A stretch of DNA of 64,000 bases from contig DYLS01000006.1 in assembly GCA_020721965.1 (NCBI GenBank), positions 8,387 through 72,386 on the forward strand. The letters are read 5' to 3'. Shown piece after piece: positions 1 to 64,000 of the stretch. The notes under the pieces were generated by a model. The model saw only the letters and a program-made list of their open reading frames with translations. It was not told the DNA's origin and did not search any database. Made by a program: the position numbers and the translations under genes. How positions within the stretch are numbered: position 1 is the first letter of the stretch; each line of letters opens with the position of its first letter. This DNA comes from Blastopirellula marina. Lineage in GTDB: Bacteria; Planctomycetota; Planctomycetia; Pirellulales; Thermoguttaceae.

Positions 1-39
1 GGTATGCTTAGCCGCTGGCTTAGCCGCGATCCCGACAGC

Positions 40-75
40 AATGCCGCACTTCACAATAATGCCGTACTTCACAAT
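40..75. repeat. 18-bp tandem duplication
   Basis: AATGCCGCACTTCACAAT (40-57) then AATGCCGTACTTCACAAT (58-75). Confidence 0.85.
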
Positions 76-380
76 CGCGGGTTGCAGCGGAAGACCTGAC
101 TCTTACGACAGACTCTTGCCACAGCGGTAGTCGAGATCTCGTCGGTATAACCCAAGCACCGACGCCGGGTTGTGTTCGCGACGCGATGGCTTGAATTACG
201 GCTGGAAGGTCTGGTACACTAGACGCTTTTGCCGAGTACAGCAGAAGCGTCGCGAATCCCTCCGCTATGGCCGGATAAGAGCTACATCCGGATAAGAGCA
301 GGGCAGGCTCGCCGCGTGTCTTCGCGAATACGATTTCGAGCACCGAACCACGGGAACACAAGCTCAGAGGATCGCCATCT

Positions 381-839
381 ATGAAACGAACACTCGTTTT
401 GTTGAAGCCCGATTGTGTGCAGCGTCGCCTCATGGGCCGGGTCATCTCCAGGTTTGAAGAAAAAGGCTTCAACATCGTGGGCATGAAGATGTTGCGAGTG
501 ACCCCGGCATTGGCAAGGCAGCATTACGCGGAACACGTACAGAAAAGTTGGTATCCCGGGCTAGAGGCTTTTATCACCTCCGCACCGATCGTCGCGATGG
601 TGGTGGAGGGACCGGATGCAATTCGTGTGGTTCGCGAGATGGTCGGCGCAACCAATGGTCTCAAGGCCGTGGCCGGCACCATTCGTGGCGACTTCAGTTC
701 CTCACGCCAAATGAATCTGGTTCATGCCTCGGACAGCCCGGAGTCGGCACAACGCGAGCTGGCCATCTTCTTCCAGGAAGAGGAAATCTGCGAATACACC
801 CCTCTCATGAGCGACGCACTCCGCGCCGCCGATGAATGA
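381..839 (+). CDS. ndk: Nucleoside diphosphate kinase
   Basis: MKRTLVLLKPDCVQRRLMGRVISRFEEKGF and active-site NLVHASDS signature; full length 152 aa. Confidence 0.97.
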   Translation: MKRTLVLLKPDCVQRRLMGRVISRFEEKGFNIVGMKMLRVTPALARQHYAEHVQKSWYPGLEAFITSAPIVAMVVEGPDAIRVVREMVGATNGLKAVAGTIRGDFSSSRQMNLVHASDSPESAQRELAIFFQEEEICEYTPLMSDALRAADE

Positions 840-863
840 CCCGCCTGGCACAGGAACATCAGA

Positions 864-2222
864 TTGAAAAAAGCTCGCTGGGTCAATCGTAAAGAACGGT
901 TTCTCGGGCATTTAGCCTCGCAGGCTGTTATTGTACTGGGGGAATTGTGTTTTTGTGTCACAATCCTTTGGAGCGCGGTTGTAATTGCCGAAGACTGGCC
1001 GGCATGGCGAGGTCCATTAGGCACAGGAGTCTGTCGAGAGACCGGCGTGCCCTGGAAATGGTCGCGAGAGGAGAATGTCCGCTGGACGGCAGAGATTCCG
1101 GCCTGGGGTAACAGTACGCCGGTCGTGTGGCGAGATAAGGTCTTTGTTACATCCCAAGACGAGCAGAACGACCTCCTGCTGATATGCCTGCGGAAAACGG
1201 ACGGCCAAGTTCTTTGGACACGCAAGGTGGGGCATGGGGAGGTTCCTAATGACGCCCCGCGCGGACAACAGAAATTTCATGCTCTGAACAATCTGGCCAG
1301 CCCCTCGCCGGTGACAGATGGGCGTTTCGTGGCGGCCCATTTCGGAAACGGTGATTTGGCTGTGTTCGACTTGGACGGGAATCTCTTGTGGCGACGCAAC
1401 TTGCAGGAAGATCACGGGCCGTATAGCATCTGGTGGGGACACGCCAATAGCCCGGTCATCGTCGGGGACCTATTGATATCGATCTGTATTCAAGACTCCT
1501 TGGCCGACATTCAAGATCATCCCAGCATTAGCTATGTCTTGGCCCACGACCTGCAAAGCGGCAAGTTAGTGTGGTTTACGCAGAGAATGACCGGCGCGGA
1601 AAAAGAACATGGTGATGCCTACACCACACCCCTCCTGCGTGAGACGAACGGCCGCGTGGAAGTTATTGTGATGGGGGCCGAACGGTTGGACGCCTACGAC
1701 TCCGCGACGGGAAGCCAGGTGTGGGCATTGCCCGGATTGCTGGGCAATCGCGTGATAACGAGTCCCACCATTCATGACGACGTGATTTATGCCACAATCG
1801 GCATGCGAGGTCCGGCTTTTGCCGTCAAAATCGGCGGTAGCGGCTTGCTTTCCCAGGACAAAATATTGTGGCAGTACGCGAAAAACACCCCAGATTCACC
1901 ATCACCGGTGGTTTGTAACGGGTTGCTTTTCATGGCTGCCGACAATGGTATCGTCCAATGTCTCGACATCGTCACAGGTGAGCTGTGCTGGCGTGAACGA
2001 ATGGGGCGAGAGTTCAAGGCTTCACCGATCACGGCGGAGAATCGCGTTTACTTTCTCGACACGTCAGGGCGTTGCACCGTTGTAGAGGCATCGCGGGACT
2101 TTCGCCCACTAGCCACGAATGAGATTCCTGATCGGATGTTGGCCTCGCCGGTAGTTTCCGACGGGAACCTTCTTCTTCGCGGCAGAGAGCGCCTTTACTG
2201 CATTGCTGTTGATGCGAGATAG
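864..2222 (+). CDS. PQQ-like beta-propeller repeat protein, exported
   Basis: N-terminal hydrophobic segment, then DWPAWRGPLGTGVC motif typical of planctomycete PQQ-like proteins; repeated blade motifs (GQVLWTRKV, GKLVWFTQ, GSQVWALPG). Confidence 0.85.
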   Translation: MKKARWVNRKERFLGHLASQAVIVLGELCFCVTILWSAVVIAEDWPAWRGPLGTGVCRETGVPWKWSREENVRWTAEIPAWGNSTPVVWRDKVFVTSQDEQNDLLLICLRKTDGQVLWTRKVGHGEVPNDAPRGQQKFHALNNLASPSPVTDGRFVAAHFGNGDLAVFDLDGNLLWRRNLQEDHGPYSIWWGHANSPVIVGDLLISICIQDSLADIQDHPSISYVLAHDLQSGKLVWFTQRMTGAEKEHGDAYTTPLLRETNGRVEVIVMGAERLDAYDSATGSQVWALPGLLGNRVITSPTIHDDVIYATIGMRGPAFAVKIGGSGLLSQDKILWQYAKNTPDSPSPVVCNGLLFMAADNGIVQCLDIVTGELCWRERMGREFKASPITAENRVYFLDTSGRCTVVEASRDFRPLATNEIPDRMLASPVVSDGNLLLRGRERLYCIAVDAR

Positions 2223-2752
2223 AGGCAGGGGCCTTTAGCCGACGCTGGGCATTCTCGATGGTCCCTTTCTCCACTCTTTCTCGCTTCCTTCGCCGCTTCT
2301 TCCTTCTTTCTCGCTTCGTTTCCAACTTCTTCCCGCTTCGTTGCTTCGTTCTCCACTCAATCGTACCCGCGGTGCGCGTACCCCGCCGGAATGGGACGAA
2401 GATCCGAGCTTGCCGTAGTTACGTCCCAGCAATCAGGGCGATCACGGACGATTGGATTCGGGCTGCCGAAAATAACGATCGTGCGGAGTGTGACGGCAAA
2501 GATTTCGACCACCTCCGCGGGCATGTTGTCGAAACTGCGCCTTGCAAGCGTCAGTGGAGTATTTTTTTGCAGAGACTGTCTTGCATATCCTGCCTGGCGG
2601 GCCTAGCCAAAACGAAAGCAGTGTCTTGCCGTATTGTTCCTCCACTGAGCCTAGCACCATATTGCAACCCTGCTTGAGATTGGAAAGGCTTGGGCAAGAC
2701 AAAATGCAGCCATTTTCTCACGACATTGCCCTCGGCTTTTGGAGCCTCGAAC

Positions 2753-4249
2753 ATGCTCGAATTGATCGACCTGAACCAACGTATTTCCAAAAAGGACTAC
2801 GAGCAATGGTATCCACAACTCGAAATCGAGCTTGGTAGCTGCCAACGGGCGGCTCGCGAGGTCGGCTTGCCGTCCATTTGGGTGTTCGAAGGCTGGCACG
2901 CCGCGGGCAAGGGTTTACTGATCAACCGCTTGACGCAAGCCTTGGATCCTCGCGGATTCCGGGTTCACCTCATGACCTCTCCGAATCCCGAGGAGTCGCG
3001 ACGTCCTTGGCTGTGGCGCTATTGGATGAAACTCCCTGCGGCCGGAGAGATCGCTATCTTCGACCATTCGTGGTACTCCCGAGTCCTGGGCGAACGCATT
3101 GGCGGCGAGGTCTCTGAAAAGGAAGTGCTCCGCGCATATTCGCAGATTTTGGAATTCGAACGGCAGTTAACCTCCGCAGGGGTCTTGATCCACAAATTCT
3201 GGTTACACGTGGATGCCCAGGAGCAACGCAAGCGGTTCAGAAAGCTTAAGAAAGATGCCGCGACGGCTTGGAAGGTCACAAAGGGCTATTGGGAGCAGAA
3301 CCGGAATTACGATCGCTGGATACAAGCCGTGGAGGAGACCTTGGCCCGCACGAACACCCCCGATGCCCCTTGGACCATCGTGGAGGCTACGCACGCCAAA
3401 TATGCCCGTGTCAAGATTTTTCGAACACTTTCGCAACGGATGCGAGAAGCCGTCGCCGCAAGGCAAGATGTGCCGCCTGCGAAGGGCACCCCAATGCCAG
3501 CGCCAAGCTCGAACGCTCTGGTCCGTCCTACCGTCCTGGATCGCGTGGACCTGACCCGTTCGTTGACACGAGAAGAGTACGAACGAGAGCTTCGCACACT
3601 CCGTTCGAGACTGTACGATCTAGAGCACCTGGCCTATCAGGCCAAGATTCCCATCGTCATCGCTTACGAGGGTTGGGACGCGGCAGGCAAAGGGGGCAAT
3701 ATCAAACGGTTGACTCGCGGATTGGACCCCCGGGGTTATCAAGTCGTCCCGATTGGACCTCCCTCGGACGAGGAGCGACTACATCACTACTTGTGGCGAT
3801 TCTGGCGGCATATCCCCAAAACAGGCCACATCACGATCTTTGACCGCTCTTGGTACGGTCGCGTCCTCGTCGAGCGAGTGGAAGGTTTTTGCACGGAGGG
3901 AGAGTGGCGACGGGCGTTCTCGGAGATCAACGAGTTCGAACATCAACTCGTCGATTCGGGAACGGTGATCGTCAAGTTCTGGCTCCACATCGATCAAACG
4001 GAGCAACTGCGGCGATTCCAAGAGCGCGCCAACACCCCGTCGAAGCAATGGAAGATCACGGACGAAGACTGGCGAAATCGCGAGAAATGGCCGCAGTATG
4101 AGGTTGCCGTCGTGGATATGCTGGAACGCACCAGCACCGTTCACGCCCCGTGGACGATTCTGGAGGCCAATTGCAAACTCTACGCGCGGATCAAGGCTTT
4201 AAAAACCGTTGCCGACGCAATCGAATCTGCAATTCACAGCCGCAGATGA
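2753..4249 (+). CDS. pap: Polyphosphate:AMP phosphotransferase-like protein (two PPK2 domains)
   Basis: Two tandem PPK2 domains: EGWHAAGKG...FDHSWYSRVL (N) and EGWDAAGKGGNIKRLTRGLDPRGY...FDRSWYGRVLVERVEGF (C). ATG at 2753 is in frame with ORF 2690. Confidence 0.88.
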   Translation: MLELIDLNQRISKKDYEQWYPQLEIELGSCQRAAREVGLPSIWVFEGWHAAGKGLLINRLTQALDPRGFRVHLMTSPNPEESRRPWLWRYWMKLPAAGEIAIFDHSWYSRVLGERIGGEVSEKEVLRAYSQILEFERQLTSAGVLIHKFWLHVDAQEQRKRFRKLKKDAATAWKVTKGYWEQNRNYDRWIQAVEETLARTNTPDAPWTIVEATHAKYARVKIFRTLSQRMREAVAARQDVPPAKGTPMPAPSSNALVRPTVLDRVDLTRSLTREEYERELRTLRSRLYDLEHLAYQAKIPIVIAYEGWDAAGKGGNIKRLTRGLDPRGYQVVPIGPPSDEERLHHYLWRFWRHIPKTGHITIFDRSWYGRVLVERVEGFCTEGEWRRAFSEINEFEHQLVDSGTVIVKFWLHIDQTEQLRRFQERANTPSKQWKITDEDWRNREKWPQYEVAVVDMLERTSTVHAPWTILEANCKLYARIKALKTVADAIESAIHSRR

Positions 4250-4280
4250 CTGCGTCACCTCGGACTTGAAGCCCAGGCTC

Positions 4281-4523
4281 TCACTCGCCTACAAACGGTA
4301 GAAGGGCCATGTAGCGGGCGCGCTTGATCGCCATTGTCACGACGTGCTGGCTGGCAGCCGCGCATCCCGTCTTGCGCCGCCCCACAATCTTCCCCTGACG
4401 ATTCGTCAGTTTTTTGAGCAGCTCGATATCCTTGTAATCCACGTACAGGGGCCGAGGATACTGTCCATCCACCATCAAGGGATCGCGTTTCCGTCGCTTA
4501 GTTCGCACCCGTTTCTTGGCCAT
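4281..4523 (-). CDS. rpsR: 30S ribosomal protein S18
   Basis: [26 protein letters not shown]...[16 protein letters not shown]. Confidence 0.92.
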
Positions 4524-4711
4524 ACGCGTTACCTATTCCAAGTTTCAATAAGCGAGATACACCCCACCGCGACGGCGTGCGTCGCATGAGCAACATCATG
4601 AGTATGACATCAGTGTATCAATCCACGAGATTTTCGCAAGGATGGCTGAGCGGACAATCCCCACGTGTGCGGGGGCAGTTTGAGGCTTACGGAATGCGCC
4701 GACGACCTTAG

Positions 4712-4938
4712 TACGACAGGAGACCCCCTCTAATGGCGGGAAATACCCGGCCCATTTTGTGAGCGGTTATGCCCCACCGCTACAAGATTTTGCCCGGTGG
4801 CCCACTCTTATTTCACACGCCCATTGAGGCACAACATGTAGCATTGGCAGGGACTTCTGGAATCAACATATAGTGACGAGCAATGGCGGTTGGGCACCAC
4901 GAGATTTTGAGCCAAGCAAACAAACCTGCGCTGTAGTA
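4712..4938 (+). mobile_element. R1 non-autonomous TIR element, interrupted by R4
   Basis: 3' part ATTTTGAGCCAAGCAAACAAACCTGCGCTGTAGTA matches the other R1 copies; 5' part GAGCGGTTATGCCCCACCGCTACAAGATTTTG resumes on the other side of R4. 227 bp minus 117 = 110 bp. Confidence 0.75.
4793..4898 (-). mobile_element. R4 106-bp TIR element inserted in R1
   Basis: GGTGGCCCACTC...GCAATGGCGGTTGGGCACC, reverse orientation of the 31730 copy; flanked by ACAAGATTTTG (4782-4792) and ACGAGATTTTG (4899-4909). Confidence 0.8.
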
Positions 4939-4959
4939 TGAGTGGCCGAAGCCGGTTGC

Positions 4960-5637
4960 TCAATGCTTTTTGACCGATACCCCAACGCCGCTCCTGTCCA
5001 TGTGTAGGAAAATCGTTTCCAAATCGGGATTGTTCGTGATTGCTTCCACGAATCGCGGGTCCGCCATATTGGGGGTCATGTTGTGGGCAATGACGACCCC
5101 CCCCGGACGGACCAGCGGCAGAAGCTTTTGCAGGTAGTCTAAATAGCCGGTCTTATCTGCATCGAGAAATAAGACGTCGATCGGATCCTTGAGCTGCTTG
5201 ACGGTCTCGTGAGCGTCACCAAGCACTTGCGTGACAATGTCGGACACCCCGGCCGCCTCAAAATTGGCCTTGGCCATGGCTGACCGTCTTTCGTCAATGT
5301 CGAACGTCGTCAGCGCGCCGCCGGTCCCTTTCAGGGCCAAACAGAACCACAAACCGGAATAACCTACCGAGGTTCCGATCTCAACTACGCGTTTGGCGCC
5401 GACGGCCTCGGTCCAGGCACGGAGCAGGCGACCATCCTCCTCGGGCACGATCATATTCCCGGCTCGTTGTTCGCGTCCCACCCGATCGATCACCTCGAGG
5501 ATGCGTTTTTCAACGTCATTCTTGGGCAGCGTCCGGGCCTCAAAGATAGCACGAGGGGCAAGGGGACGTTGCGCCCAAGCCAGGGTAAATGCCGTAGCGA
5601 CAGCCAAACCCAGCGCAATAACGAGAGCTTGCCGCAT
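4960..5637 (-). CDS. SAM-dependent O-methyltransferase family protein with N-terminal signal-like segment
   Basis: VVEIGTSVGYSGLWFCLAL, DVLFLDADKTGYLDYLQKLLPLVRPGGVVIAHN; N-term MRQALVIALGLAVATAFTLAWA. Confidence 0.85.
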   Translation of the reverse strand: MRQALVIALGLAVATAFTLAWAQRPLAPRAIFEARTLPKNDVEKRILEVIDRVGREQRAGNMIVPEEDGRLLRAWTEAVGAKRVVEIGTSVGYSGLWFCLALKGTGGALTTFDIDERRSAMAKANFEAAGVSDIVTQVLGDAHETVKQLKDPIDVLFLDADKTGYLDYLQKLLPLVRPGGVVIAHNMTPNMADPRFVEAITNNPDLETIFLHMDRSGVGVSVKKH

Positions 5638-5789
5638 GTTGACCTCCTCATTCAGGCGTTAGGGCGAAACAATCAAACCGCGAACCGTGGGCGAGCAGGG
5701 CATCCGAAATTTGTTGCGATTGATCCGGAGGCCGTGCTTGACCACCCGTTGCAATCGCAGATAAAGCCTCCAAAATATCCTGAGGTACT

Positions 5790-5905
5790 TTCAGACCACG
5801 GCGTAAAATCCGTCGGATTGCATGATGGGCCCGGCACACTTTGCGAGGTAGTACGTCGCATCAGCACCAGATGTTGAGCCAAGCGAACAACCCTGCGCTG
5901 TATGA
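5790..5905 (+). mobile_element. R1 copy
   Basis: CCGTCGGATTGCATGATGGGCCCGGCACACTTTGCGAGGTAGTACGTCGCATCAGCACCAGATGTTGAGCCAAGCGAACAACCCTGCGCTGTA. Confidence 0.8.
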
Positions 5906-5996
5906 TTGGTGTGGCGTTTCCATATTTTAACCCCGGATATCGCAAGAAGTATCCGTGAAGGCACGAAAAACAAAAGAGCAAAGGATCGTGGGGGAA

Positions 5997-7421
5997 ATGA
6001 CTGAGGAAGTCTTAGACAGCGTTGGCCGGTTTGAGAACGAGAGTCTTAGTTACGACCCCATTCACGGATATATCGAATTTGTTCCGCAACGGGGAGTTCC
6101 TGCGCATGAGGTCAGCGAGCAGGCAGTCATCGACCATCCGTGGGTTCAACGGTTGAGGCAGATTCATCAGCTACAAACGGCCTGGCTGGTCTTTCCAACG
6201 GCGGTCCATACCCGATTTCAGCACGTCTTGGGGGCCATGCATCTGGCCGGGCGGTGTGCCCGACAGTTGTACGAGGGATTGAAGCGCGTCGACCGTGGAA
6301 CTCCCAGTCCCGCCTACGTGGAAACGCTATTGCGATTGGCGGGGCTGTTGCACGATACGGGCCACGGACCTTTCGGGCACTTCTTTGATCAATTCTACTT
6401 GAAACGCTATGGCTTGAACCACGAAACTTTGGGGGCCGAGATCATTCGCCGGGAACTGGGGGCGATGTTGCGGCTCGTGCGTCGCAACCCCAACGGCGCG
6501 ATGCCTTCGGATGAAACGATCGATCCCGAACACATCTGTTTCCTAATCACCCGGCCTCGTGAAAACGACCTTGCCGGAATGCCAAACTGGCTGCGGCTCT
6601 TGCGGGGCTTGTTCAGCGGAATCTATACCGTGGACAACATGGATTTTGTCCTGCGGGACGCTTATATGTCGGGGTACAATTGCCGCATTTTCGATTTGGA
6701 GCGGCTTCTGCACTACAGTTTCGTGGGGCCGCAGGGCTTGACGATCCATGAGCGAGGCCTCCCTTCACTGGTGCGATTCATCTCGGCCAGGGCAGAGCTA
6801 TTTCGATCGATCTATTTCCACCGCACGGTCCGCTCCATCGATTTGACGTTGCAAGACCTGTTTGCAAGCAGTCATGCGAGGCTGTTTCCCGGCGATCCGC
6901 TGCGGCATCTCGACCAGTACCGCGAGTTGACCGACTGGTCGCTACTCGTTGATGTCGGGCGCTGGGTGCGTTCACCCGACGCTGAAACGGCGGAGCTGGG
7001 GGCACGTTGGCAGGACTTCCTGACGCGTCGCATTCGATGGAAAATGGTGTGTGAGCGGACCGTTTTCTTTCGGCGAGGCCAATCCGAGGAGTCGAGCGTT
7101 TTCAGCGATGAAAGGCTGTTTGAGGAAGCGGTGCGCAATCGGCTTCCCGAGGATTTGCGCGACATTCCCCTGCGGTTTGACCCGCCGAGGCACGTGCACC
7201 GGCCCGGGTCTCGCGCCCCGGCGTCCGGTCAGAATTACCTTTACGATCCATCGACACGGGAAATCCGTCCCTTGGATGCCCGCGAGCTGTACCGGGAGAT
7301 ACCGCTCAGCTATCGCATTTGCCGAATCTACGCCTTGGATTTGCAATGTGCCAGCGAGGTTGCCGCCGCGATGGATAGCTTGATAGGCAGCGACCAAGCC
7401 GACGACCCGACTAACATGTGA
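5997..7421 (+). CDS. HD-domain phosphohydrolase (dGTPase-like)
   Basis: [16 protein letters not shown]...[24 protein letters not shown] 5997 preceded by GGGGGAA; longer ORF starts 5955. Confidence 0.85.
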
Positions 7422-8944
7422 AGGATTGTGGAAGCAAATCCTGGTCCTTTCCTCTTGTATCCCAAGGGACTGGGGTGGTGTTCCTTGTTCACGGAGCCAA
7501 AGCCTTGAGTCTTCCGTTTGCCGATACCGATTACGACAATCCACTACTCTCGCGATACGCCTCCAAGGTGATGAGCGAACTCTTTAGCCCGCGCCGCCGA
7601 ATTCAAACATGGCGGCGTCTCTGGATATTCCTGGCGGAGGCCCAGCGAGAGTTGGGCCTGCCGATCACGCCGGAACAGATCCAGGAAATGCAGCGCGCGG
7701 TGGATGACATCGATTGGGAACGGGCAGCGGAATACGAACGCCGCTTACGGCACGACGTGATGGCCCATGTTCACGCCTTTGGCGATCGTTGCCCACTGGC
7801 CAAGGGAATCATTCACCTTGGTGCTACTAGTTGCTATGTCACCGATAACGCCGATTTAATGTTGATGCGGGATGCCTTGCGATTGCTGGCAACGCGGTTG
7901 GCTGCGGTCATCGACAGCTTGGCCTCTTTCGCCGCGGAGTACCGCGATCTGCCCTGTCTGGGTTTCACTCATTTTCAGCCTGCTCAGCCCACGACGGTAG
8001 GCAAACGCGCGTGCCTTTGGGCGTACGATTTCGTCCTCGATCTTCGCGAGTTGGAGCACCGCTTGTCGGAATTGCGGGCACGGGGCGTTCAGGGTACGAC
8101 CGGCACCCAGGCCAGCTTTCTGGCATTGTTCGGCGGCGATCACGAGAAAGTCCGTCGCCTGAATGAGCTGGTGTGCGAGAAAATGGGGTTTCGCCAGTCC
8201 TATGCCCTAACGGGACAGACTTATTCACGAAAGATCGACGCACAGATTTTAGCCGTCCTGGCTCAAATGGCCGCCAGTGCTCACAAGATGGCGACCGACA
8301 TTCGCCTTTTGGCACATCGTAAGGAAATCGAGGAACCATTCGAAAAAGAGCAGGTCGGCTCTTCCGCGATGGCGTACAAGCGCAATCCCATGCGGTGTGA
8401 GCGGATTTGCGCGTTGGCCCGGTTCCTGGCCTCTTTGGAGGCGAATGGTGCGGCCACGCATTCCATCCAATGGCTAGAAAGAACCTTGGACGATAGTGCC
8501 AATAGGCGTTTGGTGCTTCCCCAAGCCTTTCTGACAGCGGACGCAATTGCCATCCTTTGCCAGAACGTCGTTTCCGGTCTGGTGGTCTACCCGGAAGTCA
8601 TCGCTCGACATCTTCGCGAAGAATTACCGTTCATGGCGACGGAAAACATCTTGATGGCGGCGGTGGCGGCGGGGGGGGATCGGCAAGACCTGCACGAACG
8701 TATCCGCCGACATAGCCACGCTGCGGCCGAGGTCGTGAAGAGATATGGCAAGCCCAATGACCTGCTCGCGCGGTTGCAAGACGACCCCGCGTTCTCAGCG
8801 GTGGATTTCACTTCCGAGCTGGATCCGCAGCGGTTCATCGGCCGGGCACCCCAACAAGTCGATGAATTCATCGCCCAGTACGTAGAACCCATCCGCAAGG
8901 CATATCTGAGCGTAGGACGACCCGAGGCGGACGTTCGCCTCTAA
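7418..8944 (+). CDS. purB: Adenylosuccinate lyase
   Basis: Fumarase/ASL superfamily signature [29 protein letters not shown]. True start may be TTG 7505. Confidence 0.93.
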
Positions 8945-9044
8945 AATCATCTCTCGACGAAGACCGTACCAATGGCTGTGGCGGGGGCTTCGCCGGAAAG
9001 TCGCCCGCTACCTTTCGATCTTATGCGATCGCTATAGCTATCCG

Positions 9045-9301
9045 GTAACCGTTCACGGCTGCGATATAACGGACAAGATTTGTAAAACAACGAGGGTTGT
9101 TCAGAGGTTCCAGACGTTCCTAGAGCGCGGAACGGAATGTCATTTCGACGAGCGCAACAGTGTCATTTCGACGAGCGCCAGCGAGGAGAAGTCTTAACCC
9201 TTGTCAAGAAGATTTCTCGCCTCAAAAGATCTCTCGCTTTGCTCGAAATGACAGGAGAACGATCCGTTGTGCGGTGACGAGAGCCCCCGTGAAACGACTA
9301 C
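9045..9301 (+). mobile_element. R2 TIR element with perfect 8-bp TSD
   Basis: GTAACCGTTCACGG...CCGTGAAACGACTAC ends; flanked by GCTATCCG at 9037-9044 and 9302-9309. Confidence 0.88.
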
Positions 9302-9327
9302 GCTATCCGCCATTAACCGTCGAGATA

Positions 9328-10401
9328 TTACCCGTTGAGACGTTTTCGTAAAAATCTCGCACGCTCGATATTGCGGTCGGCACTGTCCAGATCGGTTCCC
9401 ACCAGTTTCTGAACATGGGCGGGCTGGGTCAGCAAAAAGAGTTCGTTCAAGGTCGGCGTGTCGAGTCCGGAAATGAGGCCCAGGTGGACTCCCATCCGCA
9501 CGCTGGACAAGAGGTGCATGGTCTCTTCGGAAGATATCGTTTGCGCCGTCTTGAGAATACCAAAGGCACGGCTCACCCGATCGTGAAGGTTCTCTTGACT
9601 CTCGTTCATGAGGAACTCGCGTGCCTTCCGCTCGTACTCGATGATTCGCGGGATAACGTCACCAACCTTGGCGATCAACTCCGGCTCGCTTCGCCCCAGC
9701 GAGACCTGATTGCTGACCTGGTAAAAGTCCCCCATCGCTTGGGAACCTTCGCCGAACAACCCCCGAACCACCAGCTCCAATTTTTCCAGCCCGCGGAATA
9801 TTTGATCCATCTGCCGGGTGATGACCACGGCGGGGAGGTGCAACATGACACTCACCCGCATGCCGGTCCCCACATTGGTGGGGCAAGCCGTGAGATAACC
9901 GAATTTTTCGTCGAATGCGAAGGTGAGGTGGCGTTCCAGGTGGTCATCCAAGTCGTTGATCAACTTCCAAGCAGGCTCGAGGTCCAGGCCGCTCCGCATG
10001 ACCTGCATCCGGAGGTGATCCTCTTCGTTGACCATAATGCTGTAACGCTCTTGATGGTCGATGAAGACCAACCGCAACCCCTGCCCCTCCGCGAATTCCC
10101 GGCTGATGAGTTGCCGTTCGACCAGAAAGTGCCGATCCAGCTCCGAAAGCTCGTCTACACGCAAAGGCATCAGATGCGGCGCGAAGGGGCTGTCCTTGAG
10201 AGCGGCCTCAACCCGTTCCGCAATCTGGCGCCGCTCGGTCTCACCGGCCAACCGAACGAATGGGAAGTCGGCCAGGTTTCGGGCAAGGCGGATTCGAGAA
10301 GACATGACGATGTCGGATTCCGGCCCCTCACCACGCAGCCATTCGCCGCGTCTTCCCATCAAGTCCTCGAGTTTCACGACGCGATCACCTTCCTGCAACA
10401 T
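9328..10401 (-). CDS. mcsB: Protein-arginine kinase McsB
   Basis: SSRIRLARNLADFPF and CPTNVGTGMRVSVMLHLP phosphagen-kinase motif; adjacent to McsA. Confidence 0.93.
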   Translation of the reverse strand: MLQEGDRVVKLEDLMGRRGEWLRGEGPESDIVMSSRIRLARNLADFPFVRLAGETERRQIAERVEAALKDSPFAPHLMPLRVDELSELDRHFLVERQLISREFAEGQGLRLVFIDHQERYSIMVNEEDHLRMQVMRSGLDLEPAWKLINDLDDHLERHLTFAFDEKFGYLTACPTNVGTGMRVSVMLHLPAVVITRQMDQIFRGLEKLELVVRGLFGEGSQAMGDFYQVSNQVSLGRSEPELIAKVGDVIPRIIEYERKAREFLMNESQENLHDRVSRAFGILKTAQTISSEETMHLLSSVRMGVHLGLISGLDTPTLNELFLLTQPAHVQKLVGTDLDSADRNIERARFLRKRLNG

Positions 10402-10437
10402 GGGTATTACGAAGCGATGATGCAGTATTACTACTAA

Positions 10438-10602
10438 CTGGACTTTCGCAACTTAGGTTCACATGCTCCCTCCTACCCTCGGGAAATGGGAGGGTGAAGG
10501 CAGTTTACCGCGAAAACAGCTTTCGCTGTTTACCTGAATTGCCCAATCGCCAGGCGTATCGTCCTCTTTCAGAGGGGGATTGAGCACTTTGCAAAAGTCC
10601 AG
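10438..10602 (+). mobile_element. R3 TIR element
   Basis: CTGGACTTTCGCAA...TTGCAAAAGTCCAG ends; flanked by TACTAA at 10432-10437 and 10603-10608. Confidence 0.87.
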
Positions 10603-10642
10603 TACTAACTGTTTCTGTGCTTTTCACGAACTCAAACTTGAC

Positions 10643-11161
10643 TTACGCAGATTCCTCGATCTCCTGGATTTGATCGCGAAGCTGGGAGGCACGCTCGTAT
10701 TCCTCGCGTTCCACGGCTTCCTTGATTTCTCGTCGTAGGCGAATCAACTCCGTGCGACGAGTGGCGGCCTCAGCCCCCTTGCTCGGCTGCTTGCCCTTAT
10801 GCTGGGTCTCGCCATGGATATTCAAAATCAAGGATTCCAATTGTTCGCGAAATACTTGGTAATCGTAGGGACAGCCAAGCCTCCCTTGATGCCGAAAATC
10901 ATGGAAACTGATTCCACAATAGGGACAGGTCTGCTCATCGAGTCGCTTCAGTTCCTCCGCGGCCTTGCCCACCACCAAATGCTTGACCAGGTGCTCCGCT
11001 ACCTGTTCGGTCACTTGAGTCATTTGATCGGTGGGAAGCTTTTGACCGCTGGAGAGATATTCTCTCGCGTGCTCCTCGCAGAAATGCAGCTCCACCGGCG
11101 TTCCGCTGGCCACCTCCGTGATATGGTAGGTGGCTGGGCGATCACACTTTTGGCACTTCAT
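10643..11161 (-). CDS. mcsA: McsA-like protein (zinc-binding CxxC motifs + C-terminal UVR motif)
   Basis: MKCQKCDRPATYHITE...LHFCEEHAREYL...CPYCGISFHDFRHQGRLGCPYDY...IRLRREIKEAVEREEYERASQLRDQIQEIE. Confidence 0.9.
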   Translation of the reverse strand: MKCQKCDRPATYHITEVASGTPVELHFCEEHAREYLSSGQKLPTDQMTQVTEQVAEHLVKHLVVGKAAEELKRLDEQTCPYCGISFHDFRHQGRLGCPYDYQVFREQLESLILNIHGETQHKGKQPSKGAEAATRRTELIRLRREIKEAVEREEYERASQLRDQIQEIEESA

Positions 11162-11562
11162 AGTTCCTCCTGATACTGCTGGCGTGTTGGTTTGCCCAAC
11201 ATCCTAAGTTAATTTACCGAAAGAGCATTCAGAATGATACGCCACCCGCCAGCGGTCGGAGCAAAAAGCCGGTACCAGCCGCCAAGATATCGGACGGGAC
11301 ATTTGCTGGAGCGCGGACGTTTAGCCAGGAGAAATCCTACAGCGGAGCCCCCATGCCGGGAGTCGGTGGACGCCTCGGCAAGGCCCTGATAAGCTGAGTG
11401 CTAGGCAAAGTACCCGGCTACCGCGGCCGGCGGCTGGTGCAAAGCCATTTTCCCATTCTTCTTCCCGCTAGTGAACCAGCGTGGGGCATTGTTGTCGCCG
11501 CCCAACGCGCAAGCGCCGCTAGCGACGCGGACTTTGCTGAAATCGAGCCTCCGGACTCACCA

Positions 11563-13104
<1,542 letters not shown>

Positions 13105-13133
13105 TCTCCCCCGCGGCGCAGCAAGCCCAACCA

Positions 13134-13748
13134 TCAGCCGCGATTGGCTGCGACGAAATTCGAGATCATCTTCAATCCTACGGCCTGACTCTTTTCGGGG
13201 TGGAATTGTACGGCGAATACCTTGTCCTGTCGCACGGCGGAGCAAAAGCGAACTCCGTATTCCGTAGTGCCCGAGATGATCTCGGTATCTCGAGGAGCCA
13301 CGTAGTAGGAATGGACGAAGTAAAAGTACGATTCATCGGCAATGCCGCTAAAGAGCGGGTTTGGACACTCTAGTCGCACTTGGTTCCAGCCGATATGTGG
13401 GACCGTCAGTTCTCGGGGAAGCTCGAATCGAACGACGTCACCGCGGAAAACTCCCAGGCCTTTGTGTTCTCCGTTTTCGTATCCGGTTTCGAACAAGAGT
13501 TGCAGCCCCAAGCAAATGCCCAAGAAGTGCTTTCCGGATTCAATGGCCTTGAGGATCGGCTTTATCAGCCGGCGATGCTCCAACTCTGCGACGGCATCAC
13601 CAAATGCTCCGACGCCGGGAAGAATGATCTTGCTGGCGGCAGAGATGATGTCCGGAGAATCCGTGATGACGGCTTCCGCACCGCTGCGTTCGACCGCCTT
13701 CTGCACGCTGCGAAGATTGCCCATCCCGTAATCTATAATCGCAATCAT
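13134..13748 (-). CDS. hisH: Imidazole glycerol phosphate synthase subunit HisH
   Basis: MIAIIDYGMGNLRSVQKA, GICLGLQLLFE, VFAVQFHPEKSQ (glutamine amidotransferase class I). Confidence 0.96.
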   Translation of the reverse strand: MIAIIDYGMGNLRSVQKAVERSGAEAVITDSPDIISAASKIILPGVGAFGDAVAELEHRRLIKPILKAIESGKHFLGICLGLQLLFETGYENGEHKGLGVFRGDVVRFELPRELTVPHIGWNQVRLECPNPLFSGIADESYFYFVHSYYVAPRDTEIISGTTEYGVRFCSAVRQDKVFAVQFHPEKSQAVGLKMISNFVAANRG

Positions 13749-13962
13749 CGTCCAACTTTCTTCGAATCCCCTACTTTACTATCGGGGGCTTCCGCGGCCC
13801 TTGCCCCATTATAGCGCGTTTTCGCCGAAAAGCCCGCACTCAGCAGCTTGACGCATGAAGCTAGGCTTCTGGTTCCTCAAGGCTCGCCTTCCTTCCGTAA
13901 GGCTCCCCGGTTTTGTCGCCGACCCGCTCGGTGAAGCCGCTTCATTGCTAAACCATGACAGC

Positions 13963-16900
13963 TCACGGCGTTGCTCGTGATTGCGGCTCTGCTTTCCCTA
14001 ATGCGGCCTCTAGTTGATCGAAGGATTTGCGTTCTATCGGGTGGAGCCTGTCCCGCGAGAATCCCAAAGCCTGCGCCTGCTGGAACGCCTTCTTGGCTTC
14101 GGCGGTTCGTTTCAAAGCCATCAGTGCTTGCGCCTGCCGGAAATAAAGCAGGGCCGACGGTTGGTCGGCAATGGCCGCGCTGACGATCTGGAGAGCCTCT
14201 TGAGGAGAGTTTTGGGCCATCAAGACCACGGCTTTGGAATCCAAAAGGTTGGCGGCGGGACCAGAGATGGCTAAGGCTTGCTCTACGCTTTCTGCGGCCC
14301 GGGCAAGATTCTTGCCACCCAAGGCAAGCATCACGGCTAGATTGTTCAGGGCCACCACGTTGCGGGGATCGCGGCGGATGACCTCCTCGTAGAGAGCGGC
14401 TGCCTCGTCGATGCGGCCCTGAAGCCCGTAAAAATCCGCCACGGTCATCAATAGCCCCTCCGGCCGGTTCAGCTTCTCTAGAGCTTGAAGCAGGATGGCC
14501 TCAAGCTCGCGAGCTCGCGTTTCATCTGCGTACGCGCGCGACAACAATACCGTTGCCGTTGCCCGCACAATGTTGGGGTCGCTCTCGGACCAATGCTGGC
14601 GGAAGAGTTCAGTAGCCTCGTCCATTCTCTCTTGCCGAGCCAAAAAAGCGGATAACAGGAGTGTCGCTTGAGGATATCTCGCGACAAAATCGCGGTAAAT
14701 CGACTCCACTTCAGAAAGGAAACGATCTGCCGATTCCTGACGCCCTTTCCCACGCAGGACCACAGCCAGCCCTTCCAAGGCATCTCCCGCCAACGCCCGA
14801 CGAAGCTGTTGCACTTGCTCCGAATTGGCCGTTTGCGTTTGATTTTCGGCCGCGGCGGATTGCACGTTGCCTTGCGTAGTATCGGAGCTTTGCCCGACGG
14901 GCGTGTTGCCTTCCGTAGCGGACGGCGTCCCCGTGCCAGACGGGTTGGACGACTTCTCCGCAAATTGTTTCAGGATGTCCAAAGCCGCCTCGTCTTGGCC
15001 CTGCTCGACCAGCAATCGGGCACGCAACGAGATGGTTGAGAACGCTTCGGGGGCCAACGTTTCCAATCGCTTCTGCCAGATATCCGCCTCTGAAAAATCC
15101 CCCTGTTGAATGAGAAATGACACAAATCGTTGAACGTAGCGCGGTTCATTCCCGTGAGAAGCCAGCAAGGATCGCATGTGCCGGGCCGCATTCACCACAT
15201 CTCCGTCCGCCATGTAAAGTTGGGCCAAAACGAAGCGGTCGTCCGGCGTAACGTCTGGGGATTCGGCGATCAACTGCTCAAGGATCTCTCGTGCCTTATT
15301 CCTTTCTTTGTGCAAGGGATGGGAAGCCAACAGCAGGGCTTCTGCACGGGCATCCTGGATCGTCGTTCCACCCCCGACTTGATTCTGCTTAACCAGAGAA
15401 ATCCCTTTTTGCAGGTTCTCGTACCCCCCACGATTGGCCAGCAGCAGGGCCATCGCGCGGCGTCCCCAAGCGGCATCCTCTTGTTTTGCCTGCACCTCGC
15501 CGCTGATGATTCGGCTGATTTGCGTAACGGCCGATTCCGTCTTCCCTGTGCGCAAATAGAATTCCGCCACCTGACGAACGACCTGCGGATCCGAGGGCGA
15601 CCCGGTAAGGGCTTCCTGATAGTACCGCTCAGCTTCGTCCAGGTTTTGCAGGGTTTCATAACACTGCCCCAGCGCAAGCGGTGCCAACCCTCCTTCCAGA
15701 GCAGCCCGCGTCTCTTGGATGGCTGCCTCGGCTTTTTCCTTTTGGCCCGATCGTGCGTAGAACTGCATGAGCGCAATCCAGGCTTCCGGCGTTTTCGGGG
15801 CCAGCTCCACCGCCTTGCGGAACTGGGCCTCGGCAAGTTTTAATTGCTCTTCGGTGTGGGCTGTCTGGCCAGACGTCTGTGCTCGATTGGCGAGCACACT
15901 CAGCACCGTGCCGTACCACGCGTGGTCCCGGTAGTCGCTGCTCGTTTCGGCGGCCCGGCGTGCCATATTCAAGGCGCGGTCATAATTCTCTAGTTGCAGA
16001 CTGATCGTCGAGGCCAAGCGGTCCACGTCGGCAGAGAGCGGCACCTGGCGTTCCTCCATCGAACGCACGATACGGTCTGCTTCCAGGAATCGCTGCTTCT
16101 TGTACAGCAGAGGAGTCACGCGGCGGATCGTCGTCAGGTCTCGATCCCCCAACTCGACCGCGCTGAGGTAGGCATTGATGGCAGCGGCCTCGTCACCTAA
16201 TTGTTCCTGGATAACGCCGCGCAACGACTGAAGTCGTGCCCAGTTCGGGCGCTGAACCGCTGCTTGGTCGAGATGATTCAGGGCTGATCGCAACGCAGCG
16301 TGGTCAGTTGCCGAGGATTTCAAAAAGAGATATACCGCCTGGCCATAATTCCAAAGCGGCCCACGGCCTTCGATCCGCGCAATCTCTTCCAGCACAGGCT
16401 CCACGGTTTGGTAGTCCTTGGCGCGAATAGCTAAATCGAACAGTAGCAGACGAACTCGCAAGGAGCTGGGAGCCAATGTGGACAGTTCCCGGCAAAGCCG
16501 TTTTGCCAGATCGGCCAGGTCCGATTGAATGGCCAGGACGGTCAGAGAATTCAGTAATCGCAGCTTTTCCTGATTTGGTAGGGCTTCTCCCTGGGATGCG
16601 ATCTGGGACAGGCCGGCGGCCAACGCGTCGGGCGTGAGATCGGAGGCGGCAAGGAAACGTGCCTTTGCAGACAGGATTGCCGCGGTTCGACCGAAGCGAT
16701 GTTCGGCGTCGGTAATCAAGCGGTCAGCCGTGGCTGCATCGCCCGTGCGCAGTGCGAGCGTTGCGAGGGTCAATAGAAGATTGACCGATTCCGGGTGTTT
16801 TTGGCCCGCCTCGAGCAGTATTTTTTCGGCACCCTCGTTGTCGCCATCACCGGCGGCTATTTCTGCACGCAGGACGGCCGTCTCGGGGCTGCCGGGCTCT

Positions 16901-18363
16901 TGACTGTCCAATGCATCGAGGAGTCGGCGTGCCTCCGACCAATCCCTTTCGGCTTTCGGTCTGGCTAGGGTTTGAAGCACGAGCAGCCGGGCGAAATCGA
17001 GCAGGCCGGCACGGCTCAACTGATTCATGCGTACGAGCGTACGGTATTCGGCCACGGCATCCTCAAAACGGCCAAGCTCCGCGAATGCCGCGGCCCGACC
17101 CAATCGTGCTTGGGGCCAAAGCGGATCTTGATCCACCGCCTTGGCATAGGCGGCGAAACTCTGGTCGAGGTTTCCAAGTTGTCCATAGCACATGCCCAGC
17201 CAAAAATCGACCTGCTTGAGCAAGTCCGGCTGTTCCAAAAGGGTGGGACGGACCTGTTCCAAGATCCGAACGGCTTCGTACCACTGACCTTTTTGTGCCA
17301 GGAGTTTACCCCGCAGGTACGGGACCCTCGCTGGCTCGTACCCGCTTTTCGTCAATGCCTCCACGCGAGCGTCTGCCGACTCCGCCCGCCCCACATCCAG
17401 TTCCAGGTTGGCAAGGGACCATAGCAAGCGATCACGATCTTTCGATTTGACTTTCGTGATGCTGTCTTCCAGCGTTTTGATGGCAGCGTCCACGCCATTC
17501 AATCGCAAATTCGCGTTAGACAGCAAGGCATAAGCATCGGGATTCGCCGGGGCGGCCTTCAAAGCCCGCTCTGCCCATTGCTTGGCCTCTTGGGGCTTGT
17601 CCACACGCAGCGAAGTCTCCGCAGCCAACAGCAATACCTGCGCGTCTCCCGGTAGCTTCTCCGCCGCTTGCGACACCAACTCGTAGGCTTTGGCGAACTC
17701 CTTCAGCCCGTAATAGTAAACGGCAGCCGAGTACTGCGCGGTTGGTGAATCCGGAATAGCCTGGAGTAATCGCTGGATCCAGGCGTCCCCTGCCTCCGGC
17801 TGTTTCAAGTCATAACGTGCAATGCTGGCCGCCTCCAGGTATGCTCCCTCCAGCCTGGAATCGTTTTCGATCGCTTGCTGGAGTACGGAGAGCGCACGTT
17901 CGGGTTGATGCAATCCCCGCAAACAACGGGCATGTTGCAACAGCAATTTGGCATCGTGGGGAGACTCCTTCAAGAGGAAGCTTTCCAGATGCTCCTGGAC
18001 GTCTCGAAATCGCCCCATTCGCAGCAGGATGTCAACCAGCAGACGCCGGGAATCGCTCCTCGATGGATCGTGTCGCAGAACGTCTTCCAGTCGGAAAAAA
18101 GCCGCGCCATAAGCCTTTACATCGACGAGGAGTGCCCCGAGTCTAGCGGTAGCGTCTGTGTCTGTGGGAACAAGTTGTACGTACCATTGCAGGTTACGAA
18201 TAGCGTCCTGCATTTTGCCATCGGACTGTGCCTGCATAGCTCGGTCGTAAAAGAATCGGGCATTACGGCGGACTTGAAACTGCCGGAGAAAATAGACACC
18301 GATCCCTGCGATGACCAGCACGATGGTAAAGATTGCTACGAATCGCCGGTTAACCGTTCTCAT
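13963..18363 (-). CDS. Very large tetratricopeptide-repeat protein with N-terminal membrane anchor
   Basis: N-terminal TM (FVAIFTIVLVIAGIGVYFL) followed by about 1400 aa of TPR-like helical repeats (e.g. EAAALYEEVIRRDPRNVVALNNLAVML). Confidence 0.9.
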   Translation of the reverse strand: MRTVNRRFVAIFTIVLVIAGIGVYFLRQFQVRRNARFFYDRAMQAQSDGKMQDAIRNLQWYVQLVPTDTDATARLGALLVDVKAYGAAFFRLEDVLRHDPSRSDSRRLLVDILLRMGRFRDVQEHLESFLLKESPHDAKLLLQHARCLRGLHQPERALSVLQQAIENDSRLEGAYLEAASIARYDLKQPEAGDAWIQRLLQAIPDSPTAQYSAAVYYYGLKEFAKAYELVSQAAEKLPGDAQVLLLAAETSLRVDKPQEAKQWAERALKAAPANPDAYALLSNANLRLNGVDAAIKTLEDSITKVKSKDRDRLLWSLANLELDVGRAESADARVEALTKSGYEPARVPYLRGKLLAQKGQWYEAVRILEQVRPTLLEQPDLLKQVDFWLGMCYGQLGNLDQSFAAYAKAVDQDPLWPQARLGRAAAFAELGRFEDAVAEYRTLVRMNQLSRAGLLDFARLLVLQTLARPKAERDWSEARRLLDALDSQEPGSPETAVLRAEIAAGDGDNEGAEKILLEAGQKHPESVNLLLTLATLALRTGDAATADRLITDAEHRFGRTAAILSAKARFLAASDLTPDALAAGLSQIASQGEALPNQEKLRLLNSLTVLAIQSDLADLAKRLCRELSTLAPSSLRVRLLLFDLAIRAKDYQTVEPVLEEIARIEGRGPLWNYGQAVYLFLKSSATDHAALRSALNHLDQAAVQRPNWARLQSLRGVIQEQLGDEAAAINAYLSAVELGDRDLTTIRRVTPLLYKKQRFLEADRIVRSMEERQVPLSADVDRLASTISLQLENYDRALNMARRAAETSSDYRDHAWYGTVLSVLANRAQTSGQTAHTEEQLKLAEAQFRKAVELAPKTPEAWIALMQFYARSGQKEKAEAAIQETRAALEGGLAPLALGQCYETLQNLDEAERYYQEALTGSPSDPQVVRQVAEFYLRTGKTESAVTQISRIISGEVQAKQEDAAWGRRAMALLLANRGGYENLQKGISLVKQNQVGGGTTIQDARAEALLLASHPLHKERNKAREILEQLIAESPDVTPDDRFVLAQLYMADGDVVNAARHMRSLLASHGNEPRYVQRFVSFLIQQGDFSEADIWQKRLETLAPEAFSTISLRARLLVEQGQDEAALDILKQFAEKSSNPSGTGTPSATEGNTPVGQSSDTTQGNVQSAAAENQTQTANSEQVQQLRRALAGDALEGLAVVLRGKGRQESADRFLSEVESIYRDFVARYPQATLLLSAFLARQERMDEATELFRQHWSESDPNIVRATATVLLSRAYADETRARELEAILLQALEKLNRPEGLLMTVADFYGLQGRIDEAAALYEEVIRRDPRNVVALNNLAVMLALGGKNLARAAESVEQALAISGPAANLLDSKAVVLMAQNSPQEALQIVSAAIADQPSALLYFRQAQALMALKRTAEAKKAFQQAQALGFSRDRLHPIERKSFDQLEAALGKAEPQSRATP

Positions 18364-18863
18364 GCCATACCCCGTTCTTGTCCGAAATCATCGATTGCCC
18401 CAAACAGATCGTTTCCACTTTTGGGCGGCGTCTGGACAGTATGTGCAGATAGACCCAATGAAACGACCGTTGCTCAACCTCCCGAGTCATCGTCCTCGTG
18501 GCTGCTGGCGCCATCTTAGCCAAGGCCACAGATTCAAACCCGCCTGGACCGCGATCGCCCCCTCCTATCGCGGCAAGCCACCCATTCATTTTCATGACCG
18601 CGGCAGTGTGTCCCAATCGCAGTTGCAGTTCCTGCGGACCGAGCAGCGCACTCGCGAGGTTCCGAGACCGATCCGGACGCCTGCTGCTCGCAGCAAGACG
18701 CAAGGTGAAAAAGAGAACCTTCGGGTGAACCACGATACCCAGCTACGAACTCGCCCAGTCTCTACAATTTTAATCTAAGCAGGGCGAATGTTTCAGGGTA
18801 AGCACGATCTTGATGACCCTCCCAAAGAGGGGCCTATTTCCTCGCATCCCGCAGTGTCCATTA

Positions 18864-19685
18864 TCAGCCTGAGGATTCTCGCAGCATGGGGCGTACCAGA
18901 TCCAAAAAGGCGGCGTGAAGTTTGGCCGTTGCCCCCGCGACGTACGGTACGCGGTGAGTTTGAAGATCGAGCGGACCCCCGTCGGGTGCGGAGATCGTCC
19001 CGCCCGCCTCTTGTAGCAGAATGGCTCCGGCGGCCACATCCCAGGGTTTGGTGGTAAAGGCCCAAGCCAGGTCGTGCCTACCGGCAGCCAAATACGCGAG
19101 GTTCAGTGCTGCCGAACCGGTCCTCCGCAGGGACTGGCAGTGCTCCGCGGAGGCTAACATGATGGCGGCATCCAGGGAGTCTCGCGCGAGTTGGGCGGGT
19201 AAGCCGATCGAGACTAAAGCATCTCCCAACGCCTCGCATTCGCTGGTACGAATGGAACAACCATTGAGAAACGCACCCTCCCCGGCGGCCGCCCAAAATA
19301 GCTCCCCCAAAGACGGATCCAGAATAACGCCTAGCACCAACCGTCCACGGATCTCCAGGGCTAGCGAGACCGCAAAAAACGGAATCTGATGAACGTAGTT
19401 TGTGGTGCCGTCCAAGGGATCGAGAATCCACACATGGGACGCGGAGGACGGACGCACAGCTAATGCGCCCTCCTCAGAGAGAAACGCGTGCGACGGAAAG
19501 CGTTGCGACAGATGGGAGACGACCGCGTCCTGGCAGGCCAGATCGGCCTCGGTCACAAAATCAGCGGGTCCTTTGACGCTGACGCTGGCATTTCCCAACT
19601 TTTCGAGAAGGAGCTTACCGCCTATCCAAGCCGCCTCTTTGGCCGCCTCCAAGAAATCGCGCATCTCCGATTGCATGAAGTCCAC
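18864..19685 (-). CDS. Inositol monophosphatase family protein
   Basis: DFVTEADLACQDAVVSHL, ILDPLDGTTNYVHQIPFFAVSLAL, KPWDVAAGAILLQEAGG. Confidence 0.92.
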   Translation of the reverse strand: MDFMQSEMRDFLEAAKEAAWIGGKLLLEKLGNASVSVKGPADFVTEADLACQDAVVSHLSQRFPSHAFLSEEGALAVRPSSASHVWILDPLDGTTNYVHQIPFFAVSLALEIRGRLVLGVILDPSLGELFWAAAGEGAFLNGCSIRTSECEALGDALVSIGLPAQLARDSLDAAIMLASAEHCQSLRRTGSAALNLAYLAAGRHDLAWAFTTKPWDVAAGAILLQEAGGTISAPDGGPLDLQTHRVPYVAGATAKLHAAFLDLVRPMLRESSG

Positions 19686-19722
19686 TTTCTATCAGGCTAC
19701 CACATGTTTCTATCAGGCTACC
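19686..19722 (-). repeat. 16-bp exact direct repeat, period 21, in IMPase leader
   Basis: TTTCTATCAGGCTACC at 19686-19701 and 19707-19722. Confidence 0.9.
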
Positions 19723-20228
19723 GCGGGCTTTTGAATCTTGCCGCCGGTTTTCAGCGGTGATTACGGCTTTCCACGTATGTTCCTCGTGTTGCGTAGCCAG
19801 CCCAGAATCATGGATTATACCACGCCCTGAGAATGGGGTGGCTATCCGAATGATGTCGCGACATCCTGAAGTGGAACCGCCACACCGGCAGCAAAATGGG
19901 GGGGGCCACGATTCCGCGAACTGTCGGCCCAAGGGCAATAGTGGGGCTTCGAATTACACAGCCAGAAGGCGATGGGGACGGCCCCGAGGTCTCAAGGGGA
20001 TATCCGGCCAGAGCCACCGTTTGCCACCCCGTTTCGAGCATGGGGGGCGTCGGGCGTGTGAGACCCCGCCATCACGGTCTAGTCCACGTCGATCGCGGGC
20101 GTACGGTATTGGACCGCATTTTGGACTGTCCTCAGCACATCGGGGTGAATGTGTACGAGGTCACGCGAAATCAATATGGTTTGATCGTGACTGGAGCCTT
20201 CTCCCACGGCCTCAATTGGCCGTCGCGA

Positions 20229-21212
20229 TCAAGCCACACGCTCCGCCAAATTCTCGATTTCCAATCGGAGGAGACGCTCGCGAAGCTCACGCGGATTCTG
20301 GGGGCGACGGAGCGGGTCCACCGCCAACATGGACATGACTAGGCTCGCCACCTCTTTCCCAATCCAAGAGGCCCAAGTTCGGGGGCCTGGAATACGAACC
20401 TCGCGGTGAATACGAGTGAGATCAGTGGGTGATTGGACGCGATACGGTCGCTTCCCTGTCAGCAATTGATAGAGGATGACTCCCAAGCTGTAGATATCGC
20501 CGCGGATGTCCGGCGGAATGTTGCCGCAGATCCATTCAGGAGCCAAATAGTTGATCGTGCCTGCCACCCAAGGGCGTTGGCGACTTGTGGACCCTTCCAA
20601 GCGTCGGGCAAAGCCAAGGTCCAGCAGGGTCACGTGCCCAGCGGCAGAGATCATCAAATTGGAGGGCTTGATGTCGCCGTGTAACCAGCCCATTGACCAA
20701 AGCGATTCCAAAGCCTCGGCCGCTTGCCGGATGATCCAGAGGGATTCGGCCACCGGCTGAGCATGACCGCTGTTCAGATCCACTTCCAAGGTCTTCCCGG
20801 ATAGGAACGGCATGACCACGAAAAACGGACGTTCTTCCACGTGAGCCGATAAGATCGGGACCACATGCCGGTGCGATACCGCTTGCCCAACTTTCGCCTC
20901 CGTCCGCAGCAATGAAATGGCGAAAGGGTCGTTTTCGAGATGAGAGTGGAGTACTTTGATCGCATAGTTTCCAATGGTGGGAGATGTTCGCGGAGCAGCC
21001 CGGTAAACCGTACTCCAGCTACCGACAGCGACACGCTGGTGGGCCATCCAATCGCCGAACTCCAGACGATCGCGGAGCGTAGCCTCACTGCAAGGCCGCG
21101 TCGATCCGACCCGATTTGCGACGTGCGATTCAGACACGCTTATCCTCCGACAATGGTGTCCCCTTGATCTTGATATCGGTAACTCCTCCGTACGCAAGCG
21201 ACCGGCGAGCAC
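20229..21212 (-). CDS. Serine/threonine protein kinase
   Basis: GSWSTVYRA glycine loop, YAIKVL, WLHGDIKPSNLM catalytic loop, LLDLGFAR, INYLAPEW, DIRGDIYSLGVILYQLLTGKRPY; start uncertain. Confidence 0.88.
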   Translation of the reverse strand: MLAGRLRTEELPISRSRGHHCRRISVSESHVANRVGSTRPCSEATLRDRLEFGDWMAHQRVAVGSWSTVYRAAPRTSPTIGNYAIKVLHSHLENDPFAISLLRTEAKVGQAVSHRHVVPILSAHVEERPFFVVMPFLSGKTLEVDLNSGHAQPVAESLWIIRQAAEALESLWSMGWLHGDIKPSNLMISAAGHVTLLDLGFARRLEGSTSRQRPWVAGTINYLAPEWICGNIPPDIRGDIYSLGVILYQLLTGKRPYRVQSPTDLTRIHREVRIPGPRTWASWIGKEVASLVMSMLAVDPLRRPQNPRELRERLLRLEIENLAERVA

Positions 21213-21457
21213 TTCCCCCGCGGGATGCGTTTCAACGAAGCAAGAGTTAAGATTCGCCTATTCGGTGTGGGCCGCAAAACTCCCCCGACTGTCGCCACTG
21301 CGCGGATCGATCTGGGCGACGCATCGATGGGTGGCACGAGACCAAGACGGCGTGCAGGGGAGCCTCGCTCCGATTTTCGGCCTCGATTTTCGGCAGATTT
21401 TGCCGGAAGGCGAGTGGGCGAGTTGGGGCGGAACCTTGGAATGTCGAGGCGAAAGCG

Positions 21458-21500
21458 AAAAAATGCCGGTTCGAGGCTTTGAGACGGGCTTCGAACCGGC
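21458..21500 (-). terminator. Rho-independent terminator downstream of PPi-PFK gene
   Basis: Perfect 10-bp stem GCCGGTTCGA/TCGAACCGGC (21465-21474, 21491-21500) followed on the minus strand by ATTTTTTCG. Confidence 0.8.
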
Positions 21501-21542
21501 GTAGGCTTTTGTCTAGGGCGGGTTACGCGCAGCAAGAGCGGC

Positions 21543-22925
21543 TCACGTCAGGGGACGTTCCAAATACCGCGCCAATTGATGGAAGTCGCAATCCGGTGAT
21601 ACAAGCCGCTCCTTGGCACGAAGTCGCGACATATCGATCAGATCCTCGAACCTGGGATACAAAAGGCTGAGATCGCCACTTACCGAGACCATGACGCCAT
21701 CGAGTCCGTTTTCTGCTAACGCGCGGTAGGCGCCCACGCCCAATTGGCTGCCCAAGATAATGTCAAACGCTGTGGGGTGGTGACAGCGGACTTCGTAACC
21801 GAACTGGAGGGCGTTGATTTTGAGGGGTTTTTCGCCACGATCAGCCAGGGCTTGATTGACCAATCTGGCGATCCGGCCGGTGAACTTGATCTGCGAAACG
21901 GGGAAATGGCCGAAGGAGTCCGGTTCCAAAGCAGCGAATTCGTCCTCCGAGACGCATTTGTGGAGATCTTCCAACGGAAAGTATTCGCCAATACCCTCAG
22001 CCAACACGATTACCCCATAGCTCTTGCCGACTGCCTTTCTGGCGATGATGGTGTCGGCAATTCTCGCAGTCATGGCTCGCACGTCGATGACGTTCCGCAT
22101 CTGCGGCTTACCGGTTTCTCGATCCATGACTTCCTTGCCGGTTTTGGGGTTGACGGTAACTTCCGTCTTCCACCATTCCTTGGGAATGTCTTCGAGGCTG
22201 ATCACCAGGGCGGCTTCTCCGGCGATGGCCGCGCCGTAAGCCAACCAACCGGCCTTGCGGCCCATCACCTGAACCAAATAGTAGGCCCCGGCAGCCTTGC
22301 CGTCCGCGAGAAGATTGCGAAGCTGGGTGGCCAGCATCTCCACCGCCGTGAAATAGCCAAACGTGAAATCGATCCCATGGTAATCGTTATCGATGGTCTT
22401 TGGCAGATGCACAACCGCGATGCGAGGCTGGTCCTTGGGGAGTCGATCCTGAAACAGCTTAAACTTCGCGGCCGTGGTCAACGTGTCATCTCCCCCGATC
22501 GAGATCAGGGCATCCACCTCCAAGGATCGCAAAGCCTCGTAAACCGTCCTCAAGGGGGCGGCCTTTTCCGGATCGTTGAGGTCCTCTTCTTTCGTCAACG
22601 CCTTGCCGGGATTGGCCCGAGCTGTCCCAATGATGATCCCCGCACTGCTACGTACTTGTTCTAGAGTGTCGCCGTGCAGCAGGCGATACGCCTTGCCCTC
22701 GACGAGCCGCTTCTCTGGCGTGTAGTGCATGAGGTGGGAGTAGCCGTGATGGATTCCCAGGACCTCGATTCCGTTCTGCGAAAACGCAATCGCCGCGCTC
22801 CCGATCACCGCATTCGCGGCGGGCGCGGGACCTCCAGAGAAGAGAATAGCGACACGTTGGATGCGTGTGTTCGGTTTCTCCGGTGTTGCAAGTGCATTTC
22901 CCATGTTGGCCTCGTTCCCATTCAT
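21543..22925 (-). CDS. pfp: Diphosphate-dependent 6-phosphofructokinase
   Basis: ILFSGGPAPAANAV, ALISIGGDDTLT (GGDD), VHLPKTIDNDYHGIDFTFGYFTA, VMGRKAGWLA. Longer ORF opens 22973. Confidence 0.9.
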   Translation of the reverse strand: MNGNEANMGNALATPEKPNTRIQRVAILFSGGPAPAANAVIGSAAIAFSQNGIEVLGIHHGYSHLMHYTPEKRLVEGKAYRLLHGDTLEQVRSSAGIIIGTARANPGKALTKEEDLNDPEKAAPLRTVYEALRSLEVDALISIGGDDTLTTAAKFKLFQDRLPKDQPRIAVVHLPKTIDNDYHGIDFTFGYFTAVEMLATQLRNLLADGKAAGAYYLVQVMGRKAGWLAYGAAIAGEAALVISLEDIPKEWWKTEVTVNPKTGKEVMDRETGKPQMRNVIDVRAMTARIADTIIARKAVGKSYGVIVLAEGIGEYFPLEDLHKCVSEDEFAALEPDSFGHFPVSQIKFTGRIARLVNQALADRGEKPLKINALQFGYEVRCHHPTAFDIILGSQLGVGAYRALAENGLDGVMVSVSGDLSLLYPRFEDLIDMSRLRAKERLVSPDCDFHQLARYLERPLT

Positions 22926-23216
22926 AAGCACCACAAAAGCATAAAACGCTCTGGAACAAACCGCTCCCGGCACAGCTACGCTCGCCGCACCCAGGTAGTA
23001 CGCCGCCCCTATATGGATATGGCGTGGGCGATGGCGCGAATAGCATGAGATGTTTGATTTTACCGCATGCTCTGCTCCCTTATAAGGCTCCCAGCCGAGC
23101 GTGCCGTGCGAAGTGAGGCAGAGAATTATCGACCTTTTCCTGCTCCCCTGACTATTCCCCCAATCCCGTCTCCCGTCTCCTAATCCCGTCTCCCAATCCC
23201 GGCCTATTCATCTTAA

Positions 23217-23321
23217 TCCTACAGCGCCACGTCCGTGTGCCTGCATGATGCGCCCACCATACGTCGCAATGCGTTGTTTCCTATCACGACAAAATGTTGA
23301 GAACAACCCAGCGCTATAGCA
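23217..23321 (+). mobile_element. R1 copy, 105-bp subtype
   Basis: TCCTACAGCGCC...GCGCTATAGCA ends; flanked by TTAA at 23213-23216 and 23322-23325. Confidence 0.88.
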
Positions 23322-23558
23322 TTAAGCCGCGTGGACACCGGCAGCGGTCCTTTCCCTCTTCCCCTTGGATGCGTTTCCGGGCATTGGGATCGAATCCGCG
23401 TCTCCAGCGCTGTGTGCCGCAAGCCCTGACCCTTTCTCGTGGATCGTACCGCCGGAGGCGATGCCTTGTGCGGCAGCGCCACCCTTCTCTCCTTTCCACT
23501 TCCGCCAGCCAAGGTCCGACGGGGTCCGCAACCCCGGGCCAGATGCCGCTCGCTTTGG

Positions 23559-24998
23559 TCATTTCCCGATGCAGAATCGCGAAAAGACGCGATCCAATAT
23601 ATCCTCCGTATAAACGGCTCCGACAATTTCTCCCAAACTCTCTAATGCGGCTCGCAGGGATGCCGAGAGATATTCGTCCGCGAGAGAGTCTGTCGCGAGT
23701 GCGAGTGCCTCATCCAGTGCGGAGAGGGCGAGGTCCAAGCATCGCCGGGTGGCGGAGGCGACAGAAAGAATCATCGGTCGGGACGAGGCATGTTGGGACA
23801 GAAACGAGACAATTTGATTTCGTAGGAATTGGATTCCTTCGCCCGTCGCCGCGCTTGTCAAAACGTCGGGCTGAATGCCTGGAGGAAAGGCCCATCCTTC
23901 GGTCAGGTCACACTTCGTGGCCACCAGCAAACAACGACTTCGAACACCGGTCACGAATGCCCGCTCCGCCTGGCTGACTACCGAACGGCAATCCGTACAA
24001 AATAGCAGCAGGTCGGCGGACTGGGCGGCATTCTCGGAGAAACGCCTTGCCGCAATATCGGGAGGAAGGGGATTGGCCTCGGACGAGCCATCATCGGGCG
24101 ATCCATCGCGTTTGAAGGCGGCTGGAAGCGGCCGCGGCTCTGCTGACATGGAGAAATCCTCAACCCCGGCGGTGTCGATCAGCAGGATCGGAGTCCCCTG
24201 CCATTCCGTCTCAGCAGCCAGGCAATCGCGTGTCGTGCCCGGCAAGTCCGCCACGATGGCCCTCTCGCCCTCGAGCAGGGCGTTGAAGAGGCTGCTTTTG
24301 CCGACGTTCGGGCGACCCAGGAGTACAACTCGATGGCCTTCCCGAGCGTCGCTGCGCGCGTGGAGACCGCCAAGCAGGTTTTGGAGCTGGTCCCGGGCAT
24401 GGCGCAGTCGCTGTTCCACGTCGGAGCGAGAAATGAAGGTCAGATCCTCATCGGCGAAATCCAGTCCGGCCTCTAGCTCCACGAGCAGATCCAGCAACTC
24501 TTCGCGAAGCCGACGGATCGGGGATGCGATTCCCCCGGCCAGTTGCCGCAGCGCTGCCGCAAGTTCGCCGTCGTTGCCAGCCGCGACCACGGCCGCGACG
24601 GCCTCGGCCTGACTCAGATCGATTCGCCCCGCGAGAAATGCCCGCAGTGTAAATTCGCCAGGTCGGGCCTGACGAACCATCATTTCAGCAAGGCAAGCCT
24701 GGAGCAGCACGGGGGAACCGATAGTGTGAATCTCAGCGCAGACCTGCCCGGTATAACTCCGCTGCCCCGGCCAATACAAGATCGTCGCTGGCCAGGGTTG
24801 TCGGATGTTCTTCACCTTCAACAAGGCCGGTCGCACGAACGGCTCGGAGAGCGGCGGGGCCTCGCTATCGATAGGGAACTCCGCCACGCGGATTACCGCT
24901 TGCCAAGCGTCCGGCCCGGTGACTCGAAGAATCCCTCGCGCCCCACATCCCAATGGCGAGGCCACGGCGGCGATGGTGTCGTCCCAGCCCGTGTCCAT
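23559..24998 (-). CDS. mnmE: tRNA modification GTPase MnmE (TrmE)
   Basis: DTIAAVASPLGCGARGILRVTGPDA; GRPNVGKSSLFNALLEGERAIVADLPGTTRD; C-terminal FCIGK. ORF opens 25025. Confidence 0.95.
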   Translation of the reverse strand: MDTGWDDTIAAVASPLGCGARGILRVTGPDAWQAVIRVAEFPIDSEAPPLSEPFVRPALLKVKNIRQPWPATILYWPGQRSYTGQVCAEIHTIGSPVLLQACLAEMMVRQARPGEFTLRAFLAGRIDLSQAEAVAAVVAAGNDGELAAALRQLAGGIASPIRRLREELLDLLVELEAGLDFADEDLTFISRSDVEQRLRHARDQLQNLLGGLHARSDAREGHRVVLLGRPNVGKSSLFNALLEGERAIVADLPGTTRDCLAAETEWQGTPILLIDTAGVEDFSMSAEPRPLPAAFKRDGSPDDGSSEANPLPPDIAARRFSENAAQSADLLLFCTDCRSVVSQAERAFVTGVRSRCLLVATKCDLTEGWAFPPGIQPDVLTSAATGEGIQFLRNQIVSFLSQHASSRPMILSVASATRRCLDLALSALDEALALATDSLADEYLSASLRAALESLGEIVGAVYTEDILDRVFSRFCIGK

Positions 24999-25021
24999 AA
25001 GCTCGCTCGTGCTCAGGAACT

Positions 25022-27640
25022 TCACATGCGGCGGCGCAGCTTTTCGGGTCTGCGTTTCGGCGTGCCCTTTCGGTCCACTCGCTCCGCTGGTTTAGGGGAT
25101 TTGTCGCCGTCCACCGTTTGCCGCAGACGGCGATCCCATTCTTCGATCCACTTCAAGATCGCTGCCTTCCAACGCCTCGGAGGGTTCCGCTTGGCTTCTG
25201 TAGGCTCCGCTGGTTTCATCTGCAACAGCACGTGCCGCTCGCCCAATCCCCACACGCTGGAGATGATGAAATACAGACACAAGCCACTGGGCACTTTATA
25301 GAATAGAATGCCCATAAACACCATCATGAACGTCATCACTTTCTGTTGCATCGCCGCATTTTCGTCAGCGGGGGGTGGCATCATTTTCTTCTGCTGCCAA
25401 AGGAAAATAATGATCGTAAGAACGGGTAAGAGATTAACATACGGGCCGAGCGCGAACATCCCTTGGCCGCGGTTGAACCATTCAGGCCAGAAATAACTCC
25501 AGTTGAATAGCATGTCGGGTGCCGCCAAATTGGAACACCAGCGAAGGCTTTCCGTAATCAGCGGGGCCTGTCGCAGCTCGACGTCGATCGCCAACGCCTT
25601 GTATAAACCTATGAAAATCGGAAGCTGAATAAAAAGCACAAGACAACCGGAAAACGGGCTGTAGTTGTGACGCCGAAACAGTTCTTGAATCCGCTCGTTC
25701 CGCTCTTGCAAGTCTTTATATTGCTCTTGAATGCGTTTTATTTCGGGCTGCAATTCCTGCATTTTCTGGGCGCTGAGCGTCTGCTTGCGACTAATCGGGA
25801 ACATGCATAGCCGCACAATTGCAGTAAGCATTAAAATAGCCAAACCATAGTTGAAGACTGCATAATCGTGAAACAGGTGAAGCAATCTGGTCATCGGCTC
25901 GGCTACAAACCAAAACCAACCGTATTGGATCAGCCCGTGCAAATCGTACGCGTTCAACAGGTCTTGCCGTTTCGGGCCAAGAAAAATCCTATACTCGTGG
26001 CTGAGAGATTCACGAGGGGCTAGGGTCGCGGGGCGCGAGGTGAGGCGGCAGGATACATTTGTCAAAAACTCATAATTGCGCTCGGGCGTGCCGATGCGGT
26101 AGGGTCGCACGTCGTCGAACCACAGCGATTGGGGATTTTCCTTTTTGGGAATGAGTATGGCCGAAAAGTATTGAGCGTCCACTCCTACTGCCGTGACGTT
26201 CTCGGATTGGTCGTTCCAAGGAACACCGGCCTTGTCCCGCGCGATGGAGTAGCACGATACCAGGCGAAGGCCGCCACTCCCCAGCTTTACGGCAACGTCG
26301 CGAAGCCCAACCGCGGACCAACTGTTGCTCATCTTGCGGGCATACCAGGCGCCCTCTGTCGGCAGCCCATTGGGACCGTCCAACTGGTACGCGACTGCGA
26401 CGGCTCGATCACCGACGTTGAAGCACTCCACGGTAAGTGTCAAATGGTAGTTGGTTTCATCCAGGTTGGATAACTGCGTGGGATCGCCCTTGGCAAGCCG
26501 GTAGGTCTTGGTAAGAACGATGTTCTTGTCGGGCAGCCAGACGCCAAAGCGGATACTGTCCCGAATTCGCTCCGGATGGTCGGTGAGGTCTTGTTCAGGC
26601 CACGCTTGGGGACGCCGTGGATCCACATGCTCCGGTAAGACTCTCCAGACGCGGGTCCGCAGCGATACACCCGGCAATTCCAGTTCCAACTGACGGCGTA
26701 CCAGCTCCTCGCGTTCGACAGGGCTTTGTGTCTTGGCGGTACGCTCTTCCATAGCAAGGCGTCGATCCAAGAGGCGATCCTTATCGAATTGCGCCAGCGT
26801 CGTCAGAAAGGATAATGGTGCCCTCTCTTCCGGTCGGATCAGTTCGAGCGGCATCCTGCGGAGCGTGGCACTAAGTTTCAGCGCGCGGTCTCCCCGCAGT
26901 ACATCGAGGGTGACCGTTTGCCCCGGTCGTGTTCGAGCAAGGATGGCTTTCAGCGAACGGAGGTCCACGACCTTTTGTCCGTCGATCGCGCGGAGAAGAT
27001 CACCGGGGCGCAGCCCTGCCTCAGCGGCAGGTGTACCCGGCCCCACAATATCGACGGGTAAGCCGTCTCCAATCAGGCCCGAATCCCCCACGATGTCGCC
27101 CAGGTACCCCCCCCAATATTCCGTATCGCAATACCGTGGGTTATTCAATTCGACGCGGACGACCGCCGCTCCCTCATTGGAAAGCGTGACCAGCATCCGG
27201 TAGGGCTGGTTCGAATCCAACGTTCCCAGCGTGAAATACGCTGGTGGTGGGTCTGGTGGGGCAGCCACTTGCCGCGGAGGTCTGCCGGGTTGATCCTGAT
27301 GTGCCTCCGGTTGGATCTCGCCCTGGCCCGGTTTTGCGTCGGAGGCAGCCGTGGCCGAGGCCCCCCCCCCATCCGTCGGGACATGCCTTGGGCCGTTCGA
27401 GTGTCGCTCTTTCGATTCACGCTGGGTGCCGCCGTTCTCGCCCTCTTTCCCAGCGTCGTCCGCAGTAGCCTTGCCCGGAACCTTGGCCGGATTGCCCACG
27501 GCCTGCGTGAGATCCTCCTGGCCTTTCTTGGCGAAGCGGGACATGAAATAGAAATTGGCAACAATAATTACCATTGCGAGGGCGAGAAATAGGAAATATC
27601 GCCCAAGTTCTGGTTGATTGCCGTTGGTAGGCTCTAGCAT
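25022..27640 (-). CDS. yidC: Membrane protein insertase YidC with PDZ domain in the periplasmic region
   Basis: Oxa1/YidC core (NYGLAILMLTAIVRLCMFPISRKQTLSAQKMQELQPEIKRIQEQYKD...NYSPFSGCLVLFIQLPIFIGLYKAL) plus PDZ-like VDIVGPGTPAAEAGLRPGDLLRAIDGQKVVDLRSLKAIL at about aa 195-265. Confidence 0.95.
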   Translation of the reverse strand: MLEPTNGNQPELGRYFLFLALAMVIIVANFYFMSRFAKKGQEDLTQAVGNPAKVPGKATADDAGKEGENGGTQRESKERHSNGPRHVPTDGGGASATAASDAKPGQGEIQPEAHQDQPGRPPRQVAAPPDPPPAYFTLGTLDSNQPYRMLVTLSNEGAAVVRVELNNPRYCDTEYWGGYLGDIVGDSGLIGDGLPVDIVGPGTPAAEAGLRPGDLLRAIDGQKVVDLRSLKAILARTRPGQTVTLDVLRGDRALKLSATLRRMPLELIRPEERAPLSFLTTLAQFDKDRLLDRRLAMEERTAKTQSPVEREELVRRQLELELPGVSLRTRVWRVLPEHVDPRRPQAWPEQDLTDHPERIRDSIRFGVWLPDKNIVLTKTYRLAKGDPTQLSNLDETNYHLTLTVECFNVGDRAVAVAYQLDGPNGLPTEGAWYARKMSNSWSAVGLRDVAVKLGSGGLRLVSCYSIARDKAGVPWNDQSENVTAVGVDAQYFSAILIPKKENPQSLWFDDVRPYRIGTPERNYEFLTNVSCRLTSRPATLAPRESLSHEYRIFLGPKRQDLLNAYDLHGLIQYGWFWFVAEPMTRLLHLFHDYAVFNYGLAILMLTAIVRLCMFPISRKQTLSAQKMQELQPEIKRIQEQYKDLQERNERIQELFRRHNYSPFSGCLVLFIQLPIFIGLYKALAIDVELRQAPLITESLRWCSNLAAPDMLFNWSYFWPEWFNRGQGMFALGPYVNLLPVLTIIIFLWQQKKMMPPPADENAAMQQKVMTFMMVFMGILFYKVPSGLCLYFIISSVWGLGERHVLLQMKPAEPTEAKRNPPRRWKAAILKWIEEWDRRLRQTVDGDKSPKPAERVDRKGTPKRRPEKLRRRM

Positions 27641-28179
27641 CCAATAGGACTCCGTCCAATAGGGAGCGCGGGGCAGGCCCCGGTAAGCGTCACGTTGCAG
27701 GAATCTGGGGTGTTCTCGACGATCTGGCCTGGGTTAAATCGTGAATACGTAATTGTCAGGGCAATCGGCCGTTAATTCAAGCCGTTCCGGCGAATCGGGG
27801 AGCGGCCGTTGACACTTCCATCCTCCTACCCAAAAATGATAGTTTCTCTCCGGCGGAACGTCACACCGGAAACGCCGCGAGAGGCGGCTGCCTTTCTCTC
27901 GCTTTCGCCGCGATAACGAGCGGATAGCGGGAAAGGAATGGCCGCGTGATCGTCTGGGATCAAGCGTGCCGTCAGCGCCGTATTTTCGCGAGCGTCCCGT
28001 ATTCGCAGCGATACCACACGCTTGGGCACGTTGTGGCGTTTGCAATGAGGACCAGCGAAGGGGTAGTTTGCGAGGAGTGGCGAAGAATTGCGAACAATGT
28101 TGCTTGATAAGGCAAATTGGACAATGCGGTTAGGATAAAACTCTAAGTGCGCACATGCTTCTGTTCGCATCGTGACAGA

Positions 28180-28217
28180 TTTGTTAGAGGGAGACATCTT
28201 TGTTAGAGGGGGACATC
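28180..28217 (+). repeat. 19-bp tandem duplication in the argB leader
   Basis: TTTGTTAGAGGGAGACATC (28180-28198) followed by TTTGTTAGAGGGGGACATC (28199-28217), 18/19 identical. Confidence 0.9.
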
Positions 28218-28221
28218 GGGA

Positions 28222-29121
28222 TTGCAGCAAGCCGTTGAAAAAGCCGACGTTCTGATCGAAGCCTTACGGTGGATTCGCCAGTTTCGCGGAAAAGTCACCG
28301 TCATTAAATTGGGCGGCAGTGTACTTCAAGACGCACGGGCGATGACGCACCTGCTGCTCGATATCCTGTTCATGGAAACCGTGGGCATGCAGCCGGTGGT
28401 CGTTCACGGCGGCGGAGCTGCAATTTCGCGTGCGATGGAAAAGGCGGGGCTGCAACCGAAATTCGTCCAGGGCAGGCGATACACGGACGAGCCGACCTTG
28501 GCCATCGTGGAACAGATCTTGGCAGGGGAGTTGGCCCCCCAGTTGGCTCGCGAGATTCAGGACTTGGGCGGAAGTGCGGCGCCGTTAAGCGTTCGGACCA
28601 AAAACGTTCTTCTCGGTCGAAAGGCCGGATTGACCGGCCCCAACGGCGAAACCATCGACTTGGGGCTTGTCGGAGAAGTAACCCGCGTGGATCACGATGC
28701 GATCGCGGAGCTTTGCCGACGCGGGGTCGTGCCAATCATTCCTTCGCTGTGTGTTTCGGAGGAGGATGGTACGAAATTGAACGTGAACGCCGACCTGGCG
28801 GCGATGGCGGTGGCGGTGGCGATGCAGGCCGAAAAATTGGTATTCCTCAGCGATGTCAACGGAGTGCGAGCGAACAAGGATGATCCCAATTCCTTGATCG
28901 ACTCGCTCACCGTGCCTCAGGCTCGGGAATTGATTCGCTCCGGCGCGATCCAGACGGGGATGTTACCAAAGGTCGAGGCGTGCCTGGATACCCTGGCAAA
29001 AGGGGTAAATAAAATCCACATCATCGACGGTCGCCTCCGCCATTCCCTCCTCTTGGAGGTGTATACCACAAAAGGAGTGGGGACGGCCATCAGCCGGAAT
29101 GGGATCGTCAATCCCGCATAG
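28222..29121 (+). CDS. argB: Acetylglutamate kinase
   Basis: [60 protein letters not shown] start. Confidence 0.95.
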
Positions 29122-29193
29122 TCCTCGATCCCGCCCTTCCGCTAAGGGCGTGGAACCGGAGTGCCGTTGGGTTCTTTAGAGTGTGTTTTCCAT

Positions 29194-29225
29194 TCTTGGC
29201 TTTTAAGGCTCTTGGCTTTTACGGC
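29194..29225 (+). repeat. 16-bp tandem duplication in argD leader
   Basis: TCTTGGCTTTTAAGGC (29194-29209) and TCTTGGCTTTTACGGC (29210-29225). Confidence 0.88.
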
Positions 29226-29263
29226 GAAAATATTTCACTATCTTGTTAAGGCGGCTTGAAACC

Positions 29264-30493
29264 ATGTCAGCCACGACTCCGCTTTCCGCGACCGATGTCT
29301 TCCAACTGTTCGATCAATACGTGATCCCGAATTACCGGCGTTTTCCGGTCGTCTTGGTGCGCGGAGAAGGCGTCCACGTTTGGGACAGCGAGGGGAAGCG
29401 GTATCTCGATCTCTTTCCCGGTTGGGGCTGCAATCTCTTGGGGCATTGCCCAACGCCGGTTGTGGCGGCCGTCCAAGAGCAATTGACCCGGCTGATCCAC
29501 GTTCCGAATACCTGGTTTACCGAATTGCAGGGTCTTTGGGCCAAGGCCCTCAGCGAGCGGAGTTTTCACGGTCTGGCCTTTTTCTGCAATTCCGGGGCGG
29601 AGGCCAACGAGGCCGCGATCAAACTCGCCCGCCTCCATCAGGGTCCCGAACGCTATAAGATCATTGTCTTTGAAGGCGGCTTCCACGGGCGAACGATGGG
29701 CGCCCTCTCCGCCACAGCCCAACCCAAATACCACGAAGGCCTGCACCCTCTTCTGCCCGGATTCAGTTATTGTCCCTATGGCGACCTCGAAGCGGTGCGG
29801 CAACGGATCGACGGTGAGACCGCTGCGATCATGATCGAGCCTATCCAAGGCGAGGGAGGGGTGGTTTTGCCGCCGGAGGGGTTTTTGCGTGGATTGCGGG
29901 AGTTGGCGGACGAGCACTACCTGCTTTTGATCTTTGATGAGGTCCAGACGGGCTGCGGACGTACCGGTGAGTGGTTTGCGTTCCAGTATTTCGGCGTGGA
30001 ACCGGACATTATCACCCTCGCCAAGTCGCTCTGCGGTGGTTTACCGGGTGGTGCGATGCTGGCCCGCAAGAAAATTGCCCCCTCGCTAAGGGCGGGGATG
30101 CATGCCTCCACGTTCGGTGGCAATCCAATCGCCGCTGCCGCAGGCCTGGCCACCATTGAAATGATCGAATCGCAGGGCCTGCTCGACCGCGCGAAGACCA
30201 TCGGCACGCACTTTTTGGATCGGTTTCGGGACCTCGCCCAACGTTGCTCGATCATTCGCGAAGTCCGAGGGGCCGGTGTCATGATTGGTATAGAGCTTAT
30301 TGTGGACGGTACACCGGTGGTCGACGAATGCCTGCGCCGTGGCCTCCTAATCAATTGCACGCATGGTCGCGTCATCCGACTCTTGCCCGCCATGACCATG
30401 ACCGACGAAGAAGTCGAGGAGGGCTGCGACGTGCTGTGCCGAGTGATGGAAGAATACGCGGACCAGGGTCCGGCATCCCAAAAAGGTGCTTGA
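29264..30493 (+). CDS. argD: Acetylornithine aminotransferase
   Basis: Class III PLP aminotransferase: FCNSGAEANEAAIKLAR, IIVFEGGFHGRTMGALSAT, LLIFDEVQTGCGRTGEWFAFQ, TLAKSLCGGLPGGAMLARKK. Confidence 0.95.
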   Translation: MSATTPLSATDVFQLFDQYVIPNYRRFPVVLVRGEGVHVWDSEGKRYLDLFPGWGCNLLGHCPTPVVAAVQEQLTRLIHVPNTWFTELQGLWAKALSERSFHGLAFFCNSGAEANEAAIKLARLHQGPERYKIIVFEGGFHGRTMGALSATAQPKYHEGLHPLLPGFSYCPYGDLEAVRQRIDGETAAIMIEPIQGEGGVVLPPEGFLRGLRELADEHYLLLIFDEVQTGCGRTGEWFAFQYFGVEPDIITLAKSLCGGLPGGAMLARKKIAPSLRAGMHASTFGGNPIAAAAGLATIEMIESQGLLDRAKTIGTHFLDRFRDLAQRCSIIREVRGAGVMIGIELIVDGTPVVDECLRRGLLINCTHGRVIRLLPAMTMTDEEVEEGCDVLCRVMEEYADQGPASQKGA

Positions 30494-30563
30494 CCTTTGA
30501 CCAAGCCCCTGAGACTTCGCGTCACGGAGTACGAAACATTCTGCTGCCAAAGGAAACGTGGAA

Positions 30564-31499
30564 ATGACACCCTTCCAGCCCCGCCATCTGTTGACCCTTC
30601 AGAGTCTGACCCGAGCGGAGATCGAGCGGATCTTCTCGATCTGTGAGGACCTGAAAGCGAAGTATTTGGCGGGGACGCGGGAACCCCTTTTGCCGGGCCG
30701 TGTCATGGCTTTGGTTTTCGAAAAACCCTCGCTCCGCACACGCGTCAGCTTTGAAACGACCATGGCTCATCTGGGCGGCAGTTCCATCTTTCTTGGCGAG
30801 GACGCCGGCTTTGGGAAGCGAGAGGCCGTGCCTGATTTCGTTCGCGTGCTCAGCGCCTACGTGGACGTCATCGTCTTTCGTGGCAAACGCCACGCAGTCT
30901 TGGAAGAGATGGCTCAGTACGCGACCTGCCCAGTCATCAATGGATTGACAGACCAATCCCATCCCTGCCAAGCACTCGCGGACCTGTTCACCATGAAGGA
31001 GCTGGCGGGTAAGTTAAACGGTCACACCTTGGCTTGGGTCGGGGACGCGAACAATGTTGCTCGGAGCTTGGCTGAAGGCTGCGCTAAGCTGGGCATGCGG
31101 TTTGTCATGGCGACTCCCCCAGGGTATCGGTTCGATGAGGAGTTTCTTCCACGATTGAAGACCGAAAATCCCGCTTTCGATTTTGACGTTACCGACGATG
31201 CGGCCCATGCCGTGCGCGACGCGCTGGCCGTCTATACCGACGTTTGGGCGAGCATGGGCCAAGAGAGCGAGGCGGAGCAGCGGCGTCGCGATTTCGCTGC
31301 CTATCAGGTCAACGCAGCGCTCATGTCCCACACCCAAAAGGGTGCGGTTTTCATGCATTGTTTGCCGGCGAAACGCGGGGAAGAAGTGACGGATGAGGTC
31401 ATCGACGGACCACAAAGCGTCGTTGTCCAACAGGCTGCCAATCGGATGCACCTGCAGAAGGCCATTTTGGCCTGGCTACTCGGATCGCATGGCATCTGA
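30564..31499 (+). CDS. argF: Ornithine carbamoyltransferase
   Basis: FEKPSLRTRVSFETTMAHLGGSSIFL, NGLTDQSHPCQALADLFT, FMHCLPAKRGEEVTDEVIDG. Confidence 0.96.
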   Translation: MTPFQPRHLLTLQSLTRAEIERIFSICEDLKAKYLAGTREPLLPGRVMALVFEKPSLRTRVSFETTMAHLGGSSIFLGEDAGFGKREAVPDFVRVLSAYVDVIVFRGKRHAVLEEMAQYATCPVINGLTDQSHPCQALADLFTMKELAGKLNGHTLAWVGDANNVARSLAEGCAKLGMRFVMATPPGYRFDEEFLPRLKTENPAFDFDVTDDAAHAVRDALAVYTDVWASMGQESEAEQRRRDFAAYQVNAALMSHTQKGAVFMHCLPAKRGEEVTDEVIDGPQSVVVQQAANRMHLQKAILAWLLGSHGI

Positions 31500-31522
31500 G
31501 TCAGATTGCCGTGCCGACTCCC

Positions 31523-31636
31523 GCTACTGTGGCGCAAAGGCGTCCGGATTGCATGACGTGTGCGGCACAGATTGCGAGGCGTTATGTCCCATCACGACAA
31601 GATCTTGAGCCAAGCAAGCAATCCTGCGATGGAGTC
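31523..31636 (+). mobile_element. R1 copy (boundaries approximate)
   Basis: GCTACTGTGGCGCAAAGGCGTCCGGATTGCATGACGTGTGCGGCACAGATTGCGAGGCGTTATGTCCCATCACGACAAGATCTTGAGCCAAGCAAGCAATCCTGCG. Confidence 0.8.
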
Positions 31637-31640
31637 CTAA

Positions 31641-31921
31641 TTGGACTTTTGCAATTTAGGTTGGCAAGCTCCATCCTTCCCGCGAGAGATGGTAGGGAGA
31701 AGGCAGTTTTTCATAGGAGCTGTTTTCCTGTGGTGCCCTACCGCCATTGCACACCGCTTTATGTTGCCCCCAGAATTCACCGTCAATGCTATATGTCGCG
31801 CCTTAATGGGCGTGTGCAATGGGAGTAGGCCACCGGCTGTTTTCCTCGTTTTCCTGAATTGCCCAGCGATCCAGTCTGTCGTCCTCTCTCAGAGGGGAGC
31901 GAGCAGTCTGCAAAAGTCCAG
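31641..31921 (+). mobile_element. R3 copy interrupted by R4
   Basis: TTGGACTTTTGCAATTTAGG...CTGCAAAAGTCCAG; 281 bp minus 117 bp (R4 + 11-bp duplication) = 164 bp, the length of uninterrupted R3. Confidence 0.85.
31730..31835 (+). mobile_element. R4 106-bp TIR element inserted in R3
   Basis: GGTGCCCTACCGCCATTGCACAC / GTGTGCAATGGGAGTAGGCCACC inverted ends (20/23); flanked by GCTGTTTTCCT at 31719-31729 and 31836-31846. Confidence 0.85.
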
Positions 31922-32157
31922 CTATCACGGAAAAGATTTCTGAAACAACGGGTGTTGTTCATGGGTTCCAACCGTTTCTTGGGTGTGGAAAGGAATGTCA
32001 TTGCGACGAGCACCAGCGATGTCATTTCGACGAGCGCCAGCGAGGAGAAATCTTAACGCTTGTCGGGAAGATTTTTCGCTCCGCTCGAAATGACAGGAGG
32101 GCAACGACAAGAGTACGAGACGTTTTGCAGTGACGAGCCCCCCCTGTGAACGACCAC
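31922..32157 (+). mobile_element. R2 copy, left TIR missing
   Basis: AAGATTTCTGAAACAACGGGTGTTGTTC...TGTCATTTCGACGAGCGCCAGCGAGGAGAAATCTT...CTGTGAACGACCAC; abuts R3. Confidence 0.8.
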
Positions 32158-32175
32158 TAAATCTGGATGCGGCAC

Positions 32176-33090
32176 ATGGCCACGCGGTTGATCATCGGAA
32201 CGGGCTATTTGGGGAGTCGCCTCGCCGAGGCTTGGCATTCCCGCGGCGACACGGTGTACACGGTGACCCGTTCCCCCGAGCGTGCTACGCTCTTGGCCGC
32301 CAAAGGATTCAAGCCGATTGTGGCGGATGTGACCCAGCCTGATACGCTACGGCAACTTCCGGTATCAAGTACAGCCGTGTTCTGCGTGGCCTACGATCGA
32401 CACGGCGAGGCTTCACCGCACCGCGTGTATGTAGAGGGACTGTGCAACGTCCTGGCATCCCCGGCTGGAGAGTCCGATTGTATCGTTCAGATCAGCAGTA
32501 CCGGGGTTTACGGAGATCACGCTGGGGGATGGATCGACGAATCCAGCCCGACCCGTCCGGTTCGGCCATCCGCCAAGGCCCTGTTCGAGGCGGAAAACGC
32601 CCTGCGGAGTTCCAGACCGGGCCAGGGAAGTCTGGTTCTGCGACTTGCCGGGATTTACGGTCCCGGACGGATTCCCTTGCTCCGCAATCTCCAGCAGGCA
32701 ACCGGCCTGTCCGGCTTTGCCCAGGCTGTGATCAACTTGATTCACATCGAGGATGCTGTTTCCGCCGTGTTGCTGACCAGCAATCGGGCATCGCAACCTA
32801 ACATTTACAACGTTGCCGATGGCAATCCGGTAACCCGATTCGCCTTTTATGCCGAGTTGGCCCGGCTCCTGGACCTCCCCTATCCAAAGTTCGAGGGATC
32901 CTCGTCGGATGGCAACGGAGGATGCTCGGGCAGTGCGACTGGCGCCGCGGCATCGCGCGGAACCGGCCACAAGATGGTCTCGAACGCCAAGATTCGCCTG
33001 GAACTCGGTTTTGCTTGCCGATATCCGAGTTATAAAGAGGGTCTCAGGGCTATCTTTCAAGAACTGGACTTTTGCAACTTGGGTTCATAA
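32176..33090 (+). CDS. NAD-dependent epimerase/dehydratase (SDR) family protein
   Basis: RLIIGTGYLGSRLAEAW; QISSTGVYGDHAGGWIDESSP; IHIEDAVSAVLL. Last codons (LDFCNLGS*) lie inside repeat R3. Confidence 0.88.
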   Translation: MATRLIIGTGYLGSRLAEAWHSRGDTVYTVTRSPERATLLAAKGFKPIVADVTQPDTLRQLPVSSTAVFCVAYDRHGEASPHRVYVEGLCNVLASPAGESDCIVQISSTGVYGDHAGGWIDESSPTRPVRPSAKALFEAENALRSSRPGQGSLVLRLAGIYGPGRIPLLRNLQQATGLSGFAQAVINLIHIEDAVSAVLLTSNRASQPNIYNVADGNPVTRFAFYAELARLLDLPYPKFEGSSSDGNGGCSGSATGAAASRGTGHKMVSNAKIRLELGFACRYPSYKEGLRAIFQELDFCNLGS

Positions 33091-33227
33091 GCTCACTTCT
33101 CCCCTCCGGAGACGGCAGAGTGTAGGCGGTTTAATGCGAAAACGGCTTTCGCTGTTTGCCTGGATTTCCCAAGTATCCGATTTGTCACCCTCTTTCTGAT
33201 GGGGGCGAGGAGTTTGCAAAAGTCCAG
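33064..33227 (+). mobile_element. R3 copy
   Basis: CTGGACTTTTGCAACTTGGG...GTTTGCAAAAGTCCAG; flanks TCAAGAA / TCTAGAA (6/7). Confidence 0.85.
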
Positions 33228-33432
33228 TCTAGAAATCTCTTCCGCGAGACCCAAGGAAGATCGGCTATAATGAATGAAGGCTTGCCGTGCAAGGCTGGCG
33301 CGGAAGGGTTATGACAAGACTCGTAACGGGGCTTCGATCCGTCGAAAGACCGCGATTCCGGCTACCGTACAATTCGGTTAAGGCCCTTGTCGTTCAGATG
33401 AACTTGAACACGATACAGGCTTGAGGCTGTTC

Positions 33433-36400
33433 ATGGCCGGCTTTGAGACCGCTCCGGCAATTGTGCCCCCTCCTTTGCCCGTTCGATCCGAACGCGATGA
33501 AGTGGAACGCCGCATCGAAGAACGCATCCATCGCGTCGGGCGGCGAATCGGTTGGGTCGAGCTGTCTTGGCGGGTGCTGATTTGGCTGGTCGGCGTCGTC
33601 GGTTTTCTGCTGGTTTTCACCGTCTGCGACCAGTGGCTCTTCTCGCGGGGAATGCCGCCGCTGGTTCGCTGGGTATCGTGGGGCGTCCTGACCGGCCTGT
33701 CCGTGGTCTGGATAACCGTTGTATTGGGGCCCTATCTGCTGCATCGGATCCACCCCCTCTTTGCCGCCTACGTCTTGGAAGAAGCGGTACCCGATTTGAA
33801 GCACGCCCTGCTAGGGTTTCTGCTGCTGCGAAACCAACGTGAAGATTTTGAGCATGACCCGCTCTCGCGTCACGTATTTCAAGGGCTGGAGAAAACGGCA
33901 GCCGCCACAGTCGAAGTGGTGCCGCTCGATTTGGTCGTGGATCGAAGCCAAATTGTGCGTTGGGCGGCCGTGCTGGCAGGGATCCTTGCAGCGTTCTGCC
34001 TTTACTTCGTGCTCTCGCCCAAGAACGCCTTGGTTTCCACAGCGCGCGTGCTGCTTCCCTGGGCCGATATCCCGCCAGCAACACGCGTCCGCATCGAAAC
34101 GGTTTCCCCGGGCAGTGCCGAAGTGATGATGGGGGATCGAGTCGAGGTGCAGGCCACAATTGTTGGCCTGCGAAACGGAGAGCGGCCGCACGTTCAATTC
34201 TCTACCGCGGACGGCCAGTTCGTAAACCAGCTCATCCCAATGGCCCAAACCAATGACGACGCTACTCGGTTTTCTGCTGTGCTTTCCGACGCGATTCATC
34301 AAGATGCCACCTACCGGATTCAGGCCGCGGATGCCGAAACCAAAGAATTCCGCGTCCGAGTACTGCCAGCCATTCGGATGGAATTGCAAGCGGTCGAGCT
34401 AGAGTTTCCCGCGTACACCCGGCTTGGAAGAAGGACTCAAAACGGGCAGGGAGATATCTCGGCGATCGAAGGCTCGCGAGCCACGATCGTCGGCCGGGCG
34501 TCCGTTCCCCTGGCCTCGGCGGAGATCGAGCTGAACGGCGGTCGTGCGCGGAAGGCGATGCGGAAGGCGGGCGAGTTTTGGCGGGGAGAATTGACGCTCA
34601 AAATGAGCAACAAGGACCCCAACGTAGGTGAGTTCACGAGCTACACACTCCGCGGGACCGATGAGAACGGCCGATCCAATCGCGACCCAGTCCGCTTTAC
34701 CATCGTCACGATCCGCGATCAGCCGCCCTCCGTCCGGTTTGATGACCCTCCCCCAGACGGGGCCATCATCCCAGTGAATGGGAGCACGGCCTTGAAAGCA
34801 ACCGCCCAGGACCCCGATTTCGGTCTGCGACGATTGACGGGGAACGTCGAAAAGGACGGGCGGACGATCGTCTCCTCGGTCCTGTTCGAATTGCCACCCG
34901 ACAAGCCCGGCAGCACCCAGGCAGTTACAAAATCATTTGAGATTCGGCCGGAGGCTCTCAAACTCCGCCCTGGCGACAGCATTATCTGTTGGTTAGAAGC
35001 GGTGGACAATCGCGAACCCACGGGAAACCGCACCGAGAGTCAGCGGCTAAAACTCGTCATCGGCGAGGCTGCTCCGTCTGATGCAGCTACGGCCCAGAAA
35101 CCGCAGGAAGACAACGGCCAAGATACTTCCAAGGACCGTACGCCGCAGAACGCCTCAGACCCGAGCGAGCATGGACAGCAAGGAACAAAGGATTCCTCGC
35201 CCCAAGGAGAACAGGGCCAAGGTTCCCCCGCCTCGAACCAGCCCGACAACCCCGCATCGACCGATGCCATGCCAGCCGACGGGGACTCACGGCAAGGACC
35301 ACGAGACGGCAACGCTGAAGGTGCACAAGCTCGGGACCAAGGCGAACAGAACGGCACGCAAGGCGGCACACCCCAGGCTATGCAAGGCGAGCAAACCCAG
35401 AAGGGACAACCGGAACAAAACGCCCCCAGTGGAGACGCGAATGGAGAGGATACCCAAGGCAGCGGACAATCCCAGGACAAGCCCGCCGGCGAGCGATCCC
35501 AGGAAGCGAAAACCAACGGCGATGGATCCCAAGGGAGTTCCCAACCGGGGACGGGAGGAGAGTCTGGCGAGAAAAATCAATCTCCCACTGCCAGTAATTA
35601 CAATTCCGCTGGCAACACGGGAGGGCAGGAGCAGGACAACGCTGGCGGCGTCTCCCAAGGTGCCTCGTCGGGCGACCAGGGCCGCGGAACCGGCAAACCG
35701 TCGCCCGGGAGTTCGGCGGGAAGCCAAGGCCGTTCTCAGGGCGAGGGCGAACGCAATGGCGGCAGCACCGAGACCGGCCATGAGGGCAGCGGCACCCCCG
35801 ATGGGAATGCAGGCCAATCCACGGGATCGCAGACGGCAAGGCCCAGCGTCTCCACTCCCAGCGGCTCGATAACGCCCAATGGTACCGAAGGAGGCACGCC
35901 GGACGATGGGCGAGGTTCAAACAACACGAGTCAACCTGGGCAATCGGAGAATTCTAGTCAACATGGAGGAGTCACCCACCCGGACAGCCCGGCCGATGGT
36001 ATCAATGATCCTGGGGAAGCCTTCGAGCGAATACTCGACTATCTGCGGGAAAAGGGACACGCGAAACCGTCCGAGCGAAGTAACTCTTCCAAAGAGGAGT
36101 CGGAAACAACGAAAGAGCAATCCCAGGAGGGAGCCGGCGCGGCGGATCGCACTTCGACGAATGCCCCTGCCCAAAGCTCGGGTAGCGGTCAAGACTCGCC
36201 TCAAGGGCGTCACGGCGATACGGCGGCAGGCTCACCAAAACAATCAGAGGGCGGCCAAGACGACGCTACGGGCAAAAACATCACTGCGGGAAACTCAGCG
36301 ACGGGTGCGGAAAATCAAACGGGAAACCCATCACCGAACCAAGACCCTCGTACACCGATGGGGGGACCGACGCCCTCTGATGGTAATGGGCGGGAGCACG

Positions 36401-37326
36401 GGGGCGAGGCGGGATCCTCGCCACAAGACATGGCCGACCAGAACGCGCCCCCCGGCAAGGATGGCTCGAACGCGGAGACGCCGCCGCAATCTCGGGAACC
36501 ATCCGCAGCGGACGGACCTGAGGGTTCCACAACGGAACCTCAGTCTTCCACCGATCCCACCTTGCGCGATAGTTCTCAGTCGCAGGGCGAGAATCCCGGG
36601 CCACTTCCCGGAGGTGGCCGCGAAGGACAAGGCCAGTCCTCCCCGCAAACCGGATACGGTGCTCCGGGAAGCCAGTCCGAGGCATCAGACGGCGGTCAAG
36701 CCGTCCGAGATACGACTGGGCCGGAATCTACGATGGCTAACGGCAAGGGGGCTTCCTCCGCGGCGTCGGGAGATCAACGACAAGACGCTACCCCTGGGCC
36801 GGGCCAAGCCCAGCAATCGACCGAGCAAGGAAACTCAAGCAGCACGGGTCGAAGGGCGACCGGAGGCGGTAATCCCCGGGGAGGTGGTCTGCCGAGCGAG
36901 TCAGGGCCGACGACACCGCACAAGCCCCAGCAGCCCGATGCCGCTGACGACCCAGTCGTCGAATTTGCGCAACAGCAAACGGACCTGGCACTACGCTATT
37001 TGGAGGAGGAGCTTGCCAAAAACTCGCCTGATCCAGGGCTGCTCCAGCGGCTGGGTTGGACCCGAGCGGACATGGAACGTTTTACCCAGCGATGGCGGGA
37101 GCTGCGCGAAAGGTTGAACGACCCCGCAATAGATCCGGCATCCGCGCAACAGATTAGCGAGGTATTGAAAAGCCTTGGGCTCCGTCCCGCTGGCACAGAA
37201 TTGCGGGCCGGGCGCGGATCAAAGGATGCGCAACGTGGACTTGGGACAATCCGCCAAACGTCACCGCCGCCCCAATGGAGCGAACAATACCGCGAATACC
37301 TCAAGGCATTGGGGCGCAGCGAATAA
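33433..37326 (+). CDS. Large membrane protein, DUF4175-like N-terminus with about 600-aa hydrophilic low-complexity domain
   Basis: N-terminal TM segments (VLIWLVGVVGFLLVFTV; VVWITVVLGPYLL; AAVLAGILAAFCLYFVL), Ig-like beta region, G/S/Q/N/D/E-rich tract coded by roughly 35080-36950, compact conserved-looking C-terminus. Confidence 0.8.
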   Translation: MAGFETAPAIVPPPLPVRSERDEVERRIEERIHRVGRRIGWVELSWRVLIWLVGVVGFLLVFTVCDQWLFSRGMPPLVRWVSWGVLTGLSVVWITVVLGPYLLHRIHPLFAAYVLEEAVPDLKHALLGFLLLRNQREDFEHDPLSRHVFQGLEKTAAATVEVVPLDLVVDRSQIVRWAAVLAGILAAFCLYFVLSPKNALVSTARVLLPWADIPPATRVRIETVSPGSAEVMMGDRVEVQATIVGLRNGERPHVQFSTADGQFVNQLIPMAQTNDDATRFSAVLSDAIHQDATYRIQAADAETKEFRVRVLPAIRMELQAVELEFPAYTRLGRRTQNGQGDISAIEGSRATIVGRASVPLASAEIELNGGRARKAMRKAGEFWRGELTLKMSNKDPNVGEFTSYTLRGTDENGRSNRDPVRFTIVTIRDQPPSVRFDDPPPDGAIIPVNGSTALKATAQDPDFGLRRLTGNVEKDGRTIVSSVLFELPPDKPGSTQAVTKSFEIRPEALKLRPGDSIICWLEAVDNREPTGNRTESQRLKLVIGEAAPSDAATAQKPQEDNGQDTSKDRTPQNASDPSEHGQQGTKDSSPQGEQGQGSPASNQPDNPASTDAMPADGDSRQGPRDGNAEGAQARDQGEQNGTQGGTPQAMQGEQTQKGQPEQNAPSGDANGEDTQGSGQSQDKPAGERSQEAKTNGDGSQGSSQPGTGGESGEKNQSPTASNYNSAGNTGGQEQDNAGGVSQGASSGDQGRGTGKPSPGSSAGSQGRSQGEGERNGGSTETGHEGSGTPDGNAGQSTGSQTARPSVSTPSGSITPNGTEGGTPDDGRGSNNTSQPGQSENSSQHGGVTHPDSPADGINDPGEAFERILDYLREKGHAKPSERSNSSKEESETTKEQSQEGAGAADRTSTNAPAQSSGSGQDSPQGRHGDTAAGSPKQSEGGQDDATGKNITAGNSATGAENQTGNPSPNQDPRTPMGGPTPSDGNGREHGGEAGSSPQDMADQNAPPGKDGSNAETPPQSREPSAADGPEGSTTEPQSSTDPTLRDSSQSQGENPGPLPGGGREGQGQSSPQTGYGAPGSQSEASDGGQAVRDTTGPESTMANGKGASSAASGDQRQDATPGPGQAQQSTEQGNSSSTGRRATGGGNPRGGGLPSESGPTTPHKPQQPDAADDPVVEFAQQQTDLALRYLEEELAKNSPDPGLLQRLGWTRADMERFTQRWRELRERLNDPAIDPASAQQISEVLKSLGLRPAGTELRAGRGSKDAQRGLGTIRQTSPPPQWSEQYREYLKALGRSE

Positions 37327-37817
37327 CGGCAACGGGCAGAGCGACCACCCCGCTCGCGGGCACAGGTGAAATAGAGTTGCGTGAAGATGGGTAAGATGGC
37401 AGAGTAAGGGTGGTCGTGGCCGAGGAGAAGCTCGACGTTCCGCGCTGCCCACTGCGAGATCAAGATGCGCCATCGGGGCTTGCGGGAGTGTCGGCTGGTT
37501 ACCACGCTGGACGAGATGACATACCAGCGGCCGCATTATGGATGCGAGCGATGCGGCCACGCGGCGGTCGAGTTCCTTGCGCACAGGGTGAGCCAAGTGT
37601 TGGGGGAAGTGCTTGTCCGGCTGGGGACCGATCGCCGGGACGGCAATTCCAAACCGCTCTGGCGTCAGCACTTCTCCGCCGCCTGAGCAGAAAAGCGTCC
37701 ACTCAACCATCCGTCATCTGTACCCCGTCACCTGCGTGCGCTTGCGGGAAGCTGTACCGCGGACTACACTGCTTTCACTCGGTCTGCGCTACGTTGTATT
37801 GCGAGGAGGGAAGCGTC

Positions 37818-40800
37818 ATGCGGTGCACATTCGCAGCCAGCGCGTGTGGGTGCTGGATCGCCCTGGTATTTCTAGGCCAGTTAGGCTACTCCGATACCGA
37901 TCTGCGATCATCAAATCAGGTACTAGCGAACTTTCGTTCGCCGCCGCGAGAGTTCAGTACCGGGCCGCTTTGGGTGTGGAACGACATGCTTAGCGACGAT
38001 CAAATCGTCTCCACGCTCGAGGATCTGGCGGCGCAAGATGTTAAACAGGTCTTCGTGCATCCCCGGCCCGGCCTCATGACTCCCTACCTTTCCCCGGAAT
38101 GGTTCCGCCTTTGGAGGTTAGCGCTCGATACGGCGGAACGCCTGGATATGAATGTGTGGATTTACGACGAGAATTCTTATCCCTCGGGATTCGCAGGCGG
38201 TTGGGTCCCGGAAGTCATGCCGGAGTCGCGAGGTCAAGGGCTGAAGTGGGTAGAGGTCGGTGATCCCCAAAAAATCCCGCGTGAGGTGGTCACCGTGCAC
38301 CGGCTCGTGGAGGGACGCCCTGAGGACGTGACTGCGAACTTCAAGGCAGGACAAGCCTTGCACAAAGGACGGTACCTCGCGACCGTCGTGGTGTACGCCG
38401 ACACCACGCCGTGGTTTGGAAACCGCTTCTACGTAGACTTGCTGCGTCCTGGGGTGACGCAGAAGTTTTTGGAAATCACGCTGGAAGCCTATCATCGCCA
38501 ATTCGGCAACCAGTTCGGCAAGCGGATACCAGGGTCATTCACCGATGAGCCGCGATTGCTGAGCGCAGGCGACTTGACCTGGACGCCGGACTTGGCAGCC
38601 GAGTTCGAACGCCGAAGGGGATACGATTTGATGGCCACGCTTCCCAGCCTGCGATATCCGGTGGGAAACTGGGAAAAAGTTCGGCACGACTATTATCGGC
38701 TGCTGCTGGAATTGTTCATCGAACGCTGGTCTCAGCCATATTATCAGTGGTGCGAAGATCATGGCCTGGAGTTTACAGGCCATTACTGGGAACATGAGTG
38801 GCCGAATTGCCGATTGGTTCCAGATAACATGGCGATGTACGCTTGGCATCAGCGTCCTGCCATCGATTGCCTGATGAATCAATTCGCAGAGCATACCCAT
38901 GCCCAATTTGGCAACATCCGCGCTGTGCGGGAACTGGCTAGCATCGCCGATCAACTGGGCCGACGTCGAACGCTGTGCGAACTCTATGGGGCCGGCGGTT
39001 GGGACCTGCGACTCGAGGACATGAAACGGATCGCGGACTGGCTCGGAGTACTGGGTGTCAACACCTTCGACCAGCACCTCTCGTACATCACAATTCGCGG
39101 CGCCCGGAAGATGGATCATCCGCAATCGTTTTCGTATCACGCCTCGTGGTGGCAGGACTACCACGTGCTTGCCCGATATATGGCCCGTTTGTCCCTGCTA
39201 CTCTCGGCCGGAGAGCGACGCCACGAAATCCTCGTATTGGAACCGACGACCACAGCCTGGCTATACCAGGGCGACCCCACTACGGCCGACAAACTGCGCC
39301 AATTGGGTGATCGATTCTTCGACTTTATCAAGACCCTGGAATACGACCAGGTGGAATACGACCTCGGCTGCGAGGACGTCATCGGTCGCCACGGCACGGT
39401 TCAAGGCAGCGTCCTGCGAATCGGCCAGCGATCTTATCATACCGTTGTCATTCCGCCTCTGTGCCGTAATCTCGAAGCAAAAACCCTGGCGATTCTCCAT
39501 GCCTTTTTGAAAGAAGGCGGAACGGTATTGTGTTGCGGCGACGTCCCGGAGCTTGTGGACGGATCGCCGTCATCGAAGGTCGCTGAGTTGGCATCACTGC
39601 CCGGCTGGATCCAAACGTCGCCCACCGAGCTTTCCGCTCAGCTTCTAAAACGGCACGACCCGTCGGTAAAAATCGCTTGGTCGGAGCCGCGACAAGGCAT
39701 TCTATTGCATCAAAGGCGCCACCTCGACGATGGGGACATTCTGTTTCTGGTCAATACGTCTCTGGATCAATCGGCGTCGGGGAGCGTGCACACAACTTAT
39801 CATGCGATCCAGCAGTGGGACCTGGAAACGGGTGAGGCTTTGCCCTTCCCGTTCCGCGCAAACCCGGCAGGGAGTGAGTGCGAGTTCAGCTTAGCCCCGG
39901 GGGGAAGCTTGGTATTATTCTTGGGTGCCGAAGAACTTCCCAGTCAACCGGCCAGTCGATGGAAGGAGCACCGTGTTGCAATCGGTCAAGATTTGCAAAT
40001 CCGCCGCTTACAACCGAACGTTCTGACCTTGGACTACATGGACGTGACGGTAGGCGACGAAACTCGAAAGTCGACCTACTTCTTTCAGGCGTGTGACTGG
40101 GTATTCAAGAAGCATGGCCTGCCAGGCAATCCCTGGCATCATGCCGTTCAGTTCCGCGACGAGTTGATCACTCGGCAATTTCCCGCCGGCAGCGGTTTCA
40201 CTTTGGCGTACCGATTTGTCATCCGCGAACAGGTACCCGAGTCGTTGTGGATCGTGGTCGAACGGGGAGATCTCTACAAAATTGCGTGCAACGGGCAGCC
40301 AATGGTCGTGGGTAACGATTGGTGGCTGGATCGGGCGTTTCACAAAATCGACATCCGCAGTGCCGTGAGAGTCGGAGAAAATGTGGTGACGCTTTCCGCC
40401 TCGCCGATGACCATGTGGCACGAGCCCGCCCCCGCCTATCTGTTAGGTGAATTTTCTTTGGCTCCGGCGGATAGCGGGTTCGAGATCATCGCGCCGCGGG
40501 AGTTACGACTGGACGACGCGCAGCATCTGGGCCACGATACGCAGCCGAACGGGACGATGTGGCTCTCCAGCGGTATCGGTTTTCGCCCCAACTCCAGCGA
40601 TGACCCTTCGCCGTGGCTGATTTTCGACCTGGGGCGGCCCGTCCATCTCCGCCGCGTCACGATTTGGAACTACAACGAGGTCAACTTGACGCAACGTGGC
40701 GTCAAGGATTTCGAGCTTCTGGCACTGGATCACGGCGATCCAAATTCGGCAGGACACTCCTTGGGCCAATTCTCACTGGCTCAGGCTACCAGCGGCAAAA

Positions 40801-41504
40801 CTGGGCCTTCCGCGCAACCAGCATTCCCGCAAACCATTCCGATAGTCGCAGATGGAGTTCGGTTTTTGAAACTTATGGTTCGTTCCAATCATGCGGGCGT
40901 CGTTTATCCGGCATCATCGCAAGCTCCCGACAACGCCTTTGTAGGATTGGCCGAAATTCGCTTTTATGAGGCCGACGACGAAGAGCAACGCGAGGTGAGC
41001 GGGGCGACGGTCGCCGCGGCCTCCAGCGAACTAGCCGAAGGATTCCAACGCTTAGCTGGACACGTCGTAGATGGCTCAGGGCTTGTAACCGGATGGAACG
41101 TCCAGGGCTGCCCGTTTTATTCGGGCGATGTGTCGTACAAGTCACGGATCACGGTTTCGGATCTGGCGTCTGAGGAGTACTATTTGCGTTTGAATCGTTG
41201 GAACGGAGCGGTCGCCAAGGTACGCGTGAACGGCGCCCTAGTGGGATACATGTACCATCAACCATGGGAATGCCGCTTAACACCCGCCCTGAAGAATGGG
41301 GAAAATACCATCGAGGTGGTGGTGACCGGCACGCCCAAAAACCTGCTGGGACCGCACCATGCTGGTGCCATGCGAGGCTCCGCCTGGCCGCAGGCCTTTG
41401 CCCGGGGGCCAGACGAGGGGCCTCCACTCGGCGCTGCCTACGATACCATCCCGTACGGACTCTTCGACCCGTTCGAAGTCGTAGTACGGACCCCAGAAAA
41501 ATAA
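37818..41504 (+). CDS. Secreted glycoside hydrolase, GH106 (alpha-L-rhamnosidase)-like
   Basis: GPLWVWNDMLSDDQIVSTLEDLAAQDVKQVFVHPRPGLMTPYLSPEWFRLWRLALDTAERLDMNVWIYDENSYPSGFAGG; ATG 37818 with GAGGAGGG upstream and signal peptide; ORF opens 37410. Confidence 0.82.
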   Translation: MRCTFAASACGCWIALVFLGQLGYSDTDLRSSNQVLANFRSPPREFSTGPLWVWNDMLSDDQIVSTLEDLAAQDVKQVFVHPRPGLMTPYLSPEWFRLWRLALDTAERLDMNVWIYDENSYPSGFAGGWVPEVMPESRGQGLKWVEVGDPQKIPREVVTVHRLVEGRPEDVTANFKAGQALHKGRYLATVVVYADTTPWFGNRFYVDLLRPGVTQKFLEITLEAYHRQFGNQFGKRIPGSFTDEPRLLSAGDLTWTPDLAAEFERRRGYDLMATLPSLRYPVGNWEKVRHDYYRLLLELFIERWSQPYYQWCEDHGLEFTGHYWEHEWPNCRLVPDNMAMYAWHQRPAIDCLMNQFAEHTHAQFGNIRAVRELASIADQLGRRRTLCELYGAGGWDLRLEDMKRIADWLGVLGVNTFDQHLSYITIRGARKMDHPQSFSYHASWWQDYHVLARYMARLSLLLSAGERRHEILVLEPTTTAWLYQGDPTTADKLRQLGDRFFDFIKTLEYDQVEYDLGCEDVIGRHGTVQGSVLRIGQRSYHTVVIPPLCRNLEAKTLAILHAFLKEGGTVLCCGDVPELVDGSPSSKVAELASLPGWIQTSPTELSAQLLKRHDPSVKIAWSEPRQGILLHQRRHLDDGDILFLVNTSLDQSASGSVHTTYHAIQQWDLETGEALPFPFRANPAGSECEFSLAPGGSLVLFLGAEELPSQPASRWKEHRVAIGQDLQIRRLQPNVLTLDYMDVTVGDETRKSTYFFQACDWVFKKHGLPGNPWHHAVQFRDELITRQFPAGSGFTLAYRFVIREQVPESLWIVVERGDLYKIACNGQPMVVGNDWWLDRAFHKIDIRSAVRVGENVVTLSASPMTMWHEPAPAYLLGEFSLAPADSGFEIIAPRELRLDDAQHLGHDTQPNGTMWLSSGIGFRPNSSDDPSPWLIFDLGRPVHLRRVTIWNYNEVNLTQRGVKDFELLALDHGDPNSAGHSLGQFSLAQATSGKTGPSAQPAFPQTIPIVADGVRFLKLMVRSNHAGVVYPASSQAPDNAFVGLAEIRFYEADDEEQREVSGATVAAASSELAEGFQRLAGHVVDGSGLVTGWNVQGCPFYSGDVSYKSRITVSDLASEEYYLRLNRWNGAVAKVRVNGALVGYMYHQPWECRLTPALKNGENTIEVVVTGTPKNLLGPHHAGAMRGSAWPQAFARGPDEGPPLGAAYDTIPYGLFDPFEVVVRTPEK

Positions 41505-41622
41505 GGTTGTTCTCGCTCCAGCCTCCGCGGTATCCGAAAAAGGGACATCCGAGTCGGGAGTTGAGTGGCTTGCGCGTTACCTTTGCGTCCAGCGATCCGA
41601 TAGCCGGATGCCGGGACCGCCA

Positions 41623-41734
41623 TACTCCAGCGCAATGTGCGCCTGATTGCATGATGTGCCCGCCATCGATTGCGGGGCGTTGGGGCGCATCATTATACGA
41701 TGTCGATCCCCGCAAACAACCCTGTGCTGTAGTA
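41623..41734 (+). mobile_element. R1 copy
   Basis: TACTCCAGCGCAATGTGCGCCTGATTGCATGATGTGCCCGCCATCGATTGCGGGGCG...CAAACAACCCTGTGCTGTAGTA. Confidence 0.8.
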
Positions 41735-41871
41735 CGTGTAGACAACCAGTGAAGAGCCGCACGGGTTTTGCCGGATTGCGATTCTTCCGCTGTCGCTGGA
41801 CGGCTTGTGCCAGGCACTGCCCTCGATTGCTGGTGCTGCAATGCACCCCCGCCCGCGCCTTTCGTGTGCAA

Positions 41872-42174
41872 TTAGGCGGCTGGCGGATCGGACTCCATGC
41901 GTGGATCGCCAGCTCCCCCCTTCCAACGCAGGGACTCACGATTCTGCTCGATAAAGTCTCGGATTTTCGTCGCAAACTCCATCAATCTGTACCACTGGTC
42001 GGCATACAGCGTCACCGGCATCCGTTGCAAGCCGTAAACGCTAACAGCCCCCTTCGGACTGATCTTGCAAATCAAAACTCCTTGCGATTCCGACAATTCC
42101 TTGAGCAGCTTGTCTGCCTCCTCGGGGTTCAGCTCGCCCGCGGCCACCTTGAAGAGAATCTCCTTTCGATCCAT
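41872..42174 (-). CDS. Small conserved-looking protein (100 aa)
   Basis: MDRKEILFKVAAGELNPEEADKLLKELSESQGVLICKISPKGAVSVYGLQRMPVTLYADQWYRLMEF; coherent composition and AAGGAG-type SD on the minus strand. Confidence 0.65.
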   Translation of the reverse strand: MDRKEILFKVAAGELNPEEADKLLKELSESQGVLICKISPKGAVSVYGLQRMPVTLYADQWYRLMEFATKIRDFIEQNRESLRWKGGAGDPRMESDPPAA

Positions 42175-42279
42175 TCCGACAACTCCTTGCGTCTAGGGTT
42201 GGAAGAAAAAAGTCGATGCCCGTAACCGCACGTATCGCTGCAATCCGGGTCATGGTCGGCACAGGCTCATCGCAAATAA

Positions 42280-42384
42280 TGCTACAACGCAAAGTCCGTG
42301 TGCCTGCATGATGCGCCCACCATACGCTGCAATACGTGGTTTCGCACCACCACAAGATGTTGAGAACAACCCAGCGCTGTAGCA
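42280..42384 (+). mobile_element. R1 copy, 105-bp subtype
   Basis: TGCTACAACGCAAAGTCC...CCAGCGCTGTAGCA ends; flanked by ATAA at 42276-42279 and 42385-42388. Confidence 0.88.
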
Positions 42385-42398
42385 ATAAGACTCGCTAG

Positions 42399-42512
42399 TA
42401 CCGCACCGTAAAGTCCGCCCAATTGTATGATGTACGCACGATTGATTGCGAGGCGTCATGTCCCGCCAGCACACAATATGTTGAGCCAAGGAAACGACGT
42501 TGCGCTGTAGTA
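42399..42512 (+). mobile_element. R1 copy, long subtype
   Basis: TACCGCACCGTAAAGTCC...GTTGCGCTGTAGTA ends; flanked by CTAG at 42395-42398 and 42513-42516. Confidence 0.88.
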
Positions 42513-43233
42513 CTAGAATCCCAAACCCTTCGTTTTGGTTTGCACTGGCAGAAGATACATGTCGGCCGTGATGTACAAAACAGAGCCATGGCCATGCATC
42601 GGCGTCAGCCCGGCAGGCCACGCTGTTTTGAAGCTGGGAAAGATGAGGTCGAACATGGCTCTTTCGCCTTTCCACAAACGACCACTATATTCGGAAGCTC
42701 ACGCACCGTGGTCGCGACCGCAGGGGGCCTATGGCGACGATGTGAAAATCATTATGGCCATTCCAGGGCCGCCCCATGCGCGATCGCACGAGTTGCGTTC
42801 CGGCCTGCGTTCCGGCAACCTTCTCCGATGATATGATAAGGTCTGACGTTACGCGCGACAACATTCCAATCGATCAGCAAAATATCTCCGACTTCCCCAC
42901 GCCCCCGTTTGTGGTCCCCAAAAGCTGGCCCTGCCCATCGATCATGTGCAGCTTACTTACCCGCTCGGGTCGTGTCTGCATACGCCAGCCGATAAACCAA
43001 ATTTCCTGGACGTATTTTTACGTAAATCATTACTGCGTAAAGACTTTCGGTTGATTTGTACTGCTTACCGTAGTCATGTAATGGTTTTTCGTAAGTTTTT
43101 GTCCTGTAATGAGTTGCGCGATTCGCCTTGTACTCAGAAAACAGTGAGAGAATCGGGGTGCTCAATTGACGTACATTATTTTCTCACAATCACTTGCAAT
43201 TAGCATCCCCCTAGTTCGCGGGGGGGGAAGTTT

Positions 43234-43370
43234 GGTCGAAATGACAGCATCGCGAGTGGTTTTGCAGTGAGGAGAATCTCTGCAAAAGACTTCGCAAGAT
43301 TTCTCGCTTCGCTCGAAATGACAGCAGGACTAGCCGTTTTGCAGGGACGAGAAACCGCGTAAACGATTAC
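43234..43370 (+). mobile_element. R2 partial copy (right end)
   Basis: GTCGAAATGACAGC...TTCTCGCTTCGCTCGAAATGACAGCAGG...GAAACCGCGTAAACGATTAC right terminus. Confidence 0.75.
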
Positions 43371-43531
43371 GGGTGGAACAATGCGGAAAGGGTGGCGTTT
43401 TCACGAGCATTTGGCATACCCGCACTGCTCATAGCCGCCGATGGCTCAAGGGAACGGCAGGATGCTGCGGTCGACGCGGCGTGACGCCCCCATGTTCCGT
43501 GAACGGCCACCGACCGGCGGTGCGATGCCGA

Positions 43532-46234
43532 TTATCCATCGTCTGGGGCAGCATGAAATGGCTTTACCTGCACGTTCGAGCGTGTCAAAATCACCGCCAC
43601 GGCGCCATGACGCCTTGTTTCCAAGATTTTCGAGCCAACCGCCCGATATCCCTCCGAAACGTCCCGCGCCAAAGCTCGTCCGTTGCTCATCACCACGATA
43701 GGCGGCCGTACACGCCGTATCCAGGCTGGCGAATTCCCATTCCTGCTGCCATGATGCGGCGCCACCAGCACCGAGCACGCAAGATCCGAACGCCCGAGGA
43801 TGCGCTGCGTGCCGCGACCGTCCAGGTCTCCGGTTAACATGAGCGTGGAGTCCCCACACTGCACGCGGAGGACCAGGCTTTTGGCATTGTCTTCACCCTC
43901 GATCCAATTTTGGGGAGGATGCAGAACGGATAAATGAATCTCATCGGTCGGCCACGCCTCCCAATTTTCGGCTAGCGTTGCCAAAGGAACGTTTTTGGCG
44001 CGAATCGCTTCCAACAATTCGCGCACCAACGGTTCCGATGACCGTATCATGCTCGGTTCCAGGTAGATTTTGCCCACAGAAAAATAATCCAGCAGTCGCG
44101 GAACCGCACCATAATGGTCGAAATCGGCGTGGGAGATGATGATCGCGTCGATATGGGTGACCCCTCGATACCATAAATAGTTCGCCACGGTTTGAGCGGC
44201 CGTTCGATCCCCCAGCATCTTGCCGGCGTCGTACAGCAATATGCGGCCGCCCGGAAGATGAATCGCGATGGCCAGCCCATGACCTACCGACAGGACTGCA
44301 CATTCCACGGTCCCCCGCGACACACGCGGTACCGCAATCGCGTAGCCGAAAAGCAGGAGCGTCCATGCCAGGATCGCCGCTGAAATGGCATATCTTGCAG
44401 CGCGACGATACGGCACGAACACGAGTCCGGCACCGATCGCGTACAGGCCAATCAGCCACCAATCCGGCGGGCCGGGAGACCACAGCACCGCATACGGGAT
44501 ACCATCACCCACATCCACGATCGCGCGAATCAACCGCAGCGTGATATCGCATACACTGCCGCACAACCAACCCAACGGCCAACACCAAGGGCCGAGCAAC
44601 ATCAGCCCGAACCCGAAGGCAAGAACGACGGACAGCGGCGGCAGCAACAGCGGCGTCAAGATGATGCCCAACGGTGCAGCAACGTGAAAACGGGCCATCA
44701 CGAGGGGGGCCGTCACGGTCGCGAGCAGGCCGGAAATTGCGACGCTCTGCCCGATTGCACTTCCCGCCCTGATCAGAGCGCGCTGCCACCTTGGCCGGGC
44801 CTCGAAGATCACTCTAGCCAAGGGATCCTCCGGCCCTCTCGATGCGATTTTCCCCCCAAAGGCGACTAAGGTAGCAGCGATAAGAAACGATAGCTGGGGA
44901 CCGACTCGAAACAAATCGCTCGGATTGCAAATCAGCACAGCGAGGCCGGCGAACGCCAGGGAATTCCAGCCGGATGAACGCCGGAGAAGGGCCTTTCCGA
45001 GGAAGTAAATGGACAAAATAACCGCCGCACGAACGGTCGGTGGCTTTCCTCCGCTGATCATCAAATAGGTCAGTACTGACAACAAGGCCAAGATATAGAT
45101 GGCTCTCCCGCGAACCCCAATCCATCGCAGGACGACCAGCACCGTACCGGCAAAGATTCCAATGTGCAAACCAGAGATCGCCAGGAGGTGAATCGTTCCG
45201 GTCCGCAGCAGCCGCTCCGAAAACTCGTCGTCCACTTCCCGGCGAAAGCCCAACAGCAGGGCCTTTGCCAGCGCGGCTTGCGGTTGGGAAACAAACCGCT
45301 CGATGGCCTCCGCTGCCGAAATTCGGAGCATCGCCAGGAGCCGAGGGATTCCCAGAACCGTTCCCCTCTCTAACATCTCGACCCCAGCCGCCTGTGCATC
45401 GCGAAGCTCCACCAGCACGCGGTCCCCGCGACGGTAACTTCGCAAGTCGAATTGGCCCGGATTGTCGGGCCGCCGGGGGCTGGCAAGGTGGCCTGTGAGC
45501 CGTAGCCGGTCCCCTGGCAGCAGCCTGGGCAGGCTCCCCCGAACGTAAATCTCCAATGTCCCGGACGCAAAACGCCAGACGGTGCCGTCTCGGATGGATA
45601 CCGCTCGGCATCGCAAGATGGTCGTCGCCTGGTTTTGCCACGGCAGCACACGACGCAGCGACGGCTGAGCATGAAGACCGGGTGTCGCGATGACCTCTGG
45701 CACAGATTCCAGAGTGGCTTCCATGCAGATTGCGCTCACGTCATGGTCGCGGGCCGCGTCGAGCACCATATCTTGATGGCTTATTCCCCCACCTTCGGAG
45801 GGGCCGCCCGGCTGGGTATCCAAAGCTAGAGCATAGCGACCCAACTCATCCTGCGAAAAAACGCTGGTATGCCAATAATGAAGTGTCGCGCCGAGGAGCA
45901 CGACCGACAGAAACAACGCGAACCTCGACAGCCCCACACTCCTACGAACGCATAGATAAGCCCATAAAATAAGAAGCGCTACGCCGATCAGCGAGTAGAT
46001 AATGAGGCGTTCGCCGTGCCGCAAAACAGAGAAGTTAGTGAAAATGGTCGGCCCGAAGAAAGCGTCAATCGCAATCCCACACGCCAACGCAGCCAAAGCG
46101 GGAACGAGCGGCTGGTTCCAAGGGGATGGAGTCGCCCGATGTCCTGGATAGGAGAGCGATCGTGGGCGTGGTTGGTACGCCCGCTGCGCCGTCGATTCGA
46201 TACTATTCGTCCTTGGACCGATCACGCTCCCCAT
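43532..46234 (-). CDS. comEC: ComEC/Rec2-family DNA internalization protein
   Basis: DUF4131-like N-term, Competence domain (HLLAISGLHIGIFAGTVLVVLRW, GKPPTVRAAVILSIYFLGK) and MBL domain (SVGHGLAIAIHLPGGRILLYDAG, ISHADFDHYGAVPRLL). Confidence 0.93.
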   Translation of the reverse strand: MGSVIGPRTNSIESTAQRAYQPRPRSLSYPGHRATPSPWNQPLVPALAALACGIAIDAFFGPTIFTNFSVLRHGERLIIYSLIGVALLILWAYLCVRRSVGLSRFALFLSVVLLGATLHYWHTSVFSQDELGRYALALDTQPGGPSEGGGISHQDMVLDAARDHDVSAICMEATLESVPEVIATPGLHAQPSLRRVLPWQNQATTILRCRAVSIRDGTVWRFASGTLEIYVRGSLPRLLPGDRLRLTGHLASPRRPDNPGQFDLRSYRRGDRVLVELRDAQAAGVEMLERGTVLGIPRLLAMLRISAAEAIERFVSQPQAALAKALLLGFRREVDDEFSERLLRTGTIHLLAISGLHIGIFAGTVLVVLRWIGVRGRAIYILALLSVLTYLMISGGKPPTVRAAVILSIYFLGKALLRRSSGWNSLAFAGLAVLICNPSDLFRVGPQLSFLIAATLVAFGGKIASRGPEDPLARVIFEARPRWQRALIRAGSAIGQSVAISGLLATVTAPLVMARFHVAAPLGIILTPLLLPPLSVVLAFGFGLMLLGPWCWPLGWLCGSVCDITLRLIRAIVDVGDGIPYAVLWSPGPPDWWLIGLYAIGAGLVFVPYRRAARYAISAAILAWTLLLFGYAIAVPRVSRGTVECAVLSVGHGLAIAIHLPGGRILLYDAGKMLGDRTAAQTVANYLWYRGVTHIDAIIISHADFDHYGAVPRLLDYFSVGKIYLEPSMIRSSEPLVRELLEAIRAKNVPLATLAENWEAWPTDEIHLSVLHPPQNWIEGEDNAKSLVLRVQCGDSTLMLTGDLDGRGTQRILGRSDLACSVLVAPHHGSRNGNSPAWIRRVRPPIVVMSNGRALARDVSEGYRAVGSKILETRRHGAVAVILTRSNVQVKPFHAAPDDG

Positions 46235-46407
46235 GCCCCACTTGTGTTTCAGTGCGTAGTTCTATAAATTGGTATTTTCGCTTTAGACTGCGGCTCGGTG
46301 TGTCCGTGAATGCCACGCTAACGCTGGGAATGCGCGGCATTCGCATGTAAGTTTATCGTTCCCCTGCTCTCGGACCAATAACTTGCCGACAAAGGCGAGC
46401 GACTCCC

Positions 46408-46905
46408 ATGAAAAGAAAACTGGCCCTTGCGAAGACCTTTCTCGCCAAACCCGCCGCCGTGCGGAGAAAGTGGTTCGTGGTTGATGCCGAAGGTAAAGTG
46501 GTTGGTCGCTTGGCCTCCGATATCGCCATGATCTTGATGGGAAAACATCGGCCAACCTACACCCCCCACGTAGATACTGGGGATTTCGTCATCGTTACGA
46601 ATGTCGAAAAAATCGTCTTCACTGGGAAAAAGTGGCAGCAGAAGCGATACACCTGGTACACGGGTTACCCCGGGCTGCGTTCCGAGACCGCCCAGGAGCG
46701 TCGTGAAAAGGATCCAGCCGCGATTTTAACAGAGGCTGTTCGACGCATGTTACCCAAGAACCGGTTGGCCCGCAAGATGCTGAGTAAGCTCAAGGTCTAT
46801 GCTGGTCCCGAACACCCCCATCAGGCTCAGCAACCAGAGCCGTTGGAGCTCGGGCGAAAACGAACTGGAACTTTTGGACGGCCGATCATTGGAAGAGATT
46901 CCTAA
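46408..46905 (+). CDS. rplM: 50S ribosomal protein L13
   Basis: [57 protein letters not shown]. Confidence 0.96.
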
Positions 46906-47282
46906 CCATAGAAAAAGATTCCTAGACATACGCTAGGTTAGATCAGTGTCTCGGTTGGCTGGTGAGCAGGCAAAGACCCAAAAGGACACGCGGCGGCCCG
47001 ATTGAATCTAAACTGGTCTAGCTGCTATGGGCGGGCTTCGTAAAACAGTCCACTTGTGGCACGAACGGACGCCAAAAAACTTCGTGTCCTTCGTGGATGT
47101 ATCGGGCGTTCGTAAAGGCATCAGGCGATAATTGCGGCACCGAGGGCAAGCTCGAATGAAGATGCTCCCAGGTTGTGTTAGCGTTCCAAAGTCTCTAAAA
47201 CAGATTTCTACATCACAGGCTTGGGTTTTACGGCAATGGGAGCGCGTAACGCTCAAGTCGGTACTAAGGGTGACAAGGCAGC

Positions 47283-47702
47283 ATGGCATCGAAGTTGATT
47301 CCAGGTAGCGGTGCGAGCGATTTCGTGGGCACCGGGCGACGGAAAGCCACAGTGGTGGCGAGGGTTCGCGTTTGCCCCGGACAGGGGAAGATCGTCATCA
47401 ATGATCGGAGTTTCGAAGAGTATTTCCCTGTGGAGCTGAACCGGCACGCCGTGATCCGCCCTCTGGATGTGATCGGCCGCCGCGACCAGTACGATGTGAT
47501 CGTGCGTGTCCAAGGTGGAGGAATCTCCGGGCAGGCAGATGCCATCGGCTTGGGCATCGCCCGCGCCTTGGCTAAGCTGGATGCAGAGCTGACCAAGCCA
47601 CTGCGGGATGCAGGGCTTTTAACCTTTGATGCGAGAAAGAAGGAGCGTAAAAAGTACGGCCTTCGCGGCGCCCGGCGTGGAACGCAGTTTTCGAAACGAT
47701 AG
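47283..47702 (+). CDS. rpsI: 30S ribosomal protein S9
   Basis: GTGRRKATVVARVRVCPGQGKIVINDR...GGGISGQADAIGLGIARAL...RKKERKKYGLRGARRGTQFSKR. Confidence 0.97.
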   Translation: MASKLIPGSGASDFVGTGRRKATVVARVRVCPGQGKIVINDRSFEEYFPVELNRHAVIRPLDVIGRRDQYDVIVRVQGGGISGQADAIGLGIARALAKLDAELTKPLRDAGLLTFDARKKERKKYGLRGARRGTQFSKR

Positions 47703-47805
47703 GTTCCTTGCCCAGTACGGTCATTGGATTCCTGTGGATTGCGCCGTGATAATGTCGCGGTTCCCATTAAACAAGGACACTATTTCAGGCAACCACCTCC
47801 TTCAC

Positions 47806-47851
47806 GAAACGGTCGTGGTCCCGCGTTGGGCATGCGACCGTTTCTTTTTTT
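47806..47851 (+). terminator. Rho-independent terminator after rpsI
   Basis: GAAACGGTCG (47806-47815) / CGACCGTTTC (47835-47844) perfect stem followed by T7. Confidence 0.85.
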
Positions 47852-48571
47852 AGTCCCTGCACGCTCGGCGAGGCTTCTTCCCATTCCCCGCAGGCACGGC
47901 ACGGCGAGCAGCACTGTTCCCCCACACGGAAGGCTTTCTAACAACGGCCCGTGATTATCCCGCCGCATATGTCGCCCATTCAAGTCTTCCGCACGACGAA
48001 TGGCGTCTTAGGCAGGACGAATCGCGTGCTGGTGCGATGAACTCCAGGCAGCTTCGTTAAGCAAATCCCTGGCGACATCAATCATCGTGCCATTTTCTTC
48101 GACAGATCAGCATGTGAGGGACACGAGGATCGCAACGCTCCTCGAAGCAATTTCGACGATTCCCATTGTGACACCGCGGGCCGGAATTTTGCATGCGTCG
48201 CCCGCCGATGTCGAAAAAAGGATGAAGAGGCCCCGTGTGCCTCTCCTGCCCAGAATGGATTCTCCTTTCCTCCGCTCACGGCCGTGGAGGAGCATGGATG
48301 CCGCAAGGATTGCACCGGTTGATGCGTCATTTTTGGCGGCATACAGCTCGATTCGACCACGGAGCGCGACGAGCCACGACACTTGTCGCTTCCGTCATCG
48401 GCATTTCCCTGATTCAACGGTAGGCATGATAGACGCGTGCGGCGTCTGCCACATACGTCATGCAAGGCGTTCGGCGCGGCTTGATACAACCTTCAAGCTA
48501 CCGTTAGCAAGGGGAGTCGGCGCGCCTATCTCAGTGGGTGCGGAGCGATTGCCGTGTTTATCGAATTGGTC

Positions 48572-48641
48572 ACAAGTGGGACATTGATGCTGTGCATCCT
48601 GGGCGAACAAGTGGGATATTGATCCTGTGCATCCTGGGCGA
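48572..48641 (+). repeat. 35-bp tandem duplication spanning the leader/start of the protease gene
   Basis: ACAAGTGGGACATTGATGCTGTGCATCCTGGGCGA (48572-48606) and ACAAGTGGGATATTGATCCTGTGCATCCTGGGCGA (48607-48641), 33/35 identical. Confidence 0.92.
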
Positions 48642-51443
48642 AGCGGTATACGACTGAAAGCAGCGGCGATAGCGGCCGTGGCATGGGCGGCGATACCCTG
48701 GAGTCTGGCCGCCGCTTGGCCCTGGAGCACACCTTCGCCTCAAGAACCGCCGCATCCCGCCGTCGCTCGCATTATCGCCCTGGACTTGAAGGGGGCCTCG
48801 CTGGGATCTGGGACCCTTGTGGCCGTGAACGAAACGCACGGCCTGGTCGTCACCAATTGGCATGTGGTGCGGGACGCCCGAGGCGGGGCCATCCTCGTTC
48901 TGTTTCCCGACGGATTTGCCTCTCCTGCTACCGTGCTGAAAACGGATCGCGATTGGGATCTGGCGGCCCTGGCGATTTGGCGTCCCCGGGCGATTCCGGT
49001 CGCGATCGCACAAGCGGCCCCACGTCCCGGTGAGTGGTTGGCTATCGCCGGCTACGGGCAGGGTCAGTATCGCACGGTCAAGGGTGTCTGCACCCAGTAC
49101 TTGTCGCCCAGCCTCAATCTCCCCCGCGAACTCGTGGAACTTCGGGCCGCGGCGCGACAAGGGGACTCCGGCGGTCCGATCTTCAATTCCCACGGTGAAC
49201 TGGTTGGGGTTCTGTTTGGTTCCGGTGACTTCGATACCATGGGGGCATACTGCGGCCGGGTCCGTGCCTTCTTGACCCCTCTGAAAGAGACTTTTTACAA
49301 CTTGCCCGCCCCGCAAGGCGGGCCTCAGATGCTGGCAGCGGGGCCTCCATCGCTTGCACCGGGCAACGCATCCATCCCTGCGGTAGCGGCGTCAGGCCCC
49401 CTCCTCGGCCAGGCCCCTCCACTCGAACGCATCAAGGCGGACGTTGGCCAATTCGGTGCCGCCTCCGACGCGGCAACCATTTCTCCGCCGTCCACCGGAT
49501 CGATTCCGCTGACAGCCGTTGCAGCATCCGAACTGCCGGGTAGCAGAAGCTCGGTCTACGGTACCTTCAGGAGCAATAGCCAGGCAGGGACGGACACGGT
49601 GTCGGCCGGTCATGGCACGTCCGCGTCCTCAAGCTCCGCGGTACCACCCGCTACGTATGGTGACCGTTCCGGAGAACGCATGACGGGCAACGGACCATCA
49701 TTCGGAGATACCCCGGCGAAACCTGGCCCAAATAGCCTGGTTTCGGCAAATCCCCCTGTCGCATCCGTCGAGAGCCAGCAGCGGTCGGATTGGCGGCCAG
49801 ATTCCAGCCGCGGACACATAGCCTCGAATACCCAGGGTTTGGAGAGACCTGGCGGGGGAGCCGGATGGGACTCCGAAGCAGCGATCCCAGGCAACCCAGG
49901 GCCATCCGCTGCCAGTGCGAGAAACGGCGTGTCGGCCAACTCGCCGATTGCATACCAAAACCCGCCTCGCTCCTTCGCGGATCCTGCCCTCCCTCGCGAC
50001 AAGGCTGGCTCTGGCGGACCGCCTTACCCGGGACACGATTACGGTTGGGATCCACAGGGGCGTTCTCCTCCCGAAAGGCACGACCCCTATGGTAGCGGTC
50101 TAGCTTCGTCACCGAACGGTGGATCGCAATATGGCTATAACGATTCAGCGGACACACCTCACACGGCAAACGGAGAACTGGCAAGTAACAGAGACACCCA
50201 TGCACACGTCACGGACGCCGCGGATCGTTCGTGGGATTATCGCGGGGACAACCAGGAGGGTTATAAAGCGGATTATCAGGGAGCATCCCAGGACCAGCTA
50301 ACGGCCAGCATCGACGGCAGCCGTGCCCACGCCAGCACAGGCGCGGTTCGCTCCGATACGGACCTTTCCAGCCGAATCCCCTCCGCTGCCGGTTCCCCCA
50401 CTTACCCGAATTCCGCGACCATCAATCGGCCCATCAACAGCGGTTCTGCGGAAACCTCGTCGTGGAGTGATCGCCCAGGCGAGCCAGATCGTACAAACAG
50501 GGATCATGACCGCGATTCAGAAGCCCAAAGTCGGCAAAAGGCCAACGCGAGCGATCTTTCCCACCGCTACCAGGTGGAGGGATACGGCGACCGGTCATCC
50601 TCCAACGGATGGCCGTCCGGGCAATCGGGAGAATACGAACCGGGAAATCCTGGCGGGCCGGGTGCCTCCGATTTTCAGCCACAGACGCGCGGCGCAAATC
50701 AAGGACGAAGCGTCACGAATACCCGCGAGAAATCGGCCGGGGTGTCGGATCACTCAGTTTCTTTCGAATCCTCGGATTCGTCCTATCTCTCGGGTCAAGA
50801 CCATATCGATCCCTCGGATGGCTCTCGTCCTTCCGATCGAGAGCGTGCCAATTCTTCAGACGGCTCTCGTCCTTCTGAAAATCCAGGAACCGCTTCCGGG
50901 TCAACAAGGGGCGGGCAAATCAAATCCAACTCTCGGGAAGGCAAAAACAACCGAGACGGCTACGATTTAGAAAGCACGACCGCGGAGGAATACGCAAGTG
51001 CGGCGGCTCGCGGCGGCGCTACCGTGTCCAGAAGTGGCTCTTCTGTGGACACCGAAAGTGATGATCGCCGCAGGCACGCGGGCGATTCTTCGGGAAAGAC
51101 AAGCGGGACGGGCACAGGTGCCATTCCACCCATGGCAGTCTCGTCGGCCCAAACGGAAGATTCTGACGGAGGCGAGTCTCTTCCTTACGAGGGCACAAGC
51201 CGTAGTGCAAAGGTCCAGACGGGCCAACACGACAGCCAGCCGGCACATTCTGGGGGGCCTGCGGGAATTGGGATAGAGACACTCTTAGGGTTGATCGGAC
51301 TACTCATCCTCTTCGTTCAGAGCATGCGATGGCTCGGCGGCTTCTACGAGCGATCCCATCGGCGGCGCCGAGATTGGCGGACGCCCCGCCGACGCCCCTA
51401 TTATGAACGCAATATCCGACCCGTCTATCGTTCCTATTGGTAG
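48627..51443 (+). CDS. Trypsin-like serine protease with long low-complexity stalk and C-terminal TM segment
   Basis: VVTNWHVVRD (His), DRDWDLAALAI (Asp), RQGDSGGPIFNSHGELVGVLFG (Ser); about 650 aa S/G/D/N/P/R-rich; C-terminal LLGLIGLLILFVQSMRWLGGFYERSHRRRRDW; GTG start proposed. Confidence 0.85.
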   Translation: MHPGRSGIRLKAAAIAAVAWAAIPWSLAAAWPWSTPSPQEPPHPAVARIIALDLKGASLGSGTLVAVNETHGLVVTNWHVVRDARGGAILVLFPDGFASPATVLKTDRDWDLAALAIWRPRAIPVAIAQAAPRPGEWLAIAGYGQGQYRTVKGVCTQYLSPSLNLPRELVELRAAARQGDSGGPIFNSHGELVGVLFGSGDFDTMGAYCGRVRAFLTPLKETFYNLPAPQGGPQMLAAGPPSLAPGNASIPAVAASGPLLGQAPPLERIKADVGQFGAASDAATISPPSTGSIPLTAVAASELPGSRSSVYGTFRSNSQAGTDTVSAGHGTSASSSSAVPPATYGDRSGERMTGNGPSFGDTPAKPGPNSLVSANPPVASVESQQRSDWRPDSSRGHIASNTQGLERPGGGAGWDSEAAIPGNPGPSAASARNGVSANSPIAYQNPPRSFADPALPRDKAGSGGPPYPGHDYGWDPQGRSPPERHDPYGSGLASSPNGGSQYGYNDSADTPHTANGELASNRDTHAHVTDAADRSWDYRGDNQEGYKADYQGASQDQLTASIDGSRAHASTGAVRSDTDLSSRIPSAAGSPTYPNSATINRPINSGSAETSSWSDRPGEPDRTNRDHDRDSEAQSRQKANASDLSHRYQVEGYGDRSSSNGWPSGQSGEYEPGNPGGPGASDFQPQTRGANQGRSVTNTREKSAGVSDHSVSFESSDSSYLSGQDHIDPSDGSRPSDRERANSSDGSRPSENPGTASGSTRGGQIKSNSREGKNNRDGYDLESTTAEEYASAAARGGATVSRSGSSVDTESDDRRRHAGDSSGKTSGTGTGAIPPMAVSSAQTEDSDGGESLPYEGTSRSAKVQTGQHDSQPAHSGGPAGIGIETLLGLIGLLILFVQSMRWLGGFYERSHRRRRDWRTPRRRPYYERNIRPVYRSYW

Positions 51444-51513
51444 GCTCGTCCTTCCGGCGATTTGCCGCGCGGGGCGATCAGCACCGCTTCGCTTCGGACT
51501 TCCCACTGCTTGC

Positions 51514-52233
51514 CTATTCTTCCTCGGCGTAGAAGAGCATTCGACCGCAAGAGTGGCAATACACGTATTCGCCCAACTTCAACTTGCTGCGCATGTTGAG
51601 GGGAACGTGCTGATTGCACCCGCCGCAAAACTCACCACGCACAGGGGCCAGGGCGCTACTCCCCTTGAGGCGAACGACCCGCTGATACATTTCGCGGACG
51701 TCGCCGGCAAGCATCGATTCGGCACGGCGCAATTCCGATTCCACGCGTTCGATTTCGGCACGGATGGTCGGTTCTTGGCGGGAAAACTCCTCCGACCATT
51801 GCTCAGCTTGTCGCTTGGCCGCCGCGACCTTTTCCTCGCATTCGGCGACGCTGCGCGTGGATGCCTCGGCTCGATCCATCAATTCCAAGGCCTCGTCGGC
51901 CAAGACGGACGCCGCCATCTCATCCGCGGCGATTTGATCTTTCAATACCTGGTACTCGCGATTGTCTTTGGCCTGCATCAACTGCGACTTCCGCCGCTGG
52001 ATGTCGGCTAGCTTTTGGTCGTAATCCATCTGCTTGCGGTGCGCTACCATTTTCAGGTCTTGATGCGCTTTACGAGCCGATTCCAAGACTTGCTCGGCCT
52101 GCTGAACCTGCCGGGCATAGGCTTGAGCCAGCCGGGGCCCCTTCATCATCCTGCCCCGCAGCTCCTCCAAGACCTGGTGCAATCCATGAAGGCGGCGAAA
52201 AATGTCGGAATGCTTATCGGTCTGCGATGTCAT
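51514..52233 (-). CDS. C4-type zinc ribbon domain protein with coiled coil
   Basis: Coiled-coil N-term, C-term FCGGCNQHVPLNMRSKLKLGEYVYCHSCGRMLFY. Start at MTSQTDKHSD because a terminator overlaps the longer ORF start (52284). Confidence 0.88.
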   Translation of the reverse strand: MTSQTDKHSDIFRRLHGLHQVLEELRGRMMKGPRLAQAYARQVQQAEQVLESARKAHQDLKMVAHRKQMDYDQKLADIQRRKSQLMQAKDNREYQVLKDQIAADEMAASVLADEALELMDRAEASTRSVAECEEKVAAAKRQAEQWSEEFSRQEPTIRAEIERVESELRRAESMLAGDVREMYQRVVRLKGSSALAPVRGEFCGGCNQHVPLNMRSKLKLGEYVYCHSCGRMLFYAEEE

Positions 52234-52266
52234 GATGGGCAAGGCCTCCTTGGGGATTTCAAGAAC

Positions 52267-52295
52267 AAAAAAAGGGCCGCCCAATCGGGCAGCCC
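52267..52295 (-). terminator. Rho-independent terminator after rpoD
   Basis: Minus strand GGGCTGCCC-GATT-GGGCGGCCC followed by T7. Confidence 0.85.
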
Positions 52296-52328
52296 GGTGC
52301 CTGGCTATGCGTGACCGCCGACAACAGA

Positions 52329-53999
52329 TCAGCCGGCGGCACCGTCCACGAAGGCGGACAGTTGTCGCGTCCGCACAGGATTCTGAAGCTTTTGCATGGC
52401 TTTGGCCTCGATTTGCCGCACGCGCTCCCGCGTGACTTTGAAGATCCGTCCGACCTCCTCGAGGGTATAGCTGTAGCCGTCACCCAACCCATAGCGCAAT
52501 CGAATGATTTCTCGCTCGCGATAGGTGAGCGTCTTGAGCAAGTTTTCGATCCTTTGCCGCAACAATTCACGATGTGCTGCATGCTCCGGCTTATCGGGTA
52601 CCCGGTCGGCAACCAATTCGCTGAGCGTTCCATCTTCCTCTTCGCCAATCGGGCGATCCAGGCTGCTGGGCTGCCGAACTAATTCCAAGATACGCGCCAC
52701 CTCATCCGGCGGCAACTGGACCCTCTGCGCCAATTCCTCGACCGTCGGTTCTCGGCCAAGATCGTAGGCCATCCGACGCGAAAGATTTTTCAAGGTATTG
52801 ATCAGATCCAGGATGTGGGTGGGGATGCGGATGGTGCGTGCCTGATCGGCAATCGCCCGTGTAATGGCTTGTCGAATCCACCACGTGGCATAGGTAGAAA
52901 ACTTGAAACCGCGTCGATATTCGAATTTATCCACGGCACGCATCAGTCCCGTATTGCCTTCCTGGATGAGATCCAGAAAGCTCAAACCCCGGTTTCGATA
53001 TTTTTTGGCCACGGAAACCACCAGGCGCAGATTGCCTGCCGCTAATTCACGCTTCGCCTCTTCGTAGTCCTGAAATTGAGCCTCCATCTTGCAGCAGCGG
53101 CGTCGCAGACTGCGCGGGCTTTCCTGGGTGCTGACCATCAGATCCCGAAGTTCCCGACGCAGTCGCTCCTTTTCCCCAACGCCGCCGGGCGTCGTCTTCA
53201 GCTCGCGGAGGCGGGCGCGAATCTCCTCCATCCGCGCGCAGATCTCGTTCATCTGCTTCATCATCGAGCGAACGCGGCGCGTGCGCAGCCCAAGCTCTTC
53301 GACCAGTACCAGCATCTTCGCGCGTCGGGCCAGAAAACGCCGGCGGATTCGGGCCTTCAGCGGATCGGGGGTGCGGCGATTGATCAGGCACTTGAAGTCG
53401 CGTTCGTTGGCCGCCATCAGCCCCCGCAAGGTGGGTAGATTGTGCGGCATCCGCCTTAGAATCTGCTCTTTTGTCAACTGATCCGTCAGCGAGACCTTCA
53501 AGGTGCGATCGAACGAGAGCCGCCCCTGTTGGACCTGTTCTAATATCTGGACGGCATTTTTCAACACCAAATAACAACCAATGACGGACCGCCGAAACCG
53601 TTTCCGGCTGACCTCAATCCGCTTCGCCAAGGCCACTTCTTGCTCGCGGCTGAGTAAGGGCACTTGCGACATCTGGCTGAGGTACAAGCGAATGGGATCG
53701 CTGCTCCAGCGGACCTTATCCCCGGGAAAGAGATCTCGCAAACTGGGGTCCTTGAGAAGCGATTCCTCTTGCGATGAAACCGCTAGGGCAGAGATGCCTG
53801 ACGGTCGGCCACGAACCAGCTCGATCCCGGCTTCCTCTATCGCCGTGACCAGTCGATCGAGCCGCTCCGGATTGTTCTCTTGATCGGGGAGATAAGCAGT
53901 GATTTGCTCGTAGGTGAGATAACCTTGAGCCCTTCCTTGGGCCATCAAAGCGCACAATTCCTTGTCGCCGTGCTTCACGGGTCGTCTCCTTTCGCGCAT
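52329..53999 (-). CDS. rpoD: RNA polymerase primary sigma factor (RpoD/SigA)
   Basis: [74 protein letters not shown]; region 4 [24 protein letters not shown]; region 1.1-like N-terminus. Confidence 0.97.
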
Positions 54000-54091
54000 C
54001 CGAGCGCGTCGAGAGCCAAACGAATCGGAAATCGAGGGAAGGTTGCGGGGCTACCAAGTTGCGGGAACCCTCGATCCCGACGCCAAAATCC

Positions 54092-55939
54092 TCACCCATC
54101 CGTGGGCTCGGTGAACTTTTGGCGATTTCGTTCTTCTTCCACTATCCGCATCAGCAATTCGAGTTCTTTGTCTGGCTGCAAACCTCCTTGGCGCAGAGCG
54201 CCCTGCAAGTTTACCCGGCGGCGAAGGGCCTCTCGCTCGTGAAACGATTTCCGCAGGTCGCGAATCAGGTCTTCGACGTTTTGGCTGGCGATGACCTTTC
54301 GCCTGGCCTCTTCATCCAACGCAATAAGTAGATTTTTGCGCTCTGGGGCGTCGCTTGCCAAGAGCAATTTTTCCCAGGTGAGCGGAATTCCGGAAAGTTG
54401 CATGTCCCGCGCGGATTCGAATATGCCGCGCGCTACATCCGAACGAAAATCCGAAGCAGCGAACGTCTCCAGCACTCGTTGCGCTGCTTGCGGTGAAGAG
54501 AGCATGATCTCCAGGCACGTCCGCTCCCAGGCGTCCAGCTCTGCCTCCTTTTCGGTCGATCCGGCGGTCTGAGCCCGCCCCAGCCGCCGCTGGTTAGCCG
54601 CCCTCAATTCCGCAAGTCGCCGCCGCAAAAGGTCCTCGTGAATCCGTGTCATGGCGGCCAAACGAGTGACGATTTTCCACTCCCGGGCCTGCTGCTGGGC
54701 CGTGGTCTCCCCAACTTGCAGCGGGGCTTTCGCGATAATCGCTAGGACATTCTCCGCGGCCTGGGTCGCACCAGCCACGTCCCGTTCCAAATCCTTGCCG
54801 CGCGTTGCCTCCGCTACGGCATACTCCAGGGTATCCACAGCGCTGCGTTCCAGAGCCGCGGTAAATGCTTCCGGCCCCCGCTGGAACAGAAAGTCGCAGG
54901 GGTCCAAATCGTCCGGCAAAACGAGCACCCGCATATCCACCTGCCGGGCCACGAACAATTCCAGCACTTCCGCCGCGCGCCGTCGTCCCGCAGCATCACC
55001 ATCCAGTACCAGCAACACCCGATCGGCGTAACGCTGCAACAACCGAAGATGGGAATCTCCCAAGGCCGTCCCTAAAACAGCCACAGCATTGGAAAAACCA
55101 AATTGGTGCGAGGCAATGACGTCCGTGTACCCCTCCATAATCATGGCCACGCCGGTCCTACGAATGGTCTCGCGAGCCAGGTCCAGGCCGTACAAAATGC
55201 GACTTTTGTTGAACAGCGGCGTGTCCGGGGAATTGATGTACTTGGCGGGCGAGGTGATCCCGCTTTCCGGCAAAATCCTGCCCCCCAGACCCACGCTCCG
55301 CCCTTGTGGATCATGGATGGCAAATAAAACTCGACCACGAAAACGGTCGAACCACTCCCGCCCCGTCGTTTTCACGAGAATGCCGATCTTGGCCAAGAGT
55401 TGCGGGTCGATACCTTCGCGGCGGGCACGGCGGAGCAGCCAGTCCGGTTGAGGCGGGGAAAAGCCGATCCGAAAACGGACGATGCTGTCCTGCGACAAGC
55501 CACGACTGGAAAAGTAGCGACGTGCCGATTCCGCCTCCGATGCGTCGAGCAAAAAGCGGTGATACTGCTCCTCGGCCCAATCCATCACCCGGAACAAGTC
55601 CTTCTTCTGCTCGCCGGACGGCCCTTTCTCGGGATGGGCGGACTGCGGGAGAGGGATACCGGCCATCTCTGCCAGCATCTCCAATGCCTCCGGAAAATCC
55701 ACGCCCTCCATTTTCATCACGAAGCTAAAGATATCGCCTCCGATATTACACACGAAGCAGCGGAAGACCTGGCGTTCCGGGTTCACTTGCAGGCTGGGGC
55801 GATGATCGTCGTGCCACGGACAAAGTGCGACAAAGCCCCGGCCTTGGCGGCGCAGCGGCAAGTAGCGCTCCACCAAGTCCACGATGTCAACGGCTTGGCG
55901 AATGCGTTCTTTAATCTCTGATGAATACATCCCAGGCAT
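54092..55939 (-). CDS. dnaG: DNA primase
   Basis: CHC2 zinc finger CPWHDDHRPSLQVNPERQVFRCFVCNIGGDIF; Toprim IMEGYTDVIASHQFG and VLVLDGDAAG-type motif (LLVLDGDAAGRRRA). Confidence 0.96.
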   Translation of the reverse strand: MPGMYSSEIKERIRQAVDIVDLVERYLPLRRQGRGFVALCPWHDDHRPSLQVNPERQVFRCFVCNIGGDIFSFVMKMEGVDFPEALEMLAEMAGIPLPQSAHPEKGPSGEQKKDLFRVMDWAEEQYHRFLLDASEAESARRYFSSRGLSQDSIVRFRIGFSPPQPDWLLRRARREGIDPQLLAKIGILVKTTGREWFDRFRGRVLFAIHDPQGRSVGLGGRILPESGITSPAKYINSPDTPLFNKSRILYGLDLARETIRRTGVAMIMEGYTDVIASHQFGFSNAVAVLGTALGDSHLRLLQRYADRVLLVLDGDAAGRRRAAEVLELFVARQVDMRVLVLPDDLDPCDFLFQRGPEAFTAALERSAVDTLEYAVAEATRGKDLERDVAGATQAAENVLAIIAKAPLQVGETTAQQQAREWKIVTRLAAMTRIHEDLLRRRLAELRAANQRRLGRAQTAGSTEKEAELDAWERTCLEIMLSSPQAAQRVLETFAASDFRSDVARGIFESARDMQLSGIPLTWEKLLLASDAPERKNLLIALDEEARRKVIASQNVEDLIRDLRKSFHEREALRRRVNLQGALRQGGLQPDKELELLMRIVEEERNRQKFTEPTDG

Positions 55940-56361
55940 GACTTTGTGACGCCGAATTGGAAGAGGATGGGGGCACAGCCGACATTATATCGGAGGGGAC
56001 CACTCCACGCGCGGCCGCCCCCCGATCGAGTAATCCCGGGCGGCTCACGCGGCACAATAAGAGATCGTGGTCCACGTTGGAAGGGTCCACAACCCGTCCA
56101 CCAAATGCCACAAAATGGGGATGACCGCTACACGAGCCAGAGAGGTGTAGAAAACTTTAGTGACACTTAAACATCGCTAATTGCCCATTCTTCCCCCCGT
56201 TAACAAATCGTCCGCCATCGCAAGCGCCGACAAGAACGAAGCAAACGGCGTCGCTGTCCCGAAAGTCCGATTGCAGAGGGCAGGGCCTGCGCATAGCCAA
56301 GGCGTGCAACTACGCCTGCGCAGCCCTTTGGGCGGCAACGTGTCCGGCAGTGGCTTTCCGA

Positions 56362-57615
56362 TCACTCCAGCAGCGGTATCGGACTGAACGAGGCTCCGAG
56401 CACCTCCTGAGATGAAACAGCCAGCCAACGGTCTAATATGGCGGCATACACTTGACGAAAATCAACGGTGTGTTTCACGCCGCCGTTTTCGGTCTCGGAG
56501 AGATTGGGTGGGTTGCCGACGATAGCTCTGCGGAGGTTGCCGCCGGCGACAAACATCGGGGCCGCGGAACCGTGGTCGGTCCCATGCCGTCCGTTTTCGC
56601 GGATGGTTCTTCCGAATTCGGAGTAGGTGTAAACAACCACCCTCTCAAGGAGTTGATCGCGTGCCAAATCGGTAACGAAGGCAGTAAGCGCGTCCCCAAG
56701 CTCGCCCAGCAATTCTCCGTGATTATTGTCTTGAAGAGAATGGGTATCAAAGCCGCCGGGTCCCTCTCCGCCCATTTCCGTGCAGATAATGCGGACCCCA
56801 AGCTCGGCTCGAATCAACTGGGCCACAAACGCAAGGCGATTGCCAAACGCGGTTTGGGGATAAGCAACGTTCCTGGCGGTAGATCCCCCGGCGATTTCCG
56901 CGACTCGCTGAGCCGCGTGACGCGGGGCGACGGTCGCCGACTCAAGAGAGGCGTCCGCGGGATGGATCGCAATTTCCTTGCCCCCTTCACCAGCAACATT
57001 ATTTGCCAAAGATGGATCCAGCATCAAATCGCTTTGCCGATCGGTTTTCACGCACACGGACGCCCGGCCTACCACCGTCAGCGGTGTCGCGATCTCGCCC
57101 ACAAAAACACTCGGCGTCGCCGGCGGAATACATGACGCGCGCGGGACGCCCAATCGCGTCAGCGTGTCGGCAGCACGCCCCAGCCAACCCGTCTCGGGGC
57201 AAGGGTTTTCCGGTTCCGCGGTCTGCCAGATCTCCATAGATCGAGCGTGATCGCCATTCGGGTTTGGATATCCGACGGCATGAATGATAGCCAGACGGTG
57301 CTGTTGCAGCAGATCGACCAGGCCCCTCAGTCGCGCGTGGAGACCGAAACCGTCTTGCACTGGGATGACGTCCCGCTTTGTCAGCGCCAGGGTGGGGCGG
57401 TTCCGTCGGTAGATGTCATCGTCAAACGGGACCAATGTATTCAGCCCGTCGTTCCCCCCCGCCAATTGGATGGCCACCACGACCGTGCCATCTGGGTCAG
57501 CCGTCAAGGATTCCGCGGCCAAAGCCCGTCGCAGGAACGCGGGGATCCGGCCTCCCAAGACGACGGCACCAGCCAGGCCACTTTTTAACAGCGTGCGACG
57601 CGAAAATCTGTCCAT
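56362..57615 (-). CDS. DUF1501 domain protein, Tat-type signal
   Basis: MDRFSRRTLLKSGLAGAVVLGG; VVAIQLAGGNDGLNTLVPFDDDIYRRNRPTLAL; YTYSEFGRTIRENGRHGTDHGSAAPMFVAGG. Confidence 0.92.
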   Translation of the reverse strand: MDRFSRRTLLKSGLAGAVVLGGRIPAFLRRALAAESLTADPDGTVVVAIQLAGGNDGLNTLVPFDDDIYRRNRPTLALTKRDVIPVQDGFGLHARLRGLVDLLQQHRLAIIHAVGYPNPNGDHARSMEIWQTAEPENPCPETGWLGRAADTLTRLGVPRASCIPPATPSVFVGEIATPLTVVGRASVCVKTDRQSDLMLDPSLANNVAGEGGKEIAIHPADASLESATVAPRHAAQRVAEIAGGSTARNVAYPQTAFGNRLAFVAQLIRAELGVRIICTEMGGEGPGGFDTHSLQDNNHGELLGELGDALTAFVTDLARDQLLERVVVYTYSEFGRTIRENGRHGTDHGSAAPMFVAGGNLRRAIVGNPPNLSETENGGVKHTVDFRQVYAAILDRWLAVSSQEVLGASFSPIPLLE

Positions 57616-57753
57616 AATCCGCTCCTTCCCGCCCCTGCATCCCAAAGCGTCGTCCGTCACCTCCCCTTGTCGTGAATCACGGGATCCACGAGCTTACTCA
57701 AGCGGAGCACCTGGTCAAGCATTTGGTGGTGGGCAAAGCCTCTGAAGGACACC

Positions 57754-59136
57754 TCAAGCCGTCTGGAACACCGCGGAGGTCGCCAAGAGGCAGATCATCG
57801 ATGCCGCTGCCTGTTCCCTGGCACCCGCCGACTCCGCATAACGGGCGCGCAAGGCGCTCCACTGCGGGGCCACATCCGACGGCACCTCTCCGTCGGACAA
57901 CAGTTCAACGACCGCCTGTGGAAGATCGTTGCCGAATTCGTCGCAGGCCTGCCGAGCCAAGCCGCCCCCGAGTTTTTCGTCTTGGCTGACGAGCTTGACC
58001 GCGAACTTCATCCGTCGAATCAACGCCAGCGGAGTCAGATAATGGCAGGCGTCGGGCCAACCGTCGAGGGTTGTGGGTTGGAGTACGTCTTGCCCCATTG
58101 CAACCAATTCATTCACCACGCCGAGCTTGACCCGGCCCTGAAATGTCCGAAGCAAGCTGGCTACGAATTGCAAGGGGCGCCGTAATTGCCGGTGACGGAT
58201 GCCCGCCGAGAAAAACCAGCGTGAGCACAGCATCCCATGCAAGGCATCAGCCAGGGAACCACTTGCCTGGAGCTTCGCCGCCACCGGAGACAAGAATGCA
58301 TCATCCGGCATTGGGGTATGGCCAAAGAACCACCGATAAAGCCGCCTAACCGTCCACGTCGTTGCCCGCGCATCTTCCGCGATCAGCGATGGAACGGCTT
58401 CCGCGACGAAGGTATCACGACGCCCCAAAACGACCTTCTCGCCGACATCGCGTTCGAAGTCCGACACCCGCAGTATTCCGCGATTCACGAACCGCCCGCA
58501 GTAAGCCCTCGCCAATTCCCTCGCTTGATGAGCGAAATCGTCTTCGCGATATCCCAAGCAGGTTCGCAAGATGGCCGCTCCTACCCGATCGTTGGGCGCC
58601 GAGCGGTAATTGGCCGACGCCCGAACGTTCAACAAGAATGCCGGGTGAAGCAGAACGGCGGTCAGCATTTCGCGGTAACGCCCCAGGGCAAGCCTGCGAA
58701 TGGCCCGCACCACGTCGTCGAACAGGCTCAATTCCCCGACGCGGCCGATCCCGAGTCCGAAAAACTCCAGCCAGAAGACGGTCATCCATTCCCGCAACGG
58801 CCAAGGCGAAGCGACCAATCGCCGCAGAAACCAGGTACGATAAGCGTCGGCAGCCCCCGCACGCACCGCCGCATCCTCCAGCGGCCGCAACTCTTCCTCG
58901 AATTTGTTATACGTCGGCGGCTCGGAAATGAGTTCTGAGACCGCCGCCCCGGGTGCCCTGCCCGCCAGTGCAGAAATCTCCCCTGCAACGCCGTTGGCGG
59001 CCACGCGGCGCAAAAGATGTGCCACATCCTGGGCACTCATCGCCCGCCCATCGGCTTGCCAGGCATCTTCCGGCGACGGGAGATCGGCCATCGTCGCCCC
59101 ATCCAGGTCCCTCTCACCCACTGCTTGCGGCGCCAT
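57754..59136 (-). CDS. DUF1800 domain protein
   Basis: AQDVAHLLRRVA...WPLREWMTVFWLEFFGLG...HPAFLLNVRASANYRSAPNDRVGAAILRTCLG; partner of adjacent DUF1501 gene. Confidence 0.88.
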   Translation of the reverse strand: MAPQAVGERDLDGATMADLPSPEDAWQADGRAMSAQDVAHLLRRVAANGVAGEISALAGRAPGAAVSELISEPPTYNKFEEELRPLEDAAVRAGAADAYRTWFLRRLVASPWPLREWMTVFWLEFFGLGIGRVGELSLFDDVVRAIRRLALGRYREMLTAVLLHPAFLLNVRASANYRSAPNDRVGAAILRTCLGYREDDFAHQARELARAYCGRFVNRGILRVSDFERDVGEKVVLGRRDTFVAEAVPSLIAEDARATTWTVRRLYRWFFGHTPMPDDAFLSPVAAKLQASGSLADALHGMLCSRWFFSAGIRHRQLRRPLQFVASLLRTFQGRVKLGVVNELVAMGQDVLQPTTLDGWPDACHYLTPLALIRRMKFAVKLVSQDEKLGGGLARQACDEFGNDLPQAVVELLSDGEVPSDVAPQWSALRARYAESAGAREQAAASMICLLATSAVFQTA

Positions 59137-59179
59137 CTTCCGCCTCCGTCACCCTGTACCGGCCCCGATTTGTAGAACG

Positions 59180-59425
59180 TTAACCGCTTACGGGCAGGAG
59201 TCACTCACAGGGATTCTCCTCACTGCAAAGCGGCTCGTCCTCCTGTTATTTCGAGCGAAGCGAGAAATCTCGTGAAGCGAGACATCTTCTCGAAATGGGT
59301 TAAGATTTCTCCTCGCTAGCGATCGTCGAAATGACATTGCGTTCCACACTCAGGCAACCTCTGGAACCTCCAACCCTCGTTGTCTCACAAATTTTTTCCG
59401 TTACAGCTCAGCCGTGAACGGTTAC
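59180..59425 (-). mobile_element. R2 copy with perfect 8-bp TSD
   Basis: TTAACCGCTTACGG...CCGTGAACGGTTAC ends; flanked by GTAGAACG at 59172-59179 and 59426-59433. Confidence 0.88.
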
Positions 59426-59464
59426 GTAGAACGGTGTAGCCCTCCCTGCGTGGGCCTAGCCGAG

Positions 59465-61270
59465 TTATTCCGCGGGCAAAAGCTGCTCTAATACTGACAG
59501 ATTCATGTCGATCTTGGCGTCCACCGCGGGTCTGCCATTCTCAAGCTCGACCACGACCTCGGATTTTCGGAAGAGTTCCACCGCCCGTTTCAACTGCTCC
59601 CAAGACTTCGTCGCCGACTCGCGGTCACTCCCCTTTCCGAGCATGTTTTGCCGGATCAATGCCTCGCGATTGGCATCGATCAATTCCGAAACCGCCGAGA
59701 GGTCGGCCTCCATCAGCAGGGTGCTCCCAGCTACTGGTTGCTGGGAACGGGCAGCGTCTAGGGCATCCATGATGGACCTCCCCAGGCTCTCCGCCGACGC
59801 CAAAATCAAGTTTTCGCCCTGCACAATGACGACCGGCCGGAAATTGAATCGCATGGGCAGAGGTTGCGAAAGGTCTTCATCCGCCGTGGAGAAATACGAC
59901 ACGGTGTACTTCACACCTCGATATTCCAGGCGATCGAGAATCAACCCCGGTTGCGCGTCCTGCCCACGGACGAAATTGATCAGCCCCAAAGCCTTTTGCC
60001 ATCCCTCCTCCACAATCGGCCCGAATCGCTCGGGATTCTTCATGCGGAAAACCAAGGCAAAGGCTGGAATGTGCACTTCCGGAGTACCGGTCTCGGGCGT
60101 GAACTGCTGGTGGGCTACTACGACTCGGACATGCGGGTCCAGTTCACTCAAAACCTCCTCCGTAAAGTTTCGGCCAGTAAAGAATATCCCCATCATGTTC
60201 TCGAAGAAGATCAGGCTGGACGTCCGTTCGGGGAAGAGTTCATTTTTCCTCACGTAGTAGTCGTGCAAGTTGCGGTACACGCTCAAGGCTGCGACTCGTC
60301 CTGGGACCTCGATATTGGGCAATGCCCCTTCGGACGGAGTGCTCGGCACGGCGAAGGAGAAGGCATCCGAGATCCCCGCCTCGCCACCGGATCGGAGAGC
60401 GAACTTGACGCCTTGGGCCTCGTAAGCCAGCGTCAACCCCAGCCAGTCGGTCTTGCTCAGCATCTCCAGCAGGCCAGCCGACAGCAGCACGGGCAGGGGA
60501 GACTTCGCCTGTTCCAGCCCCGCGCTCACATTGGGCAACCCTCGCAATGCCCGAAAATCGAGGATCATAGCCAGATCACCCGGCGGCAACGAGGCCACCG
60601 CTTCCTGATACCAAGGCAGATCGGCGACCGCTTCGCCGCCATCCTGGGTCAGGTCGATGATCTGCCGCAGCAACTCGGCGCGATTGCAAATCACCAGCCT
60701 CCCACCTATCAGCGCATAGGATGCATCCCGCGATAGCGACCATGCCCGGACGCCGCGATACTCCGCTTCGCGAACCGCTTCCTGTTTGTCACGGTTTGCG
60801 GGGTCCAATCGAGTCAAATTCAACACAAAATCGTTGACCTGTCGCAAGGCCTCAGGATCCTTGGATTCCGCGATCAGCGCGAATCGCTCGTTCGGCATCA
60901 CAGCCAAGACCACGCCCCCTGCCGTTACATTCTTGAGAATCGTCTTCCAATCGGATTGCAGTTGGCCTTCCAACAATGAGACCACGGCCTGCACTTGCCT
61001 CAGTTGCCGATTCGCCTCAATGCGATCCGCCAACCTCCGGCTGCTCAGCATCGCCCGAATGGCAGGATCGTTCTCCAGCTTTTGCAGCAATTCGGCGGGC
61101 CGAGGAGCAACGACCACCGCGACGGCATCGGCGGGAATCCACTTGGCCAGTGGAGTCGCCTGCTCCGATGCCCCAAGGACGGCGGCCGCATCCACGCACA
61201 GTGCAAATGCGGTCACGCAAGTTACAATTGCGATCGGACACACTTTTCTCAAGAATTGTTGAGGGCACAT
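59465..61270 (-). CDS. Exported hypothetical protein, DUF3352-like
   Basis: Signal peptide, then WIPADAVAVVVAPRPAELLQKLENDPAIRAML and later GGRLVICNRAELLRQII; family call is by resemblance only. Confidence 0.6.
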   Translation of the reverse strand: MCPQQFLRKVCPIAIVTCVTAFALCVDAAAVLGASEQATPLAKWIPADAVAVVVAPRPAELLQKLENDPAIRAMLSSRRLADRIEANRQLRQVQAVVSLLEGQLQSDWKTILKNVTAGGVVLAVMPNERFALIAESKDPEALRQVNDFVLNLTRLDPANRDKQEAVREAEYRGVRAWSLSRDASYALIGGRLVICNRAELLRQIIDLTQDGGEAVADLPWYQEAVASLPPGDLAMILDFRALRGLPNVSAGLEQAKSPLPVLLSAGLLEMLSKTDWLGLTLAYEAQGVKFALRSGGEAGISDAFSFAVPSTPSEGALPNIEVPGRVAALSVYRNLHDYYVRKNELFPERTSSLIFFENMMGIFFTGRNFTEEVLSELDPHVRVVVAHQQFTPETGTPEVHIPAFALVFRMKNPERFGPIVEEGWQKALGLINFVRGQDAQPGLILDRLEYRGVKYTVSYFSTADEDLSQPLPMRFNFRPVVIVQGENLILASAESLGRSIMDALDAARSQQPVAGSTLLMEADLSAVSELIDANREALIRQNMLGKGSDRESATKSWEQLKRAVELFRKSEVVVELENGRPAVDAKIDMNLSVLEQLLPAE

Positions 61271-61469
61271 GGATAGGCTCCCAGCTCAGTGTCGAAAAGA
61301 AACACAACCGCAACGGGTCGTTGGATAAGGGCGATTCGACTACCTACGACCCGACGTCCTGAACTGATCTACACCCCGCGACGCAAATCGGTTTCAGCCG
61401 CGCACCGACCCAGAAAGCTAAAAACCAAACATGAGAGCCTCGCACGCAGCCCAATGCGCATCCCGGGGA

Positions 61470-62396
61470 CTACAGGTCTCGAAAATAAAACACCAGCATG
61501 GTCGCTCCCCAGAGTAGAAGAGTCAGCCCACCGTAGCTGGCAATCACCTTCACGACCGAGACATCGGCATACCGATCGGCATTGCGAAAGAATTCCGGCT
61601 CCCGAGACTGTGGTTCGCGGTGCGAGGTTCCCGTCAAATTTCGAATGAATTCCTCGGCTTGTCTTTGCAATTCGGCCTGGATCGGACCGGCCGACTCCTG
61701 CTCGCTTTCCTGATCTCTTGAAGGCCAAGTTTTCTGCAAGATGGTGGGCATGGCTTGATCGAGGCTGACCGGGGAAAACTCAGCCAAGTGGAATGTCGTC
61801 AAGATGGCGTTGATCGGATACCACACAAAGAGGAGCACGACCATCGCTAGCCAAGCGTTTTTGAAGAGCGTGCCGAGCAAAACGCCCACGCTCACCAAAA
61901 AGGCCAGGACGACCAGAATGATGGCCAGCGCGGCGAGCATTCCGAACAGCGTGACCGGCTGCGTCTCGGCGACTTTTGGCCGATCACCGGCCACGATCAC
62001 GATAACTGCCGGAACGAGCACCGCCGCAGATACGGCCCAGACCGTCAACACCCGAGCCGCCCAGATGCCCGTCAGGAACTCCCATCGCTTGATGGGCCGG
62101 CTCAAAATCCCATCGGCGGCCGAGTCCAATCGGCCCGCCGTGGACGCACTGACTCCCAAAACGATGATCACGAGAAACCAGGGGAAGACAAGGAATGTGG
62201 CCAAGGTCACGGAGATGAGGATGGCGTCCGTGAGCACGGCCCATCCCGCCATCACGATGATCAAGGCCATCAGCAGGGCCGCCACCAGCCAGAGCCGCAC
62301 CAGCCAGCTCTTCAGCAGCGATTGCATCTCATACTGGAACACCGCCGCGATCGGCATGAGTTGGGCGGGGAGAGTCTTGAAATCGGGCAAAGCCAT
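61470..62396 (-). CDS. ABC transporter permease
   Basis: Multiple TM segments; ILVSVTLATFLVFPWFLVIIVLGVSASTAGRLDSAADGILSRPIKRWEFLTGIWAAR-type ABC-2 permease; directly after ABC ATPase. Confidence 0.8.
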   Translation of the reverse strand: MALPDFKTLPAQLMPIAAVFQYEMQSLLKSWLVRLWLVAALLMALIIVMAGWAVLTDAILISVTLATFLVFPWFLVIIVLGVSASTAGRLDSAADGILSRPIKRWEFLTGIWAARVLTVWAVSAAVLVPAVIVIVAGDRPKVAETQPVTLFGMLAALAIILVVLAFLVSVGVLLGTLFKNAWLAMVVLLFVWYPINAILTTFHLAEFSPVSLDQAMPTILQKTWPSRDQESEQESAGPIQAELQRQAEEFIRNLTGTSHREPQSREPEFFRNADRYADVSVVKVIASYGGLTLLLWGATMLVFYFRDL

Positions 62397-63369
62397 GCGA
62401 CTGATCCTCTTGGAGCAGGTTAAGATAGGCACTTTCCGTATCGCCGTGACCCGACTGGATCGATTGCAAATCAACCCCTACTTCCGCTAACACGTGCAGG
62501 ACGTCAGCCAGGGCCTTTGCACGTCCGGCTCCTTCTTCAACCGTCAAGGAAAGGACGTTTTCGCTCACCCAACGGTGTTCCACCTGGCAGCGATTCGGCA
62601 GCACCTCGGTAGCTTTTCGGAGGGCATCGCGTGATCCCGCTAGTTCGAGAGTGATGCCCTCTTGCCGCAGCCGCCGTTTCATATCTTGCATCGTACCGGA
62701 GAAGATCATTCGCCCTTCGAACATCACCCCCACATGATCGCAGACCCGATCGATATCGGCCAGAATATGCGTGGCCACCACGACGGTGCGATCATGCCGC
62801 AACTCCTGGATCAGGTCCAGGGCGAAGCGGCGTGCCGCTGGATCGAGGCCGGCCGTCGGCTCATCCCATAAAAGCAAGGGCGGGTCCGCCAGCAGGGACG
62901 CCGCTATTCCCAATCGGGTCGTTTCGCCGGTCGAGAGCGTGCCAATCCTTTGATCGGTCACCGGCAACAGTCCCACGGCGCGGACCAGCGACGATATCCG
63001 GGCTATCCGCACATCGGAGGGGATGCGATGCAGGCGGCCGACCAGGTTCAAATACTCGAAGGGCTTCAGGTGGGGGGGGAATTTGGGGTTCGTCGGGAGG
63101 AATCCGATCATCGCCCGGACGTCGGCGGCGTCGATACCGCACGGCCGCCCCAATACGAACGCCTGGCCCGCGGATGGTCGATGCAGCCCCAAAAGCAACC
63201 GTAGCGTGGTCGTTTTCCCCGCCCCATTCGGTCCCAAAAAGCCAAATACCGCCCCTTTCGGAACCGTTAAGCATAGATCATTGACCGCGATCACAACTCC
63301 GCCGAAGACCTTGGTCAAGTGTTCCGTGCGAATCGCTGCATCCACGGTCTCGGCCTCCGCATTCCACAA
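62329..63369 (-). CDS. ABC transporter ATP-binding protein
   Basis: Walker A GPNGAGKTTTLRLLLG, signature LSTGETTRLGIA, Walker B LLLWDEPTAGLDP, switch H THILADIDRV. Confidence 0.95.
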   Translation of the reverse strand: MWNAEAETVDAAIRTEHLTKVFGGVVIAVNDLCLTVPKGAVFGFLGPNGAGKTTTLRLLLGLHRPSAGQAFVLGRPCGIDAADVRAMIGFLPTNPKFPPHLKPFEYLNLVGRLHRIPSDVRIARISSLVRAVGLLPVTDQRIGTLSTGETTRLGIAASLLADPPLLLWDEPTAGLDPAARRFALDLIQELRHDRTVVVATHILADIDRVCDHVGVMFEGRMIFSGTMQDMKRRLRQEGITLELAGSRDALRKATEVLPNRCQVEHRWVSENVLSLTVEEGAGRAKALADVLHVLAEVGVDLQSIQSGHGDTESAYLNLLQEDQSHGFARFQDSPRPTHADRGGVPV

Positions 63370-63405
63370 TCAAGATCGAAATCCCAGATAAAGCAAACGC
63401 TCAGG

Positions 63406-63723
63406 GTAATCGTTCACCGGGGTTCTCAGCACAGCGAAAAGCCTCGTCCTCTTGTCCTTTCGAGCGCAGCGAGATCTTGCGAAGTCTTTTGTAGCGATTT
63501 GCGTCACTGCAAAACCGCTCGCGCTGCTGTCATTTCGAGCGAAGCGACAAATCTTCTCAACTAGCTGAAGATTTCTTCTCGCTAACGCTCGTCGAACTGA
63601 CATTGTTGGTTGGCGCTCGTCGAAATGACATTCCGTGCTCCACTCAAGGAATCTCTGGAACCCCTGAACGACCCTCGTTCTCCCCCAAATCTTTTCCCTT
63701 ATAGCTCAGCCGTGAACGGTTAC
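63406..63723 (-). mobile_element. R2 copy, longer variant
   Basis: GTAATCGTTCACCGG...CAGCCGTGAACGGTTAC ends with internal TGTCATTTCGAGCGAAGCGA motifs; no clear TSD. Confidence 0.83.
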
Positions 63724-63968
63724 CGCAAATTATAGTAAGGTTCGCTCGTCCCGCACGAGAATCGCAAGGCAGGGCGATTACCAAACACTGTGTACACCAA
63801 TCCCTTCTCGGTGGTTTCATTGCCAAACCTACCGATCTCGGCTGCGGGGTAGAATGGGCCAAACACAGCGCCAGCGCCATCGGGTGCCGAGGCAAGCGAG
63901 ATGGCACCGCTACAGGGTGGCAAGAGCCGTACTCGAAAAGCTATTCGCCGCGAAGAGGGCTAAATTAA

Positions 63969-64000
63969 CCCTACACCGCAAAGTTTGCCTAACACTACAG
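63969..64000 (+). mobile_element. Probable 5' end of another R1 copy cut by the window edge
   Basis: TTAA followed by CCCTACACCGCAAAGTTTGCC, matching R1 5' ends (TCCTACAGCGCCACGTCCGTGTGCC, TGCTACAACGCAAAGTCCGTGTGCC). Confidence 0.5.

Follow-up and report, generated by a model that had tools for sequence, protein, structure and literature searches.

The YidC protein encoded in the window analysed here, 64,000 nucleotides of a Blastopirellula marina assembly, contains a complete HtrA-type PDZ domain, formed by residues ~176-263 and inserted into a loop of its periplasmic P1 domain. That a PDZ domain is embedded in the periplasmic region of this insertase had been proposed from the DNA sequence alone (the original prediction), and the proposal is borne out by profile searches, fold prediction, phylogeny and selection.

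Architecture of the PDZ-bearing YidC

The frame is a single uninterrupted ORF, and its product is a true YidC (Table 1). Pfam models of the membrane core (60KD_IMP, PF02096; residues 598-804, E 1.3e-44) and of the periplasmic domain (YidC_periplas, PF14849; residues 392-584, E 4.3e-13) both match, as do the NCBIfam models of the YidC C-terminus (TIGR03592, 165.5 bits against a cut-off of 84.3) and N-terminus (TIGR03593, 68.8 bits against 58.25). The full-length YidC equivalog models of NCBIfam stay below their cut-offs, as is expected for a divergent lineage. The nearly invariant groove arginine R610, in the second TM helix, aligns with R366 of E. coli YidC, and the insertase chemistry is presumably that of an ordinary YidC. 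With the E. coli protein (PDB codes 6al2 and 3wvf) it shares TM1, the P1 β-supersandwich, the five-TM core, the groove arginine and an adjacent mnmE gene, but E. coli YidC has only a short loop (about residues 88-95) and no PDZ domain at the insertion site. The linker that follows TM1 had been described as acidic; its composition (13 D/E, 12 K/R and 3 H) is instead near-neutral.

The mnmE gene, a usual neighbour of yidC, overlaps it by 4 bases, and the yidC-mnmE order is that of E. coli; rpmH-rnpA-yidD-yidC, the gene order in E. coli, is not conserved at this locus. Upstream of yidC, and divergent from it, positions 28222-31499 hold an amino-acid-kinase gene (argB-like) together with genes whose translations resemble acetylornithine aminotransferase and ornithine carbamoyltransferase. 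Neither yidC nor the region upstream of it had a match in Rfam.

Table 1. Features of the yidC locus, in window coordinates.
Feature	Position	Strand	Basis
mnmE, directly downstream of yidC	23559..25025	(-)	TrmE_N, MnmE_helical, MMR_HSR1 (Pfam)
yidC carrying the inserted PDZ, 872 aa, ATG at 27640	25022..27640	(-)	ORF list, Pfam, NCBIfam
TM1, residues 12-36	27533..27607	(-)	AlphaFold2 helix 12-36
Disordered polar Pro/Gly-rich linker, residues 37-129	27254..27532	(-)	Residues 41-110 pLDDT <50; composition
First P1 strands, ahead of the insertion, residues 133-175	27116..27244	(-)	AlphaFold2; E. coli alignment
Inserted PDZ domain, residues ~176-263	26852..27115	(-)	Pfam, AlphaFold2, Foldseek, insertion bounds
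Carboxylate-binding-loop motif GYLG, residues 178-181	27098..27109	(-)	Order-wide alignment
PDZ signature VGPGTPAAEAGLRPGD, residues 199-214	26999..27046	(-)	Order-wide alignment
PDZ helix α-B, residues 227-235	26936..26962	(-)	AlphaFold2 model
Remainder of P1 periplasmic domain, residues 264-570	25931..26851	(-)	PF14849 392-584; Foldseek to 3blc/3bs6
Insertase membrane core (60KD_IMP), residues 598-804, incl. groove R610	25229..25849	(-)	PF02096; R366 alignment

Three Pfam models recognise the inserted domain above their cut-offs: PDZ_2 (residues 193-259, E 2.4e-13, 50.6 bits against 27), PDZ_6 (residues 199-249, E 3.7e-11, 43 bits against 27) and PDZ (residues 192-247, E 2.7e-8, 34.5 bits against 23.2). 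The order-wide alignment places the start of the domain earlier than these bounds, so as to include the GGYLG loop and the first strand (177-181). The original prediction was thus right to see a PDZ domain in residues 195-265, while missing its first strand and the GYLG loop. Neither Pfam nor NCBIfam matched a protease domain in the protein, and the models of DegP, DegS and MamE gave only partial matches, confined to the PDZ region and far below cut-offs.

An AlphaFold2 model of the full protein, built on an alignment of 74 sequences, has a mean pLDDT of 85.7. It shows the PDZ as a separate fold, mostly at 92-98, with lower confidence (pLDDT 78) for residues 181-190, the strand after the GYLG loop. 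Foldseek aligns the full model with E. coli YidC (6al2, E 1.5e-25) and the P1 domain with the E. coli P1 structures 3blc (E 1.8e-9) and 3bs6. The PDZ domain superimposes on that of DegS bound to a YQF peptide with an r.m.s.d. of 1.4 Å and 32% identity, and across models the r.m.s.d. to the DegS PDZ is 1.4-1.6 Å over ~90 columns. Residues 166-272 modelled alone also adopt a PDZ fold (pLDDT 79.8), with DegS, AlgW, H. pylori HtrA and DegP as the top Foldseek matches; a viral fold library gave no match at E <= 0.001.

The insertion sits in a loop of P1. The P1 strands that precede it in the model (135-139, 149-154 and 159-165) lie in a segment that aligns with residues 58-92 of E. coli YidC; the last strand ends before residue 176, and the next one starts at residue 264. 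The same flanking strands are found in YidCs of sister orders, which read LNDPRYRTLDGDQGPLNVVGNN with a short loop, whereas the PDZ-bearing form reads 'LNSPRY.DLEDRS[GYLG...PDZ...]RPLEVIRPE'. The segment is therefore not a set of ordinary P1 strands. In E. coli YidC the site corresponds to the loop at about residues 88-95. An alignment bridged via sister-order sequences puts its left edge near residue 92, and its right edge lies near residue 96 by motif ('PLELI' with 'PFQLL'), a position at which the automatic alignment is ambiguous. The insertion point thus precedes the equivalent of residues 215-265, the SecF-binding region reported for the E. coli protein (PMC7618853).

Distribution, origin and selection

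YidC was sampled in three rings, comprising the order Pirellulales (n=52), the rest of its class (n=34) and the rest of the phylum (n=35). Within the order, Pfam PDZ_2 matched 49 of the 52 proteins at E <= 1e-3, and a YidC-PDZ profile matched all 52. The weakest match had an E-value of 1.4e-19, and although the profile was made from 36 sequences of this same set, the three weakest matches (1.4e-19 to 6.7e-25) fall outside those 36. No PDZ match was found in the YidCs from the rest of the class (0/34) or of the phylum (0/35), the best E-value of the YidC-PDZ profile among these 69 proteins being 2.7. These PDZ-less YidCs are orthologous and have the same flanking strands (e.g. 'LNDPRYRTLD...PLNVVGNN').

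The source genome is a draft of 380 contigs, and the PDZ might be put down to a chimeric assembly, to a frame error or to P1 strands taken for a PDZ. The same junction, however, recurs across the 52 genomes, some of them single-contig, and the segment is predicted to fold as a PDZ on its own; an artefact, refuted by the homologues, retains practically no probability.

Patterns derived from a 14-row alignment of this YidC-PDZ lineage were also used to scan 84,980 public species genomes across phyla, which yielded 54 loci. In 49 of them PDZ and YidC core lie within one frame. The core was not found in the PDZ frame of four others, which we take to be truncated at contig ends. One locus, from Nocardioides (L175), was rejected as a YidC-PDZ: it encodes a PDZ protein with no YidC core match. 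The other 53 are labelled as planctomycete and include Thermogutta and Bythopirellula, both Pirellulales; the closest named relative of the studied sequence is a Thermogutta MAG. Models of EF-hands match one PDZ-less planctomycete YidC frame from another order of the class (best E 6.7e-6), and P1 or the tails may carry other lineage-specific additions elsewhere. A Phage_integrase match (E 9.1e-5) in one of the 52 Pirellulales stop-to-stop YidC frames is probably spurious.

A tree of the membrane core, calculated by maximum likelihood with the PDZ columns excluded, requires one change of PDZ state, with a support of 100. The domain was apparently inserted once, in an ancestor of the Pirellulales, and has been retained since. 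Within the genome, the PDZ closest to the insert belongs to an HtrA-like protease, as its PDZ1 (the first), which makes an HtrA-type PDZ the likely source of the insert; this is judged from similarity, the ~80 residues of the PDZ itself being too short for a resolved tree. With the PDZ1 domains of DegS, DegQ, DegP and AlgW the YidC domain shares the position of the X-φ-G loop and the order of α-B and β-strands, but it has a shorter loop between the first strands, and its host is an insertase without a protease domain. Site-2 proteases such as RseP and Aquifex aq_1964 (PDZ profile matches at E ~1e-17 to 1e-16) are likewise inner-membrane proteins whose periplasmic part contains PDZs; they are, however, peptidases with tandem PDZs, while YidC has a single one in a loop of a β-sandwich domain.

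Across the Pirellulales, mean pairwise identity reaches 0.62 in the membrane core, against 0.40 in the PDZ and 0.33-0.36 in the stretches of P1 that follow it. Between two close sequences of the genus Thermogutta, dN/dS comes to 0.013 in the core, 0.072-0.126 in those later stretches of P1 and 0.118 in the PDZ. The PDZ is thus under purifying selection, as the remainder of P1 is.

The putative ligand site

The GYLG loop is among the most conserved sites of the PDZ, with G178 present in 51, Y179 in 50, L180 in 45 and G181 in all of the 52 sequences. In the signature VGPGTPAAEAGLRPGD, G202, P204, A205 and G209 are each found in 51/52 and A208 and D214 in 52/52, and the hydrophobic positions 230 and 234 of α-B are conserved in the order. 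By analogy with PDZ domains in general, α-B is taken to be the second wall of the putative groove for the ligand. Residue 182 lies at the position that normally lines the P0 pocket. This residue is H in 17 sequences, Q in 10, Y in 6, N and W in 4 each, D, E, S and V in 2 each, and R, F and T in 1 each. In the same genome, five PDZs of the HtrA type carry GYLGV, GWLGV, AYLGV, AFLGV and GFLGL, with V or L at the pocket position, and the HtrA family has V/I/L after the loop where YidC mostly has H/Q/Y/N/W. In human PDZ domains the loop follows the pattern X-φ-G-φ, the final residue of which has an effect on the P0 residue that a domain accepts (PMC7138185). In our own reading, L180 and residue 182 correspond to the two φ positions; Y-L-G then matches the X-φ1-G portion, and φ2 is V or F in only 3 of the 52. 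In AlgW, mutation of the Val at the pocket position weakened activation by peptide (PMC8545111). Near-invariance of GYLG combined with an altered residue 182 suggests that the ligand site probably survives with a changed specificity.

The groove could also be degenerate. The PDZ would then have ceased to bind peptides and would act on P1 sterically or as a spacer, with the glycine loop kept for folding only. The unusual residue 182, the lower confidence after the GYLG loop and the location of the host loop in a largely tolerant domain (PMC7618853) would all fit, but a mere insert sits poorly with retention in 52/52 sampled Pirellulales at a dN/dS of ~0.12, and with conservation of the GYLG loop and of positions 230 and 234. 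We regard it as unlikely.

C-termini of candidate ligands were compared within the order. Neither those of AtpE nor those of SecG in Pirellulales present a conserved lineage-specific PDZ ligand, and the short hydrophobic tail of SecE was rejected as a ligand, since like ends also occur in a PDZ-less sister order. The SecG tails are long and rich in Pro, Ala, Thr and Glu. In many Pirellulales AtpE, the ATP synthase c subunit, has a signal-peptide-like N-terminal extension (e.g. '...TPAFAQG...') before its first TM segment.

Possible function and significance

The P1 domain of E. coli YidC makes contact with SecD/SecF and probably with emerging chains as well, and tested proteins were still inserted despite large deletions in it (PMC7618853). 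An add-on role of the PDZ therefore fits better than a catalytic one. We propose that the domain serves the insertase as a periplasmic docking arm. The GYLG loop and α-B groove would bind a C-terminal or β-strand peptide of one specific, steady partner, periplasmic or membrane-bound, for which a translocon subunit, a chaperone or a protease adaptor would be candidates, and would hold it close to where segments leave YidC or Sec. Given the altered residue 182, the ligand would differ from the hydrophobic YxF-type tails read by DegS and AlgW. Taken as a whole, a single insertion followed by docking of a specific periplasmic partner is a tentative explanation, to which we give somewhat less than an even chance.

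The original prediction had the PDZ bind peptides and thereby tie membrane insertion to the recognition of substrates or to quality control, which is possible. In its most direct form, the domain would capture newly exported or misassembled proteins by their C-termini or by exposed strands and keep them at the insertase for folding or for passage to proteases. The nearest folds are indeed stress-sensing and quality-control PDZs (DegS, AlgW, DegQ), and within the genome the domain is closest to PDZ1 of an HtrA-like protease. Generic hydrophobic tails, however, would be expected to require the V/L pocket that most of the YidC PDZs lack, and YidC has no protease domain of its own, so that such client capture appears improbable. 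With a pocket that differs from those of HtrA PDZs reading hydrophobic tails, we favour docking of a specific partner over the quality-control reading. It is also conceivable, if rather doubtful, that the Pirellulales insertase is a recruiting platform whose PDZ binds a dedicated partner or client tail with non-HtrA specificity, thereby linking insertion to envelope quality control that is performed elsewhere by separate proteins.

A literature search, with subscription journals outside its coverage, found no paper joining YidC, a PDZ domain and planctomycetes. In the titles and abstracts of papers that mention both YidC and PDZ, their co-occurrence seems incidental, and a phylogenomic study of YidC/Oxa/Alb3 makes no mention of PDZ or planctomycetes; a PDZ within YidC is described in none of these. 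The protein is a normal insertase to which the order has added a domain of its own, an architecture that would show in any Pfam scan. To our knowledge, YidC is nearly universal in bacteria, and no part of it is more variable or less understood than P1. The PDZ provides a conserved marker for the YidC of Pirellulales and a discrete, deletable module for probing the periplasmic side of the insertase, and the order with it and the sister orders without it offer a clean comparison. That P1 acquired a putative peptide-docking domain, apparently once and with no loss seen in the order, suggests that it can host a function open to gain.
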